Source: Caldifarciminota bacterium (lineage in GTDB: Bacteria > Hydrothermota > UBA3073). From it: a stretch of DNA of 55,980 bases. The notes under the pieces are model-generated. The model searched no databases. It saw only the letters and a program-made list of their open reading frames with translations, and was not told where the DNA came from. The position numbers were made by a program, and so were the translations under genes. The stretch covers positions 1-55,980 of the forward strand of contig JAGMCL010000042.1 of assembly GCA_023129165.1 (NCBI GenBank). Reading direction: 5' to 3'. This document shows, one piece after another, positions 1-55,980 of the stretch. Each line of letters starts with the position of its first letter. Position 1 is the first letter of the stretch.

Positions 1-590
1 CCACCGTCTTCCAATCTGTTAACAAGGAAATTTGCATGGAAGTGACCAGCCAGAACATAGTCTATATTAAGTTGCTCAAGATATGAGAGTTTTAGTGGCA
101 TATACCTTTCTTTACCCTCATCACCAAAGTCTTCACGTGAAAAGAATAAATCAAGTAATTCACCATGATACAATAATATATTCTTCTTTCTCTTATCAAA
201 AAAATCCTTAAAAGAACGTAGCCTGCCAAGTAGTTCTATAGAACTGAGCCTTTCAAATGGAATACCAATAATCCTTATACCTTTATATTTTTCAACTGGT
301 GTACAATCTGAAAGAATAGTAACATTATCCCCGAAGTAAAGCCCCATTCTATAAGAATCTATATCGTGATTGCCAGGTAGTATGATTGTATGAAATTGGG
401 AACCAGAAAATACTTTTCTTATTTTTGGACGTAACGATTCTGCATCAACACCGCTATCAAAAAGGTCCCCACTTATAATTAGAAGGTCTACATTCTCATC
501 CCTGGCAACCTGAATTATAGTTTCTAAGGCATTCCATCGGCTGTCACCTTCGTTTCGGAGATGAATGTCTGCTGTGTGAAGAATACGCAT
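1..590 (-). CDS. SbcD/Mre11-like metallophosphoesterase, 3' end outside window
   Basis: This is the first 196 residues of a calcineurin-like phosphoesterase; the gene runs off the left edge. The metal-binding motifs of the SbcD/Mre11 family appear in order: HTADIH (5-10), SGDLFDSG (40-47), PGNHD (72-76), YHGE (141-144) and AGHFHAN (181-187). Such proteins are Mn-dependent nucleases acting on DNA ends, usually with an SbcC/Rad50 ATPase, which would lie beyond the edge if present. The start ATG at 590 has no clear ribosome-binding site. A 106-bp gap holding a cgcagat-type inverted repeat separates it from the gene upstream at 697-1170. The fold and motifs are clear; a specific role in DNA repair is inferred from the family. 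Confidence 0.85.
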   Translation of the reverse strand, partial: MRILHTADIHLRNEGDSRWNALETIIQVARDENVDLLIISGDLFDSGVDAESLRPKIRKVFSGSQFHTIILPGNHDIDSYRMGLYFGDNVTILSDCTPVEKYKGIRIIGIPFERLSSIELLGRLRSFKDFFDKRKKNILLYHGELLDLFFSREDFGDEGKERYMPLKLSYLEQLNIDYVLAGHFHANFLVNRLEDG

Positions 591-605
591 ATTCTATACC
601 TATGG

Positions 606-692
606 GACGCAGATAATCTCAGATTAATACAGATAATTAAATCTTTTTTTAAAAAATAAATAATCATCCCAATCAGCGTCAATCTGCGTCTA
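606..692. repeat. Imperfect inverted repeat with gacgcagat ends
   Basis: The left end reads gacgcagataatctcagatt and the right end, on the opposite strand, reads gacgcagattgacgctgatt. They flank an A/T-rich centre and could fold into a hairpin between two minus-strand genes. Related cgcagatt or cacagatt phrases occur at about 27243-27330, 30666-30725 and 33817-33840, so this is one copy of a dispersed family. Confidence 0.6.
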
Positions 693-696
693 AAAT

Positions 697-1170
697 TTAT
701 ATCATAAACTCTGACACTACCTTTCCTCTACTTGTTAGACAGGAGTATCTGCAATCAAATCTTGAACATATACATATCGAATCTCGGGCATTTAGTTCCT
801 CAGTCAGATACATATACACTATATCTGCTCCACACCTACAGGGAGAAAAAAGCTCCAGTTCAACTCCACATTCAGGGCATCGGAGTTTTACAATTTCTCC
901 CTTTTCTATGTCTCCTTCCACTATCTTTCTATTATCACCCTGTAAGGGAGATAGGTTGAAATTTACTCTCCTCTTCCCTATCTCACCTATAAGATTTATT
1001 CCCCTGTGATCATCCCATATCTTTTTACCTCTTACAAGGTTATGTCCATTCTTGCAGTAAGCCTGTGTAATAAGTATGCTTTTATCCTTGATTATCACCT
1101 TTGCCTTTTTATGGAAAAAAGTTCCCTCAGGGATGATGAGTCTTCCGTCTTTATCAAACCTTTCTTTCAA
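697..1170 (-). CDS. Hypothetical cysteine-rich (zinc-ribbon-like) protein, TTG start
   Basis: A 157-residue protein that I do not recognise. Four cysteine groups are visible: CKNGH near 39, CPECG near 98, CRCGA near 111, and a C-terminal CICSRFDCRYSC cluster, so one or two structural zinc sites are likely. There is no signal peptide or membrane segment. The start codon is TTG at 1170, chosen because a strong ribosome-binding site (ggagg) lies four bases upstream of it. The N-terminus (MKERFDKDGRLIIPEG) reads like the start of a small beta-rich or SpoVT/AbrB-like fold, but that is only an impression. It lies upstream of the SbcD-like gene on the same strand, about 106 bp apart. Function unknown. 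Confidence 0.7.
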   Translation of the reverse strand: MKERFDKDGRLIIPEGTFFHKKAKVIIKDKSILITQAYCKNGHNLVRGKKIWDDHRGINLIGEIGKRRVNFNLSPLQGDNRKIVEGDIEKGEIVKLRCPECGVELELFSPCRCGADIVYMYLTEELNARDSICICSRFDCRYSCLTSRGKVVSEFMI

Positions 1171-1409
1171 TTATCCTCCTGTGTAGTGGTTTGTTATATA
1201 GAATGTCTTTAACACTATACTCTCCTTTTTCCTAACAGCCTGAAGGCTGTCACTCCTCATAGTGTTTCCTTGTACTCATTGAATGCGATTGCTTCGTCGT
1301 CCGTCAGTCGAAGGACTCCTCGCAATGACAAGAAAGAGAATGTCATTGCGAGTCCTGAACCGTATGGTTTGGGACGCGACAATCTCATACTTTATTATAA
1401 TCATTATCC
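1171..1409. repeat. Dispersed CATTGCGAG-family repeats between two minus-strand genes
   Basis: From about 1284 to 1388 the sequence holds two facing copies of the family: gcgattgcttcgtcgtcc...ctcctcgcaatgac, then gtcattgcgag...cgacaatctcat. The phrase gcctgaaggctgtcactcct just before it is related to text at 20670-20700 and 24315-24340. No coding sequence is supported; a short plus-strand open frame across this DNA is a by-product of the repeat. Confidence 0.65.
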
Positions 1410-2198
1410 TTATATCCTGAACTCTGCCACTACAAACGTATGGTCTGAGGGTCTTTCCTGCAACCTTGGCTTTAAATCTATATAGGCATCCACTGATTTT
1501 TCAGCAATTAGTTTTGTAGCTAAAATGTGGTCAACTCGCCATCCAATTTCTCGTTGGACTGCATTCCTTACTCTATAATCAAAAAAAGTATATTTATTAG
1601 GAACACCTGGATGATGTTTGCGAAATACATCTATAAATCCCCACTCCTTGACCTCCTTAAGTGCTTGCTGAACCTCAGGATTAAAACACACATGTCCAAG
1701 TAATCCCTTGGGGTCATGAACATCAATAGCTTCAGGAGCAACATTGAGGTCTCCTACCCATATAATCGGACTTGACGGTGATAAATATCTTTCTAAAAAA
1801 GTCCTAAATTTTTTAAACCATTGGAGTTTATATTGATATTTAGACGAGTCTATAGAATAACCCTGAGGAACATAGGTATTTATGATAGTAATACCAGAAT
1901 AAATAGCAGAGATAAATCTGGCATCTTCATCATCTGTTCCTTCAAGTCCTTTTATTATACTTTTTGGCTCTTCAATACTTACAATTGCTACACCATTGTA
2001 TGACTTCTGACCTTTGAAAATTACATGGTACCCAATTTCATTAAAGCTCGATTCAGGAAATTCAAAATCCCGAACTTTTGTCTCCTGAATACAAAGAATA
2101 GCTGGTTTATGCCTTTTTAACCATTGTATTACTATGTCCAATCTTGTTCTTATCGAATTGGCATTAAAACTCGCAACTCTTAAAACCATTGTACTCAT
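1410..2198 (-). CDS. xth: Exodeoxyribonuclease III
   Basis: A 262-residue AP endonuclease/3'-5' exonuclease of the exonuclease III family, acting in base-excision repair. The family motifs are complete: FNANSIR (11-17), IQETK with the metal-binding Glu39, WVGDLNV with Asp150 and Asn152, GWRVDHIL, and a C-terminal RPSDHTF with the catalytic Asp-His pair (about 251-253). The length is normal for the family. The ATG at 2198 has no good ribosome-binding site. Met4 is an alternative, and a weak TTGAGC-18-TTTAAT pair upstream would make the message nearly leaderless. It stands alone, between repeat DNA and rpe. Confidence 0.93.
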   Translation of the reverse strand: MSTMVLRVASFNANSIRTRLDIVIQWLKRHKPAILCIQETKVRDFEFPESSFNEIGYHVIFKGQKSYNGVAIVSIEEPKSIIKGLEGTDDEDARFISAIYSGITIINTYVPQGYSIDSSKYQYKLQWFKKFRTFLERYLSPSSPIIWVGDLNVAPEAIDVHDPKGLLGHVCFNPEVQQALKEVKEWGFIDVFRKHHPGVPNKYTFFDYRVRNAVQREIGWRVDHILATKLIAEKSVDAYIDLKPRLQERPSDHTFVVAEFRI

Positions 2199-2333
2199 AT
2201 ATCTACCATTAAATGGTTACAACTACTTAATGCTCAAAATTTAAAAAGATTAGGGTCAAGAGTAAGAGTCTCGAAAAAATTAATTTTTTAAAAAAAGAAG
2301 CTTTATAAATCGGGGAGTTTAGATTGCAAAAGA

Positions 2334-2972
2334 TTAACCTAATAACTTAAATCTCCTTACTGCCTCACCAGGATCTGACTGCCCAAAGATACCTGTTCCA
2401 CTCACGAGTATATCTGCTCCATATTCTATAACCTTCTTAGCATTTGAAAGCTTTATTCCACCATCAATCTCTATTGTTATACCCATCTCTTTTAAAACCT
2501 TAATCTTCTTTAGAGGTTCCTCCATAAATTTCTGACCACCAAACCCGGGAACTACTGTCATAACAAGAATGAAATCGACTAATTGTATAAAAGGTTGAAT
2601 ATCTTCAAGGGGGGTTGCTGGATTTAGAGCAAAACCCACTGTGATTTCACTCTTCTTCATATCATCTATCAAATCCTTCGGTGATTTAACAGCCTCCCTG
2701 TGAAAAGATATCATTGATGCACCTGCATCTCTGAAACTCTGCCAATAAAACTTTGGGTCGGATATCATTAAATGAACATCCAGAGGAATATCAGTTATTC
2801 TGCGTATCGCACTTACCAGGAGAGGACCAAACGTAATATTTGGGACAAAGTGCCCATCCATTACATCAATATGAAGCATATCACAACCAGCATCTACTAC
2901 CTTTTCCACCTCTTCTTTCAACCTTGTAAAATCACAGGAAAGTATTGATGGTGCAATCATAATACTATTCAT
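2334..2972 (-). CDS. rpe: Ribulose-phosphate 3-epimerase
   Basis: A 212-residue TIM-barrel enzyme that interconverts ribulose 5-phosphate and xylulose 5-phosphate in the pentose phosphate pathway. Motifs present: APSILSCDF (7-15), HIDVMDGHFVPN with metal-binding His34 and catalytic Asp36, DVHLM with His67, NPATP, MTVVPGFGGQKF (the phosphate-binding loop, with VVPG where most relatives have VNPG), and EIDGGI with the second catalytic Asp. The start at 2972 lies only 7 bases after a -10 box, so the transcript would be leaderless; Met5 is the alternative start. No partner genes adjoin it. Confidence 0.95.
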   Translation of the reverse strand: MNSIMIAPSILSCDFTRLKEEVEKVVDAGCDMLHIDVMDGHFVPNITFGPLLVSAIRRITDIPLDVHLMISDPKFYWQSFRDAGASMISFHREAVKSPKDLIDDMKKSEITVGFALNPATPLEDIQPFIQLVDFILVMTVVPGFGGQKFMEEPLKKIKVLKEMGITIEIDGGIKLSNAKKVIEYGADILVSGTGIFGQSDPGEAVRRFKLLG

Positions 2973-2979
2973 AACCCTT

Positions 2980-3008
2980 ATTATACAACGATTTTAACTA
3001 AAAGTCAA
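2980..3008 (-). promoter_or_regulatory. Promoter of rpe (TTGACT-17-TATAAT)
   Basis: On the minus strand the -35 box TTGACT (3003-3008) and -10 box TATAAT (2980-2985) are exactly 17 bp apart. Transcription should begin near 2973, next to the rpe ATG at 2972, giving a leaderless mRNA. The -35 sits in CTTGACTTTT, a phrase repeated at other promoters in the window. Confidence 0.75.
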
Positions 3009-3036
3009 GCTTAAATTTCTAATTAATAAAATTTAC

Positions 3037-3065
3037 TTGACTTTTCAGAAGAGTTGTGTTAAAAT
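3037..3065 (+). promoter_or_regulatory. Divergent plus-strand promoter (TTGACT-17-TAAAAT)
   Basis: TTGACT at 3037-3042 and TAAAAT at 3060-3065 are 17 bp apart and face away from the rpe promoter. The two -35 regions form a perfect 10-bp inverted repeat (aaaagtcaag / cttgactttt). Transcription would start near 3072, about 500 bp before rocD, with only a gene remnant and repeats between. Confidence 0.65.
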
Positions 3066-3111
3066 CAAGGGTCTTTTTAACAGTGTTTTCCTGCTTTTCT
3101 ACAGGTTGGAA

Positions 3112-3201
3112 ATGGAAAAGATCTTGAAAGAGATTTTTTATCTTATATTCCCTTTCCTGCCTACCGTCAGGCAGGCAATCCCTGTTAACTCCTTTTTTTA
3201 A
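3112..3201 (+). pseudogene. Short open frame, possible 5' remnant of a gene (ComF-like N-terminus?)
   Basis: A 29-codon frame begins MEKILKEIFYLIFPFLP and then continues into a dispersed repeat (ctaccgtcaggcaggcaat) before stopping at 3199. It sits about 40 bp downstream of a near-consensus promoter. The first 17 residues resemble the start of ComF-family proteins, in which a short helix ending in LIFP precedes a zinc ribbon, so it may be the stump of a gene cut by the repeat. The stretch is too short to be certain, and it could also be a leader peptide or chance. Confidence 0.25.
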
Positions 3202-3566
3202 ACATTGATTTTAGGAGATTGTAGGCACGATTTCAAATCGTGCAAGTAATAATTAAATTTCTCGCCTATAGGGAAAAAGATAAACCTACAACCCAACAAC
3301 TTGTCTCTTAGAAATAATGTATACTGAATATTAGGTAGTGTCAAGTAGAATATTAAAGAATATGAAAGCGAAAATGTAGGGGTTCGATTTATCGAACCTG
3401 CAAGGTAAAGCGAAAATGTAGGGGTTCGATTTATCGAACCTGCAAAATAAACGGGTCGGATAAATCCGACCCCTACAAGAATTAGTGGGTTATTCGTTAG
3501 CTAACGAATTAGAAGAAAATAGGCAAAAGTTTTTTGACAATACTATAAATGTATAAAGGGGGTAAA
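3202..3566. repeat. Intergenic repeat cluster upstream of rocD
   Basis: The stretch holds a tgtaggcacgatttcaaatcgtgc hairpin unit near 3221. Two near-perfect tandem units of 42 bp follow (3366-3449), each containing gtaggggttcg, attt and atcgaacctgc, itself a hairpin. A related cgggtcgga...tccgacccc hairpin lies at about 3452-3475, and a perfect 18-bp palindrome at 3492-3509. A TTGACA at 3534 has no well-placed -10 box. No gene is supported. Confidence 0.7.
3492..3509. promoter_or_regulatory. Perfect 18-bp palindrome upstream of rocD
   Basis: ATTCGTTAGCTAACGAAT equals its own reverse complement and lies 58 bp before the rocD start. This is the size and position of a binding site for a dimeric regulator. 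It could equally be part of the repeat cluster next to it; no second copy was noticed in the window. Confidence 0.4.
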
Positions 3567-4796
3567 ATGGGGAGTGACGCCATTATAAAGTTCACAGATA
3601 AATTTGGTGCAAGAAACTATAAACCACTTCCCGCAGTACTCGAGAAAGGCAAAGGTGTCTGGGTATGGGATGTTGAAGGCAATAGGTACATGGATATGCT
3701 ATCAAGTTATTCTGCTCTAAACCAGGGTCACATACATAAAGATATTATAGATGCTGTTAAAAACCAACTCGATAGGCTTACGCTCACATCAAGAGCATTC
3801 TATAACGACAAATTGGGAGAATTCCAGAAAAAGATTTGCGAAATAACAAAAATGGAGAAGATGTTACCAATGAATACAGGAGCTGAGGCTGTAGAAACTG
3901 CAATAAAGGCTGCAAGAAAGTGGGGTTATCTAAGAAAATTTAATCCACCCGAGGTAGAGCAAAATGAAAAAAGAAAAATGGATAAAGCTGAAATTATTGT
4001 GTGTGAGAATAATTTCCATGGACGGACTACTACAATTGTGGGTTTTTCATCAGAACCACAGTATAGATTTGGCTTTGGACCATTCACTCCTGGTTTCAAG
4101 ATGATTTCTTATAATGATACCAATGCTCTAAAGGAGGCAATAACCAATAATACAGTAGGTTTCCTGATGGAGCCGATTCAAGGAGAAGGTGGAATTATTA
4201 TTCCTGATTCAGGTTATATTAAAGAATGTAAAAAGATATGTGAAGAAAACAATGTTCTTATGATAGCTGATGAGATTCAAAGTGGTTTGGGAAGGACGGG
4301 GCGTATGTTTGCCTGTGACTGGGAAGACACAAAACCAGACATATACATCCTGGGAAAAGCATTAGGAGGAGGTATCTATCCTGTATCCTGTATAGCATGT
4401 AACAGCGAGATTATGGATGTATTTACTCCTGGTGACCATGGTTCAACGTTCGGTGGTAATCCCCTTGCGGCAGTTACTGGTATAGCATCTTTGGATGTTT
4501 TAATCAAATATAATCTCCCTGAAAGAGCGGAGGAAATGGGAACTTACTTTATAGAGCAATTAAAAAATATCAAAAGCGACTATATAAAAGAGGTTCGGGG
4601 AAAGGGACTTCTTATAGGTATTGAAATAAAAAAGGAGAAAGGAACAGCTCGACCTATATGTGAAAATCTTGCAAAAGAAGGAGTTCTCTCAAAGGAAACA
4701 CATGAACAGGTTGTTAGATTTGCTCCTCCACTCACCATAAATAAGGAAGAGATTGATTGGGCGCTTGAAAGAATTCAAAAGGTATTTGAATCATGA
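3567..4796 (+). CDS. rocD: Ornithine--oxo-acid aminotransferase
   Basis: A 409-residue class III PLP aminotransferase. The N-terminus (FTDKFGARNYKPLPAVLEKG) and the MDMLSSYSALNQGH segment are typical of ornithine delta-aminotransferase, which makes glutamate semialdehyde from ornithine. PLP-lysine is Lys264 in LGKALGGG; NNFHGRT, IADEIQSGLGRTGR and the GSTFGGNPLA segment are also present. A charged insertion of about 10 residues lies near residues 128-140. The start at 3567 was chosen over an ATG 18 bases upstream because aaaggggg then sits at a normal distance. Its stop overlaps the antiporter gene by 4 bp (ATGA), so the two are translationally coupled. A related class III aminotransferase activity is possible but less likely. 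Confidence 0.85.
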   Translation: MGSDAIIKFTDKFGARNYKPLPAVLEKGKGVWVWDVEGNRYMDMLSSYSALNQGHIHKDIIDAVKNQLDRLTLTSRAFYNDKLGEFQKKICEITKMEKMLPMNTGAEAVETAIKAARKWGYLRKFNPPEVEQNEKRKMDKAEIIVCENNFHGRTTTIVGFSSEPQYRFGFGPFTPGFKMISYNDTNALKEAITNNTVGFLMEPIQGEGGIIIPDSGYIKECKKICEENNVLMIADEIQSGLGRTGRMFACDWEDTKPDIYILGKALGGGIYPVSCIACNSEIMDVFTPGDHGSTFGGNPLAAVTGIASLDVLIKYNLPERAEEMGTYFIEQLKNIKSDYIKEVRGKGLLIGIEIKKEKGTARPICENLAKEGVLSKETHEQVVRFAPPLTINKEEIDWALERIQKVFES

Positions 4797-5998
4797 ATTT
4801 TATATTGGCTCTTGGTATTCTCCTATTCGTAGGATATTGGGGTGGTAAGTTAATAAGAAAGGTTAAACTCCCTGAGGTTACAGGCTATATTATTGCTGGG
4901 GTTCTTATTGGTCCATCCTGTTTTCGCTTAATTCCAGTTACTTTTTTAGAAAACAATCTTTCTCCTATTATTGACATTGCACTGGGTCTAATCGCATTCC
5001 TCATAGGGGCTAGTCTAAACCTCGAACGTATAAAGACATTGAAAAAGAGTATCTTTTGGATAACTTTTTTTCAGGCTATTTTTGCCTTTGCATTAGTATC
5101 AATTGTCATAATTACATTTGCACCATTCCTTGTTAGAATTGTTGGGATTGAAACAACAAATCCGTATATCGAGATTTTACCGATTGCAATTCTTTTGGGA
5201 ACAATTGCATCAGCAACAGCACCTGGCGCAAGCATTGCAGTCGTTGAAGAGCTAAAATCAAGAGGTCCATTTACCAGCACACTCCTTGCAATTATTGCAC
5301 TTGACGATGCATTAGCAATTATTCTATTTGGATTCTGTAATGCAATAGTATCATCTGGAGAAGGGATGCATGCGATACTAATGCCAATTGTTGAGATTGC
5401 TGGTTCGATTGCACTCGGGATTATTACTGGATTTACTTTGAGATTCTGCTCAAAATTTCTAAGCAGTTCTTCAGAATTCTTAGTTATTGTACTGGGTATG
5501 GTCGGCATAACATCTGGAATTGCAATCTATTTTGGGATATCACCTCTTCTCGCAAATATGGCAATGGGATTTATAATAGCAAATAGTACAAGACGGGAAC
5601 AAAGATTTATTGTGGTTTTAAACAATTTTACACCTCCTATTTATGCAGCTTTCTTTGCATTATCAGGCACACATCTGTATTTACCAGTACTGGCTAAGGT
5701 TGGTATCGTTGGGGCTGCTGCAATATTGACAAGAGCAGTTGGTAAGATTATGGGGGTATACACAGGAGGTTGTATTGCACACTCTCATAATAATATCAAA
5801 AAATACCTGGGATTGGCATTACTCCCACAGGCAGGTGTTGCTATAGGTCTTTCATTAATGGTAGGACAAAACCCTCAATTTGCACCTTACAGACATATCT
5901 TTATAAATATAGTACTCGCATCTGTTGTAGTTAATGAAATAATAGGACCACCTTTTACTGCTCTTGCATTGAAGAGAAGCGGGGAAACAAGGGCTTAA
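4793..5998 (+). CDS. Cation/proton antiporter, CPA2-like
   Basis: A 401-residue inner-membrane protein with about twelve hydrophobic segments, of the Na+/H+ exchanger family. Family marks are KLPEVTGYIIAGVLIGP (25-41), GLIAFLIGASLNLE (65-78) and the membrane acidic pair in IIALDDALAII (Asp171-Asp172), which binds the ion. It ends shortly after the last membrane segment, so it lacks the cytosolic RCK/TrkA-N domain of KefB-type proteins. It overlaps rocD by 4 bp and is followed by a PtsN-like EIIA and a PII-like protein, which may replace the missing regulatory domain. Ion selectivity (Na+ or K+) cannot be told from sequence. Confidence 0.85.
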   Translation: MNFILALGILLFVGYWGGKLIRKVKLPEVTGYIIAGVLIGPSCFRLIPVTFLENNLSPIIDIALGLIAFLIGASLNLERIKTLKKSIFWITFFQAIFAFALVSIVIITFAPFLVRIVGIETTNPYIEILPIAILLGTIASATAPGASIAVVEELKSRGPFTSTLLAIIALDDALAIILFGFCNAIVSSGEGMHAILMPIVEIAGSIALGIITGFTLRFCSKFLSSSSEFLVIVLGMVGITSGIAIYFGISPLLANMAMGFIIANSTRREQRFIVVLNNFTPPIYAAFFALSGTHLYLPVLAKVGIVGAAAILTRAVGKIMGVYTGGCIAHSHNNIKKYLGLALLPQAGVAIGLSLMVGQNPQFAPYRHIFINIVLASVVVNEIIGPPFTALALKRSGETRA

Positions 5999-6068
5999 GT
6001 GCAATCTGTGGTTATTATTTTTACTTTTTGATTTTTACATTTTGATTTATATATAGAAGGGGGGTACA

Positions 6069-6578
6069 ATGCTTTTAGGGGAACTAATAAATGAAAATCT
6101 TATAAACTATGATATCAAATCAAATGATAAGCAGGCAGTAATCAAGGAAATTGCTGACATGTTCCTTAAGGGGGGCTATGTGAGTGACAGTGATGTATTT
6201 TGTAAATCTATAATGAACCGTGAAGAAATAGAGTCAACAGCTATTGGAGATGGCATTGCCATACCACATGGTCGTTCTAATACAGTAAAGTCTCTAAAAG
6301 TAGCGTTCGGCAAATCAAGCAATGGCGTAAATTTCAATGCCGCTGACAAGAAACCTGTATACATAATCTTTATGATAGCTGCACCTATAGATGCCAGAAA
6401 GGAATACCTTCAGGCTGTTGCTAAAATAGCAAGGCTATTGAAATCCAGGGTTATGAAAGAAGCACTCCTTGCATCCGAAACAACCAAGAATGTCATGAAG
6501 ATTATAAAGGATTTTGACAAGATGCTTATTGAAGACATTCGTGTTGAAACCAAGGAAGGCAGGGTTATACATAAGTAA
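6069..6578 (+). CDS. PTS EIIA type 2 (PtsN/fructose family) protein
   Basis: A 169-residue EIIA domain. The phospho-accepting histidine is His67 in AIPHGRS, and the MNREEIESTAIGDGIAIPH block is typical. The family either passes phosphate to a sugar permease or, as PtsN, regulates ion transporters and nitrogen metabolism. No EIIB, EIIC, EI or HPr gene is in the window, and the gene follows a cation antiporter, so a regulatory role fits better (inference). Start: aggggggtaca precedes the ATG at 6069. Residues after about 150 extend slightly beyond the usual domain end. Confidence 0.85.
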   Translation: MLLGELINENLINYDIKSNDKQAVIKEIADMFLKGGYVSDSDVFCKSIMNREEIESTAIGDGIAIPHGRSNTVKSLKVAFGKSSNGVNFNAADKKPVYIIFMIAAPIDARKEYLQAVAKIARLLKSRVMKEALLASETTKNVMKIIKDFDKMLIEDIRVETKEGRVIHK

Positions 6579-6670
6579 TAAAGGAATTTCCAATATAATA
6601 AAAGCTTATAGTTTTCAGCCATTTAATTGAATAAGCCAAAATCGGACATTATTATCTTAATGGGGGTAAT

Positions 6671-7015
6671 ATGTATCTTTTATTGGTCATTCTCAACAAG
6701 GAAGAGTATTTAGAGGATATCCTTTCTGTCTTTTTGGAACTCGGAATAGAGGATGCAGTTACTATTGATGCAGAATCTATGAAACGTTCGCTCGCTGCAC
6801 AAGTACCTATATTCGCTGGACTCAGATTAGATTTAGGAAGAAGACCATTCTCGAAAATTATCCTTGCTTCATCAGATGAAAAAGATACGGCACATAATGT
6901 AGTAAAACTATTAAAAGAAGTTGATATAGACCTTGAGGTTCCAGGAGTATCAAGAATATATACAATCAAATTAGAGTCTGTATATGGCTTACCCGAGGAG
7001 ATAGAAGAGATATAA
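6671..7015 (+). CDS. Small PII-like (ferredoxin-fold) protein
   Basis: A 114-residue soluble protein with the alternating beta-alpha-beta pattern of the PII/ACT type: MYLLLVILNKEEYLEDILSVFLELG at the start, then a KIILASSDEKDT strand-helix, then PGVSRIYTIKLESVYGL. Small proteins of this kind encoded beside transporters often bind nucleotides and gate the transporter. I assign the fold from pattern only, not from a firm signature; the PII T-loop tyrosine motif is not visible. The ribosome-binding site tgggggtaat precedes ATG 6671. It closes a run of rocD, antiporter, EIIA and this gene. Confidence 0.6.
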   Translation: MYLLLVILNKEEYLEDILSVFLELGIEDAVTIDAESMKRSLAAQVPIFAGLRLDLGRRPFSKIILASSDEKDTAHNVVKLLKEVDIDLEVPGVSRIYTIKLESVYGLPEEIEEI

Positions 7016-7393
7016 CACCCGCATTAACCTAACTTTATCCTTTTTCCTTTTACCTATCTTTTTTCATTCTTTACTGATTATTTCTCTAATAATAAAATGT
7101 AGGAGCCCCGCCTTTGGCGGGGCGATAGAATAAATGTTAAATGTTTAATGTGTAATGTTAAATGGTTGAAGGTAGGAGCTGGGTCCTCGTTGCGATAATT
7201 TAATCGGGGTTAGGAAACCCCTCCTACAGAAAAGAAATGTAGGAGAGACTTCCCAGTCTCGATTGGTAGGAGTAACCTCCTGGTTGCGATATTAAAATAT
7301 ACTAAACGACCTTCTGCCACAATTGGTCAATTTCATAAAATCAATCCGCTGACACTCATCCACTATTCACTAATCCAGCTATAAATTATTTTC
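7016..7393. repeat. Intergenic repeats (GTAGGAG family) before the toxin-antitoxin operon
   Basis: About 90 bp after the PII-like gene a perfect hairpin GCCCCGCC-ttt-GGCGGGGC (7105-7123) lies in a gtaggagccccgcc unit. It has no T-run, so it is not an obvious terminator. Further units follow: gtaggagctgggtcctcgttgcgat, aaacccctcctac, gtaggagagacttccc and gtaggagtaacctcctggttgcgat. Between them lies aaatgttaaatg-type text that recurs at about 8975-9080. No gene is seen. Confidence 0.65.
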
Positions 7394-7422
7394 TTGACTT
7401 TTATCAATTCTTGGTGTATAAT
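7394..7422 (+). promoter_or_regulatory. Promoter of the AbiE-type operon (TTGACT-17-TATAAT)
   Basis: TTGACT at 7394-7399 and TATAAT at 7417-7422 are 17 bp apart. Transcription would start near 7429, giving a leader of about 27 bases. The -35 is again within CTTGACTTTT. Confidence 0.8.
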
Positions 7423-7434
7423 GCATTTCAGTTC

Positions 7435-7452
7435 TTATACAATTTGGTATAA
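7435..7452. promoter_or_regulatory. Operator-like inverted repeat in the AbiE leader
   Basis: TTATAC-aatttg-GTATAA is a perfect 6-bp inverted repeat around a 6-bp centre, just past the expected transcription start and 3 bp before the first gene. AbiEi antitoxins are known to bind inverted repeats at their own promoter and repress it; this is the natural candidate site here. Confidence 0.5.
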
Positions 7453-7455
7453 CAA

Positions 7456-8076
7456 ATGAAATGGATTGATGTTCAACAGAAACTTAAGAGTCTGGGACTT
7501 ATTGTCTTTTCTCTCGACGAGTTAAGGAGGATTACGGGAGAGAGTTACTCTACTACTGCCCAACAACTTTCGAGATGGTCTAAAAAAGGATACCTCATTA
7601 GATTGCGGAAGTCTCTGTATATGCTCCCAGAATTCCATAAGGGTGAAGAGATGTTGTTCTTTATTGCGAACAAACTATATCTTCCCTCCTACATATCCCT
7701 GGAAACTGCCCTCTCTTATTATAACATTATTCCCGAAACGGCAGCAAACATGACTTCAGTGACCACAAGGACTACGAGGAATTTTACCTCATTTGGGATT
7801 ATCTACAAGTACAGAACCGTCAGCCCGGAAGTTTTTACAGGCTACATGATTGAACAAAAGTATGAGGTTAGCTACCTCCTTGCTGAACCAGAAAAGGCAC
7901 TAATTGACTACCTCTACTTTTGCTATAGAGACGGTACTCCACCATCTGACAGGATCGACTGGGAAACAGTAAATAAGATGAGAAAGGAAAGACTTGTACA
8001 GTTTATCAACCTATTTCACAAAAAAAGATTTCAAACTTTCACAGAGGAGTATTTAAAAAATGCTTACAAGAGATGA
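7456..8076 (+). CDS. AbiEi-family antitoxin / transcriptional repressor (type IV TA)
   Basis: A 206-residue protein. An N-terminal winged helix (about 10-60, with SYSTTAQQLSRWSKKGYLIRLRK) is followed by the AbiEi-type segment YISLETALSYYNIIPE and its beta-rich continuation, then AEPEKALIDYLYF. Antitoxins of this family repress their operon and counter the AbiEii nucleotidyltransferase without binding it directly. The start ATG at 7456 has no evident ribosome-binding site. Its end overlaps the next gene by 17 bp. A near-consensus promoter and a palindrome lie directly upstream. The surrounding repeats and the self-contained operon suit an acquired defence cassette. Confidence 0.85.
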   Translation: MKWIDVQQKLKSLGLIVFSLDELRRITGESYSTTAQQLSRWSKKGYLIRLRKSLYMLPEFHKGEEMLFFIANKLYLPSYISLETALSYYNIIPETAANMTSVTTRTTRNFTSFGIIYKYRTVSPEVFTGYMIEQKYEVSYLLAEPEKALIDYLYFCYRDGTPPSDRIDWETVNKMRKERLVQFINLFHKKRFQTFTEEYLKNAYKR

Positions 8077-8869
8077 GCTCTTCAGGGAAGCTGAGAGGAG
8101 AGGGCTTCCTCTTCTCCGAGAAAGAGCGATCCTTAGAGAATACCTACAGATACTGATTCTTGATGGAGTTAACAAGGAGACCGATATGATGCTGTTCGAG
8201 GGTGGAACTGCCCTTCATCTCATCTACAATTTTCAGCGCTTCTCTGAAGACCTTGACTTTCTTGCTCCAGGTCTATCAATGACCGACTTCACAGAGTTAA
8301 TGGAATCAATTGTAAAGAGATTAATTAGAATGGGATTTGTGGTGTCAATAACCCGTTTCAGAGAGAGGGGAGGACTTCTTTCCTGCTTTATCGATATCCC
8401 GGGCGTATATCGTCATTACGGCATTATTTCAAACAAAGAGAGGTTGAGGATAAAAGTAGAAACTCTGAGTTCGGTTGGGTACTCACCAGAAGTTGAGATA
8501 CGAGTTCTATCAGGGTTTGATGCACGAGATATTGTCATTAGTTTATTGAGGAAAGATATGCTTGCTGCAGAAAAGATTGCAATGGTTCTGACGAGAGGCA
8601 GGGAGCGAGATTACTATGATGCCTTATTTTTACTTCACAGAAACTTTCCCATTAACTTGAGAGTTCTAAACACCATCTGTAATAAGAATATTGAGGGTCC
8701 AGAAACTCTTTTAAAGGCTGTGAAGAGAAAATTCCAGGAAGCAGATATGCGTAAGATAGCGATTAGGCTGGAACCTTTCCTGCTCGACCCATCGCATCTG
8801 AAAATAATCCGTAACTTTAAAGTGTTACTGGATGAAATTTCTGAACAAGAACTGGAGATTGCAGAATAA
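8060..8869 (+). CDS. AbiEii/AbiGii-family nucleotidyltransferase toxin (type IV TA)
   Basis: A 269-residue nucleotidyltransferase-fold protein. The catalytic loop is FEGGTALHLIY (46-56), followed by RFSEDLDF, whose two acidic residues (Asp64, Asp66) are the expected metal ligands. Later come KVETLS and RGRERDYYDALFLL, the latter typical of the family. Known members stop growth by adding nucleotides to target RNAs such as tRNA, as part of phage defence. The start at 8060 overlaps the antitoxin gene by 17 bp and has gaggag about 11 bases upstream. All core residues are intact, so the pair looks functional. Confidence 0.87.
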   Translation: MLTRDELFREAERRGLPLLRERAILREYLQILILDGVNKETDMMLFEGGTALHLIYNFQRFSEDLDFLAPGLSMTDFTELMESIVKRLIRMGFVVSITRFRERGGLLSCFIDIPGVYRHYGIISNKERLRIKVETLSSVGYSPEVEIRVLSGFDARDIVISLLRKDMLAAEKIAMVLTRGRERDYYDALFLLHRNFPINLRVLNTICNKNIEGPETLLKAVKRKFQEADMRKIAIRLEPFLLDPSHLKIIRNFKVLLDEISEQELEIAE

Positions 8870-9164
8870 ATTTCTTCAGAATTTAGATACAAACAACCTT
8901 TTAATTAGCAAAGCTCAAGCTTTGCCCTACAATTTGGTTGAATATCCACTGGATGTAGGTTTGTTTTTAGCAAGGCTACCATAACATTAAACATATAACA
9001 TTTTTTCTATCGCAACCGGGAGGTTGCTCCTACCATAACATTTAACATATAACATTGAACATATAACATTTTTTCTATCAGGATTAGGAAATTCCCGCTT
9101 TTAGCGGGATCCCGCTATAGCGGTGACCCTCCTACTTTGTTTATTCAGACATTAAGATAGATTA
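8870..9164. repeat. Convergent intergenic region filled with short repeats
   Basis: It contains gcaaagctcaagctttgccctac, two copies of atcgcaaccgggaggttgctcctacc-like text, several taacatttaacatataacatt phrases, and a pair of nested hairpins (cccgcttttagcgggatcccgctatagcgg, about 9088-9122). No promoter or gene is seen. The hairpins may end transcription from both sides, but no T-run follows. Confidence 0.55.
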
Positions 9165-10568
9165 TTATCGGTCCCTGTCAAGGATTTTTTTAACAACCTC
9201 AACAACCTGTGATGTCTTGACCTTATTCTGACCCATTCTTGCCTCAAGCCACTTATCTCTTTCCTTTATTTCACCTTCTGCTTTTTCCTTTGCTCTCAAG
9301 TCCTTTATTGAAACAGTTCCTTCTTTGAATTCATCTTCGCCTATTATTAAGGCAATAGGTATTTTTTTCTTGTCTGCGTACTTAAGTTGCTTTCCTATAT
9401 TTCCCTTGCCCAGATATACCTCAGTATTTATACCATCTTCTCTTAGTTTTATAGCGAGTTTATTGTATTTATTCAGTTTATCACTTAACATAACAGTAAT
9501 AAGAACATCAGTAAAATTCTTTTTACCCTTAATAACACCTAATTTCATTAATGCTGAAACCAGTCTATCAACACCAATAGAAGCACCTGTAGCTGGTATA
9601 TCCTCACCTGCAAACTGTCCAATAAGCCTATCATACCTACCTCCACCCATAATACTACCATATTTTGGTGCATCAAGTAAAATCGCCTCATAAACAGGAC
9701 CTGTATAATAGTCCAATCCCCTGGCTATTGAGAAGTCAATCGCTACTTTATCTTCATCAATACCGACACCTTCAAGGTATCCATCGATTTCTTTGAGTTC
9801 CTCAATTCCCTCGCAATCACCAAGAAGCTTATTAATCGAAGAAAGGGCTTCATTTCTTGTAGACTGTGGGAGAATAATGAATTCTTTTATTCTATCAATC
9901 TGTTCTCTTTTTAGTCCGAGTCCTCTAATCTCAGCTCCAGAGGCATCAATTCTGCCGTCACCAAGTTCTGCAAGAACAGCATCTAAACCCTGCCTTTCTA
10001 ATTTATCAATTATACGAAATACAGATTGTGAAAGGGTAGACTCTATTTTAGCAAATTTTATTACTTTTTCCAGTATTTTTCTGTTGCTAATACTTATCTT
10101 GAAATTATCTATTCCAAGTGCCTTAATCGACTGATACATAGTAAAAATTATCTCAGCATCTGCTATAACAGAGGAGATACCTACAGTGTCTATATCAAAC
10201 TGTAGAAATTCCCTGAACCTTCCTTTATCTGGTTTGTCATACCGCCAGACCTCCTGTATCTGGTATCTTTTGAATGGTCTCTCAATATTTCTATACTGTG
10301 CCATAACACGGGATAGAGGACAGGTCAGGTCATATCGCAGCCCAACTTTTACCTCATCGGTGTCAGAGAACGTATATATCTGCTTATTCGCCTCCTCCCC
10401 ATACCCCACAAGGATTTCCTTGTACTCAAGGGCAGGGGTAGCAAGCGGAGAAAACCCAAAGGATTCGTATACTCTCTTTATTGTTGATATTACTTTGTCA
10501 CGAGCAACTATTTCATCAGAGAATATATCTCTGAATCCTTTTAGTGTTTTTGGTTTTATTGTTCTCAT
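9165..10568 (-). CDS. hisS: Histidyl-tRNA synthetase
   Basis: A 467-residue class II aminoacyl-tRNA synthetase that charges tRNA-His. Motif 2 is RYQIQEVWRYDKPDKGRFRE (101-120). The two histidine-specific signatures are ARGLDYYTG (282-290) and GSIMGGGRYD (304-313). Motif 3 follows in ATGASIGVDRL (327-336). The C-terminal anticodon-binding domain starts near 355. The long insertion domain and the PVYEAILLDA wording resemble the archaeal/eukaryotic-like clade more than the E. coli type (impression, not tested). The start at 10568 has aaggtaaag upstream. It is a single gene between repeat regions. Confidence 0.95.
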   Translation of the reverse strand: MRTIKPKTLKGFRDIFSDEIVARDKVISTIKRVYESFGFSPLATPALEYKEILVGYGEEANKQIYTFSDTDEVKVGLRYDLTCPLSRVMAQYRNIERPFKRYQIQEVWRYDKPDKGRFREFLQFDIDTVGISSVIADAEIIFTMYQSIKALGIDNFKISISNRKILEKVIKFAKIESTLSQSVFRIIDKLERQGLDAVLAELGDGRIDASGAEIRGLGLKREQIDRIKEFIILPQSTRNEALSSINKLLGDCEGIEELKEIDGYLEGVGIDEDKVAIDFSIARGLDYYTGPVYEAILLDAPKYGSIMGGGRYDRLIGQFAGEDIPATGASIGVDRLVSALMKLGVIKGKKNFTDVLITVMLSDKLNKYNKLAIKLREDGINTEVYLGKGNIGKQLKYADKKKIPIALIIGEDEFKEGTVSIKDLRAKEKAEGEIKERDKWLEARMGQNKVKTSQVVEVVKKILDRDR

Positions 10569-10629
10569 ATCTTTACCTTAAAATATTAGTGAACAACACT
10601 GAAAGTCACTGATTATGAGTTATCTACCA

Positions 10630-10790
10630 TCATTGGTCGATAAATTTCAGAGTATATCGGGTTACCAGTAAATCAGTGGGTAGAATATCAGCGTACCAGT
10701 AGAGCAGGCATAAGTCTCTCAAACCTGGTACTCTGATATACTGATGCTCTTCCTACTGATACTCTGATTTACTGATATACTCATCATGGT
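10630..10790. repeat. Quasi-palindromic 'tactgat' repeat block
   Basis: The left half holds cagagtatat, ccagtaaatcagtggg and atatcagcgtaccagt. The right half holds the complementary phrases ggtactctgatatactgat, tactgatactctgat and ttactgatatactcat. The halves can pair, and each is itself made of repeated ctgatactgat words. It lies between hisS and the OmpA-like gene. Confidence 0.55.
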
Positions 10791-10821
10791 ATCCTTCCAA
10801 CAAATATACTGTATCTTCTAT

Positions 10822-12906
10822 TTACTCCTCAAGTATTCTAAATTCTATTCTACGGTTTTGTGCTCTACCTTCCTCTGTATCGTTACTTGCAATGGGTTGA
10901 TTCTCACCATAACCACGAGCAATAAGTCGTTCTGCTTCTATACCATGTAAAATAAGGTAGTCTCTAACTGATTCTGCTCGCCGGTTAGACAAATTTAAAT
11001 TATACACATCTGAACCCATAGCATCAGTATGACCAGCAACTTCAATTTTAATAGTGGAATGTTCTTTAAGCAATGCCACTGATTCATCCAATATAGGATA
11101 AGAAACTGGTTTAACCTCAGCACTGTTAGTTGCAAACTTTATTCCATGTAGAATGATACTTTCACCCTTCTTGAATAACTTAAACTCACGCTCTACTGTC
11201 TGTTTTGCACTAAGTGTTACTACAGCACCTTCGGCTACATAACCTTCACTTTTGATCTTTACAGTGTATGTTCCTGGCGGTAATTCAATCCGATATGTGC
11301 CTGTCTCTGCATCAGTCTGAACTGCCTCTTGCTCAATACCAGGGAAGCTAATCTCAGCTAATAACCCATAATTGGTACTGGCATCAACAACCTTACCGAC
11401 TAATATGGCAGTTTGAGACCTTAGTATAAGCTCAACATCAAGTATAGATGTCTCACCTGGTTCACATACAACAACTTCGCTAACTGTCACATAATCAGTT
11501 TTTTCTATCTTTACTATATATGTTCCGGAAACAAGCTCTACTTTATATGCACCTGTCTCATCAGAATGTGTTTCTGGCAGATCTGTTTCAGGGAACGATA
11601 TAACTGCGATACAAGGCCTTCCTGTATCCTTTTCCTTTATTGTACCAGCAAGTATTGACAGAGGCTTTTTTTCTTGTACAACCTTGAAATCTACAACCTG
11701 CTTCTGGTCTTGTTTTACAGTTATTGTTGTAATAGAAGAGATTTTATAACCTTCTATTAATGGCGAAGCAAAAGCTTCTATCTTACCTACAGGGAGCTCA
11801 ACTTCATACTCACCATCACTTGTGGTTGTCACAATAATATCACCAAAAGTTATTTGAGATTCTACACCTATACCTGTTTCTGCATCGATGACTCTACCAG
11901 CAATGATACCCTCCTTTACTGGAGGTTCGGCAAAGTCGAGTCCTTGTGAGAACATCAGTTGTATTCGCCAGGGTGGTGTGGTACCAAATCCCTTCTCGAT
12001 GTTGTACTCTTCATTTAGATATAATTCGTCTGTACCAGAGAGTCTGAACTCTACGAGAAGTGTATTCCAGAAATTAGTACCTGATGCGAATCTAAGACCT
12101 GGTGTCAGATATGTGCCACCATCATTATAATCACTATCGGTTCTACCCTCAGTATAAAGTTCAACAAATGGTATAAATTTTTTATATAAGAATTCAATTC
12201 CTACACCATAGCTGTATTTGTTACATCCATTGTCAGGATAAACCATATACCCACCATTAAAATGCAGGTTTATCTCGGGTTTGGTTTTTAGTGACGTGGA
12301 TAATAGTAGTTTACCACCATAGGTAAATCCACCAGTACCAAAGTAACGAAGCAAACCACCTCTATTAAACCGACAGGCTTTGCCAAAAATTGTATCCGAT
12401 GCATATGTAGTAGAAACAGAATCTCTTGTCTGTGCAGTAGAAAAGCTAACCATTGGATAAATGGCAAAATCCATAAATGGTAAAAGCTGTGGTGAGGTAC
12501 CTCTTATAGCCCTTAATACATTAAATTTTAACCCTATTCGTGTATCACTCAAGCCATAGCTTACACAACCTCCACCATCAGGTGTTCCTCTCGTGTCCAT
12601 CATATCTGTAAGAAACCTGATATCACTGTTTATTGACATGTAATCTGTAAATGAAAAACCCATACCAAGAAATATGTCAGCCAATATACATGAACCTGCT
12701 GCATTAGCACTATCCTGAGGTATTACCCCATCGATAATTTCATCCCTATCACCCCAATATCCGGAGAATCCCCAGGAGTAGCCAAAACGACCAAATGATT
12801 CTGTCTGAGCAGAGACTATGGAATTCAGACCTCTCGTTCCTGTGGGGGTAGGAGCAGACCATACAACTGCCCCTATGAGTAGAGATATAAGACCAAATAT
12901 ACGCAT
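10822..12906 (-). CDS. OmpA-family outer-membrane protein with carboxypeptidase-regulatory-like repeats
   Basis: A 694-residue envelope protein. A signal peptide (MRIFGLISLLIGAVVWSA) leads into about 310 residues of beta-rich sequence likely to form a barrel. Three carboxypeptidase-regulatory-like repeats follow (about 335-575), each with the pattern G.v.d..tg....a.i.fp......t...G.Y.v.lp.G.y.v. The last 110 residues are an OmpA C-terminal peptidoglycan-binding domain with IEVAGHTDAMGS and NLSNRRAESVRDYL. The start at 12906 has aaaggagg upstream and is preferred to an ATG 45 bases earlier. The gene probably anchors the outer membrane to the cell wall. Its promoter diverges from that of the THEP1 gene. 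Confidence 0.85.
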   Translation of the reverse strand: MRIFGLISLLIGAVVWSAPTPTGTRGLNSIVSAQTESFGRFGYSWGFSGYWGDRDEIIDGVIPQDSANAAGSCILADIFLGMGFSFTDYMSINSDIRFLTDMMDTRGTPDGGGCVSYGLSDTRIGLKFNVLRAIRGTSPQLLPFMDFAIYPMVSFSTAQTRDSVSTTYASDTIFGKACRFNRGGLLRYFGTGGFTYGGKLLLSTSLKTKPEINLHFNGGYMVYPDNGCNKYSYGVGIEFLYKKFIPFVELYTEGRTDSDYNDGGTYLTPGLRFASGTNFWNTLLVEFRLSGTDELYLNEEYNIEKGFGTTPPWRIQLMFSQGLDFAEPPVKEGIIAGRVIDAETGIGVESQITFGDIIVTTTSDGEYEVELPVGKIEAFASPLIEGYKISSITTITVKQDQKQVVDFKVVQEKKPLSILAGTIKEKDTGRPCIAVISFPETDLPETHSDETGAYKVELVSGTYIVKIEKTDYVTVSEVVVCEPGETSILDVELILRSQTAILVGKVVDASTNYGLLAEISFPGIEQEAVQTDAETGTYRIELPPGTYTVKIKSEGYVAEGAVVTLSAKQTVEREFKLFKKGESIILHGIKFATNSAEVKPVSYPILDESVALLKEHSTIKIEVAGHTDAMGSDVYNLNLSNRRAESVRDYLILHGIEAERLIARGYGENQPIASNDTEEGRAQNRRIEFRILEE

Positions 12907-12980
12907 ACAACCTCCTTTATGTAACTGTAGAAAAAAATGAAAGATAATCAATCACTAGTTTCAAGCCTATACTTCCATAC

Positions 12981-13009
12981 ATTTTACTATAAAAACCTCG
13001 AAATGTCAA
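12981..13009 (-). promoter_or_regulatory. Promoter of the OmpA-like gene (TTGACA-17-TAAAAT)
   Basis: On the minus strand TTGACA (13004-13009) and TAAAAT (12981-12986) are exactly 17 bp apart. The expected start near 12974 gives a leader of about 68 bases. It lies back to back with the THEP1 promoter, with 20 bp between the two -35 boxes. Confidence 0.75.
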
Positions 13010-13029
13010 GTAAAAAAGAGGTAAAAAAC

Positions 13030-13058
13030 TTGACTTTTTCTAAATGGTATGGTAAAAT
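13030..13058 (+). promoter_or_regulatory. Promoter of the THEP1 gene (TTGACT-17-TAAAAT)
   Basis: TTGACT at 13030-13035 and TAAAAT at 13053-13058 have a 17-bp spacer. Transcription should start near 13065, only about four bases before the ATG at 13069, so the mRNA is essentially leaderless; no ribosome-binding site is visible. Confidence 0.75.
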
Positions 13059-13068
13059 ATGACTAAAT

Positions 13069-13626
13069 ATGAATAATATATTATTAACAGGCAAGCCTGG
13101 CATTGGGAAAACAACCCTTATCTTGAAGGTTTTGAGGAATCTAAATTGCGATGCAATAGGGTTCTATACACAAGAGATAAGAAAGGGTAATACAAGAGTG
13201 GGTTTTGAGCTTTTTGAGATTGGTGGTGAAAGAAAAGAGGTGTTTGCACATATCGATTTTGACAAAAGATATAGGGTGGGCAGGTATGGGGTGGATATAT
13301 CTATACTTGAAGAGATTGGGATGGAGTCGATAAAAAGGGGTATAATAGAGAAAAAACTAATCGTTATAGATGAGATTGGTAAGATGGAGCTGTATTCAAA
13401 AAGATTTAAAGAAGTAGTTACTCTTGCACTCAATTCATCATCACCTGTTTTAGCAACCATAACCAGAAGCTCTATACCTTTTGTTAATGATGTTAAACAG
13501 AGAAAGGATGTAACTATCTTAGAGATAACAAGAAACAACAGGGATGAACTTTTAGGTAAAATCATTACAAAACTGGAAGGGTCAGGTCTTCAGATTTCAG
13601 ATTTAAATCTATTTACTTCAAAATAG
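13069..13626 (+). CDS. THEP1-type nucleoside-triphosphatase
   Basis: A 185-residue P-loop NTPase of the THEP1 family, which hydrolyses ATP, GTP and other NTPs with low turnover; its cellular role is unsettled. Walker A is GKPGIGKTT (8-16); KKLIVIDEIGKMELYS (95-110) carries Walker B and is the family signature. The mRNA is probably leaderless. The last 16 or so residues (EGSGLQISDLNLFTSK) are encoded by one arm of a 29-bp inverted repeat that also occurs, without coding role, elsewhere. The natural C-terminus has therefore been replaced or extended by repeat insertion. Confidence 0.88.
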   Translation: MNNILLTGKPGIGKTTLILKVLRNLNCDAIGFYTQEIRKGNTRVGFELFEIGGERKEVFAHIDFDKRYRVGRYGVDISILEEIGMESIKRGIIEKKLIVIDEIGKMELYSKRFKEVVTLALNSSSPVLATITRSSIPFVNDVKQRKDVTILEITRNNRDELLGKIITKLEGSGLQISDLNLFTSK

Positions 13627-13742
13627 TCAGTCATTAATCATAATGAAATATCTAAAAGTATAAGATATGTCATAAAAGATAAATATCTCCCTTATTAAAT
13701 TGAGAATATAAAAAAATCTGAAATCTGAAGACCTGACCCTTC
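13576..13742. repeat. Element with perfect 29-bp inverted ends (gggtcaggtcttcagattt family)
   Basis: The arms 13576-13604 and 13714-13742 are perfect inverted copies containing gggtcaggtcttcagatt, around an A/T-rich centre of 109 bp. The left arm lies inside the end of the THEP1 gene and the right arm ends on the malQ stop codon. Single copies of the 22-bp core are at 33787-33808 and 48963-48984, so the family is mobile or was once. No transposase is present. Confidence 0.75.
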
Positions 13743-15241
13743 TATACTCTGCCATAAATTTCCGTCATTTCCTTTAACTTTAGTTTTAGTGACAATGTGA
13801 TTTCATCTGGTGAAAGCCGCCACAGCCAATTCCCTTTTGAAGTAGCTGGTCGGTTCATTCGAGCCTCTTCTCCAAGCCCAAGAATATCCTGCATAGGAAA
13901 TAATACTGTGTCAGCAACAGACATCATAACGAGTCTGATTAATTCCCAATTAAGTTCTTCAAGGGGTACTTCTCGACCAATATAGGAAAATAATCTCCTT
14001 ATATCATCGGGTTTTGCCTCTCTTTCAAACCATCCCCTTATTGTATTGTTGTCATGAGTGCCTGTATAGAAAACACAGTTCCTTACTACATTATGAGGTA
14101 TATAGGGATTTTTCTGGAAACCTTCATCAAATGCAAAGAGAAGAACCTTCATCCCTGGAAACCCATAACGATTCATCACTTCTATCACGTCAGGTGTGAT
14201 TACGCCAAGATCCTCGGCTATGATGGGTAGGTAAGGAAATCTTTTATTAAGTATATCAAAGAAATCCTTTGCAGGAGCTTTTATCCAATTACCATTAACA
14301 GCAGTCGTCTCTTCTGCTGGAACCTCCCAGTAGGCAACAAAACCTCGAAAGTGGTCAAATCTTATGAAATCGAATAATTTTAAATAATGCTCTACTCTCT
14401 TTATCCACCAATCATATCCTCTCTCCTTCAATACCTTCCAGTTATACACAGGATTACCCCAGAGTTGTCCTGTTTTACTGAAATAATCAGGTGGTACACC
14501 AGCAACAACATAAGGTCTTTTTTCTTTGTCAAGCTTGAATATCTCTGGATTTGACCAGAGATCTACACTGTCATAACTTATATAAATAGGTATATCTCCT
14601 ATTACCTGGATACCCTTCTTGTTACAATATTTCTTTAGCGACAACCATTGTTTTAGAAATATATACTGAATAAATTTCTCTCTCTCAATTTCATTATAAA
14701 GTTCATTCTTCAAAGACCGTAAGGTTTTGGATTGTCTATCCCGTATTTCAGTTGGCCATTCATTCCACATCTGCTCATGGAAATATGTTTTACAAGCGAC
14801 AAAAAGGGCATAATCATCAAGCCAATAGGAGTTTTTAGAACAGAAATTTTCGTATCCCGGATTTATTTTTATATTTCCAAAACGCTCATAGGCAATCTGA
14901 AAAATGTGTTTTTTATAGTTGGAAACTTTATTATAATCGACCTGATTAACCGGGAAATTAACTAAAGGAGAGATTTCTTCTTTAGTCAGTAACCCATCCT
15001 TTGCCATAAGAACAGGACTTATTAATAATGGATTTCCTGCAAAGACAGATATGCTACCATAAGGGGAACTTCCATGTGCTAAATTTGTAGGGGTAAGGGG
15101 AAGAATCTGCCAGTAACTCTGCTTGGTCTCAACAAGAAAATCTACGAATCTGTAGGCATCTGGTCCAAAATCCCCAACTCCGAAGGGAGAAGGAAGAGAT
15201 GTAATATGTAGAAGAATACCACTACCTCTTTTCATAAGCAT
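13742..15241 (-). CDS. malQ: 4-alpha-glucanotransferase (GH77)
   Basis: A 499-residue amylomaltase that moves maltooligosaccharyl units between glucans. The catalytic residues are Asp296 in FIRFDHFRG (nucleophile), Glu343 in IIAEDLG (acid/base) and Asp397 in YTGTHDNNT. The N-terminus RGSGILLHITSLPSPFGVGDFG and GDIPIYISYDSVDLW are typical. Length and motifs are those of the compact bacterial form. The start at 15241 (or Met3) lies 2 bp after the glgP stop, so both are on one message. With GlgP it would recycle short glucans to glucose 1-phosphate in the cytoplasm. Confidence 0.95.
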   Translation of the reverse strand: MLMKRGSGILLHITSLPSPFGVGDFGPDAYRFVDFLVETKQSYWQILPLTPTNLAHGSSPYGSISVFAGNPLLISPVLMAKDGLLTKEEISPLVNFPVNQVDYNKVSNYKKHIFQIAYERFGNIKINPGYENFCSKNSYWLDDYALFVACKTYFHEQMWNEWPTEIRDRQSKTLRSLKNELYNEIEREKFIQYIFLKQWLSLKKYCNKKGIQVIGDIPIYISYDSVDLWSNPEIFKLDKEKRPYVVAGVPPDYFSKTGQLWGNPVYNWKVLKERGYDWWIKRVEHYLKLFDFIRFDHFRGFVAYWEVPAEETTAVNGNWIKAPAKDFFDILNKRFPYLPIIAEDLGVITPDVIEVMNRYGFPGMKVLLFAFDEGFQKNPYIPHNVVRNCVFYTGTHDNNTIRGWFEREAKPDDIRRLFSYIGREVPLEELNWELIRLVMMSVADTVLFPMQDILGLGEEARMNRPATSKGNWLWRLSPDEITLSLKLKLKEMTEIYGRV

Positions 15242-15243
15242 TA

Positions 15244-16809
15244 TTATATAGGACGCAGATTGCTTTCCATCTTCTTATAAATTTTATTATACTCATGAAT
15301 CATCCTATGGGTATTGAAATACGATGCATTCATTGAAATTGTATTTTTCATTATCTCTATCCATTTTTCTTTGTTATTGTAAAATAGAGGTAGAATTTCC
15401 TTTTCCAATTTGTCGTAAATATTAGCTCCATCATCATCAAGACTCCAACCCGTTACTCCCTCCTTGCATCCCTCAAGCCACCATCCATCCAATGTAGAGA
15501 GTGAAGGAATACCATTATGGGCCGCCTTCATACCACTGGTACCGCATGCCTCCAGTGGCGGTTCTGGATTATTAAGCCAGAGGTCTACTCCCTGTGTAAG
15601 GAGTTTTGCAATCTTAATATTGTAGTTTTCCAAATAAGTAACCTTAACCTCACCCTTAAAATTTTTTGCAGCATCTATTACCCTCTTTATAATCTTCTTC
15701 CCTTCAGTATCTTGCGGGTGTGCCTTTCCAGAGAATATTATCTGAATATCTCCCAATCTTCTAAACCTCTCAGGATTTGACATAATCAGGTCAGCCCTTT
15801 TGTAACCAACGAATCTTCGAGCAAATCCTATTGTAAAGGTATCTATATTAAAATCACTCTTTACAAACTTAAGCAATCTCTTTTTTGCCTCTATATGTGA
15901 AGACCATATGAGAGACGCAGGAATTCTCTCAGCTCCCTTGAGAAGTGCAGACTCTTCCCTCCATCCAGGCATAAACCTATCATAGAGGAAAATAAATTCC
16001 CTTGAGGTCCACCTAACAGAGTGAATCCCATTCGTAATTCCATTAATGTCATCCCTTTTAAACATCTGTCTTGAAACATCCCTGTGCCTCTTCGATACTC
16101 CATTAACATATCCTGAACCATCAAATGCAAGCCTTGTCATATCCAGTTCTCCCTTCCATTCAGGTAGAACTTCTTTAACAAGATTTGAATCAAACTTATC
16201 ATGACCAGCAGGTATTGGTGTATGAATTGTAAAAAGACATCTATTCTTTATATCGTTAATGCTAATCTTTTTTAACAATTCATGTATAATAAGTGCAGAG
16301 TGACTTTCATTCATATGATAAATAGTTTCTCCAATACCGAGTTCTTTTAAAATGCGTACACCTCCAACCCCTAATACAATCTCCTGCTTAAGACGATACC
16401 TCTTGTCCCCTCCATAGAGATAATGAGTTATTTCCCTGTTCTCGGGGCTATTTTTAAAGAGATTTGTATCAAGAAAATAAATAGGGACTTTAAATCCTGA
16501 TATTCCTTCTACTTCGTATTTCCAGACACCAATTAATATCTTTTCACTCCCTATTCCCACAGAAACGCGATGTGGTAGAAGCTCCATTACATCGTCAGGA
16601 TTCCACTCATCTGGTAATTCCTCCTGTGTTCCATCCTCTCTCAACCTCTGTTTAAAATAGCCCTTGTGATGTATAAGGGTAACTCCAATAAGAGGAATCT
16701 CAAGGTCTGCTGCAGACAGCATTGTATCACCTGCAAGAATACCAAGACCACCACTGTAGGTCGGAATTCTCTTGTCAATTCCTATTGCCATTGAAAAATA
16801 AGCAACCAT
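15244..16809 (-). CDS. glgP: Alpha-glucan phosphorylase, short form (GT35)
   Basis: A 521-residue phosphorylase that releases glucose 1-phosphate from alpha-1,4-glucans. PLP is bound by Lys428 in CGTSGMKAAHNG. Also present are IPTYSGGLGILAGD (15-28), HMNESHSA (165-172), TIHTPIPAGHDKF and the phosphate-site segment ARRFVGYKRADL. It lacks the long N-terminal region of the 800-residue enzymes, beginning directly at the VAYFSM strand, as in the compact maltodextrin/glycogen phosphorylase group. No ribosome-binding site precedes ATG 16809, and the upstream DNA carries the atatttgatttttaatttttt leader phrase seen elsewhere. Followed at 2 bp by malQ. Confidence 0.92.
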   Translation of the reverse strand: MVAYFSMAIGIDKRIPTYSGGLGILAGDTMLSAADLEIPLIGVTLIHHKGYFKQRLREDGTQEELPDEWNPDDVMELLPHRVSVGIGSEKILIGVWKYEVEGISGFKVPIYFLDTNLFKNSPENREITHYLYGGDKRYRLKQEIVLGVGGVRILKELGIGETIYHMNESHSALIIHELLKKISINDIKNRCLFTIHTPIPAGHDKFDSNLVKEVLPEWKGELDMTRLAFDGSGYVNGVSKRHRDVSRQMFKRDDINGITNGIHSVRWTSREFIFLYDRFMPGWREESALLKGAERIPASLIWSSHIEAKKRLLKFVKSDFNIDTFTIGFARRFVGYKRADLIMSNPERFRRLGDIQIIFSGKAHPQDTEGKKIIKRVIDAAKNFKGEVKVTYLENYNIKIAKLLTQGVDLWLNNPEPPLEACGTSGMKAAHNGIPSLSTLDGWWLEGCKEGVTGWSLDDDGANIYDKLEKEILPLFYNNKEKWIEIMKNTISMNASYFNTHRMIHEYNKIYKKMESNLRPI

Positions 16810-17031
16810 AATATAAGTAGAGTCTAATAAAATAAAAAATTAAAAATCAAATATTAAAATTGGACGTTGTTCCAAAGTGTTGTGATAACATAAAAAGAAT
16901 GCCAGTCATTGCGAGCGTAAGCTAAGCAATCCCATTCCTTAAAATCAATCACTGATATGAGATTGCTTCATCCCGATGGTCATCGAGATTCGCAATGACA
17001 GACTAGAGTTGTTTAATTGCGAATGATTTTT
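16810..17031. repeat. CATTGCGAG-family inverted pair
   Basis: From about 16911 to 17003, gtcattgcgagcgtaagctaagcaatccc and, in opposite sense, gagattgcttcatcccgatgg with attcgcaatgaca face each other as a roughly 90-bp palindromic unit between the GH13-GH57 and glgP genes. No promoter is evident. Confidence 0.6.
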
Positions 17032-20000
17032 TTATTTCACTATCGGTTCATTCAAGAAATCAGGTGGGGTCTTTCCTGAGAGAATATAAACATTCTTCAA
17101 CGTTTCTCTAAACATTTCATCCCATTCCTCATCACCCTCAGGAGTCTCCATATCTTCACCAAGCCACCAGAACCAGTCTGAACCCTCTGCAACATAAAGC
17201 TCCTCCAATGCCTTATCCGGGATATTTTCCCAGTTCTCTATATCCTTTCTGACTCTTAGAAGGTAATCCCATGCCTTGTTCTCCTCTTTTTCTCCTATCC
17301 ATATATCAAAATTTCCATTTATCCACGAACCTGCAGCAAGGTTGTTATCCAGGATATGTTGTGGCGGATTCTCGTTTAAGAACTCACTGACCGTGAGTGT
17401 TCTTATCCAATCAACTTCCTCCAATTTTGAATAAAGGGAATGGAAAAATTCCTTACCATCCTCTTTAAATGCTTCCCATGAGTTTTCACCGTCCATTATA
17501 ATAGAAACACAGGCAGGTTCGCTTTCATCTGCAAATCTCTTATGTATGTCATATAATCTTGCAATAAGATCATTTGCTGCTGCCTTACCTGGCATTGAGT
17601 TGTATCTAAATCCTACATCATCGGAAATTCTTGTATCTCTGAAGATGATAGATACTTCAATATCATTGAATCTTGCTCTATATGCTCTGTATTTATCTCT
17701 TTCATTAATCTTTCTCCCGAGTGATTTAGCAAGTATTTGCTCATCTGTTGCAATCCACTTTATTTTAGCATCTGCAAATATGGGAATTATCTCCTTTGCC
17801 ACTGAACCTTCTGATGGCCACATACCTTCTGGGTTTTCACCAAATAGTTGTCTATGGAACTCAACGGATTTATTAACCTGTACCTCAGCATCCTGTGGAT
17901 AGGAAAATCTGAATGGTAGCTTTCTATGATAAAGGTCTGTATCATATATGAGCGGCAGAATAGGATGATAAAAAGGAGTAGTTGTCACCTCGATTTTCCC
18001 TTCCTCCATTAGCTTTTTATGAACAGGTATTACTGCTTTCATAATCTCTATACATTTATCAAGGAGTTTGAGCTTTTCTTTTTCGGTGAATCCTTTACCC
18101 TTCTCAATCAGGTTTTTTACCGTTATTCTTTTACCCGTCACGAGCTCGACCTCACCTTTCTTGAAAGAGGGGTCAAACCATGCAAGATTATACCATACCT
18201 GCAGGTCTCTAAAATCCCCCACTGTATAATTCCTTATCGTTGATTCAATATCCACTTCTCCATCCTTCATCACCCTCTTTTCAAAAAGTTCCTTATATCT
18301 GGAATATGGTTCTATCATATTTTCCTTATTCAGAGCAAAAAAGTTATCGAGAATATATTCCTTTTCCTCTCTTGTAAGATTTTCAGCAGGCTTTAGAGTC
18401 ATTTCCATACATATATCCACAGGCTTTCCATCTTCATACATTCCTATCTCATCAAGAATCTGCAAAAGAAGGGATGGTGTCAGGTTTACTGTAAAATGGA
18501 CATTAGGATAGTCTTTGAGAATAGCCACCATATCATAGTAGTCCTTTGTCGCATGCAGTCTCACCCATGGCTTCTTATATATACCAGTATTTCTATTCTT
18601 AAAATATCTTGGCTGGTGTTGATGCCAGAAAAAGATTAAATTTAGGGGTTGACCTACTTTTTTATATGTCAAGGACTCACTCATTATATCCCCTTTACCT
18701 ACTTCTATCACAGAATTGAAACCCTCGAAACCATCAGGTACTTTTTGAGGGTTTTCTGGGTCAGAAATCCAGATTTCATCAACAATAAATTTATATAAAT
18801 ATCTCCCAGGCACAAGGTCAAAGGACCTCGTCCAGATTCCATTTTTCTCCTCCATAGGTGTCCCACCCCATCCAGTAAATTCACCTGCTATCTGAACAGA
18901 TTTCGCCTCTGGTGCATTAAGCTCAAACTCCACATGCTCAATTGTAATACCTTTCTCTTCCATAATATTATCTATATCACCTTCCTTCAATAAGTATATA
19001 CCACCCTCAAGAGGAGGAAGTGTTATTACCAACCTCTCATTTGCCTTAATATAATCACCAGTAATGGCATCCTGCCATATACCTGGTGCCTGTAAACTTA
19101 AAACTCTCCTATTATTTGAATTGTTTAGGGCGACAAGTACACAATCATTACCATCATACAAGATGTAGCAATATACCTCCTTTTCTAAAAGTATTTTTCT
19201 CCTATCTCCCCTTCTAATAGCACTGTGTTCCTTTCTTATCTTAAGTAGTCTTGATACATAATCGAGTATATCTCTTTCGTTCTTACTCAATTCATCTCCA
19301 AACCTCATCATCCTGCGATTGTCAGGGTCACCAGCACCAGGTATTCCAAATTCATCACCATAAAGGATTATAGGAGTTCCCTTTATAGTGAGAAGAAAGG
19401 TGAATGCAAGACGTAATCTTTTATATGATTCCTCATCAGGTTCCTTTGCACCCTCCCAGCCAACTACCTTTTCATCTCCTGCGAGTTCACAGTATGTAAT
19501 AAATCTCGAAAAATCATGCGTTCCCAAGAATGGACACATTATACTTCCTTCAGGATATACTTTCTCTGATTGGCTTATCGCATAATCAAGTGAGAAAAAA
19601 CCCTGCCTGCCTGAGAAGACATCTCTTATTACCCAGTAGAGGGGATAATCGAGTTGACCATTCAAAAGATTGTCTCCAATAAATGAAGATATCGTTTCCC
19701 TGCTTGATATGGTCTCGCCAAACAGAAAAAAGTCCCTCCCTATTTCCTTATTTAAGCTCTCTCGAAATTCTTTCCAGAAAACTACAGGCATATGTTTTAC
19801 AGCATCAAGTCTTGCACCATCTACACCAGTCTCCTTTATAAGCCATATGGTAGTATCAATAAGTGCATTTCTAACCTCTTCTTTTTCGTGATTTAAGGTC
19901 GGTGCGAAATCATCAAACCATGTAGTAAAGGGAAACTCGTCGAAGAGTCTTATATTTTTCCTTCCATCTTTAAGGTCGACATCTGTAAACCAGTCAGGGT

Positions 20001-20478
20001 GGTCCTTCCACCATGGATGGTTTATATGAACGTGATTAAATACAAGGTCAAGAACAACCTTGATGTCATGACTATGTGCAACTCTTACAAGTTCTTTTAA
20101 TTCCTCCATAGAACCAAACCTCGGTTCTACCTCTCTATGACTTACTGGCCAGTATCCATGATAGCCTGTAAATTTATGGTGAGGGGGCAGGGCATCTTTA
20201 TATGCCCCAGGGGGAGCCTTATATACTGGAGAGAACCAGATAGCATTCACTCCAAGTGATGAAAAGTAGCCATCTTTAATTTTATTAATTATACCCCTGA
20301 AGTCTCCACCTAAAAAATTGCATCTTTCATCGAGCTCCGGATCCTCAACAGGTGAATCATTAGATATATCACCACTTCTGAACCTATCAGTAACCATACA
20401 GTATATTACCCTATCCTGCCATGTGGTTTCGTTGGATATAGTAGACGTCAGAAAAATCAATGGTATATACATAAGCAT
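17032..20478 (-). CDS. GH13 alpha-amylase - CBM48 - GH57 fusion enzyme
   Basis: A 1148-residue protein carrying two unrelated glycosidase families. Residues 20-500 are GH13, with DLVFNHV, GARLDAVKH (nucleophile Asp225), LFGETIS (Glu255) and FLGTHDFSR (Asp322). Residues 515-595 are a CBM48-like module (VQIAGEFTGWGG, YLYKFIVDEIW). From 610 on is GH57, with HQHQP (619-623), GMWPSEGS (nucleophile Glu890) and WIATDEQ (acid/base Asp912). Both catalytic sets are complete. The start is ATG 20478 or 20472, behind ggaggt; 30 upstream bases are also open. A short hydrophobic N-terminus (MLMYIPLIFLTSTIS) suggests export, although it lacks a basic n-region. It lies between malE and glgP. The enzyme should act on starch or glycogen. 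Confidence 0.9.
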   Translation of the reverse strand: MLMYIPLIFLTSTISNETTWQDRVIYCMVTDRFRSGDISNDSPVEDPELDERCNFLGGDFRGIINKIKDGYFSSLGVNAIWFSPVYKAPPGAYKDALPPHHKFTGYHGYWPVSHREVEPRFGSMEELKELVRVAHSHDIKVVLDLVFNHVHINHPWWKDHPDWFTDVDLKDGRKNIRLFDEFPFTTWFDDFAPTLNHEKEEVRNALIDTTIWLIKETGVDGARLDAVKHMPVVFWKEFRESLNKEIGRDFFLFGETISSRETISSFIGDNLLNGQLDYPLYWVIRDVFSGRQGFFSLDYAISQSEKVYPEGSIMCPFLGTHDFSRFITYCELAGDEKVVGWEGAKEPDEESYKRLRLAFTFLLTIKGTPIILYGDEFGIPGAGDPDNRRMMRFGDELSKNERDILDYVSRLLKIRKEHSAIRRGDRRKILLEKEVYCYILYDGNDCVLVALNNSNNRRVLSLQAPGIWQDAITGDYIKANERLVITLPPLEGGIYLLKEGDIDNIMEEKGITIEHVEFELNAPEAKSVQIAGEFTGWGGTPMEEKNGIWTRSFDLVPGRYLYKFIVDEIWISDPENPQKVPDGFEGFNSVIEVGKGDIMSESLTYKKVGQPLNLIFFWHQHQPRYFKNRNTGIYKKPWVRLHATKDYYDMVAILKDYPNVHFTVNLTPSLLLQILDEIGMYEDGKPVDICMEMTLKPAENLTREEKEYILDNFFALNKENMIEPYSRYKELFEKRVMKDGEVDIESTIRNYTVGDFRDLQVWYNLAWFDPSFKKGEVELVTGKRITVKNLIEKGKGFTEKEKLKLLDKCIEIMKAVIPVHKKLMEEGKIEVTTTPFYHPILPLIYDTDLYHRKLPFRFSYPQDAEVQVNKSVEFHRQLFGENPEGMWPSEGSVAKEIIPIFADAKIKWIATDEQILAKSLGRKINERDKYRAYRARFNDIEVSIIFRDTRISDDVGFRYNSMPGKAAANDLIARLYDIHKRFADESEPACVSIIMDGENSWEAFKEDGKEFFHSLYSKLEEVDWIRTLTVSEFLNENPPQHILDNNLAAGSWINGNFDIWIGEKEENKAWDYLLRVRKDIENWENIPDKALEELYVAEGSDWFWWLGEDMETPEGDEEWDEMFRETLKNVYILSGKTPPDFLNEPIVK

Positions 20479-20825
20479 ATAACCTCCACAAAAAATTACA
20501 AATCTCAAGCACCCTGCCTATCGGCAGGCAGGCAAATAACAAACAAATCCTAATCATTAAAATATTCTAAACTCTCTTAATTACAGACGAAGGGACACCT
20601 GTCATTGCGAGTTCTAAACCATATGGTTTAGAGCGTGGCAATCTCATTTTTATTATACTATCGTTTTTAACTGACTTAAGGCTATCATTCCTCTTGGTAT
20701 TCCCTTGTATTCAATGTATGCGATTGCTTCGTCGTCCATAAGGACTCCTCGCAATGACATGAAAGGGAATATCAAAATGTGATTGCTTCATCCCGATGGT
20801 AATCCGGATTCGTAATACGAGATTT
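20479..20825. repeat. Intergenic repeats between malE and the fusion amylase
   Basis: It contains ccctgcctatcggcaggcaggc (about 20513), a CATTGCGAG unit with a central accatatggt palindrome (20601-20647), a facing copy gcgattgcttcgtcgtcc...ctcctcgcaatgac (20719-20760), and a third, decayed unit (20779-20820). The 1284-1388 block has the same parts in reverse order. No gene or promoter is seen. Confidence 0.65.
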
Positions 20826-22028
20826 TTAATACTCTTCTTCAAGGAGTTTGTCCACCTTCAGCTTTATGACGTCCAGGGTTTCCTTCACCGAGCGCTTTCC
20901 TGAAAGCGATGCCTCCATCTGTGGATTGACTGCTGTTTCTATTCCAGGATAGTCAGGTACTACAGGTCTTGGAACTGCTGTCTCCATCTGATTAAGAAAA
21001 ATCTCAAGATATGGATGTTTATCAAGGTCAACATCATCAAATGAGTTAATATTCACAGGAATCTGACCCAGATCATTTGCCCATTTTATCTGAATCTCCT
21101 CTGAGGTAAGAAATTTTAAGAAATCAAATGCAAGTTCTTTGTTCTCTGACCCTCTGAATATTACCATATTTGTGCCACCAACGGTTGTGACTGAACCAGC
21201 TATCCCTTCTGGAATCATACCAACACCAAAATCTATGCCTATATTAAGTAGTGGTTTCATTCTCCAGGGTCCATTTAATACCATACCATACTTTTCATTT
21301 TGAAAACCCATGTCAGGGTTAACAGCACCGGACTTCCATGCACCTGCCTCAATTTTGTACCTGCTATACAGGTCTATCTTAAACTGTAAGGCATCAATTC
21401 CCTCCTGAGAATTGAGGACACATTTCCCATCCATAATAAACCTTGCACCAAAAGTATAGAAGAAAGGAAGCGTCCACCATAAAGTATTCCTCATGCCGAA
21501 ACCATAAACCTCTTTATCTAAATCAGTAAGTTTCTCTCCATATTCTACAAACTCATCCCAGTTTGTTGGCGGTTTCTCGGGGTCAAGTCCTGCTTCTCTA
21601 AATAACTTTTTATTATAAAACAGACATATACAGTTTGTCTGGTCAGGAATTCCATATATCTTACCATTTATTATATTTCCTGATAGAGCGGCAGGAACAA
21701 GCTGGTCTTTTATCTCCTCTACACCGAGTTCATCAAGTGAACAAACTCCACCCCTTAGGGCGAGTTTACTTACAAAAGAGTAATCAACCCTTGCTATATC
21801 GGGTGCTGTACGGGTTGCAAGTGCAGTAAGAATCTTCTGTTCTGTTCCATCGAAAGGTATTCTCTGGATTTCGACTTCTATACCACTTATTTCTTCGTAA
21901 TCCTCAACTATCTCCTTAAATACCTTATGTTCTTCATCATTATAATTAACCCAGATAGAGATATTACCTGCTATAAGACCATTTGATAATACTAAAATTA
22001 AAAAAAAGACTGCAAGTACTCTTTTCAT
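20826..22028 (-). CDS. malE: Sugar ABC transporter substrate-binding protein (MalE-like)
   Basis: A 400-residue periplasmic binding protein of the family 1 (maltose/multiple sugar) type. It has a signal peptide (MKRVLAVFFLILVLSNGLIAG), the domain-1 start ISIWVNYNDEEHKVFKEIVEDYE, the family motif ALATRTAPDIARVD, and KIYGIPDQTNCICLFYNKKLF with the usual inter-domain hinge. No lipobox cysteine is visible, so it is probably soluble. The start follows a GGGGGT ribosome-binding site. It is the third gene of malF-malG-malE. Maltodextrin as ligand is inferred from the amylase and phosphorylase genes downstream. Confidence 0.87.
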   Translation of the reverse strand: MKRVLAVFFLILVLSNGLIAGNISIWVNYNDEEHKVFKEIVEDYEEISGIEVEIQRIPFDGTEQKILTALATRTAPDIARVDYSFVSKLALRGGVCSLDELGVEEIKDQLVPAALSGNIINGKIYGIPDQTNCICLFYNKKLFREAGLDPEKPPTNWDEFVEYGEKLTDLDKEVYGFGMRNTLWWTLPFFYTFGARFIMDGKCVLNSQEGIDALQFKIDLYSRYKIEAGAWKSGAVNPDMGFQNEKYGMVLNGPWRMKPLLNIGIDFGVGMIPEGIAGSVTTVGGTNMVIFRGSENKELAFDFLKFLTSEEIQIKWANDLGQIPVNINSFDDVDLDKHPYLEIFLNQMETAVPRPVVPDYPGIETAVNPQMEASLSGKRSVKETLDVIKLKVDKLLEEEY

Positions 22029-22297
22029 AAAACCCCCAATGTTAAATCACAAATTCCAAACAATATAAAATCTAAAGTCATGTACAATTACTTTTAAAAG
22101 GGTTGCAGCGAAAAATACATTCTCCGTTTATTGTTGTCGATGCTCGTATCGAAGCTCGATGTTTTGATGCTCGATGCTCGTGTCCATTTCATATGGATGC
22201 TGTGCGACAGTTCTCATGTGGAATGTCTTTTTCCAGTTTCAAGTTTCAAGGTTCGTTACGAGTTTCGTCACCGTTAACCTAGTTTCGATTCCACATT
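22029..22297. repeat. Region of word-like repeats between malG and malE
   Basis: A run of gatgctcg/gaagctcgatg words (about 22139-22185) and a tttcaagtttcaaggttcg block (22237-22256) are visible. They look like locally iterated phrases rather than a hairpin. No gene is seen. Confidence 0.45.
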
Positions 22298-23104
22298 CTA
22301 TCCCTTAACTGCTCCCTCGGTTAAACCCTGTATGAAATATCTCTGTGTGAATAGAAATAGTAATACTATTGGAAATATTGAAATTGATGATGCTGCCATT
22401 CTTAGGGTATAGAGTTCCTCGTGTGCACTTCTGAACATAGCAAGACCCACAGGAACTGTATACATAGACTCTTTTGTAGTAACAATCAATTGCCAGAGAA
22501 AGTTGTTCCAGTTAAACTGAAAACTGAGTAAAAACACAGTTGCAACTATAGGCATTGATAGTGGTAAAATGACCCTATAAATTACACCAATTTCAGATGC
22601 ACCATCTATTCTTGACGCCTCAATGAGTGAATTCGGTATTCCTCGTATAAACTGTGTAAGAAGAAAAAGACCAAAAACATTTGCCAGGTGTGGTATCACC
22701 ATTGCCTTGTAAGAGTTTATCCAACCGAGCCTTGAAACGATAACAAACTGAGGTATCATAAACATCATCCCTGGGACCATCATAGCTGAAAGAAAGAGGA
22801 AAAACAGACCATTTCTAAAGAAGAATCTCCTCTTTGCAAATGAATATGCTGCTAATACAGCAAAAAGGGTAGAAAATATTCCTCCTAATGTAGAAACTAC
22901 AAATGAATTAAAAAAGTATCTCCCAAACTTGTATTGTGTAAGGACTAATTTAAAATTCTCAAGAGTAGGCTTCTCAGGAATAATCGTCATCGAAAGACCA
23001 GTACCCTGGGGCTTGAAAGATGTAACAAACATCCAGAAAAATGGGAAAAGTACAACCACAACGAGAATAATAAGGAAAATATAAATGAAAAATCTTCTAC
23101 TCAT
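22298..23104 (-). CDS. malG: Sugar ABC transporter permease (MalG-like)
   Basis: A 268-residue inner-membrane permease with six hydrophobic segments. The EAA loop that contacts the ATPase is IEASRIDGASEIGVIYRVILPLSMP. The N-terminus (VVVLFPFFWMFVTSFKPQG) is typical of the MalG subfamily. The start, preceded by aaaggt, is 3 bp after the malF stop, so the two are co-translated. No ATP-binding subunit is encoded in the window; a shared MsmX/MalK-like ATPase elsewhere must be assumed. Confidence 0.9.
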   Translation of the reverse strand: MSRRFFIYIFLIILVVVVLFPFFWMFVTSFKPQGTGLSMTIIPEKPTLENFKLVLTQYKFGRYFFNSFVVSTLGGIFSTLFAVLAAYSFAKRRFFFRNGLFFLFLSAMMVPGMMFMIPQFVIVSRLGWINSYKAMVIPHLANVFGLFLLTQFIRGIPNSLIEASRIDGASEIGVIYRVILPLSMPIVATVFLLSFQFNWNNFLWQLIVTTKESMYTVPVGLAMFRSAHEELYTLRMAASSISIFPIVLLFLFTQRYFIQGLTEGAVKG

Positions 23105-23107
23105 AAA

Positions 23108-24028
23108 TTACCTTTCTCTTAAAAGTCTAAAACTTATAAGCGATATGGTTAACGAAATTATAAGAAGCACGAATGATATAGCCGCAGCATATCCAAGCTT
23201 AAGTGAACGAAATTCCCTAAAAAGATACATACCCGTTACTCTGGTAATACCAACTATATTACCCTTTAAGTTAATCATTGGTCCTCCATCCCTTGTCATA
23301 CCATAAAATTCAGCAAATGCAGAAAGAGAAGCAATAGTGCCTGTTACGACAAGAAATAAAATCACTGGTTTTATAAGAGGTATAGTTATATATCTGTGTT
23401 TTGCAAAACCTGAAACACCATCTATAGAAGCAGCCTCGTATAGAGACTGGGGTATGTTATTGATTGAAGCTATAAACAGTATCATTCCGAATCCTGCATT
23501 TTTCAATGTCATTGCAGCAACTATTGCTGGCATTGAAGTAGCAGGTGTTGAAAGTAATGGTGGTATTTTCAAACCGATAAGTTCGAATAATTTCATCACT
23601 ATCCCGTATGGACTTGAATACAGTAATGTCCAGACAATTGCAACGACAAACACATCGAGAACAAATGGAAGAAAGAAACATGTCCTAAAAATCCTACTAC
23701 CTTTTATTCGTCCTACCAAAAAGACTGCAAGAAGAAAGGAAAAAACAATTCCTATCGGAATTGAAAGTGCTGCATAATACAATGTCATGAGAATTGCCCA
23801 CCAGAATTCAACATCGTGGAAAAGTTTTGTATAATTTCTTCCACCAACAAGTTTAAGTCCACCGAACACATCATAGAGGTCAGTGACCCTATGGAAACTA
23901 AGGATGAGTGAATAAATTATGGGATATAGTAAAAAGATACAGAAGATAATGAGAAAGGGAAGTATTAGAGAGAAGGATATAAGATTTTCTCTACCTGAAA
24001 TAGAAGTATCTCTAAATAACCTCTTCAT
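23108..24028 (-). CDS. malF: Sugar ABC transporter permease (MalF-like)
   Basis: A 306-residue inner-membrane permease with six hydrophobic segments. The EAA loop is YEAASIDGVSGFAKHRYITIPLIKP. It lacks the large periplasmic loop of E. coli MalF, as do most family members. First gene of the minus-strand import operon. The start ATG at 24028 has no clear ribosome-binding site. A TAAAAT lies 10 bases before it, so a leaderless internal transcript is possible besides the long transcript from the promoter at 24444-24472. Confidence 0.9.
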   Translation of the reverse strand: MKRLFRDTSISGRENLISFSLILPFLIIFCIFLLYPIIYSLILSFHRVTDLYDVFGGLKLVGGRNYTKLFHDVEFWWAILMTLYYAALSIPIGIVFSFLLAVFLVGRIKGSRIFRTCFFLPFVLDVFVVAIVWTLLYSSPYGIVMKLFELIGLKIPPLLSTPATSMPAIVAAMTLKNAGFGMILFIASINNIPQSLYEAASIDGVSGFAKHRYITIPLIKPVILFLVVTGTIASLSAFAEFYGMTRDGGPMINLKGNIVGITRVTGMYLFREFRSLKLGYAAAISFVLLIISLTISLISFRLLRER

Positions 24029-24443
24029 CTATTGTAAGATTTTAAAAAATAGAGGGTATCCAAAAGTCTTTTAATAACAGATAAAAGATTTGTAGGCACG
24101 AATTCAATTCGTGCTGAATACATTTGCACAGTTTAAAACCCTGACTGCCGTCAGGCAGGTGTGCCTACAAAGTACATTACAATTCTTCCCAATAATGAGA
24201 TTGCTTTGTTGCTTTCACTCCTCGCAATGACAGACCATACTCCCGTCATTGCGAGACTGAACAAAGTGAAGACGTGGCAATCTCATCCTTTAATATAATC
24301 GTTATCATTAACAGTCTAAAGACTGTCACTCCTCTCGTTACTCCCCTTATGTTATGAGGGAGTGACAGCGTTTACGCTGTTAAAAAATGCGATTGCTTCG
24401 TTTTAGCTTATAAAAAACAGTCTTCATATAATTACTCTGAAGG
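24029..24443. repeat. Long malF leader filled with dispersed repeats
   Basis: It holds a gtaggcacgaattcaattcgtgc hairpin (about 24092), gactgccgtcaggcaggtgtgcctac (24145), two facing CATTGCGAG units (24196-24232 and 24244-24288), and gactgtcactcct with gggagtgacagcgtttacgctgtt, which can pair (24328-24381). A transcript from the malF promoter would carry all of this as a leader of about 410 bases. No gene is seen. Confidence 0.6.
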
Positions 24444-24472
24444 ATTATATCATACATTAAAATTTTTGTCAA
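24444..24472 (-). promoter_or_regulatory. Promoter of malFGE operon (TTGACA-17-TATAAT)
   Basis: On the minus strand TTGACA (24467-24472) and TATAAT (24444-24449) are both perfect and exactly 17 bp apart. The -35 box is only 9 bp from the -35 box of the opposite promoter at 24482, so two polymerases could hardly bind together. Confidence 0.8.
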
Positions 24473-24481
24473 GAAAAAAAC

Positions 24482-24510
24482 TTGACAAATTAACAAGATT
24501 GATATATAAT
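24482..24510 (+). promoter_or_regulatory. Promoter of the surface glucan cluster (TTGACA-17-TATAAT)
   Basis: A full-consensus promoter: TTGACA 24482-24487, 17-bp spacer, TATAAT 24505-24510. Transcription would start near 24517, giving a leader of about 41 bases that ends in the strong ribosome-binding site ggaggagga before ATG 24558. Confidence 0.85.
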
Positions 24511-24557
24511 ATTATATACACTATAAATATTTTTTTATACATCTACCTGGAGGAGGA

Positions 24558-27224
24558 ATGAAAAGGTATTTTCTCCTACTTATTCTTATTCCCGTAGTAA
24601 ACCTCTTTTCTGGAACTACAGGAAAAATTACAGGAAGGGTAATTGACCAGTCAACTGGTGAAGTCCTCCCTTTTGCTAACATAATTGTTGAGGGTACAAC
24701 TCTTGGCGCTGCAGCAGATGCAAATGGGTATTACTTTATCCTTAACGTACCACCAGGTAATTATGCCGTCACTGCATCAATGATTGGGTACGGGAGTGTA
24801 AGGGTTGAGGGTATAAGGGTATCATTTGACTTCACCACTACCCAGGACTTTGAACTCTCATCGACTATTATTGAGAAGGGAGAACTTGTAGTAGTTGCTG
24901 AACGTGTGATTATTAGACCTGACCTCACATCAAGCCTTTCTGTTATTGGAGCCAGTGACATTGAGACAATGCCTGTTCAGAGTTTTGAAGATGTTCTTGG
25001 TCTTCAGGCAGGTGTTGTTCATGGACATATAAGAGGGGGTAGGTCAGGTGAGGTTGCTTTTTTAATTGATGGAATATCAATAACCAGTGCATATTCAGGT
25101 GGAATAGCAGTAAGTAGTGCATATTCAGGTGGAATATCCGTAGAAGTCGAAAATGACGCCATACAGGAACTTCAGGTTGTTACTGGTACATTTAACGCAG
25201 AATATGGTCAGGCAATGTCAGGAATAGTAAACATAGTTACAAAAGAAGGAAGTAAAGATTACTCCGGTGAAGTAAAAACATGGGTTGGTGATTATCTTAC
25301 CCCGGATGAGATATTTACAGGGTTTGACAATAAAAACCTGCTACAGAATAAAAACCTACAGGCAACACTTTCAGGACCTCTTCCCTTTTTCAAAAAAAAA
25401 TTAACATTCTTTTTTACAGGAAGATATTTCTATAGTGATGGCTGGCTTTATGGTAAAAGAGAATTCACACCTCAGGGATTCCCAGGTGATAATGAGATAG
25501 TTCCTATGAATTCTTACAAAAAGTTATTTTTACACAGCAAGCTATCCTTTCAGATAAAAGACAACATAAAACTAAATTATTCATACTTCACTGATAGGAT
25601 AAAATATAAAAATTACGACCATTTCTTTAAATATAACCCAGATGGAATTCTCAACAGATTCGAATCTGGATATAACCATCAGATTAAATTCACACATATG
25701 CTGTCCTCAAGAACCTTTTATACAATAAACGCAGCGAGGTTCTACTCTGATTATCAACATTATCTTTATGAAGACCCATTAGATTCAAGATACGTTCATC
25801 CTGATTCTCTTTCATCTTCTGCATATGCCTTTGCAGACGGTGGAACAAGTATGAGCCATGTCAAACTATTGTCTTATACAACTACAGTAAAGTTTGATAT
25901 CTCATCCCAGATAACAAACTCAAATGAGATAAAGGCAGGGATAGAATCAAGATTTTACGATACATCCTTCGAGGGATTTGATATCATACCAAAAGTGGGA
26001 GAAATAGGTGAAATCGTTCCATTTGAACCTGACATACCAGATATTACATCACCTATTCATAATAAATTTGACAGCAAAAAGCCCTATGAATTTTCCTGTT
26101 ATATACAGGACAAGATAGAATTTAAAGATATGATAGTAAATATTGGATTAAGGTTTGATTATTTTGAACCTGATGGCAATGTTCTCACAGATCCATCTGA
26201 TCCAAACATACTCGACCCATGGAGTTCTGAACATCAGGAGATGACATTAGAGGAACGCAAAGAAATCTGGTGGAAAAAGGCAACCCCAAAAACACAGATA
26301 AGTCCAAGATTTGGAGTTGCATATCCTATTACAGACAGGGGGGTAATTCACTTCTCATATGGTTACTTCTTACAGATTCCTACCTTCGAATATCTCTATA
26401 CAAACCCGGAATTTGAGATTCCAAAGATGTCAGGTATAAATACAATTTTAGGCAACGCGGACCTTGATGCACAGCGCACAGTTATGTATGAGATAGGTCT
26501 TCAGCAGGCATTTACTGATAACATTGCAGTGGATGTAACACTCTTTTATCGTGATATAAGAGACTGGGTCGGGACGTCTCCACAGATAAACACGGTAGTT
26601 CCAGGAACAGCATATGTTAAATATATCAACAAGGATTATGCAAATGTACGAGGGATAACAGTCGCCTTTGATAGATACAGGACAGATAAATTCGGATTAA
26701 GCTTAGATTATACATACCAGATAGTTGAGGGTACATCTTCAAATCCTGAGGATGCATTCTGGGATGCAAGAGCAGGTAGAGCACCAAGAATACAGGTTAT
26801 CCCTTTGGATTGGGACCAGACACATACTGTAAACCTTTCGATACTCTATGGTAATGCAGGTTTAATACTTAGATATGGCACAGGATTTCCTTACACGCCT
26901 TATATTGTCCAGGGAACAAGGGTTGGAAGGAGTCTTACGACAGGTTTAAAAGAAAACAGCGCGAGAAAACCATCCACGTTGACTGCTGATTTTAACTATA
27001 CCCATGATATTAAGATAAGAAAAGCGACTGCCTCGTTTACTATAAGAATTTTGAACCTCTTTGATGCAAGAAATGAGGAATGGGTATTTGAGGATACAGG
27101 TAGAGCTACCTACACCTTACAGGAACGTATAGCTGGTGCAGATGCATCTCCTGATTGGTTTATACGTCCTGATTTTTATTCAGAGCCAAGACAATTACAG
27201 ATTGGTGTCGCAGTAAAATTCTGA
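24558..27224 (+). CDS. TonB-dependent outer-membrane receptor
   Basis: An 888-residue outer-membrane transporter. A signal peptide (1-18) is followed by a carboxypeptidase-regulatory-like domain (21-105: GKITGRVIDQSTGEVLPFANI, then GYYFILNVPPGNY), a plug (about 115-230, with QELQVVTGTFNAEYGQAMSG and IVNIVTKEG) and a long barrel ending in ...LQIGVAVKF with terminal Phe. The domain order is that of SusC-like receptors, but no SusD partner follows. In the plug, SAYSGGIAVS is repeated at once as SAYSGGISVE, a recent 30-bp tandem duplication (25086-25145). It heads the plus-strand cluster behind a consensus promoter; maltooligosaccharide as substrate is inferred from context. Confidence 0.9.
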   Translation: MKRYFLLLILIPVVNLFSGTTGKITGRVIDQSTGEVLPFANIIVEGTTLGAAADANGYYFILNVPPGNYAVTASMIGYGSVRVEGIRVSFDFTTTQDFELSSTIIEKGELVVVAERVIIRPDLTSSLSVIGASDIETMPVQSFEDVLGLQAGVVHGHIRGGRSGEVAFLIDGISITSAYSGGIAVSSAYSGGISVEVENDAIQELQVVTGTFNAEYGQAMSGIVNIVTKEGSKDYSGEVKTWVGDYLTPDEIFTGFDNKNLLQNKNLQATLSGPLPFFKKKLTFFFTGRYFYSDGWLYGKREFTPQGFPGDNEIVPMNSYKKLFLHSKLSFQIKDNIKLNYSYFTDRIKYKNYDHFFKYNPDGILNRFESGYNHQIKFTHMLSSRTFYTINAARFYSDYQHYLYEDPLDSRYVHPDSLSSSAYAFADGGTSMSHVKLLSYTTTVKFDISSQITNSNEIKAGIESRFYDTSFEGFDIIPKVGEIGEIVPFEPDIPDITSPIHNKFDSKKPYEFSCYIQDKIEFKDMIVNIGLRFDYFEPDGNVLTDPSDPNILDPWSSEHQEMTLEERKEIWWKKATPKTQISPRFGVAYPITDRGVIHFSYGYFLQIPTFEYLYTNPEFEIPKMSGINTILGNADLDAQRTVMYEIGLQQAFTDNIAVDVTLFYRDIRDWVGTSPQINTVVPGTAYVKYINKDYANVRGITVAFDRYRTDKFGLSLDYTYQIVEGTSSNPEDAFWDARAGRAPRIQVIPLDWDQTHTVNLSILYGNAGLILRYGTGFPYTPYIVQGTRVGRSLTTGLKENSARKPSTLTADFNYTHDIKIRKATASFTIRILNLFDARNEEWVFEDTGRATYTLQERIAGADASPDWFIRPDFYSEPRQLQIGVAVKF

Positions 27225-27368
27225 CGAAAAATATAAAAAAATAGCCACAGATTTCACCGATTGATAAAATATCTTATCAATACATGAAATGTAAAAGAAT
27301 CAATGTAATCTGTGTATATATTTTTTAATATTTGATATTTGATTTTTAATTTTTCAATCGGGGGTTTT

Positions 27369-30300
27369 ATGAAAAGATTTGTTTTTCTTGTACTTTTACT
27401 TCTCTACAGTTATCTCTTCGCACAAACTGGTTCATTTGTGGAGAGAAGAACGGGTATTCACTCAGGCAATAGGATTAGAACAACATTTTTTAACTTCGGA
27501 CTTGTTGGAAGACAATCCCAGGCTGAGGATTTCGGTGGAGAGTGGCCGATAAACTCCGGACATGAGTACATCGGTGACGTAAGTTTGCTTGTTGGAGCCG
27601 AGATACCCATAATCCTACAGGTTATAGATACAATCATTGGAACAGATACCCTTTACAGGGACAGTACAGCAATCATACATTCAGTTGAGGTCTCAGATGG
27701 TCCAAGAGGAAATAATGAATATTCAGTAGACGGAAATACATTCTGGGGGTGGGAGCCTATTCCAGGTTATGCAAGTCCCGATACGGATCTCATTGCTATG
27801 AGTCATCTAAGAAAGTCCTGGCCCTCATACTGGCCGGATAAAATGGATGTAGCAGACGACCCAGGATGGCCAGGTTCGTGGAATGGATACTTTGGAAAAG
27901 ATCAGGCAAATGCGGACCAGGAGAGTTATTTTGTTATGGACGACGACTCAGATGAAGAGTTTCAATTTTATCCTGATTCTACAGATTCAACCAGAAGAGG
28001 ACTTGGGTTACAGGTAGGGGTAAGAGGATTTCAATGGTCTAATCCGCTTGCACAGGACTGCATATTCTGGCATTATGATATAACAAACATGGGGACCTCT
28101 GTTCTGAATAAGGTTTGTTTTGGTATGATAGTTGGTACTATAACAGGCGGTGATGGTGATACAGAGGATGATTGTGCAGACTTTATAAAAGAAGAAAATA
28201 TTACATATTCTTATGATTATGATGGAGTTGGTGCAGGAGGATGGTACCCCGTTGGATATGCAGGCTATGCATTCCTTGAAAGTCCTGGAGACCCATTTAA
28301 TGGATTAGATGATGATGGTGATGGAAAAGATGGTCCAGGTCCGATTTTGACAGAAGAAGACTTTGAACCAATAAGCTACTCCGTTGGGAAACAGGTTGTA
28401 GTTATAGATTACAATACATTTGATAGAACAGTAACTACTATGCCTGATTCAGGTGTACTCATCCATTTTCTTGGTGACACCCTTAGAATAAACCCTGGAG
28501 AAGTACTTACAGAAGACCCCCATAATCGTATAGATGATAATCTAAATGGGTTGATAGATGAAAATGCTGATATACATCTTCTGTTTACTTGTAAATATAA
28601 AAACTGGTTAACAGGAGAAGGACTTGATAATTTATTAATAGATGAATCAAGAGACGATGGTATTGACAATGATGAAGACTGGGATGTCACAACAGACGAT
28701 GTTGGTGCAGATGGAGCTCCAGGAACAGGTGATACTGGAGAGGATGATGGCATCCCTACACCTGGTGAACCAAACTTTGATGCTACTGATAAGGATGAAT
28801 CAGACCAGATAGGTCTTACTTCATTTTACTTCTTCCATCCATTTAACATGGTGAAATTGAAGGACGATATAAAGCTATGGAATTGTATGAAACCTGGATA
28901 TTTCAATGTTACTGAACAGAATGTTGACGGTGATTTTATTTACGGCTCTGGTTATTTTTCCTTAAAACCAGGACAAACAGAGAGAATTTCTGTTGCACTC
29001 CTTTTTGGGGAAAATGCCGGCGCTATCGTAAGGACAAAACAGACTGTACAAATGATATATAATTGGAACTATAGATTTGCAAGGGCTCCAGATTTACCAA
29101 CTCTAAGGGCTGTTCCTGGAGATAAAAAAGTAACACTATACTGGGACGACAGAGCAGAGCATACTTTTGATCCCAGGATGGGGTACGATTTCGAGGGATA
29201 TAAGGTCTATCGTGCAACCTGGCCTACATGGGATGATGCTGGTGAGATCACTGATGGTTATGGCATAGCAAGATTCAATGTTCCTATAGCAAAGTTTGAC
29301 CTTAAGGACAGTATTATGGGATTTTTCCCTATCGGTTTGGATGGCATTCAGTTTTATCTTGGAAATGATACAGGTCTTCAACATTCATTTGTTGATACCA
29401 CTGTTCAGAATGGACAAACTTACTTCTATGCAGTTACTGCTTACGACACGGGTTGTGTAGCAGATGGTATTATCCCATCTGAGACATCAAAGTTTGCCTC
29501 AGTTGACCAGGCAGGACAGGTAACTACTGCACTAAACGTTGTTGCGGTTACACCTGAGGCACCAGCAGCTGGATATGTTGCACCATCGTTACAGGAGTTA
29601 GAGCATATAAATGGATTTGCTACAGGAAAGGTTGAGGTAGAGACCATAGACCCAAAATATATAAGGGATGAACATAAATATCAAGTTACCTTTATAGACT
29701 CAAACCTGGCAACTCAATCATTTACACTTGTAGACATCACAGACCCACTTGATTTAGATACAGTCGTTGAAAACTCTCCAAACCTCGAACCCTGGGAAGA
29801 AAGAAATGTCGTTCATGGTTTCAGACTCTACCTTGATAATGACAGTTATATAGATATGATTGACAGCCTAACAGGATGGGTTGATACTACTATCCTTCCA
29901 ATCGATAATATAACCACACTTGTAACACCAGCATACCAGGGGAGAAAATATCCAGCAGACTATGCTATCATATTTAGCGAAGAGATATTAGACACCTCAA
30001 TCCATCTACAGGTGGGTTATCCATATCCACTGAATTTACCTGCTGTGCCAGTATATTTTACTGTTCTTAATATTAACACTCAGATTCCTGTAAAATTTGC
30101 ACTCCACGAGATGGGTGGAACTACTGACTCAACTATATCGCCTGAAGAGAGAATAATATTCCTACAGGTTATAGAACCGGATACATCGTTAAACCCAACC
30201 TGGGTCATCAAATTCAGTAGCGATACCCTTGCATCCCTTCCTGGAGAGGGAGATACACTTCATTTATATACAACAAAACCATTTCGTTCGAATGATGTAT

Positions 30301-30668
30301 ACGAATTTACTATTGAGGGTGCTTCCATAGATAAGGAACAGGCAAAAATAGACCTTGAAAAGATAAAAGTGGTTCCAAATCCCTATTTCGCTGCTGCCAC
30401 CTGGGAGAAGCCCAACCCTTATACAAGTGGCAGGGGACCAAGGGAAATTCATTTTATACATCTACCTTCAGAATGCACAATAAGAATCTATAACCTGAGG
30501 GGTGACCTCATTCAGAAAATAGAACATGAAACTGATTTTGATGATGGAACCTGTATATGGAACATGCTTACAAAGGACAATTTAGATATTGCATATGGAG
30601 TATATTTCTATCATATAGAAGCACCAGGGATTGGTGAAAAGACAGGTAAGTTTGCGGTTATAAAATAG
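27369..30668 (+). CDS. Large secreted protein with acidic TSP3-like insert, FN3 domain and C-terminal sorting-type domain
   Basis: A 1099-residue secreted protein of unknown role. The start at 27369 (not 30 bases earlier) has cggggg upstream and opens a signal peptide (MKRFVFLVLLLLYSYLFA). Residues about 20-305 are shared with the next gene (SFVERRTGIHSGNRIRTTFFN, DSDEEFQFYPDSTDSTRRGL). Residues about 307-480 are an insert absent from the paralogue, rich in Asp and Gly, with NGLDDDGDGKDG and RIDDNLNGLIDE repeats that resemble calcium-binding thrombospondin type 3 units. A fibronectin III-like domain lies at about 572-715. The C-terminus (IRIYNLRGDLI...YGVYFYHI...GKFAVIK) is a FlgD/T9SS-type sorting domain. 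Probably surface-bound. Confidence 0.75.
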   Translation: MKRFVFLVLLLLYSYLFAQTGSFVERRTGIHSGNRIRTTFFNFGLVGRQSQAEDFGGEWPINSGHEYIGDVSLLVGAEIPIILQVIDTIIGTDTLYRDSTAIIHSVEVSDGPRGNNEYSVDGNTFWGWEPIPGYASPDTDLIAMSHLRKSWPSYWPDKMDVADDPGWPGSWNGYFGKDQANADQESYFVMDDDSDEEFQFYPDSTDSTRRGLGLQVGVRGFQWSNPLAQDCIFWHYDITNMGTSVLNKVCFGMIVGTITGGDGDTEDDCADFIKEENITYSYDYDGVGAGGWYPVGYAGYAFLESPGDPFNGLDDDGDGKDGPGPILTEEDFEPISYSVGKQVVVIDYNTFDRTVTTMPDSGVLIHFLGDTLRINPGEVLTEDPHNRIDDNLNGLIDENADIHLLFTCKYKNWLTGEGLDNLLIDESRDDGIDNDEDWDVTTDDVGADGAPGTGDTGEDDGIPTPGEPNFDATDKDESDQIGLTSFYFFHPFNMVKLKDDIKLWNCMKPGYFNVTEQNVDGDFIYGSGYFSLKPGQTERISVALLFGENAGAIVRTKQTVQMIYNWNYRFARAPDLPTLRAVPGDKKVTLYWDDRAEHTFDPRMGYDFEGYKVYRATWPTWDDAGEITDGYGIARFNVPIAKFDLKDSIMGFFPIGLDGIQFYLGNDTGLQHSFVDTTVQNGQTYFYAVTAYDTGCVADGIIPSETSKFASVDQAGQVTTALNVVAVTPEAPAAGYVAPSLQELEHINGFATGKVEVETIDPKYIRDEHKYQVTFIDSNLATQSFTLVDITDPLDLDTVVENSPNLEPWEERNVVHGFRLYLDNDSYIDMIDSLTGWVDTTILPIDNITTLVTPAYQGRKYPADYAIIFSEEILDTSIHLQVGYPYPLNLPAVPVYFTVLNINTQIPVKFALHEMGGTTDSTISPEERIIFLQVIEPDTSLNPTWVIKFSSDTLASLPGEGDTLHLYTTKPFRSNDVYEFTIEGASIDKEQAKIDLEKIKVVPNPYFAAATWEKPNPYTSGRGPREIHFIHLPSECTIRIYNLRGDLIQKIEHETDFDDGTCIWNMLTKDNLDIAYGVYFYHIEAPGIGEKTGKFAVIK

Positions 30669-30926
30669 GACGCAAATTTGGTCAACGGATTAAACTATTC
30701 AACGGATTTAGCGGATTAAACGGATTTTTCTATTTCCTTCTTGGTTAAGTAAAAAATTGCATGCAAAACCGAAGTTTTAGACTTTACTACATATCTTTAA
30801 GAACATAAAGTAGGGCAAGGCTTCCTGACTACCCTGTCTACCAACAGGCAGGCGTCAGGCGGGTCAGCCTTGCGGATGCAAACCTAAACATTCTAAGGAA
30901 TATCTTAACGGAGAGTAAACCAAGGT
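30669..30926. repeat. Spacer with cggatttagcggatt words and a caggcaggcgtcaggcgggtc unit
   Basis: About 30666-30727 contains attaaactattcaacggatt and agcggattaaacgg words, a variant of the cgcagatt family. About 30808-30876 contains agtagggcaaggcttcctgac and a ggcaggcgtcaggcgggtcagcc hairpin unit. No promoter is seen between the two paralogues. Confidence 0.5.
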
Positions 30927-33776
30927 ATGAAATCTGTATATCTGATAATGTTTTTCTCTTTCTTGGTCGCTTCTTCCCCTCTCTTAGCTGAAGAGAAGGG
31001 CTCATTTGAAGAGCGGAGAAAAGGAGTTCATGACGCTAACAGGGTGAGAACTACATTCTTTAACTACGGTCTTATTGGCAGAATGTCACCGGCAGATGAC
31101 TTTGGCTGTGAGTGGCCTATGTTATCAGGGCACGATTATATTAGTGATGTGAGCGTACTTGTTGGAATTCAAGATTCCATAACCATGCAGGTTATAGATA
31201 CAATCATTGGAACAGATACCATCTATAAAGACACTACAGTGCTCGTTCATCCTGTCGAGGTAAACGATTCCCCCCGTGGAAATAATGAGTATTCTCCTGA
31301 CGGAACCACATTCTGGGGCTGGGAGCCAATACCAGGATACGCAAATCCTGATACCAATCTTGTTGCAATGAGTGATGCTCCAGAAACCTGGCCTCCATAT
31401 TGGCCTGATAAACTAAATGACCCTGATGACCCAGGCTGGTCAGGTTCATGGAATGGATACTTCGGCAAGGATGTCTTCAGGGCAGATAAGGAGAGTTATT
31501 TTGTTATGGATGACGATTCTGATGAAGAATTTCCATTCTACCCTGATTCCACAGATTCAACAAGAAGGGGTCTTGGGCTTGAGGTGAAGGTGAGGGGTCT
31601 TCAGTGGGATTTTCCTCCCCAGTTACAGGATATAATATTCTGGATATATGAGATCAAGAATGTGGGCACAACCCATTATGACACGGTTATGTTTGGAACA
31701 CTTGTGGGAACGATACCGGGCGGTAATGGAGATACAGAGGATGACTGCGCAGACTACAGTCTTGAGGACAATATAGCATATGCATATGATTGGGACGGTG
31801 TGGGTGCGGGTGGTTGGTCTCCAGTTGGGTATGCCGGATATGCATTCCTCAGGACACCAGATGATTTGGGCCTCACCAGTTTCTACTACTTTCATCCCTT
31901 TAATCGTGTGAAGCTCAGAAACGATGAGCAGTTATGGGAGTGTATGGAACCGGGATACTTTGTAAACCAGGGAAATAATGTTGACGGAGATTTTATTATA
32001 GGCTCGGGATACTTTTCCCTCTCCCCTGGAGAAACGAAAGAGGTTATTACGGCTATAGTTATGGGAGAGGACTCATCAAGTCTTCTACATAATGTTAGAA
32101 ATGCAAAATCATTTGTAGATGGGAATTTCGCCTTCAATAGCCAACCTGTGATTATTACCTTCCCCTGTGGAGGCGAGGAGTTGAGCGGAGAGGTCACTAT
32201 AACCTGGGAGAACGAGGGTGCCAGTTCGGTTAATATCTTCTACAGTTCTGATTGGGGAGAGAGCTGGGATTGGGTTGCGATGGGAGAGCTCAATGATGGA
32301 GAATACCTGTTGAACACAGAAGAATTTCCTGATGGTATTGGTTATCTTCTATACCTTCAGGTCGTCGATGAGAATAATGTAATTACCGGTGAATACAGAA
32401 TGGACTCTGTCTTCACCATAAACAATCCAGGCAATGCCATCCCTGAGGTAGTTATCCTATCACCACAGGGAGGAGAGTGCGTAACGGGTGAATTTGAAGT
32501 GGAATGGATAGCCGGTGATGCTGATGGTGAGGATATAATCATTGATATATTTCTAACCAATAACGATGGAGTCTCCTATGAAACTATCACCACAGATGAG
32601 ATAAATGACGGTGTATATAACTGGGATACCCCTTATGCACCCAATGGTATAAATTCAAAACTGAGGATTCTGGCAAGGGATCAAGTAAGTTGTGGTGAAG
32701 ATACATCTCTACTCTTCACTATTTATAACCCACGTGTGATACTTCCCGATTCCAATATTCTTCACTACCAGGGATATGGTACAGGTATCTTCTCTGTTCG
32801 TATTGTGGATTCTGCTCAGATAACAAACTACACCTACAGGGTGACCTTCGATACCACCGGGGATTATAAAACCTATAGTGTTTACAACCAGACCTCCCAA
32901 CAATTCCTGATTCTTGATGACCCTCATCTATCGGGTAATGCTGAAGGACCTCTCTTTGACGGTTTCAGACTTCTGATTGATGATGAGGAACTATCTGTCA
33001 ACGATTCCCTGAGTGGATGGATAAGCGGAGATTGCAATTATGAAATATCAGTTGACCTTTCGATTACTCCATTGTTCATGGGAACTCCATTTCCAGTTGA
33101 CTTAGAATTCATCTTTTCTGACACGATTGTTGATACATCAACAGAATACCAGATTGGATATCCTTATCCCTTAGATCTTCCTGCACAACCAACCAAGTTT
33201 CTTGTATGGAATGTCACAAAGAACAAGAAAGCAAAATTCGCATACTGTGACAGGGATGATAACGGAATATCGAACAACGATTTTGTATTCCTTCTACATG
33301 AGCGGGATACAGAGCTCATCCCGAGTTGGAATACGCACTTTGAAGAACCTGTGGAACCCGTTGCTCCCGGTGAGGGGGATACACTTTTTATTCACATTGA
33401 CAAGCCCTTTACCCCGGAGGATACTTTTCTCTTCTCTATGGGGACAATAGAGGGGATAAACATCGACAATGTAGTTGAACCACCTTCGTTTTGGTTGTCA
33501 ATGGGTTATCCCAATCCATTCAGTTCAAAGACGGTTATAAGTTATCACCTTCCCATAGTATCAATGGTCAATATAAAGATTTACAACATTCTGGGGCAGG
33601 AGGTTAAGGCAATCATAAATGAAAAGCAAAAAGTGGGTTATCATTCAGTAGTATGGGATGGTAGAGATAATGAGGGTATCGATGTCCCCTCAGGAATCTA
33701 TTTCTACAGAATTGTTGCAGAAGTAAAGAACGGTGTAAGATACGACGAAACCCGTAAGATAGTTCTTTTGAGATAA
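30927..33776 (+). CDS. Secreted paralogue of the preceding gene, with Ig-like domains and C-terminal sorting-type domain
   Basis: A 949-residue secreted protein of unknown role. A signal peptide (MKSVYLIMFFSFLVASSPLLA) is followed by residues 24-310, which match the preceding protein almost line by line (SFEERRKGVHDANRVRTTFFN, DSDEEFPFYPDSTDSTRRGL) without the acidic insert. Two Ig-like beta domains follow (about 400-590, each starting V.I..P.GGE...GE). The C-terminal domain has NPFSSKTVISYHLP, VNIKIYNILGQEVKA, WDGRDNEG and SGIYFYRI, a clear T9SS type A/FlgD-like sorting region ending in KIVLLR. The protein keeps 33 identical bases with its paralogue at 31188-31220. Surface location inferred. 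Confidence 0.75.
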   Translation: MKSVYLIMFFSFLVASSPLLAEEKGSFEERRKGVHDANRVRTTFFNYGLIGRMSPADDFGCEWPMLSGHDYISDVSVLVGIQDSITMQVIDTIIGTDTIYKDTTVLVHPVEVNDSPRGNNEYSPDGTTFWGWEPIPGYANPDTNLVAMSDAPETWPPYWPDKLNDPDDPGWSGSWNGYFGKDVFRADKESYFVMDDDSDEEFPFYPDSTDSTRRGLGLEVKVRGLQWDFPPQLQDIIFWIYEIKNVGTTHYDTVMFGTLVGTIPGGNGDTEDDCADYSLEDNIAYAYDWDGVGAGGWSPVGYAGYAFLRTPDDLGLTSFYYFHPFNRVKLRNDEQLWECMEPGYFVNQGNNVDGDFIIGSGYFSLSPGETKEVITAIVMGEDSSSLLHNVRNAKSFVDGNFAFNSQPVIITFPCGGEELSGEVTITWENEGASSVNIFYSSDWGESWDWVAMGELNDGEYLLNTEEFPDGIGYLLYLQVVDENNVITGEYRMDSVFTINNPGNAIPEVVILSPQGGECVTGEFEVEWIAGDADGEDIIIDIFLTNNDGVSYETITTDEINDGVYNWDTPYAPNGINSKLRILARDQVSCGEDTSLLFTIYNPRVILPDSNILHYQGYGTGIFSVRIVDSAQITNYTYRVTFDTTGDYKTYSVYNQTSQQFLILDDPHLSGNAEGPLFDGFRLLIDDEELSVNDSLSGWISGDCNYEISVDLSITPLFMGTPFPVDLEFIFSDTIVDTSTEYQIGYPYPLDLPAQPTKFLVWNVTKNKKAKFAYCDRDDNGISNNDFVFLLHERDTELIPSWNTHFEEPVEPVAPGEGDTLFIHIDKPFTPEDTFLFSMGTIEGINIDNVVEPPSFWLSMGYPNPFSSKTVISYHLPIVSMVNIKIYNILGQEVKAIINEKQKVGYHSVVWDGRDNEGIDVPSGIYFYRIVAEVKNGVRYDETRKIVLLR

Positions 33777-34063
33777 GAGACTAGAGGGGTCAGGTCTTCA
33801 GATTTCAGTTTTGTAGGACGCAGATTAACGCAGATGATAGAAAACTCACTACAAAGGCACAAAGAAAAAAAACTTGGTATTCTGGGTGCATGTTTTAGAT
33901 GATTTCGAAATTTAGAACTCTGAAATTTAAAAAAGATTGGAGAAAAGAAGAATAATCTTGTGAATATCCCAGCCCCGCACCTATGTATAGGTGTGGGGTG
34001 AATGTAAACTCGTGGTTTCAATAAATTTAAATTTTGATATTTGATTTAATTATCGGGGGTGTT
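33777..34063. repeat. Spacer with a gggtcaggtcttcag copy and a G/C-rich hairpin
   Basis: A single 22-bp copy of the gggtcaggtcttcagattt family is at 33787-33808, followed by ggacgcagattaacgcag (about 33815). A strong hairpin, CCCCGCACCTAT / ATAGGTGTGGGG, lies at 33973-33998 without a T-run. The last 35 bases carry the ttgatatttgattt leader phrase and the GGGGGT ribosome-binding site of the next gene. Confidence 0.55.
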
Positions 34064-35071
34064 ATGCGTAAATTTATTTTTATTCTTTTTCTCATCATTG
34101 CTTTTTCTGCGAGCGGAGAGGTTACAAAGGTTGGAACAACCGCTGCTCCATTTCTCACGATACCTGTGGGTCCACGGGCACTCGGAATGGGAGGTGCATT
34201 CGTATCCATTGCTGATGATGCCACTGCCATGTTCTGGAATGTGGCTGGAATTGGAAAACTTACTCATATTGAGGCTGTCTTAATACACACAAACTGGATT
34301 TTCGATACATACTTTGAATATGCAGGAGTGATAATTCCAGTCCCTGGTCTGGGCACTTTTGGTGCAAACTTTACCTATATGAATCTCGGTGAGATGGAAC
34401 AGACTACAGAGGCAGATCCTGATGGAAATGATATAAAATTTTCATGTGGGAGCTTCTCATTCGGTCTTGCCTTTGCAAGGCAACTTACAGATAGATTTTC
34501 CATTGGTATAAATGCAAAGTATATACAGGAAAACATAATGAATTGCAGTGCAACAGGATTTGCAATAGACATAGGAACCCTTTTCAGGACACAGTTCAAG
34601 GATGCAAGATTGGGCTTAAGCATATCAAACTTCGGTACCAAGATGCAGATGGCAGGGAACGACCTTCTTGTCCAACACGATATAGAACCCGGTATTTCTG
34701 GAAATAATCCATATATAAATGCCTTTCTCTCAACAGGAAGCTTTGACCTTCCTCTCATTTTAAGGGTTGGTTTATCCATCGATCTGATTAATACACCCAA
34801 AAACCTTCTCACACTGTCCTGTGATGCACTTCATCCAAATGACAATACCGAATCGTTAAACATTGGTACTGAATATGTATTTAATAATTTAATATCTCTT
34901 AGAGCAGGTTATAAGGCAATCTACAGGACAGACTCAGAAGAAGGATTTACATTCGGTGTAGGACTCTCTAAAGGATTCCCAGGCTTCTTGAGGTTTAAGG
35001 TTGATTATGCATATGAGCTTTTTGGAAGACTGAATGATGTTCAGAAGTTTGGCGTAGCAATGGAGTTTTAA
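34064..35071 (+). CDS. PorV/PorQ-family outer-membrane protein
   Basis: A 335-residue outer-membrane barrel of the PorV/PorQ (UPF0164) type. After the signal peptide (MRKFIFILFLIIAFSASG) comes the family hallmark KVGTTAAPFLTIPVGPRALGMGGAFVSIADDATAMFWNVAGI (residues about 19-60), then repeated amphipathic strands, ending in KFGVAMEF with terminal Phe. In Bacteroidetes PorV works with the type IX secretion system, shuttling cargo that carries a C-terminal sorting domain to its attachment partner. Six such cargo-like proteins lie in this cluster, which supports that role. The start at 34064 follows cgggggt; the next gene starts on the following base. Confidence 0.85.
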   Translation: MRKFIFILFLIIAFSASGEVTKVGTTAAPFLTIPVGPRALGMGGAFVSIADDATAMFWNVAGIGKLTHIEAVLIHTNWIFDTYFEYAGVIIPVPGLGTFGANFTYMNLGEMEQTTEADPDGNDIKFSCGSFSFGLAFARQLTDRFSIGINAKYIQENIMNCSATGFAIDIGTLFRTQFKDARLGLSISNFGTKMQMAGNDLLVQHDIEPGISGNNPYINAFLSTGSFDLPLILRVGLSIDLINTPKNLLTLSCDALHPNDNTESLNIGTEYVFNNLISLRAGYKAIYRTDSEEGFTFGVGLSKGFPGFLRFKVDYAYELFGRLNDVQKFGVAMEF

Positions 35072-36592
35072 ATGAGAAATATTGAGTATTTGATATTATT
35101 TAGTGTTATATTTATAATACCTAAAGCATCCCAAGCTTGGAGTGAGTATTATCCTGATTCAGCAGTTGTTATTGGAAGGTCTTACCATGGATTCGCAACT
35201 GGTCAAGTAGGTGGAAATCGTGTTGTTGTAAGAGATAGTAAAGGCTGTATACATGTGGTATTCCATACAGGCATTGGATACAACTATGCAGATAGCACTG
35301 AGATATACTATGTTTTTTCAAGTAATAATGGAATAGACTGGTCTGAACCTATAAATGTGAGCAGGACCGATAGTGCTTGTTCATTAGAACCCAGTCTTGC
35401 AATTGATAGTGAGGACTGTTTACATTGTGTATGGAAACAGTTTGTCACAGATACGACAATTCCAACTCAAGGTTACTATGACCTCTTTTATAGCAAATAT
35501 GATGGTATAATTTGGAGCGAACCGGTTAATATAAGTAATCTTCATTCGGTTTCTAATACTGGTGATTATTCTTCTTTGGTAATTGACAGTAACGATAATC
35601 TTCATGTAGTGTTTGATGTACCTAATGCAAAGGGAGATTGGGATATATTCTATACCAGTTATAACGGTACAACATGGAACGAGCCATATAATGTATCAGA
35701 CGATAATTATGATTCTGCTTTTCCTTGCCTGGCAATCGATTCAGGTGATACTCTCCATCTAGTATGGAGGAAAAGGATTACAAATCGACCTATTATGTAT
35801 AGCAAATATAATGGTGTATTATGGACACTTCCAATAGTGATAAGTGATAATTTTTTTGGATGTGGAGCTTGCATTACTGTAGACTCGAATAATGATAGAC
35901 ACGTTGTTTTCGGTGGAGATAATATATACTATACAAAGTATGAGACAGGTTCCTGGAGTTATCCAATAAATATAAGTAATAGTGATTCTGGCTCTTATAG
36001 AGGTAATATTTCTGTAGATACACTTGATAAACTTTATATAGTTTGGGAAGAAGGAGCAAACATATTTAGGGATATATATTTTATCACATTCAATGGTTCT
36101 TCATGGTCTGGACCAATGAATTTGACTCAGGACACAGTTGGTTCATACTGTCCTAAACTTGGTTACCCAGTATCATCTGATGGTGTAGACCTTATCTGGA
36201 CGAGTGGTCTTTGGTCTCAACGTCCTTATGATATTGTATACATGAGACTAAATGTGGTGCAGGGGATAGAAGAGGACCGAAATCTTGAGTCACGAATTGA
36301 GAACATCTTACTTTTTCAGAATAAGCCGAACCCCTTTATTCAGTTTACCGATGTAAGCTTCCAGATAACTACTACCGGAATGGAATCTTATCCAGTTCAA
36401 CTCAAGGTATACAATATAAATGGAAGAGAGATAAAAGAATTAGTAGATGGGTATAAATCTGCCGGATTACATTCGGTCTGGTGGGATGGAAAAGACAATA
36501 GAGGAAAAAATGTTGTAAATGGAATATACTTCTTAAGATTAAAGGTAGGAGAATTTTATGATGTAAAGAGGATGCTTTTAATAAGAGATTAA
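35072..36592 (+). CDS. Secreted beta-propeller-like (BNR-type) protein with sorting-type C-terminus
   Basis: A 506-residue secreted protein. After a signal peptide (ending near KASQA) five or six repeats follow, each about 50-60 residues, of the pattern Y.kYng..W..P.nis....p.laidS.d.lHvvw (for example FYSKYDGIIWSEPVNIS, MYSKYNGVLWTLPIVIS). This suggests a six-bladed propeller. The C-terminus (QNKPNPFIQFTDVSFQI, VYNINGREIKELVDG, WWDGKDNRG, NGIYFLRL) is the same sorting domain as in its neighbours. Sialidase catalytic residues are not recognisable, so binding rather than catalysis is likely. ATG directly follows the PorV-like stop (taaATG). Confidence 0.75.
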   Translation: MRNIEYLILFSVIFIIPKASQAWSEYYPDSAVVIGRSYHGFATGQVGGNRVVVRDSKGCIHVVFHTGIGYNYADSTEIYYVFSSNNGIDWSEPINVSRTDSACSLEPSLAIDSEDCLHCVWKQFVTDTTIPTQGYYDLFYSKYDGIIWSEPVNISNLHSVSNTGDYSSLVIDSNDNLHVVFDVPNAKGDWDIFYTSYNGTTWNEPYNVSDDNYDSAFPCLAIDSGDTLHLVWRKRITNRPIMYSKYNGVLWTLPIVISDNFFGCGACITVDSNNDRHVVFGGDNIYYTKYETGSWSYPINISNSDSGSYRGNISVDTLDKLYIVWEEGANIFRDIYFITFNGSSWSGPMNLTQDTVGSYCPKLGYPVSSDGVDLIWTSGLWSQRPYDIVYMRLNVVQGIEEDRNLESRIENILLFQNKPNPFIQFTDVSFQITTTGMESYPVQLKVYNINGREIKELVDGYKSAGLHSVWWDGKDNRGKNVVNGIYFLRLKVGEFYDVKRMLLIRD

Positions 36593-36603
36593 AAGGGAGT
36601 ATT

Positions 36604-38772
36604 ATGAGATTAAAACTGACAGCTATCATAGCACCAGCGATAATGCTGGTATCGAGTCTTTTTTCTTCCCCATTGGGCTGGAGACCTGATGTATATATAG
36701 GTAATCCCAGTGTCATATCCTATTCTATAGCAGGGGGTGAAGTCATACATATAGCCTGTTCAGATTATTATAATAATAAATGTGGCGGATTGCGCTATAA
36801 GAGATCGTTTGATGGCGGAATTGTATGGGAAACAGGAGGAAGTTTACCAAATGAAGGTAATTTTTCTATTCGACGATACAATCTCCATTTAGTAGCTGAG
36901 GAGGGATTATTGGGATTAACCTGGTATACAAAAGGAATAAACTCTTCTGGAGACATTATAAACTTTGTCAATTCTTACAATGGTGGAGATACCTGGAGTG
37001 ACCGCTACGATGTTGGGTGGGGAAGCAATAGTGTTCTTACCAGAGGGGATGGTTTGTTTCATACAGTCTGGGAAAGTAATAGAGTCTCCGAAAATAATTA
37101 CGAAATCTATTTCTCACAATCTACAGATAGTGGTGTTACCTGGGAGGCTCCCACAAATCCCAACCCGTTAGATGGTGCAATGAGGCTCACAGTAGCAGAC
37201 AGAAATTCCTGGCATCCAGCAATAGCAATTAATGATGCTGGAATACACGTAGTATGGGCTGATAATAGATCTCTTGATACAACCAACTATGAAATTTACT
37301 ACAACCAGTCACTTGATGGAGGGATAACATGGACACATGGTTTAACAGGATACCCACTGACAACAGAAATCGGTACTTCCGAGTTTCCTTCAATATCCAC
37401 TTACGGAAACAGTATAGTAATTGTCTGGCAGGATAACAGGAATGGACTGGATGAGATTTTCTTTAAACGTTCAACAGACAATGGTGTAAATTGGGAAACT
37501 GATACATATATCTCAACGGGACGCTGTCCTTCTATAACTTGCGATGAGGATGGTGTTCATATTGTATGGTCGGATGATGTTAGTGAAACTAATTCTGAGA
37601 TATTCTATATTAAATCAACTGACTGGGGAACCACATGGGAATCGGTTACAAGACTCACCTATGCAGAAGGTTCATCAGAATCTCCGAAGATAATAGCTGA
37701 TGACTGGGGTAGACACGTTATCTGGAAAGATTCCAGAGGTTATAATTCCCTTTACTATAAACAGAACGATATAATTCCACCATCTGCTCCAGCAGGTTTA
37801 TATGTAGATGCAATAGGTCTTTATCCTCGTTATGTCGCTGTTATATTCGATTGGCTCGATAATTCTGAACCAGATCTTGATGAGTACTATGCCTATAGAA
37901 GAATAGGTGGTCAAAGCTGGGAATGGAGAGGTTCGAGTTGTGAGAGTTACTGGCAGGATAATTGTAATTATGATACTCATTACTGGTATCACGTTACAGC
38001 GATTGATATAGCAAAGAATGAGAGTGCGGTTTCCAATATAGTTCATGTTTATGTCCCACGTCCAGGTTCTATGATGATTGGAGTGATAGGTAATATAACA
38101 CCTTCACCATATTTGGTTCAGCGAACAGGTTATAGAAACTGTGGAAATACACTTGAATATACTATTGATTATGACACAGAAGAATTAATATATAGATTCC
38201 AGAATCTTAACCCTCGAAAGGAATATCTTCTAACGATAATCCATTATAAAGAAGACACTCCCTGCATTCAATCACTCAGAATTGATAGTTTAACCCTTTT
38301 TGCTAACTTCTTGGTCACTAACAGACCGGGATTTAATGCAATATGGATACCTCAAGAAACATATGAGGATAGTATAATACAGGTAAACATTCATAAGGTG
38401 ACTGGTGATGATGTTGTAATATCTGAAATAATATTAGGTGAATTTGATGAGACATTTGAAATTTATGGCAGAAATGGTGGAGGAACCCAAACTGCTGGTA
38501 GTAATACACCTATTACTTATTATATATCTGTCTCTCCAAATCCAGCGAAGAATGACATGACAATCAGTTTTGGTATTCCGAGGGAAGAAAGGGTCTCTCT
38601 TAATGTTTATGATATAACTGGTAGGGAGGTAAAGAAACTTGTGGATAGTAAATTTGAAGCTGGTTATCATACTATAAAATTGAATCATATGAGTCTTCCC
38701 TCAGGTATCTATTTTGCAAGGCTTGTAACAGATGGGTTTAATGATACAAAAAAGATTGTTTTATTGAAATAA
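36604..38772 (+). CDS. Secreted Asp-box propeller protein with FN3-like and sorting-type domains
   Basis: A 722-residue secreted protein. Residues about 25-390 hold repeated Asp boxes: SFDGGIVWE, STDSGVTWE, SLDGGITWT, STDNGVNWE and STDWGTTWE, typical of sialidase-fold propellers. An FN3-like domain follows (about 395-480, starting PPSAPAGLYVDAIG). A beta-rich region comes next, then the C-terminal sorting domain (SVSPNPAKNDMTISFGIP, NVYDITGREVKKLVD, SGIYFARL, KKIVLLK). No catalytic Arg triad was recognised, so I do not call it a sialidase. It lies 11 bp after the previous gene and shares its layout. Confidence 0.75.
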   Translation: MRLKLTAIIAPAIMLVSSLFSSPLGWRPDVYIGNPSVISYSIAGGEVIHIACSDYYNNKCGGLRYKRSFDGGIVWETGGSLPNEGNFSIRRYNLHLVAEEGLLGLTWYTKGINSSGDIINFVNSYNGGDTWSDRYDVGWGSNSVLTRGDGLFHTVWESNRVSENNYEIYFSQSTDSGVTWEAPTNPNPLDGAMRLTVADRNSWHPAIAINDAGIHVVWADNRSLDTTNYEIYYNQSLDGGITWTHGLTGYPLTTEIGTSEFPSISTYGNSIVIVWQDNRNGLDEIFFKRSTDNGVNWETDTYISTGRCPSITCDEDGVHIVWSDDVSETNSEIFYIKSTDWGTTWESVTRLTYAEGSSESPKIIADDWGRHVIWKDSRGYNSLYYKQNDIIPPSAPAGLYVDAIGLYPRYVAVIFDWLDNSEPDLDEYYAYRRIGGQSWEWRGSSCESYWQDNCNYDTHYWYHVTAIDIAKNESAVSNIVHVYVPRPGSMMIGVIGNITPSPYLVQRTGYRNCGNTLEYTIDYDTEELIYRFQNLNPRKEYLLTIIHYKEDTPCIQSLRIDSLTLFANFLVTNRPGFNAIWIPQETYEDSIIQVNIHKVTGDDVVISEIILGEFDETFEIYGRNGGGTQTAGSNTPITYYISVSPNPAKNDMTISFGIPREERVSLNVYDITGREVKKLVDSKFEAGYHTIKLNHMSLPSGIYFARLVTDGFNDTKKIVLLK

Positions 38773-38796
38773 AATTAAATTAATACTGGAGGTGGT

Positions 38797-38826
38797 GTGG
38801 ATAAGAACAGGGTTTATCACCCGTGA
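38797..38826 (+). CDS. Possible 9-codon leader peptide
   Basis: A GTG codon with an excellent ribosome-binding site (ggaggtggt directly before it) opens a nine-codon frame (MDKNRVYHP, then TGA) between two surface-protein genes. The site is stronger than that of most real genes here. It may be a translated leader, a remnant of a lost gene, or chance; nothing else supports it. Confidence 0.2.
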   Translation: MDKNRVYHP

Positions 38827-38924
38827 ATATGGTTTCTTGTATTTTTATTCTGTGATACTCTCATAAATACAGTTTGAGTAAGTATAAAATTAAACGGTAT
38901 TTATGAGCAGAGAAGGGAGGATGT

Positions 38925-41027
38925 ATGTCAAAGAAGCTAAGTGCTGTCCTTATAATCCTGCTTATTGCAGGAATAGGATTTGCACAAAATACTGTAACGT
39001 TCAATATCAATATGAGCGTGCAGGCAGTAATGGGTACTTTCATTCCAGGAACTGACTCAGTTGTAGTAAGAGGAGGTACGGCACCACTTGATTGGGGTGG
39101 ATATGACAATCTACTCGTTGACCCTGAGGGTGATAGCATATACACCCTTACTCTCGACTTTGGTGTAGCTACAGGTACTGTTGAGTATAAGTATGTGATG
39201 AAGCCTGCAGGTGGGTCTGACGTCTGGGAGAGTGTAACCAACAGGACATTTGACCTGACTGGTAATCCGATAGTTCTTGATACTGTCTATTTCGACAACG
39301 TTTCTGGAGTTCCTGTCGAGGGAACGGTTATCTTCCAGGTTGACCTGAGAGTACAGGAGGCAGTGGGTAATTTTTTCCCTGGGGTTGACCATGCCACTGT
39401 AAGGGGTGCACCAGCTCCCCTCGCCTGGGAGGAATCATCAGCTCCTGAGATGCAGCCATGGGATACCATCTATACTGCTTCTGTAGACTTCAATATGCCT
39501 ATAGGTAGTGAGATTCAGTATAAATACCATATCTGTCCTGACTCACTCTGGGATAATGCAGAGGAGTATGATGGTACATGGGAAAGTGGTGACAATAGGA
39601 TTCTGCTTTATGAACCTGATGAAACTGGTTTTCAGATAGTTCCTCTAAGATATTTCGATGATGTTGGTCCTGAGGATATACTACTACAGGATGTTACAAC
39701 GATATATCGCGTGGATCTGGATCCTGTCTTCGATGCAATCGCTGATCAGGGATACTGGTTTGCTGATGGCGCCCTGGATACTGTCTACAGTGTTGATAGT
39801 ATGTATGTAGCAGGTGGCACCCCTCCTCTGCAGTGGGTATGGGACCTGCCTATCTATCCTGAGGAACTCAGGATGTATGATGATGGTGTAGACCCTGATG
39901 CAACTGCAGATGATACGGTCTATACAGCTGGAATTCTCTTCCCAACAGGTACTCAGAAGAGAATCGAGTATAAATATGGCGTAAATGGTCTTGATACAGA
40001 GGCAGGTTTTGCAATGAACCACTTCTGCTTCCTGGAAGACACAGGGGATACCTATCTACTACCACCCATGCTGTTTGGTTCGCTAACTCGTGACGTTACA
40101 CTAATTGATGATGTTGCAGAAGACGATGTGAACGGCGAACCTGTTTTGATAGGAGAACTTGTCACTGTAGAGGGTGTTGTAACTGTTGCTGACGAATTCA
40201 GTGCCCCCGGTTATATCCAACCAGTAGTAAATGGCAAGCAAACTGTCGGTGTAGCTGTATTTGATTACGATACATATAAAGCTTATGCAAAGGTTGGGGA
40301 CCATGTATTGATAGTAGGGACAGTTGCATTCTACAATGGACTGACCGAGATTGCAGATATTATCTCATATGAGATTAGAGATAGAGACGTCGCATACGAT
40401 ACTATCATCATAACCTGTGCTGACCTGGGTGACACTCTTGGTGAAGATTACGAGGGAAGACTGGTAAAGATATTGGGTGTAACAACATCGGATGAGTTCC
40501 CTGATGAAGGTAGCAACGCTAATATCACAATTACAGATGCTACAGGCAGTTGTACAATGAGAATAGATAAGGATACGGATATTGATGGAACCACCGCACC
40601 CACAGGGTTCTTCGATGTTGTGGGAGCTGTTTGCCAGTATGATTCAGACGCACCCTACTGGAGTGGATACCAGATAATGCCTCGCTTACTTGGTGATATT
40701 CTTGTAGGTATCGAGGAGGATGAGGATTATCCAAGTGTCTATGCACTCTCTCAGAATCGTCCAAATCCCTTCAATAAAACGACTACAATCAGCTATCAGT
40801 TACCTAAATCCGGGAATGTGACAATAGGTATTTATAATATACTTGGTGAAAAGATAGCTACACTGTTGGATGGACCAGCGAAAGCAGGTTCCCATAATGT
40901 CTACTGGAATAGAAAAGACAATAGAGGAAACATGGTAGCCAGTGGAATCTACTTCTGCAAGATGCAGGCAAGGACGGAATCAGATAGGCTATTTAAGACA
41001 ACAAGAAAACTCGTTGTGCTTGATTAG
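38925..41027 (+). CDS. Secreted protein with three starch-binding-like modules, an OB-fold-like domain and sorting-type C-terminus
   Basis: A 700-residue secreted protein without a catalytic domain. The signal peptide ends near FAQ (20). Three modules follow (about 22-125, 133-245, 255-385), each with V.f.i.m......F.pg.D.v.vrG...pl.W and a G..ieYKY strand, the pattern of CBM20/CBM48-like starch-binding domains. Residues about 395-590 resemble the bacterial extracellular OB-fold domain (LIGELVTVEGVVTV, YEGRLVKILGVT). The C-terminus is the shared sorting domain (SQNRPNPFNKTTTISYQLP, IYNILGEKIATLLDG, SGIYFCKM). It probably sticks starch to the cell surface. It lies just upstream of the surface amylase. 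Confidence 0.72.
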   Translation: MSKKLSAVLIILLIAGIGFAQNTVTFNINMSVQAVMGTFIPGTDSVVVRGGTAPLDWGGYDNLLVDPEGDSIYTLTLDFGVATGTVEYKYVMKPAGGSDVWESVTNRTFDLTGNPIVLDTVYFDNVSGVPVEGTVIFQVDLRVQEAVGNFFPGVDHATVRGAPAPLAWEESSAPEMQPWDTIYTASVDFNMPIGSEIQYKYHICPDSLWDNAEEYDGTWESGDNRILLYEPDETGFQIVPLRYFDDVGPEDILLQDVTTIYRVDLDPVFDAIADQGYWFADGALDTVYSVDSMYVAGGTPPLQWVWDLPIYPEELRMYDDGVDPDATADDTVYTAGILFPTGTQKRIEYKYGVNGLDTEAGFAMNHFCFLEDTGDTYLLPPMLFGSLTRDVTLIDDVAEDDVNGEPVLIGELVTVEGVVTVADEFSAPGYIQPVVNGKQTVGVAVFDYDTYKAYAKVGDHVLIVGTVAFYNGLTEIADIISYEIRDRDVAYDTIIITCADLGDTLGEDYEGRLVKILGVTTSDEFPDEGSNANITITDATGSCTMRIDKDTDIDGTTAPTGFFDVVGAVCQYDSDAPYWSGYQIMPRLLGDILVGIEEDEDYPSVYALSQNRPNPFNKTTTISYQLPKSGNVTIGIYNILGEKIATLLDGPAKAGSHNVYWNRKDNRGNMVASGIYFCKMQARTESDRLFKTTRKLVVLD

Positions 41028-41063
41028 GCAATCTCTATATAGACATTGAACTTGCATGTGGTG

Positions 41064-41092
41064 AGGAGGGGGAAGAAATACTTCCCCCTCCT
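41064..41092. terminator. Perfect 12-bp hairpin between starch-binding protein and amylase
   Basis: AGGAGGGGGAAG-aaata-CTTCCCCCTCCT forms an uninterrupted 12-bp stem with a 5-base loop 37 bases after the stop codon. No T-run follows, so it is not a classic intrinsic terminator. It may mark an mRNA end or protect the upstream message and lower amylase expression. A second, weaker hairpin (cccaccgctaaagcagtggg) lies at about 41126-41145. Confidence 0.5.
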
Positions 41093-41189
41093 ATTGGCAC
41101 AAATTGAATTTGTTTATAGTTAACCCACCGCTAAAGCAGTGGGCTACATAAAATTTGTTATTATTCTATCTGAAATAAATGGAGGTGAT

Positions 41190-44100
41190 ATGAAGGAATT
41201 CATGTTTATCCTTATGCTTCTTGCTCCTCCATTACTCTCTCAGGACCAGGCATGGTGGGAACCAGAAAATCCTTCTCCCGGGGATTCTGTAAGTATTTTT
41301 TATAATGTAAGACAGGGAACACTACCTGAGAGTAGCAGTTGGATTAAACTACACTGGGGCATAAATGGATGGGATGAGCCGCCAGAAGTTCTCTGGCCTC
41401 CAGGCACAACACCATGGGGAGATGGTCATGCTGTAGAATCACCTATGATGCAGGATAATGACACAATATGGTCTATATCACTTGAAACCAATCAATCAGT
41501 AGAAATTATAGATTTTGTTTTCCATAACAACCTTGATCAGTGGGACAACAACTCGGGACAGGATTGGCATATATACTTAGGTGAAATTCCATCGACAATT
41601 CCTGTAAGTTTCATTCTTGACACCCGCAGCTGTAATTTTTCGTATACAGGCTCATCCATATCCCAGGTAAATCTTGCTGGTTCATTCAATGGATGGTCAA
41701 CCACTGCAATGCCTATGATACAGATGGTCAATCCATATATTTGGCTGAGATGGGTTGACCTTGTTGAGGGAACACATGAATATAAGTTTGTCATTAATAA
41801 CTCAGTATGGACCACTGACCCTGATAATCCACATTATACAGGAGAATTTCAGAACGCAGTAATAATTGTAGAAAAGGACCCTAATCCAAAAATATATATA
41901 GACTCACCTCTTTGTGGTTCTGTATTCTATGACATCGATACCTTGAATATACATGCGTGGGTTACAGAAGGTGACGATGAAATACCTTTGGATGAGTCTA
42001 CAATTGTAGTAAAACTTGATAGTTTTCCTATCACACATACTTTTGACCCAGATTGCCTAACAATTACTGCAAATGTAAACGAAATATCTTATGGCCTCCA
42101 CTTAGCATCTATATCATTATCAGATACAGCTGGAAACTTTAGAGAAGAAACTTCTTCATTTGGCATATACCCTGAAGGAAGCGGGTATTATTCTGTAGAT
42201 GCCATATGTGATGAAAATTATTTATATCCTGTTTATATTCCTGAGGGTTCATCTGATATAATGGACATTAATATAAAAAAGAACATCGATTCGCTTGCGT
42301 TTACAGTTCGTGTAAGATATCTTTCAGAATACACAAAACTCGGAATACAAATTTCAACAACAGATGTTGCACCTGTGGTAGAGGTTCCCCCTCCTTTAGA
42401 AATGAAAACAAGAGAATGGAATGGTAATGGTATCTTCTTCACTATAATGGATACTTCCTCTCCATTTTTTAATCCCGATTTAGATAACAGAGTATATATC
42501 CAGAGATACCCACCTGTACTTGATGATTCCATAAATGTATTAATATCAGGAGATAGTCTGGTTTTCCAGATAGGTATCTCACTCCTTGAGGAAATTCTTG
42601 GCAGCTATAACGTTCCCTGGTACTTTTACCTATTTTCATTTATCCCTGACCTTGAGGCAGATTCATCAATAGGAGGAAGTGACCACTATATAGACCCGGA
42701 TATATATGACGTAATGTTTTTTGAGAACAGAGAACTTCAGGAGAAACTCCTTGCAAACTATATACCTGACGGTGAACTTGGTGGTCCAAGAATGGCATCC
42801 CTTGATGCGGTTGGAAGAGGGATTGAAGGGATAGAGGCATACGATATAGATAGCTCACTCTTTAATCCTGGACCGGTTGTTCGTCTTTTGACCCGAAGTG
42901 GTATCGTATATGATTCGATATATACAATTGATGGCACAATAAGTGACAACTCTATTGCAGAGGCGATTCTGACCATAAATGGAATGGATACTACGATATC
43001 TGTTACATCAGGCTTTTTCTCTGCATCCATATTACTTGATGAGGGAGATAATATCATATCCTGCAGGGCACAAAATAGCGAGGGATTCTTTGGCTTTTCA
43101 CCCTCAATAAATCTGGAATTGATCGTCGACCATAAACCAAAGGCAATTATTGATACGGTATTTTTTGTAGGTGAGAGCATCTTTGTTGCTGGAACCTCAA
43201 GTTATGACCCTGATGGAGATGGACTAACGTATCTCTGGTATCCTGATAGCCTTAATCCAGAGGAAATATTTTTTAGTGAACCAGAATCAGTCATTACATC
43301 ATTCTCTATACCCTCTACTAATGGTGAATACTATTTCAATCTGAGTGTAGAGGACCCTGATTCAAATCATGATTTTGCAAGAGCTTTTATTACAGTAAGT
43401 GACAGTGGAGTTAGTATAGCAGGTACTGACAGCATCTCAGAATGGCTTAGAAATGCAATTATATATGAAATTTTTGTCCAGTCATTCAGTGATAATGGTG
43501 ATTTTGATGCGATAAGTGAGAGGATAACTGAGATTAAAGACCTTGGGGTGAATTGTATATGGTTTATGCCCATAAATAAGAGTACATATACCAATGGATA
43601 CTCCGTTACGGATTACTACGGTATAAGGACAGATTATGGAACAGAAGAGGACCTGAGAGAATTCCTGTCACTTTGTAGAGATAATGGTATAAAGGTAATA
43701 ATTGACCATGTAGTAAATCACTGTTCGAACCAGCATCCCTGGATGATAGATGCACAGTGCTTTGGGGAATACTCTCACTTCTATCATAATTTTATGTGGG
43801 GTCCAGGTGGAAATTATTACTATACAGCAGGTGCTGATTTGCCTGATTTAAACTATGGAAATGAACACCTGAAGAAATACCTTCTTGATATGGCTGTGTA
43901 CTGGTTAAGTGAGTTTGACCTATATGGATTCAGGTGTGATATGGCATGGGCAGTAGAGAACAGAGACCCTGAATACTGGATAACCTGGAGAGAGATACTT
44001 AAATCAAAAAAGCCAGAAGCCTTCTTACTTGCTGAGGCAACTTCAACAAACTTCATATACTTTGACTCAAGATTTGATGCAGCCTATGATTGGAATCTAC

Positions 44101-45047
44101 ACCATGAATCACCTGCAAGCTTTGCCAATATATTTGATGGTGGTGTTACTGGAAGTGAGATTAACACACTGCATAATGCCATTAGAAATTTTGGTTATCC
44201 ATTTCCAGAGGATAGGTTCCCCCTAAGATTCCTTGAAAACCACGATGAAACAAGATATATTGCATATAATACACTCGAGCAGACAAAACTCATGGCTGCA
44301 CTACTCCTCACCATACCAGGTATGCCACTCATATATTCTGGACAGGAGGTGGGTGAAGTCACATTGAGGGATAAGATAGACTGGAGTGATCCCAATAATT
44401 TAAGACCATACTATAAAAAACTATGCTGGATAAGAAATAATTTCTCTTCTATAAGAAATTCAGAGCTTACCCGTTTAAGCACATCTTCACAAACAGTATA
44501 TTCATTTTACAGGAAAAATAACGAAAACATAGTGATATGTGGTTTTAACTTCTACTCTGGTGGTAATTACACAATATTTAATATACCAACTGCTGAACTC
44601 GGAATACATCCAGATTCCACTTACTACATGAACGACGTACTTAACAATGAATATATACAGGTTTCTGGTTCAGGTCTATCAAATTTTGGAACAAACCTCC
44701 CGGGATATGGTGCAAAGATATTCGTCCTATCTGATTCAATACTAATTGGAATCGAAGAACCTGCTTTCTATGTAAATAAACTCAATCAAAACCATCCGAA
44801 TCCATTCAAAGGAACTACAGATATTAGATTTCAGATACCAGATTTCAGTAAAGTCTCCTTAAAGATATACGATGTTTCTGGAAGATTGGTCAGGACACTT
44901 ATAGATGGTAAGCTCGATGCGGGTTATCACAGGTCAAGATGGGATGGAAAAGATGAAGAGGGAAGAAATGTCGGTGCTGGTATCTATTTTTGCAAATTCG
45001 CCAATAATCAGTTCAGTGATACACGCAAGATGATTCTTGTGAAGTAG
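41190..45047 (+). CDS. Multidomain surface GH13 alpha-amylase with starch-binding modules and sorting-type C-terminus
   Basis: A 1285-residue secreted enzyme. The start at 41190 follows ggaggtgat and a signal peptide. Order: a CBM25/26-like module (about 18-135), a CBM48-like module (145-230: VNLAGSFNGW, HEYKFVINNSVW), an Ig-like domain (to about 325), a 200-residue beta domain resembling the glucodextranase C-terminal type (335-550), an Ig-like domain (560-645), a PKD-like domain (650-738), the GH13 barrel (about 750-1190) and the shared sorting domain (1208-1285). Catalytic residues: Asp917 in GFRCDMAW, Glu949 in LLAEAT, Asp1019 in FLENHDE; region I is IIDHVVNH. It should cut starch or glycogen outside the cell and feed the TonB receptor and MalEFG. 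Confidence 0.88.
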   Translation: MKEFMFILMLLAPPLLSQDQAWWEPENPSPGDSVSIFYNVRQGTLPESSSWIKLHWGINGWDEPPEVLWPPGTTPWGDGHAVESPMMQDNDTIWSISLETNQSVEIIDFVFHNNLDQWDNNSGQDWHIYLGEIPSTIPVSFILDTRSCNFSYTGSSISQVNLAGSFNGWSTTAMPMIQMVNPYIWLRWVDLVEGTHEYKFVINNSVWTTDPDNPHYTGEFQNAVIIVEKDPNPKIYIDSPLCGSVFYDIDTLNIHAWVTEGDDEIPLDESTIVVKLDSFPITHTFDPDCLTITANVNEISYGLHLASISLSDTAGNFREETSSFGIYPEGSGYYSVDAICDENYLYPVYIPEGSSDIMDINIKKNIDSLAFTVRVRYLSEYTKLGIQISTTDVAPVVEVPPPLEMKTREWNGNGIFFTIMDTSSPFFNPDLDNRVYIQRYPPVLDDSINVLISGDSLVFQIGISLLEEILGSYNVPWYFYLFSFIPDLEADSSIGGSDHYIDPDIYDVMFFENRELQEKLLANYIPDGELGGPRMASLDAVGRGIEGIEAYDIDSSLFNPGPVVRLLTRSGIVYDSIYTIDGTISDNSIAEAILTINGMDTTISVTSGFFSASILLDEGDNIISCRAQNSEGFFGFSPSINLELIVDHKPKAIIDTVFFVGESIFVAGTSSYDPDGDGLTYLWYPDSLNPEEIFFSEPESVITSFSIPSTNGEYYFNLSVEDPDSNHDFARAFITVSDSGVSIAGTDSISEWLRNAIIYEIFVQSFSDNGDFDAISERITEIKDLGVNCIWFMPINKSTYTNGYSVTDYYGIRTDYGTEEDLREFLSLCRDNGIKVIIDHVVNHCSNQHPWMIDAQCFGEYSHFYHNFMWGPGGNYYYTAGADLPDLNYGNEHLKKYLLDMAVYWLSEFDLYGFRCDMAWAVENRDPEYWITWREILKSKKPEAFLLAEATSTNFIYFDSRFDAAYDWNLHHESPASFANIFDGGVTGSEINTLHNAIRNFGYPFPEDRFPLRFLENHDETRYIAYNTLEQTKLMAALLLTIPGMPLIYSGQEVGEVTLRDKIDWSDPNNLRPYYKKLCWIRNNFSSIRNSELTRLSTSSQTVYSFYRKNNENIVICGFNFYSGGNYTIFNIPTAELGIHPDSTYYMNDVLNNEYIQVSGSGLSNFGTNLPGYGAKIFVLSDSILIGIEEPAFYVNKLNQNHPNPFKGTTDIRFQIPDFSKVSLKIYDVSGRLVRTLIDGKLDAGYHRSRWDGKDEEGRNVGAGIYFCKFANNQFSDTRKMILVK

Positions 45048-45058
45048 TTAGTATATTA

Positions 45059-46060
45059 CTATGCCGCCATCTCTTTGTATCCAAGTGAGAATGCCATTGT
45101 AATAGCATCATATTCACATTTCTTAAAACAGAGTGCACAACCTATGCACTTTTGAAGTTCAACCTTGTGTTGTGAGCCCTTATCTCCTGTTATCGCTTTT
45201 GTCGGGCAGATTGGTTTGCACTCCTCACATCCAATACAATTAGTTCCTATAATTGCCTTTGGTCTTGAAACTGCTTTATCAACTATACATTTAGTTGGAC
45301 ATTTAAATATACACAAAATCGCATTTTCACATTTCTTTGGATCTATCCTTGCAATATTATCTTCAACTGTTATCGCACCATAAGGACAGTTCTTTTCACA
45401 TAATCTGCAAGCTATACAACCAATATCACACGCCTTTCGTACAACTGGACCCCTGGCTCTTGAATTACAGGCTACATATACCTTCTGTGTTTTAGGTATA
45501 AGTTCCAGAACATCCCTGGGACATTCCTCAACGCAAATACCACATCCAGTACACTTATCGCTATCTATAATTGGCAATCTATCACTTCCCATCTTGAGCG
45601 CACCAAACGGGCAAACTTCCTCACAATTTCCGTACCCAAGACAACCATACTCGCATGCCTTATTTCCCTTCTGTATCAGGTTTGCAGCGGTACAGTCCAT
45701 TAGACCAGCATAATCAAACCTCTCTTTTGCTTTATCTTTACTGCCCTGACATCTTAATACTACTACCATAGGCTCAACCTGTGATGCTGCAACACCGAGT
45801 ATCTCAGATACCTTTTCGTCAACTTCCTGTCCACCGACAGGACAGAAACCAGCACTCTTCCCCTGTTTGGCTAAAGCTACTGCAAATGCTTCACATCCAG
45901 GGAAACCGCAGGCACCACAATTTACACCTGGCAGTACTTCTATAAGCTCCTTCTCAACCTTAGAAGGTATAACTGCAAGTTTTGTATACGCAAATGTAAG
46001 ACCTATACCAAGTATTAATCCAAGTCCCCCAAGTATCATAACAGCAGTCATTACAGTCAT
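45059..46060 (-). CDS. rnfB: RnfB-like polyferredoxin
   Basis: A 333-residue protein of the RnfB family. One N-terminal membrane helix (about 5-27) anchors it. Then come the RnfB-specific cluster VNCGACGFPGCEAFA and further [4Fe-4S] motifs: CEYGCLGYGNCEEVCP, CTGCGICVEECP, CIACRLCEKNCP, CENAILCIFKCP, CIGCEECKPICP and CIGCALCFKKC. RnfB normally passes electrons from ferredoxin into the Rnf ion pump, but no rnfA, C, D, E or G gene adjoins it. The start at 46060 was chosen for ggaggaatt upstream; an ATG 45 bases earlier lacks support. It converges with the amylase gene (11 bp apart). Confidence 0.88.
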   Translation of the reverse strand: MTVMTAVMILGGLGLILGIGLTFAYTKLAVIPSKVEKELIEVLPGVNCGACGFPGCEAFAVALAKQGKSAGFCPVGGQEVDEKVSEILGVAASQVEPMVVVLRCQGSKDKAKERFDYAGLMDCTAANLIQKGNKACEYGCLGYGNCEEVCPFGALKMGSDRLPIIDSDKCTGCGICVEECPRDVLELIPKTQKVYVACNSRARGPVVRKACDIGCIACRLCEKNCPYGAITVEDNIARIDPKKCENAILCIFKCPTKCIVDKAVSRPKAIIGTNCIGCEECKPICPTKAITGDKGSQHKVELQKCIGCALCFKKCEYDAITMAFSLGYKEMAA

Positions 46061-46555
46061 AATTCCTCCGTTATCAAATAGTGTTGTGTTAAATATCAAC
46101 CACACCCCGCCTTTGACGGGGCAGGGAGGTCACAGAGATTATTTATCCCGAAGAAAGCGGGACAGATTTTTTTCTCTGTGTTCTCCTAAGCACTATGTTT
46201 TTCTAATTCATATAATAGAACAAAAGATAATAATCCCTTTAATCTAATAGTGCCGGTACTTTAAAAGAAAAATATATTTATTCGAAGAGTTCTATGGAGA
46301 AGTTCTCAAATCTTTCACCCCTATTTCGGAACCTTAGATTCACCCTGTTAAATAGTTACAAAGTTAAGTATAAGTATTCACTCATGGTACTTTATTTAAC
46401 AGGGGAACCACAGAGTAACCAAAGAGTTCTTATTTCTTTTTCACTCAGCGCTCTCTGTCCCGCTTCCTTCGGGATCTCGCTAAGGCGGGACGACCTCTGT
46501 GGTTACAGTTCTGTGGTTTATTTCATAGTATCAAATAGATGGTATTATAAATAAC
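46061..46555. repeat. Repeat-rich gap upstream of rnfB
   Basis: Units seen: ccccgcctttgacggggc (46106), ggtcacagagatt...tctctgtgttc (46125-46182, a pairable set with cccgaagaaagcggga inside), a 12-bp inverted repeat CCCTGTTAAATA / TATTTAACAGGG (46343-46354 and 46393-46404), and aaccacagagtaacc...gacctctgtggtt (46407-46506) enclosing cccgcttccttcggga. No clean sigma70 promoter for rnfB and no gene are seen. Confidence 0.55.
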
Positions 46556-46831
46556 TTAATCACAGATGCAGGGTATCTTCCCGCACTTCGGGCATCCATT
46601 CTCGTATTTAGCTATTGCCTTCTGCATATTAACATTCAGTATATTTGCTACAGAAAAAAGCCAGGCAGCACAGTCAGCAAGTTCTTCTTCCATGCCATCC
46701 TTACATCTTATTGCCCTTGCAAGTTCACCTATTTCCTCTATAAGCCAGCTAAATGTACCTTCAATACCCCTACTTTTATCTTTTTTCAAATATATGTCCC
46801 TTATCTTTTTCTGAAATTCTAATACAGTCAT
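46556..46831 (-). CDS. MazG-like nucleotide pyrophosphohydrolase
   Basis: A 91-residue all-alpha NTP pyrophosphatase of the MazG/dCTPase superfamily. The metal-binding EExxE...ExxD pattern is EEIGE (32-36) and EELAD (48-52). The C-terminus CPKCGKIPCIC is probably a small zinc site and recurs in short MazG-like proteins of other bacteria. It should hydrolyse non-canonical or damaged dNTPs (family knowledge). The start has ggaggaacga upstream. It lies downstream of the PPDK regulatory gene on the same strand; the link looks incidental. Confidence 0.82.
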   Translation of the reverse strand: MTVLEFQKKIRDIYLKKDKSRGIEGTFSWLIEEIGELARAIRCKDGMEEELADCAAWLFSVANILNVNMQKAIAKYENGCPKCGKIPCICD

Positions 46832-46936
46832 TTCGTTCCTCCAGAAAGAAATCCTACATGTATTAAATCACGCTCATATAAGTTTATTCATATCCTCTCA
46901 TGTTAGTTACTTCAGTGTTTATCATACTGTTTGAAA

Positions 46937-47770
46937 TCATTTCTTTCCTATAAGCTCCATAATTAAGGTAGATGATTCCTCAATCGATTTTGATGTAACA
47001 TCAATCACTATCCAACCCATCTTATTAAATATCTGTATGCTGTATTTTATCTCTTCTTCTATTCTGTCTATATTCGAATAACTGTCAATATCATGGATTT
47101 TCAGACGACTCAACCTTGCCATTCTTATCGCCTGAAGTCTATTGGGGTTAATTGTCATTGCTACAATCTTATTTTTATCTATTTCGTAAAGCTGGTGTGG
47201 AGGTTCAAACCCTAAAACTATTGGTACATTTGCTACTTTATATTCTCTATATGAAAGATAGATACTTATTGGTGTCTTAGATGTTCTGGATACTCCAACA
47301 AGAACAAGGTCAGCAAGATTAAGTTCCTCTGGCTTTGCTCCATCATCATGATTAACAGCAAAATCTATTGTTTCAATCCTTGCAAAATAATCCTCATCAA
47401 GATGTCTGAATAAACCAGGAAGTGCAAGTGGTGAAATCTCAAGCAGGTCTGTGAGTCTTGTAAGAATAGGACCCATAATATCAATGGCTGGCACAGCTAA
47501 TCTTATTCCTTCCTGATGCATTGTCTTCCTTAACTCAGGCGAAACAAGTGTAAAGGCAACAATCCCGTTGACATTACTGGCATCTTTAACAGCCTTTTTT
47601 ACCTGTTGTATGTCTCTCACATACTGAACCTTATGAAGTATTGCCATTGAAGTATCAAACTGTGAAAGGGCAGCCTTAACCACAAGCTCACAAGTATGCC
47701 CTGTCGCATCTGATACAACAAATATATGCCTAAACCTCTCCGGCTTTGGACTATTTGATTTACTTTCCAT
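46937..47770 (-). CDS. PPDK/PEP-synthase regulatory protein (bifunctional Thr kinase/phosphorylase)
   Basis: A 277-residue protein of the DUF299/PPSR family, which phosphorylates and dephosphorylates a threonine next to the catalytic histidine of pyruvate phosphate dikinase or PEP synthase. Signatures: VVSDATGHT (18-26) near the start and the P-loop-like GVSRTSKTPISIYLS (159-173). Its start overlaps the end of the ferredoxin-EtfA gene by 11 bp, so they are co-translated. The target enzyme is not in the window. Together with porGDAB nearby this places pyruvate/PEP control in the same neighbourhood. Confidence 0.9.
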   Translation of the reverse strand: MESKSNSPKPERFRHIFVVSDATGHTCELVVKAALSQFDTSMAILHKVQYVRDIQQVKKAVKDASNVNGIVAFTLVSPELRKTMHQEGIRLAVPAIDIMGPILTRLTDLLEISPLALPGLFRHLDEDYFARIETIDFAVNHDDGAKPEELNLADLVLVGVSRTSKTPISIYLSYREYKVANVPIVLGFEPPHQLYEIDKNKIVAMTINPNRLQAIRMARLSRLKIHDIDSYSNIDRIEEEIKYSIQIFNKMGWIVIDVTSKSIEESSTLIMELIGKK

Positions 47771-48947
47771 TTTTAATTCTTTTCATCAACTCAGGAACTA
47801 CCTCAAATAGATCACCAACTATCCCAAGGTCAGCTATATTAAATATGGGGGCATCTGGGTCTTTGTTTATTGCGATGATGTAGTCAGACGAAGACATGCC
47901 TGCAAGGTGTTGAATGGAACCCGATATACCACAGGCTATGTATATTTTAGGTCTTACAGTCTTGCCTGTTTGACCAACCTGGTGAGAATACGGTATCCAA
48001 TCATCATCTACAGGAGGTCTTGATGAACCAAGTGCTGCCCCAAGAAGGTTGGCAAGTTCCTGCAATAAAGAAAAATTTTTAGGGTCCTGTAGTCCTCTCC
48101 CACCTGATACGATTATATCAGCATCTTCAAGGTTTACCTTTTGTGTCTGGTCAATCTTTTTCTTAAGAAACCTGGTTTTATGTGGCTTGGGTTCAAATTC
48201 GTCAATTATAACATCCCCATTTCTTTCCTTTTCTAATGCCTCCTCCATAACCTTATATCTTACAGTAGCCATCTGTGGTCTTTTATGTTCACAAATAATT
48301 TTAGCCATTATATTTCCCCCAAAGGCAGGCCTGGTTTGAACTAAAAGTCCGTCCTCGTTTATGTCGAGTCCTGTACAATCCGCTGTAAGACCTGTCTCCA
48401 ATCTCGCAGCAACCCTTGGGAGAAGACTTCTGCCTTCTGATGTTGCGCCCGCAAGAACTATCTCAGGTTTATACTCCTCTATTAGATAGACAAGGGCATC
48501 TGTGTATGGTTCAACTAGGAATTCCTTAAATGCCTTATTTCTCAATATGTACACCTTATCTGCACCCCTTTTTATTACTCCATCTACCATTTTATTATCA
48601 GGAGGAAAAATATCATCACCAATAAATGATACTGACAGTTCTACTTTCAACTTATCTGCCAGTTCCCTGCCCTTTGAGAGTAGTTCATATACAACTTTGT
48701 GAACTCCATTGTCTATTGTTTCACCAAATATCATTACACCAAAATAATCAGAAGGTTTCTCTTTTGAAATCCCCTTTTTTATCACTATAGCACCAAGGGG
48801 ACATTCTGGTACACATGCACCACATAGAGTACATTTATCAAGGTCTATTTGTGCTTTTTCCTTCTCAACCATTATTGCTTCATACGGACATACTGACACA
48901 CAATCCCCGCAACCATTACAACTCTCTGTGATTACCTTTATAGACAT
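47760..48947 (-). CDS. etfA: Electron transfer flavoprotein alpha subunit with N-terminal 2[4Fe-4S] ferredoxin domain
   Basis: A 395-residue fusion. Residues 1-60 are a ferredoxin with CNGCGDCVSVCP (10-21) and CTLCGACVPECP (39-50). The rest is EtfA, with the FAD-binding C-terminal domain clear from IVSGGRGLQDP, SRPPVDDDW, HQVGQTGKTVRPKIYIACG, SGSIQHLAG and INKDPDAPIFNIADLGIVGD. Ferredoxin-EtfA fusions such as CarE of Acetobacterium take part in flavin-based electron bifurcation with an acyl-CoA dehydrogenase or similar partner; no such partner is present here. The start at 48947 follows ggaggtagt. etfB lies 357 bp upstream, with repeats between. Confidence 0.93.
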   Translation of the reverse strand: MSIKVITESCNGCGDCVSVCPYEAIMVEKEKAQIDLDKCTLCGACVPECPLGAIVIKKGISKEKPSDYFGVMIFGETIDNGVHKVVYELLSKGRELADKLKVELSVSFIGDDIFPPDNKMVDGVIKRGADKVYILRNKAFKEFLVEPYTDALVYLIEEYKPEIVLAGATSEGRSLLPRVAARLETGLTADCTGLDINEDGLLVQTRPAFGGNIMAKIICEHKRPQMATVRYKVMEEALEKERNGDVIIDEFEPKPHKTRFLKKKIDQTQKVNLEDADIIVSGGRGLQDPKNFSLLQELANLLGAALGSSRPPVDDDWIPYSHQVGQTGKTVRPKIYIACGISGSIQHLAGMSSSDYIIAINKDPDAPIFNIADLGIVGDLFEVVPELMKRIKNGK

Positions 48948-49304
48948 ACTACCTCCAAATAAGGGTCAGGTCTTCAGATTTCAGTTTTATATCATTAAAT
49001 TTTGCTCTATTTTACCTATTTGATTCATGACATATTTATTCTCTCAACCTTAATTGAGTCTCGATATATCGCAGTGTAATTAAGACTAACTTTTCTATAA
49101 ATAGAGCGTGCCTCAAACTCCCGTAATAACAGATAATAGTACGTTTAACAATGGGAGGGTTTATGAGATTGCTTCGTCATCCGTCAATTTGTCATACTTC
49201 TTTACAGACGATGGATTCCTCACAATGACAACTTAATGTCTCTGTCATTGCGAGACTGAACGAAGTGAAGTCGTGGCAATCTCATCCCTTTATAACAAAT
49301 TCTC
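48948..49304. repeat. Repeat-filled gap inside the etfB-etfA pair
   Basis: A 22-bp gggtcaggtcttcagattt-family copy lies at 48963-48984, just before the etfA ribosome-binding site. Two facing CATTGCGAG units follow (gagattgcttcgtcatccgtc at 49165-49185, gtcattgcgagactgaacgaag at 49243-49264 with gtggcaatctcat after it). Between them is gtctcgatatatcgc. These insertions separate two genes whose products must pair. No gene or promoter is seen. Confidence 0.6.
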
Positions 49305-50087
49305 CTATGATGAGATACTCTTAAGAAACTTGAGTATTTTATCTGCTGCTTCTTCCTTGCTTCCTGTAAATTTCTCACCTGCTTTCTTACGTTCGGGTGT
49401 AAATATCTTTACAACACAGGTGGGTGAACCTGACAACCCAACCTTTTTTTCATCAGCCCCAATATCCTCTAACCCCCATTGAGTAATCTCTGCACTTTTA
49501 GCCTTCATTTTTCCCCGCAATGAAGGTAATCTGGGGATATTTATTTCTTTAACAACTGTGAATACAGCCGGGAGAGGCGTTTCTATCACTTGATACCCCC
49601 ACTCGGTCATCCTTTCAACTACAGCCCGGTTTTCATCTATTTCCTCTATCTTCCTGATATAAGTAACCTGTGGTATTCCAAGCGATTCTGCCAGTTCTGG
49701 CCCAACCTGAGCAGTATCTCCGTCTATTGCCTGTTTACCACACATTATTAAATTATAATCACCTATCTTTTCGATAGCCTTCTTCAGTGTGTAGGACGTT
49801 GCAAGAGTATCTGCACCTTTAAACCTCTGATCAGTCAAAAGAATGGCCTTATCTGCTCCCATACCTATAGCCTCCCTTAAAACATCCTCTGCCTGTGGTG
49901 GTCCCATGGATATCACGATTATCTCAACCTCCTTACTCTCTTTTATCCTCAAAGCTTCTTCAACAGCATAGGCATCAAGAGGATTCATTATAGAAGGCAC
50001 ACCTTCCCTTATGAGCGTATTTGTCTCAGGGTCAATCTTCACGTCCTGTGTATCAGGAACCTGCTTTACACTTACAATAATTCTCAT
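49305..50087 (-). CDS. etfB: Electron transfer flavoprotein beta subunit
   Basis: A 260-residue EtfB, partner of the ferredoxin-EtfA. Family marks: MRIIVSVKQVPDTQDVKID at the start, NPLDAYAVEEAL, ISMGPPQAEDVLREA, MGADKAILLTD and the signature CGKQAIDGDTAQVGPELAE. The start at 50087 was chosen because the canonical N-terminus begins there and aagga is well placed. An ATG 30 bases upstream, which also has a usable site, would add a non-conserved tail. It begins 47 bp after the polX gene ends. Confidence 0.93.
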   Translation of the reverse strand: MRIIVSVKQVPDTQDVKIDPETNTLIREGVPSIMNPLDAYAVEEALRIKESKEVEIIVISMGPPQAEDVLREAIGMGADKAILLTDQRFKGADTLATSYTLKKAIEKIGDYNLIMCGKQAIDGDTAQVGPELAESLGIPQVTYIRKIEEIDENRAVVERMTEWGYQVIETPLPAVFTVVKEINIPRLPSLRGKMKAKSAEITQWGLEDIGADEKKVGLSGSPTCVVKIFTPERKKAGEKFTGSKEEAADKILKFLKSISS

Positions 50088-50134
50088 ATGGCATCCTTTT
50101 CTTGTTTTATCTGACATTACCTTTCCAAATCTAT

Positions 50135-51862
50135 TTAATGATCCTTTAGTTTATAAAATTTCTTATTCTCAAGCCAATTTTCAACCTTATTAAGTGAAAA
50201 GGTATTTATCACATCTTCCTTCTCTGCCCATCCCCTTCTTGCAGTCCCAACACCAAATTTCATCTGGTTAAGTTTATCCCTGCTATGTGCATCTGAGCAG
50301 ATTGAGAATTTAGTACCGTATTTCTTAGCCTCCCTCACATTTACGTCTGAGAGGTCTAATCTGTCAGGATATCCATTTATTTCCATTAAAACGTTATTCT
50401 TAGCTGCCTCTTGAAATATCGTCTTCAGGTCAATTTTATATTCTGACCTGCCGGATAACAACCTGCCAGTTGGATGGGCAAATACATGTATAAAAGAAAA
50501 TGTAGATATCACATCTCTTGTGAAATCATATCCTTCTTTTCTGTGGTGAATTGCAAGTGTTATTATATCAAGTTCACGGATTAACTCCTCGGGATACTCA
50601 ATATGACCCGGTACGAGTTCGAGCTCAATACCTCTAAATATTCTGATTCCTTGCTCCTGCTCTATTTGTTTACACAACTCATTTCTCTCCTTTAGTTTAG
50701 TAAGTGAAAGACCTCCTGCATATTTTGCTCTTTCAGAATGGTCCGTTATACATATATATTCATAGTCAAGTTCCTTTGCCTTTTTTGCAATTTCTAAAAT
50801 GGTACTTGTCCCATCTGAATAATTGGAGTGTATGTGAAGATCGCCCTTTATGTCAGAATATTCAATAAGTTTGGGCAGAACTCCTTTTATAGCTGCATCT
50901 ATTTCTCCAGTATCCTCTCTTATCTCCGGAGGAATCCATGGAAGATCAAGTATTCTATACACATCCTCCTCTGTTCGTCCAGCTATCCTTTTTTCATCCC
51001 TGTAAACTCCATATTCTGATAACTTTAAACCCTTTTTTACAGCCAATGTACGAAGATGAACATTATGAGGTTTTGAGCCAGTAAAATACTGAATACAGGC
51101 ACCATATGAATCCTCAGGAACCACACGAAGATCAATCTGTACTGAATGCCTCCCTATTGGAATCATAACTGATGCCTTCGTATCCCCTGCACCTATTAAT
51201 TCACTAACAGAAGGCATACTTTTGAAGACATTTATTATCTCCTTATTCCTTGAGGAACCCGCTGTTATATCTATATCACCAACTGTCTCTTTCATCCTGC
51301 GAAGTGAACCACATGGTGTAAACCTAATTTTCGGAAATCTTTTCTTCAAATATGATAATACCTCATCAACAATGGTAACTGCATCTCCTATTGATATCCT
51401 TTCATGACCTTTTTCATATGCTTGAATAGCCTTCTTCATCTTCTCTATCTTCTTTTCCCCCATCCCAGCAAGACCTGCAAGACTTCCATTATCCATAACA
51501 CGGAGTAGGTCTCTTTTATTTTTGACATCAAGCTTATTATAAGCAAGCCTAAGGGTCTTGGGACCAATCGATGAAACCTCCATAAGCATGAGCAGTTCCT
51601 CTGGTACTTCTTCCATTACTTCCTCATATTTTTTCATCCTGCCTGTTTTCAGGTACTCATCGATCTTCTTTGCTATTGCCTCTCCTATTCCGGGTATATC
51701 TCGAAGCCTTCCTTCCTTACAGACCGTTCCTATATCCTCGGTCATATCAAAGAGCACCCTTGCCACCTTTTTATATGCATTTATTTTGAACCTGATATCA
51801 CCCTTGAATTCGAGTGAGTCTGCAATTCTCTGGAACATGGATGCGAGTTCACGATTTTTCAT
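50135..51862 (-). CDS. polX: DNA polymerase/3'-5' exonuclease PolX
   Basis: A 575-residue family X polymerase joined to a PHP domain, acting in gap-filling repair. The N-terminal part has two helix-hairpin-helix stretches (DIPGIGEAIAKKI at 55-67; SSIGPKTLRLAY at 97-108). The palm holds CGSLRRMKETVGDIDI with Asp196 and Asp198, and VQIDLRVV with Asp244. The PHP domain from about 335 has DLHIHSNYSDG, ITDHS, AIHH, FAHPTGR and SDAHS, so the metal sites of the nuclease are intact. The length is normal. A TAAAAT lies 7 bases before the ATG and no ribosome-binding site is seen, which suggests a leaderless message. Confidence 0.94.
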   Translation of the reverse strand: MKNRELASMFQRIADSLEFKGDIRFKINAYKKVARVLFDMTEDIGTVCKEGRLRDIPGIGEAIAKKIDEYLKTGRMKKYEEVMEEVPEELLMLMEVSSIGPKTLRLAYNKLDVKNKRDLLRVMDNGSLAGLAGMGEKKIEKMKKAIQAYEKGHERISIGDAVTIVDEVLSYLKKRFPKIRFTPCGSLRRMKETVGDIDITAGSSRNKEIINVFKSMPSVSELIGAGDTKASVMIPIGRHSVQIDLRVVPEDSYGACIQYFTGSKPHNVHLRTLAVKKGLKLSEYGVYRDEKRIAGRTEEDVYRILDLPWIPPEIREDTGEIDAAIKGVLPKLIEYSDIKGDLHIHSNYSDGTSTILEIAKKAKELDYEYICITDHSERAKYAGGLSLTKLKERNELCKQIEQEQGIRIFRGIELELVPGHIEYPEELIRELDIITLAIHHRKEGYDFTRDVISTFSFIHVFAHPTGRLLSGRSEYKIDLKTIFQEAAKNNVLMEINGYPDRLDLSDVNVREAKKYGTKFSICSDAHSRDKLNQMKFGVGTARRGWAEKEDVINTFSLNKVENWLENKKFYKLKDH

Positions 51863-51883
51863 ATAAAAGATTTTACATTTTAA

Positions 51884-52180
51884 GAAACCACAAGATTACA
51901 CAAGATATTCACAAGATTATTCTTCTTTTTTCTAATTTATCTTAACCAAAGTTTAGAAGTAATTACACTCTATATTTTGTAACCCTTAAATAATGCATCA
52001 GCTGTGCATCATCTACTTTTTTAAAACCAGTGGTAGCTTTAATCTCCACAACAACCTTACCAAGAAACCGTTTACCAATTCATTATGAACTTCTATTGCC
52101 GCACCTATGATTTCATAATTCAGGTCTTTATATAACCATTTTTATTATCTGTGTTCATCTTGTGTCATCTCGTGGTTAAA
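51884..52180. mobile_element. Cassette-like element: GxxExxY remnant between imperfect inverted ends
   Basis: The left end (51884-51920: aaccacaagattacacaaga...) and the right end (52142-52180, read on the minus strand: aaccacgagatgacacaaga...) are imperfect inverted copies of about 34 bp. They enclose the degraded GxxExxY gene and little else. This layout suggests a small non-autonomous element that carried the gene. It fills the polX-porB gap; no transposase is present. Confidence 0.45.
51963..52135 (-). pseudogene. GxxExxY-family protein, internally deleted pseudogene
   Basis: Minus-strand translation gives DLNYEIIGAAIEVHNELVNG, the N-terminal signature of the GxxExxY family. After a frame change it continues with VVVEIKATTGFKKVDDAQLM and HYLRVTKYRV, then stop: the family's C-terminal region cut short. 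Intact members are about 125 residues; the middle 60-70 are missing here, and no good start codon remains. The family's role is not well known. It is a remnant, not a working gene. Confidence 0.7.
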
Positions 52181-52193
52181 TTTTTAAAATTTC

Positions 52194-53072
52194 TCAAGCA
52201 CTTTCACATCTTTTAAGTAGTCTTTCATATTCCTTATCGACGTTCATTTGAATAGTTTGTACATCCTCTTCTTTTAAATGCCTGAATCTTCCCTGAAGTT
52301 TGAGGTAATCTATTACTGGGGTACCTTTGGATTTCTTGGATAATTTCCATATCTCACCATTTTCTACCTCAAACAAGGGAAAAATATTTGTCTCAACTAC
52401 AAGCTTTGCAAGTTTTATAGTGTCATCAGGACGACTCCTCCATCCAGTAGGACAAGGTGCAATTATATGGAGAAATTTCGTTCCCTCACTCTCTTTTGCT
52501 TTCTTTACCTTTTTTATCAAATCCTCAGGATATCCTATTGAAGCAGTAGCAGTATAAGAAATGCGGTGTGCAGCCATAATTGCAACTATATCCTTCTTGG
52601 GTCTATTCTTTGGATGTTTGACTGGTGTCGTGGTTGTCCAGGCACCATAAGGTGTGGCTGATGAACGTTGAATACCCGTGTTCATATATGCCTCATTATC
52701 GTAACAGACATATATCATATCATCTCCCCTTTCTGCAGCACCTGATAATGCCTGTATTCCTATATCAAAAGTTCCTCCATCTCCTGCCCAGGCAAGAACT
52801 GTGGTTTCCTTACGTCCAAGTACATCAAGACCTGCCTTAATACCCGAGGCAGCAGAAGCAGCTGTTTCAAAGGCAGTGTGCCAAATAGGAACTCCATAAG
52901 CAGTATAGGGAAATGGACCATCTATAACTGTACAACAGCATGCAGGTATACTCATAATAGTATTTCTTCCAAGACCCTTCAGAACAAACCTAACTGCAAG
53001 AGCTGCCCCACATCCCTGACAGGCAAGATGACCTGGACTCATTATCTCTTCTTCTGGAATTGTAAGACGCAT
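52194..53072 (-). CDS. porB: Pyruvate:ferredoxin oxidoreductase, beta subunit
   Basis: A 292-residue thiamine-diphosphate-binding subunit. The TPP motif is AWAGDGGTFDIGIQALSGAA (95-114), extended by YDNEAYMNTG (124-133). The iron-sulfur cysteines are in ACQGCGAA (17-24), with further ones at about 45 and in IIAPCPTGW near 210. The SSATPYGAWTT segment is typical of pyruvate rather than 2-oxoglutarate enzymes. The start at 53072 follows GGGGGG; an upstream ATG adds 13 odd residues. Last gene of porG-porD-porA-porB, converting pyruvate and CoA to acetyl-CoA, CO2 and reduced ferredoxin. Confidence 0.94.
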   Translation of the reverse strand: MRLTIPEEEIMSPGHLACQGCGAALAVRFVLKGLGRNTIMSIPACCCTVIDGPFPYTAYGVPIWHTAFETAASAASGIKAGLDVLGRKETTVLAWAGDGGTFDIGIQALSGAAERGDDMIYVCYDNEAYMNTGIQRSSATPYGAWTTTTPVKHPKNRPKKDIVAIMAAHRISYTATASIGYPEDLIKKVKKAKESEGTKFLHIIAPCPTGWRSRPDDTIKLAKLVVETNIFPLFEVENGEIWKLSKKSKGTPVIDYLKLQGRFRHLKEEDVQTIQMNVDKEYERLLKRCESA

Positions 53073-53238
53073 AGAACCCCCCGATAAAATTTTCAAAATC
53101 CTAATTTCCAATTTCTAACAAAATTCCAAATACCAAAAACTTAATAATAGTCCAGAGGTTAATACTCTTTTTCTATCTTTTATACTTTACATTCGTCATT
53201 CGACATTTTATTGGATATTGGTAATTGGAAATTTGATA
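53073..53238. repeat. porA-porB spacer made of repeat A and leader repeat B
   Basis: Reading along the operon, porA's stop is followed at once by repeat A (53205-53236, containing ccaattaccaatatccaa). porB is preceded by leader repeat B (about 53083-53117), which ends in the GGGGGG ribosome-binding site. The porG-porD spacer has the same order of parts. Confidence 0.6.
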
Positions 53239-54390
53239 TTATCGCTTCAACCCTATCCAGATAAGCTCTTCTGGCTTATCACTCTCTTCTGTTCTCTTAA
53301 CTATTTCTATTATTGATTCTGGTGTTACATCCCTTCCACCAAGTCCAGCAATGTATCCCCATATCGGTGGTCTGTTAGAGAGGTTATAGAGTGCAGATTT
53401 AACCTCTGCAAAGAATATACCGCTGTGACCAAAGGAGATATTCCTATCAATACAGGCAACCTTCTTGGCACTACCCAGTATATCTCTGACTTCATCAATG
53501 GGGAACGGTCTAAATACCCTTATCTTAAGAAGTCCTACCTTCTTTCCTTTTTCTCGTAAGATATCCACAGTTATCCGTGCGGTACCAGTTATTGTTCCCG
53601 ATGTTATGAGTATTAAATCTGCATCTTCACACTTATAATCTTCAACTAATCCATATCCTCTATCAAAAATATTTTCAAATTCTTCATTCGCCTTCTTCCA
53701 CTCGTATCTTGCCTTATTCATAGCAACTTCTATCTTATATCTTAGTTCGTAATACCACTTTGCATCTGTCAGACTACCAAATGTATGAGGATCATCTGGG
53801 TCAAGTTTATACGGTGGATCGAATGGTGGAAGATATTCATCAACCAGACTCTGTTCAGGTATGTCAACCGGTTCATATGTATGTGATAGATAGAATGCAT
53901 CAAGAACAACCATACAGGGTAAGAGCACCTTCTCTGCAACCTTGAATGATTGTATAACCGTATCCTGAACCTCCTGGTTGGATTCACAATAAACCTGCAT
54001 TATACCTGTATCTCTCTCAGAAAGAGAGTCATTTTGTTCAGTCCAGATTGACCAGGGTGGTCCCATAGCACGGTTTATGTTTCCAAGTACTATGGGAGTT
54101 CTGGCACCCACTGCCCAGTGAATCATCTCATGCATTAATGCAAGTCCCTGGGCTGATGTTGCAGTAAAAGCCCTTGCACCTGCTGCTGATGCACCTATGG
54201 AAGCAGCCATAGCAGAATGTTCTGATTCGACCTTAACAAACTTTGCATCGAGTTCCCCATTAGCACACATTTCAGAAAGTAGTTCGACAACTTGCGTCTG
54301 CGGAGTTATAGGATATGCGGCTATAACCTGAACTCTTGATAATTTTGCTCCATATGAGAGTGCGTGATTACCCATTATTACCTTCATCAT
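53239..54390 (-). CDS. porA: Pyruvate:ferredoxin oxidoreductase, alpha subunit
   Basis: A 383-residue subunit. It shows MGNHALSYGAKLSRVQVIAA followed by YPITPQTQVVE (the pyruvate/TPP-site segment), KVESEHSAMAASIGASAAGAR, TATSAQGLALMHEM, and a C-terminal transketolase-like domain with VGLLKIRVFRPFP. The start at 54390 (ATGATG; the second ATG is an alternative) has gggagg just upstream and overlaps porD's stop by 4 bp. Partner of PorB, PorG and PorD. Confidence 0.94.
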   Translation of the reverse strand: MMKVIMGNHALSYGAKLSRVQVIAAYPITPQTQVVELLSEMCANGELDAKFVKVESEHSAMAASIGASAAGARAFTATSAQGLALMHEMIHWAVGARTPIVLGNINRAMGPPWSIWTEQNDSLSERDTGIMQVYCESNQEVQDTVIQSFKVAEKVLLPCMVVLDAFYLSHTYEPVDIPEQSLVDEYLPPFDPPYKLDPDDPHTFGSLTDAKWYYELRYKIEVAMNKARYEWKKANEEFENIFDRGYGLVEDYKCEDADLILITSGTITGTARITVDILREKGKKVGLLKIRVFRPFPIDEVRDILGSAKKVACIDRNISFGHSGIFFAEVKSALYNLSNRPPIWGYIAGLGGRDVTPESIIEIVKRTEESDKPEELIWIGLKR

Positions 54391-54680
54391 CTTTCCTCCC
54401 TGTGCATAGTTATAGCCTTCCTGGGACACTCTTCTACACATATTCCGCATCCCTTACAGTAGTCATAGTCAATCACTGGAGAACCGTCTTCTTTAAGTAA
54501 AATTGCAGGTTCTGGACAGAACTTCCAGCAAATCCCACAGGGTTTACATTTATCATAATCTATTATAGGCTTCAAGTTCCTCCATGATGCGGTCTTATTC
54601 ACTCGCATGGTCGAAAGCGATACAGCCATCTCTGGCATATCATCCACTCCCTTCCAGTCTATCTTCTTAGCCTCTGACAT
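54387..54680 (-). CDS. porD: Pyruvate:ferredoxin oxidoreductase, delta (ferredoxin) subunit
   Basis: A 97-residue 2[4Fe-4S] ferredoxin-like subunit with CKPCGICWKFCPEPAILL and CKGCGICVEECPRKAI. The N-terminal 40 residues (KKIDWKGVDDMPEMAVSL) are the usual PorD extension. It carries electrons from the catalytic core to soluble ferredoxin. The start follows tgggggttat; the end overlaps porA by 4 bp. Confidence 0.93.
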   Translation of the reverse strand: MSEAKKIDWKGVDDMPEMAVSLSTMRVNKTASWRNLKPIIDYDKCKPCGICWKFCPEPAILLKEDGSPVIDYDYCKGCGICVEECPRKAITMHREER

Positions 54681-54864
54681 ATAACCCCCAGATAAAATTT
54701 CAAAATCCTAATTCCCAATTTCTAATGAAAATCCAAAGTCCTAATGCCAAATTAAATGCGATTCATATTTTTGACATTTTTCATTTGACATTTTATTGGA
54801 TATTGGTAATTGGAAATTTGACATTATCTCTTTATTGGATATTGGTAATTGGAAATTTGATACT
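54681..54864. repeat. porG-porD spacer: two copies of repeat A plus leader repeat B
   Basis: Directly after porG's stop come two copies of repeat A (54831-54860 and 54790-54821), then, next to porD, leader repeat B (about 54690-54725, containing caaaatcctaatt and ccaatttctaa), which runs into the GGGGGT site. It differs from the porB copy by only a few bases. Confidence 0.65.
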
Positions 54865-55416
54865 TTATCTTAACCTTGTATTATCATATGCTTCTTTTGC
54901 AGCCATTGCATTCTCTTCAGGTTTTGCAGGCGATTCTTCCTTTATTGCCTGTAGAATCGAGTTTAATCCAACTGTCTGAGTAGCCTTTATAAAAGCTCCT
55001 ATTATTGCTGTATTGACGATTGGTGTAGCCTTTGAACCAAGACGATGTTTAATAGCAATTTCGGTAGCATCTACAGTTGCAATTTTGAAGTTTCCCTTTA
55101 TATCTATCTTGTCTGGAGATTTAGAGGAATTTATAATTATCCATCCACCATCTTTCAAACCTTCGGTTACATTTATCTGTCCTAATAGTGTCGGATCGAG
55201 AATTATGATATGGTCGGGTTTATATATCCTGTAATGGGCACCTATGGGTTTTGTATCTATTCTTAAGAAAGCGGTCACAGGCTGCCCTCTTCGTTCGACA
55301 CCAAACTCAGGGAATGCCTGAGCCCATTTACCGTCTTTCAAAATCGCAGAGGCAAGCATTTTAGAGGCAACCACACTTCCCTGTCCTCCTCTGCCGTGTA
55401 ACCTCACTTCTATCAT
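54865..55416 (-). CDS. porG: Pyruvate:ferredoxin oxidoreductase, gamma subunit
   Basis: A 183-residue gamma subunit, first gene of the operon. Typical text: MIEVRLHGRGGQGSVVASKM (1-20), FPEFGVERRGQPVTAFLRID (about 40-59), DHIIILDPTLL and VNTAIIGAFIKAT (the CoA-side domain). Length normal. The start has the GGGGGTTTT leader. No consensus promoter was found in the 171 bp upstream, which consists of gatttttaatttttt-like and aaactaaataaacc words. Confidence 0.93.
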   Translation of the reverse strand: MIEVRLHGRGGQGSVVASKMLASAILKDGKWAQAFPEFGVERRGQPVTAFLRIDTKPIGAHYRIYKPDHIIILDPTLLGQINVTEGLKDGGWIIINSSKSPDKIDIKGNFKIATVDATEIAIKHRLGSKATPIVNTAIIGAFIKATQTVGLNSILQAIKEESPAKPEENAMAAKEAYDNTRLR

Positions 55417-55587
55417 AAAACCCCCAATAGTAATATCAAAAATTAAAGATTAAAAATCAAAATAATCATTGGTTTATTTAGTTTGTTTGGTTTATTTAGT
55501 TCATCTAGTTTATCTAAAAATTCCTGATGATATACTTTAAACTTTTAACTTTTTACTTTTGCCTTTTTATTTGTTCCTAATTGTCAA

Positions 55588-55980
55588 TTATGGCATCGTT
55601 CCCTCATCATAGTGTTCGTTAAAGTAGTTCTTGTACTTAGAAGCTGTTACCTCATCCCTTATTAATATACTTGCTTCATAATTTGTACCAAATGCAGAAG
55701 CCGTCCAGTTATGAGAACCGAGAACAACAACACCATCATCAATAATTATTAGTTTTGTATGAGAATATTTATCTGCCTTTTTTACAGATATACCTCTTAT
55801 CTTGAGATACTCTATTGCCTTGATGTTACCTATTTCTATAGTATTTAGAAGAACTCTGATATCTATACCCCTCGAGTATGCATCTGATATTGCTGAAAAT
55901 AATCCCCCGGGTTCCCCAAAGTTTTCTGTTGTATCACTTACAAGGAACATCATAACCTCAATCGAATTTTCTGCATCATC
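55588..55980 (-). CDS. Phospholipase D-like protein, 5' end outside window
   Basis: The last 130 residues of a PLD-superfamily protein; the start lies beyond the right edge. The HKD motif is SHTKLIIIDDG (His, Lys and Asp in HxKxxxxD spacing), followed by VVVLGSHNWTASAF, as in cardiolipin-synthase-like and nuclease-like members. The frame stays open to position 55980. One HKD unit is visible, so this is either the second half of a two-motif enzyme or a single-motif nuclease that dimerises. Substrate (lipid or DNA) cannot be decided. Confidence 0.85.
   Translation of the reverse strand, partial: DDAENSIEVMMFLVSDTTENFGEPGGLFSAISDAYSRGIDIRVLLNTIEIGNIKAIEYLKIRGISVKKADKYSHTKLIIIDDGVVVLGSHNWTASAFGTNYEASILIRDEVTASKYKNYFNEHYDEGTMP

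Follow-up and report, generated by a model that had tools for sequence, protein, structure and literature searches.

The question raised by this locus is whether a single bacterial polypeptide really carries two complete glycoside hydrolase domains of unrelated fold, GH13 and GH57, and, if so, what such a protein would do with α-glucans. The window, by which we mean the whole analysed stretch of 55,980 nucleotides, contains the gene on its minus strand (17032..20478) as one open frame of 1148 residues plus the stop codon. The Pfam matches, each above its cut-off, follow one another in the order GH13 (residues 29–381, 7.8e-49), AMPK1_CBM/CBM48 (524–597, 1.6e-11), and GH57 (615–1043, 3.6e-64), in agreement with the initial annotation, which had recognized GH13, a CBM48-like module, and GH57 in this one chain.

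Reading frame and conservation of the fusion gene

The start of the gene is placed at ATG 20478. The TTG at 20508, which is the mechanical start of the open reading frame, was rejected because the sequence GGAGG, readable as a Shine–Dalgarno element (20483..20487, minus), lies 4 nt 5′ of the ATG, and because the orthologs in two other genomes, G003 and G004, also start with MLMYIPLIFLTS. Residues 1–15 (MLMYIPLIFLTSTIS, 20434..20478, minus) form a short hydrophobic N terminus, of which residues 1–12 are identical in G003 and G004, with variation thereafter. This segment is probably a Sec signal, judging from its conserved hydrophobic character, and the protein may be periplasmic or exported, an assignment made uncertain by the lack of the usual positively charged n-region.

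The ortholog in G003, a member of the same family but of another genus, comprises 1171 residues, is 75% identical overall, and has the same domain order with no stop or frameshift; in G004 the gene covers the GH13 half as far as the contig end, so that a fusion there is putative. Identity between the window and G003 is 76.0% in the GH13 part (dN 0.148, dS 1.79, dN/dS ~0.08) and 76.6% in the GH57 part (dN 0.129, dS 1.74, dN/dS ~0.07). Purifying selection on each half is strong, with synonymous divergence of the two fusions near saturation; therefore, both active sites are maintained. A stop at residues 595–610, proposed at the outset as the mark of a sequencing error joining two genes, was sought and is absent, and with the frame also kept in G003 that objection falls away.

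The catalytic halves and the central module

The GH13 half (residues 16–499, 18982..20433, minus), delimited by Pfam, homologs, a structural model, and a fold match, consists of the catalytic domain and a C-terminal β domain. The alignment of homologs assigns Asp225 (19804..19806) as the nucleophile, Glu255 (19714..19716) as the acid/base, and Asp322 (19513..19515) as the transition-state stabiliser, all encoded on the minus strand. Located in conserved sequence regions (CSR) II–IV, each of these residues is kept in at least 90% of 37 GH13 homologs, and the triad named initially thus stands. In the AlphaFold model of the full-length protein the mean pLDDT is 60 and the GH13 half is poorly predicted, owing to the small number of GH13 rows in the alignment. 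In the model of the GH13 half aligned and predicted on its own (pLDDT 86, pTM 0.89), the (β/α)8 barrel and the C-terminal β domain are both present, and a Foldseek comparison with 5a2c gives an E value of 3.5e-42 and a TMt of 0.89.

By sequence as well as by fold, the nearest enzymes to this half are the α-amylases of Anoxybacillus (5a2a) and Geobacillus thermoleovorans (GTA, 4e2o), of GH13_45 type, which share its full catalytic triad but are 30% identical to it and have no fused second catalytic domain. The Geobacillus enzyme is a member of GH13_45, a subfamily whose CSR-V motif is LPDlx (PMC11239784). At the aligned position of the GH13 half this motif is absent, with APTLN in its place, and on sequence grounds the half resembles GH13_45 and would be placed near that subfamily rather than inside it.

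The central module (residues 512–600, 18679..18945, minus) is a CBM48 of the AMPK type, scoring 44.6 bits against PF16561 (cut-off 26.8) and 23.8 bits against PF02922 (cut-off 22.4), and its fold matches the glycogen-binding domain of AMPK β with a Foldseek TMt of 0.8–0.9. Residues Trp537, Lys563, Trp570, and Asn588 occupy what we take to be the glucan-contact positions of AMPK β1, and are thus putative contacts.

The GH57 half (residues 612–1148, 17035..18645, minus), identified by Pfam, phmmer, and Foldseek, is of the amylopullulanase type. Its closest known counterpart is the amylopullulanase of Aquifex aeolicus (PDB 9jlq, 9jlr, 8zyi), which has the same fold across the entire half (TMt 0.87–0.90, 33–34% identity in Foldseek; phmmer 1.6e-82) and the same catalytic Glu/Asp pair. 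In contrast to the fusion, the Aquifex enzyme is a stand-alone protein of 477 residues, with neither CBM48 nor GH13. The nucleophile is Glu890 in CSR-3 (17809..17811, minus), equivalent to Glu256 of the Aquifex enzyme, and the acid/base is Asp996 in CSR-4 (17491..17493, minus), located within the motif IMDGEN and equivalent to Asp352; both are present in 34 of 34 homologs. The Aquifex crystal structures carry mutations at both counterparts, D352N and E256. Of the pair proposed in the initial annotation, Glu890 is retained, whereas Asp912 has to give way to Asp996 as the acid/base, since it is replaced by glycine in the G003 ortholog and aligns with Asp278, not Asp352, of the Aquifex enzyme.

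A branching activity had also been proposed for this half. The fingerprints of GH57 branching enzymes are HxHLP in CSR-I and ELF(Y)GHW in CSR-IV (PMC11206854); both were looked for in the GH57 half and are absent, with HQHQP (residues 619–623) and DGENSWE (996–1002) in their place. The fold comparison reaches a TMt of at most 0.60 with branching enzymes and 0.46 with 4-α-glucanotransferase, far below the values for amylopullulanase, and the branching option is not sustained. The fold is suggestive of amylopullulanase specificity, and the leading candidate for a debranching enzyme in this genome is the GH57 half.

Gene neighbourhood, origin, and distribution

The genes flanking the fusion, all on the minus strand, encode upstream a maltodextrin-type ABC substrate-binding protein (20826..22028), a MalG-like permease (22298..23104), and a MalF/UgpA-like permease (23108..24028), and downstream an α-glucan phosphorylase (TIGR02094, 15244..16809) and the GH77 4-α-glucanotransferase MalQ (13742..15241). 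From their sequences, these neighbours make up a predicted set for maltodextrin uptake and degradation. A gap of 347 nt separates the fusion from the nearest transporter gene and makes co-transcription uncertain. The window contains three copies of the element CATTGCGAGGAG (1316–1327, 20745–20756, 24218–24229), where 0.12 would be expected. The middle copy, which lies upstream of the fusion gene, is matched by an inverted partner, TGTCATTGCGAG, at 20600–20611, with which it forms an intergenic palindromic repeat.

Farther along the window are a gene for a TonB-type receptor and, on the plus strand (41139..45047), a second GH13 protein of 1302 residues, a probable surface amylase by its domain content, with an N-terminal CBM48 and a C-terminal FlgD_ig/Por_Secre_tail domain of the Por-secretion type. 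The Por_Secre_tail would suggest type IX-like surface sorting in WOR-3. The whole genome contains a single GH57, that of the fusion, and two GH13 domains, both inside the window; it has a weak GDE_C match, and a search for a full glycogen synthase match yielded none, only one limited to a 59-position fragment. This inventory favours catabolism, and the breakdown of external branched glucan fits it better than storage metabolism.

The genome belongs to the uncultured candidate phylum WOR-3. In the 147 WOR-3 genomes, the usual form of the protein has a signal peptide, one to three CBM48 copies, GH57, and often PF09985, and only in the window's family does GH13 stand in front. Thus, the unfused CBM48(×1–3)-GH57(-Glucodextran_C) proteins differ from the fusion in the absence of GH13, in the number of CBM48 copies, and, in many cases, in a C-terminal PF09985 that the fusion lacks. 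Residues ~512–1148 of the fusion are nevertheless collinear with these proteins, linker included, at 48–54% identity, and this collinearity points to the addition of GH13 to a CBM48-GH57 unit that already existed.

Sister family f3 retains the separate genes. Its gene order is malF-malG-malE-(CBM48-GH13) in G006, where the GH13 is 52% identical to that half of the fusion, and GH13, phosphorylase, and then a convergent GH57 in G008, whereas the window has malF, malG, malE, fusion, phosphorylase, malQ. The fusion occupies the GH13 slot of the unfused locus, so that it would have taken up the adjoining GH57. In trees, the fusions group with G006/G008 for both GH57 (98/95) and GH13 (100/99), and this agreement, together with the separate genes at the same locus, indicates that the fusion arose by joining neighbours. 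In the sister family it is GH13 that carries an N-terminal CBM48, with GH57 carrying none, whereas the single CBM48 of the fusion lies ahead of GH57; either side may have lost or gained the module. A second, stand-alone GH57 paralog is found in G003 and G004 (L128:5286-7079 and L129:938-2809, 51–52% identical) and is missing from the window's genome.

The draft state of the assembly (153 contigs) and the presence of GH13 and GH57 as separate genes in the sister family might raise the suspicion that an assembly or frameshift artefact joined two neighbours. The independent genome G003, however, shows the identical fusion order at 76% identity and near-saturated dS, the GH57 gene of the sister family is convergent to GH13, so that a missing stop could not produce the order seen here, and the linker between CBM48 and GH57 can be aligned with its counterpart in relatives that are not fused. 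The probability of an artefact is negligible, and assembly error is excluded because G003 keeps the architecture in frame and both halves are under purifying selection.

The distribution of the fusion was followed with an alignment-based scan of genome contigs, which found the relatives; a scan with a single sequence had given none. No GH13-GH57 fusion was found outside the window's family among the 147 WOR-3 genomes, nor was a further one present in the best 80 GH57 loci of a collection of 84,980 species. The search likewise found no such frame in 350 Chloroflexota, 39 genomes of the L056 phylum, 47 Eisenbacteria, 237 Omnitrophota, and 17 genomes of the L074 phylum, a sample of ~690 genomes of other phyla; it covered GH57 of this subfamily and, in the large groups, scored two to three candidates per genome. 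The fusion is genuine, conserved, lineage-restricted, and rare, and its component domains are ordinary. In the open-access literature we found no characterised GH13-GH57 protein, which accords with the initial remark that no characterised enzyme with this exact order was known, and among the genomes searched the fusion is not common, so that the second objection set out initially, that the fusion might be common and already characterised, falls as well. A mention of “GH13 and GH57 domains” in Sandaracinus refers to separate proteins.

The long GH57-containing frames of Chloroflexota and Omnitrophota, considered as additional GH13 fusions, proved to be GH57-GT5 fusions. Each is a single frame of ~1020–1300 residues in which an amylopullulanase-like GH57 is joined to a GT5 glycogen synthase (L117–L119, L121, and L122 in Chloroflexota; L163, L164, and L166 in Omnitrophota), with L120 being of the same type but cut by a contig end; the type was checked with Pfam on L118 and L163. 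These frames are a different GH57 fusion, of a hydrolase-type domain with a glucan synthase. In another phylum, L056 (L127:1607-5293) has a CBM48-GH57 gene closely followed by a GH13 gene with a SusG/maltogenic C-terminal domain, in the reverse order and unfused.

Proposed function and known counterparts

Taken together, we consider it probable that the protein is an exported, double-headed α-amylase/amylopullulanase that degrades α-glucan and that arose in one WOR-3 family when GH13 was joined to a CBM48-GH57 gene lying next to it in the locus. The N-terminal GH13, of α-amylase type, would cut internal α-1,4 bonds in starch or glycogen, the C-terminal GH57, of amylopullulanase type, would cut α-1,6 branch points and further α-1,4 bonds, and the central CBM48 would keep the branched polymer close to the two active sites. 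Linear maltodextrins released in this way would then enter through the ABC transporter encoded next to the fusion and be processed by the neighbouring MalQ and phosphorylase. Domain homology and the maltodextrin-uptake neighbourhood both lend good support to the paired action on starch or glycogen that the initial annotation had suggested.

Several features of the protein allow for other readings. GH57 as a family includes 4-α-glucanotransferases and branching enzymes, and the GH57 of a Pontibacter PUL acted as a 4-α-glucanotransferase (PMC11206854), so that the GH57 half could be mainly a transferase that remodels glucans released by the GH13 half. The missing branching fingerprints, a fold much nearer to amylopullulanase than to transferases, the dedicated GH77 enzyme two genes downstream, and the incomplete glycogen synthase match make this improbable. 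The junctions, in turn, bear on how closely the heads cooperate. Compared with G003, identity falls to 52% at residues 490–520 and to 33% in the CBM48–GH57 linker, with the frame kept, and such short, poorly conserved connections suggest loosely linked modules. On this reading the fusion would merely hold the two enzymes at a fixed ratio and export them together, each acting independently and without catalytic synergy. We give this a real chance but find it rather unlikely, as the CBM48 is shared between the two heads and there is a precedent for synergy in the two-headed PulA of Gardnerella vaginalis, in which 5% of activity is left once either of its two active sites is inactivated (PMC10465358).

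Exactly at the CBM48/GH57 boundary lies an in-frame ATG, Met599 (18684–18682), preceded by AAAGGGG, which may be an internal start or a relic. A methionine codon occupies the equivalent position in G003, again behind a purine-rich stretch, despite the low identity of the linker, and a free, signal-less GH57 working alone in the cytoplasm could be a second product of the gene. However, some ten further internal start codons match equally well or better upstream, so that Met599 may be there by chance, and a dual product seems very improbable to us. The most elaborate combination, in which a chimera of two unrelated folds held on glucan by the shared CBM48 achieves true endo-amylase/debranching synergy and the gene also yields the signal-less GH57 from Met599, is extremely doubtful.

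The preferred reading, a double-headed α-amylase/amylopullulanase, has practical as well as evolutionary implications. The fusion would be a ready template for liquefaction and debranching of starch by one enzyme. Additionally, the separate-gene and fused forms in related families of one phylum represent a natural before-and-after pair for asking whether fusing an endo-amylase with a debranching enzyme improves starch breakdown.

Among known systems, the mal cluster of Thermococcus (PMC8790579) brings together the same set of activities, GH57 amylopullulanase and GH13, around a maltodextrin ABC transporter, but in an archaeon and as separate, unfused genes. Two α-glucan active sites per polypeptide, as in the fusion, are found in the GH13-GH13 α-amylase–pullulanases, represented by the Streptomyces type (PMC7410926) and by G. 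vaginalis PulA with its two amylase domains (PMC10465358). The Streptomyces type has a CBM41 between the amylase and pullulanase heads, where the fusion has an AMPK-type CBM48. While both heads of these enzymes are GH13 (β/α)8 barrels, the second head of the fusion is GH57, an unrelated (β/α)7 barrel. The fusion most likely works as they do, as their non-homologous counterpart, and the double-headed amylase–pullulanase design, known with two GH13 heads, would also have been reached with a GH57 head.
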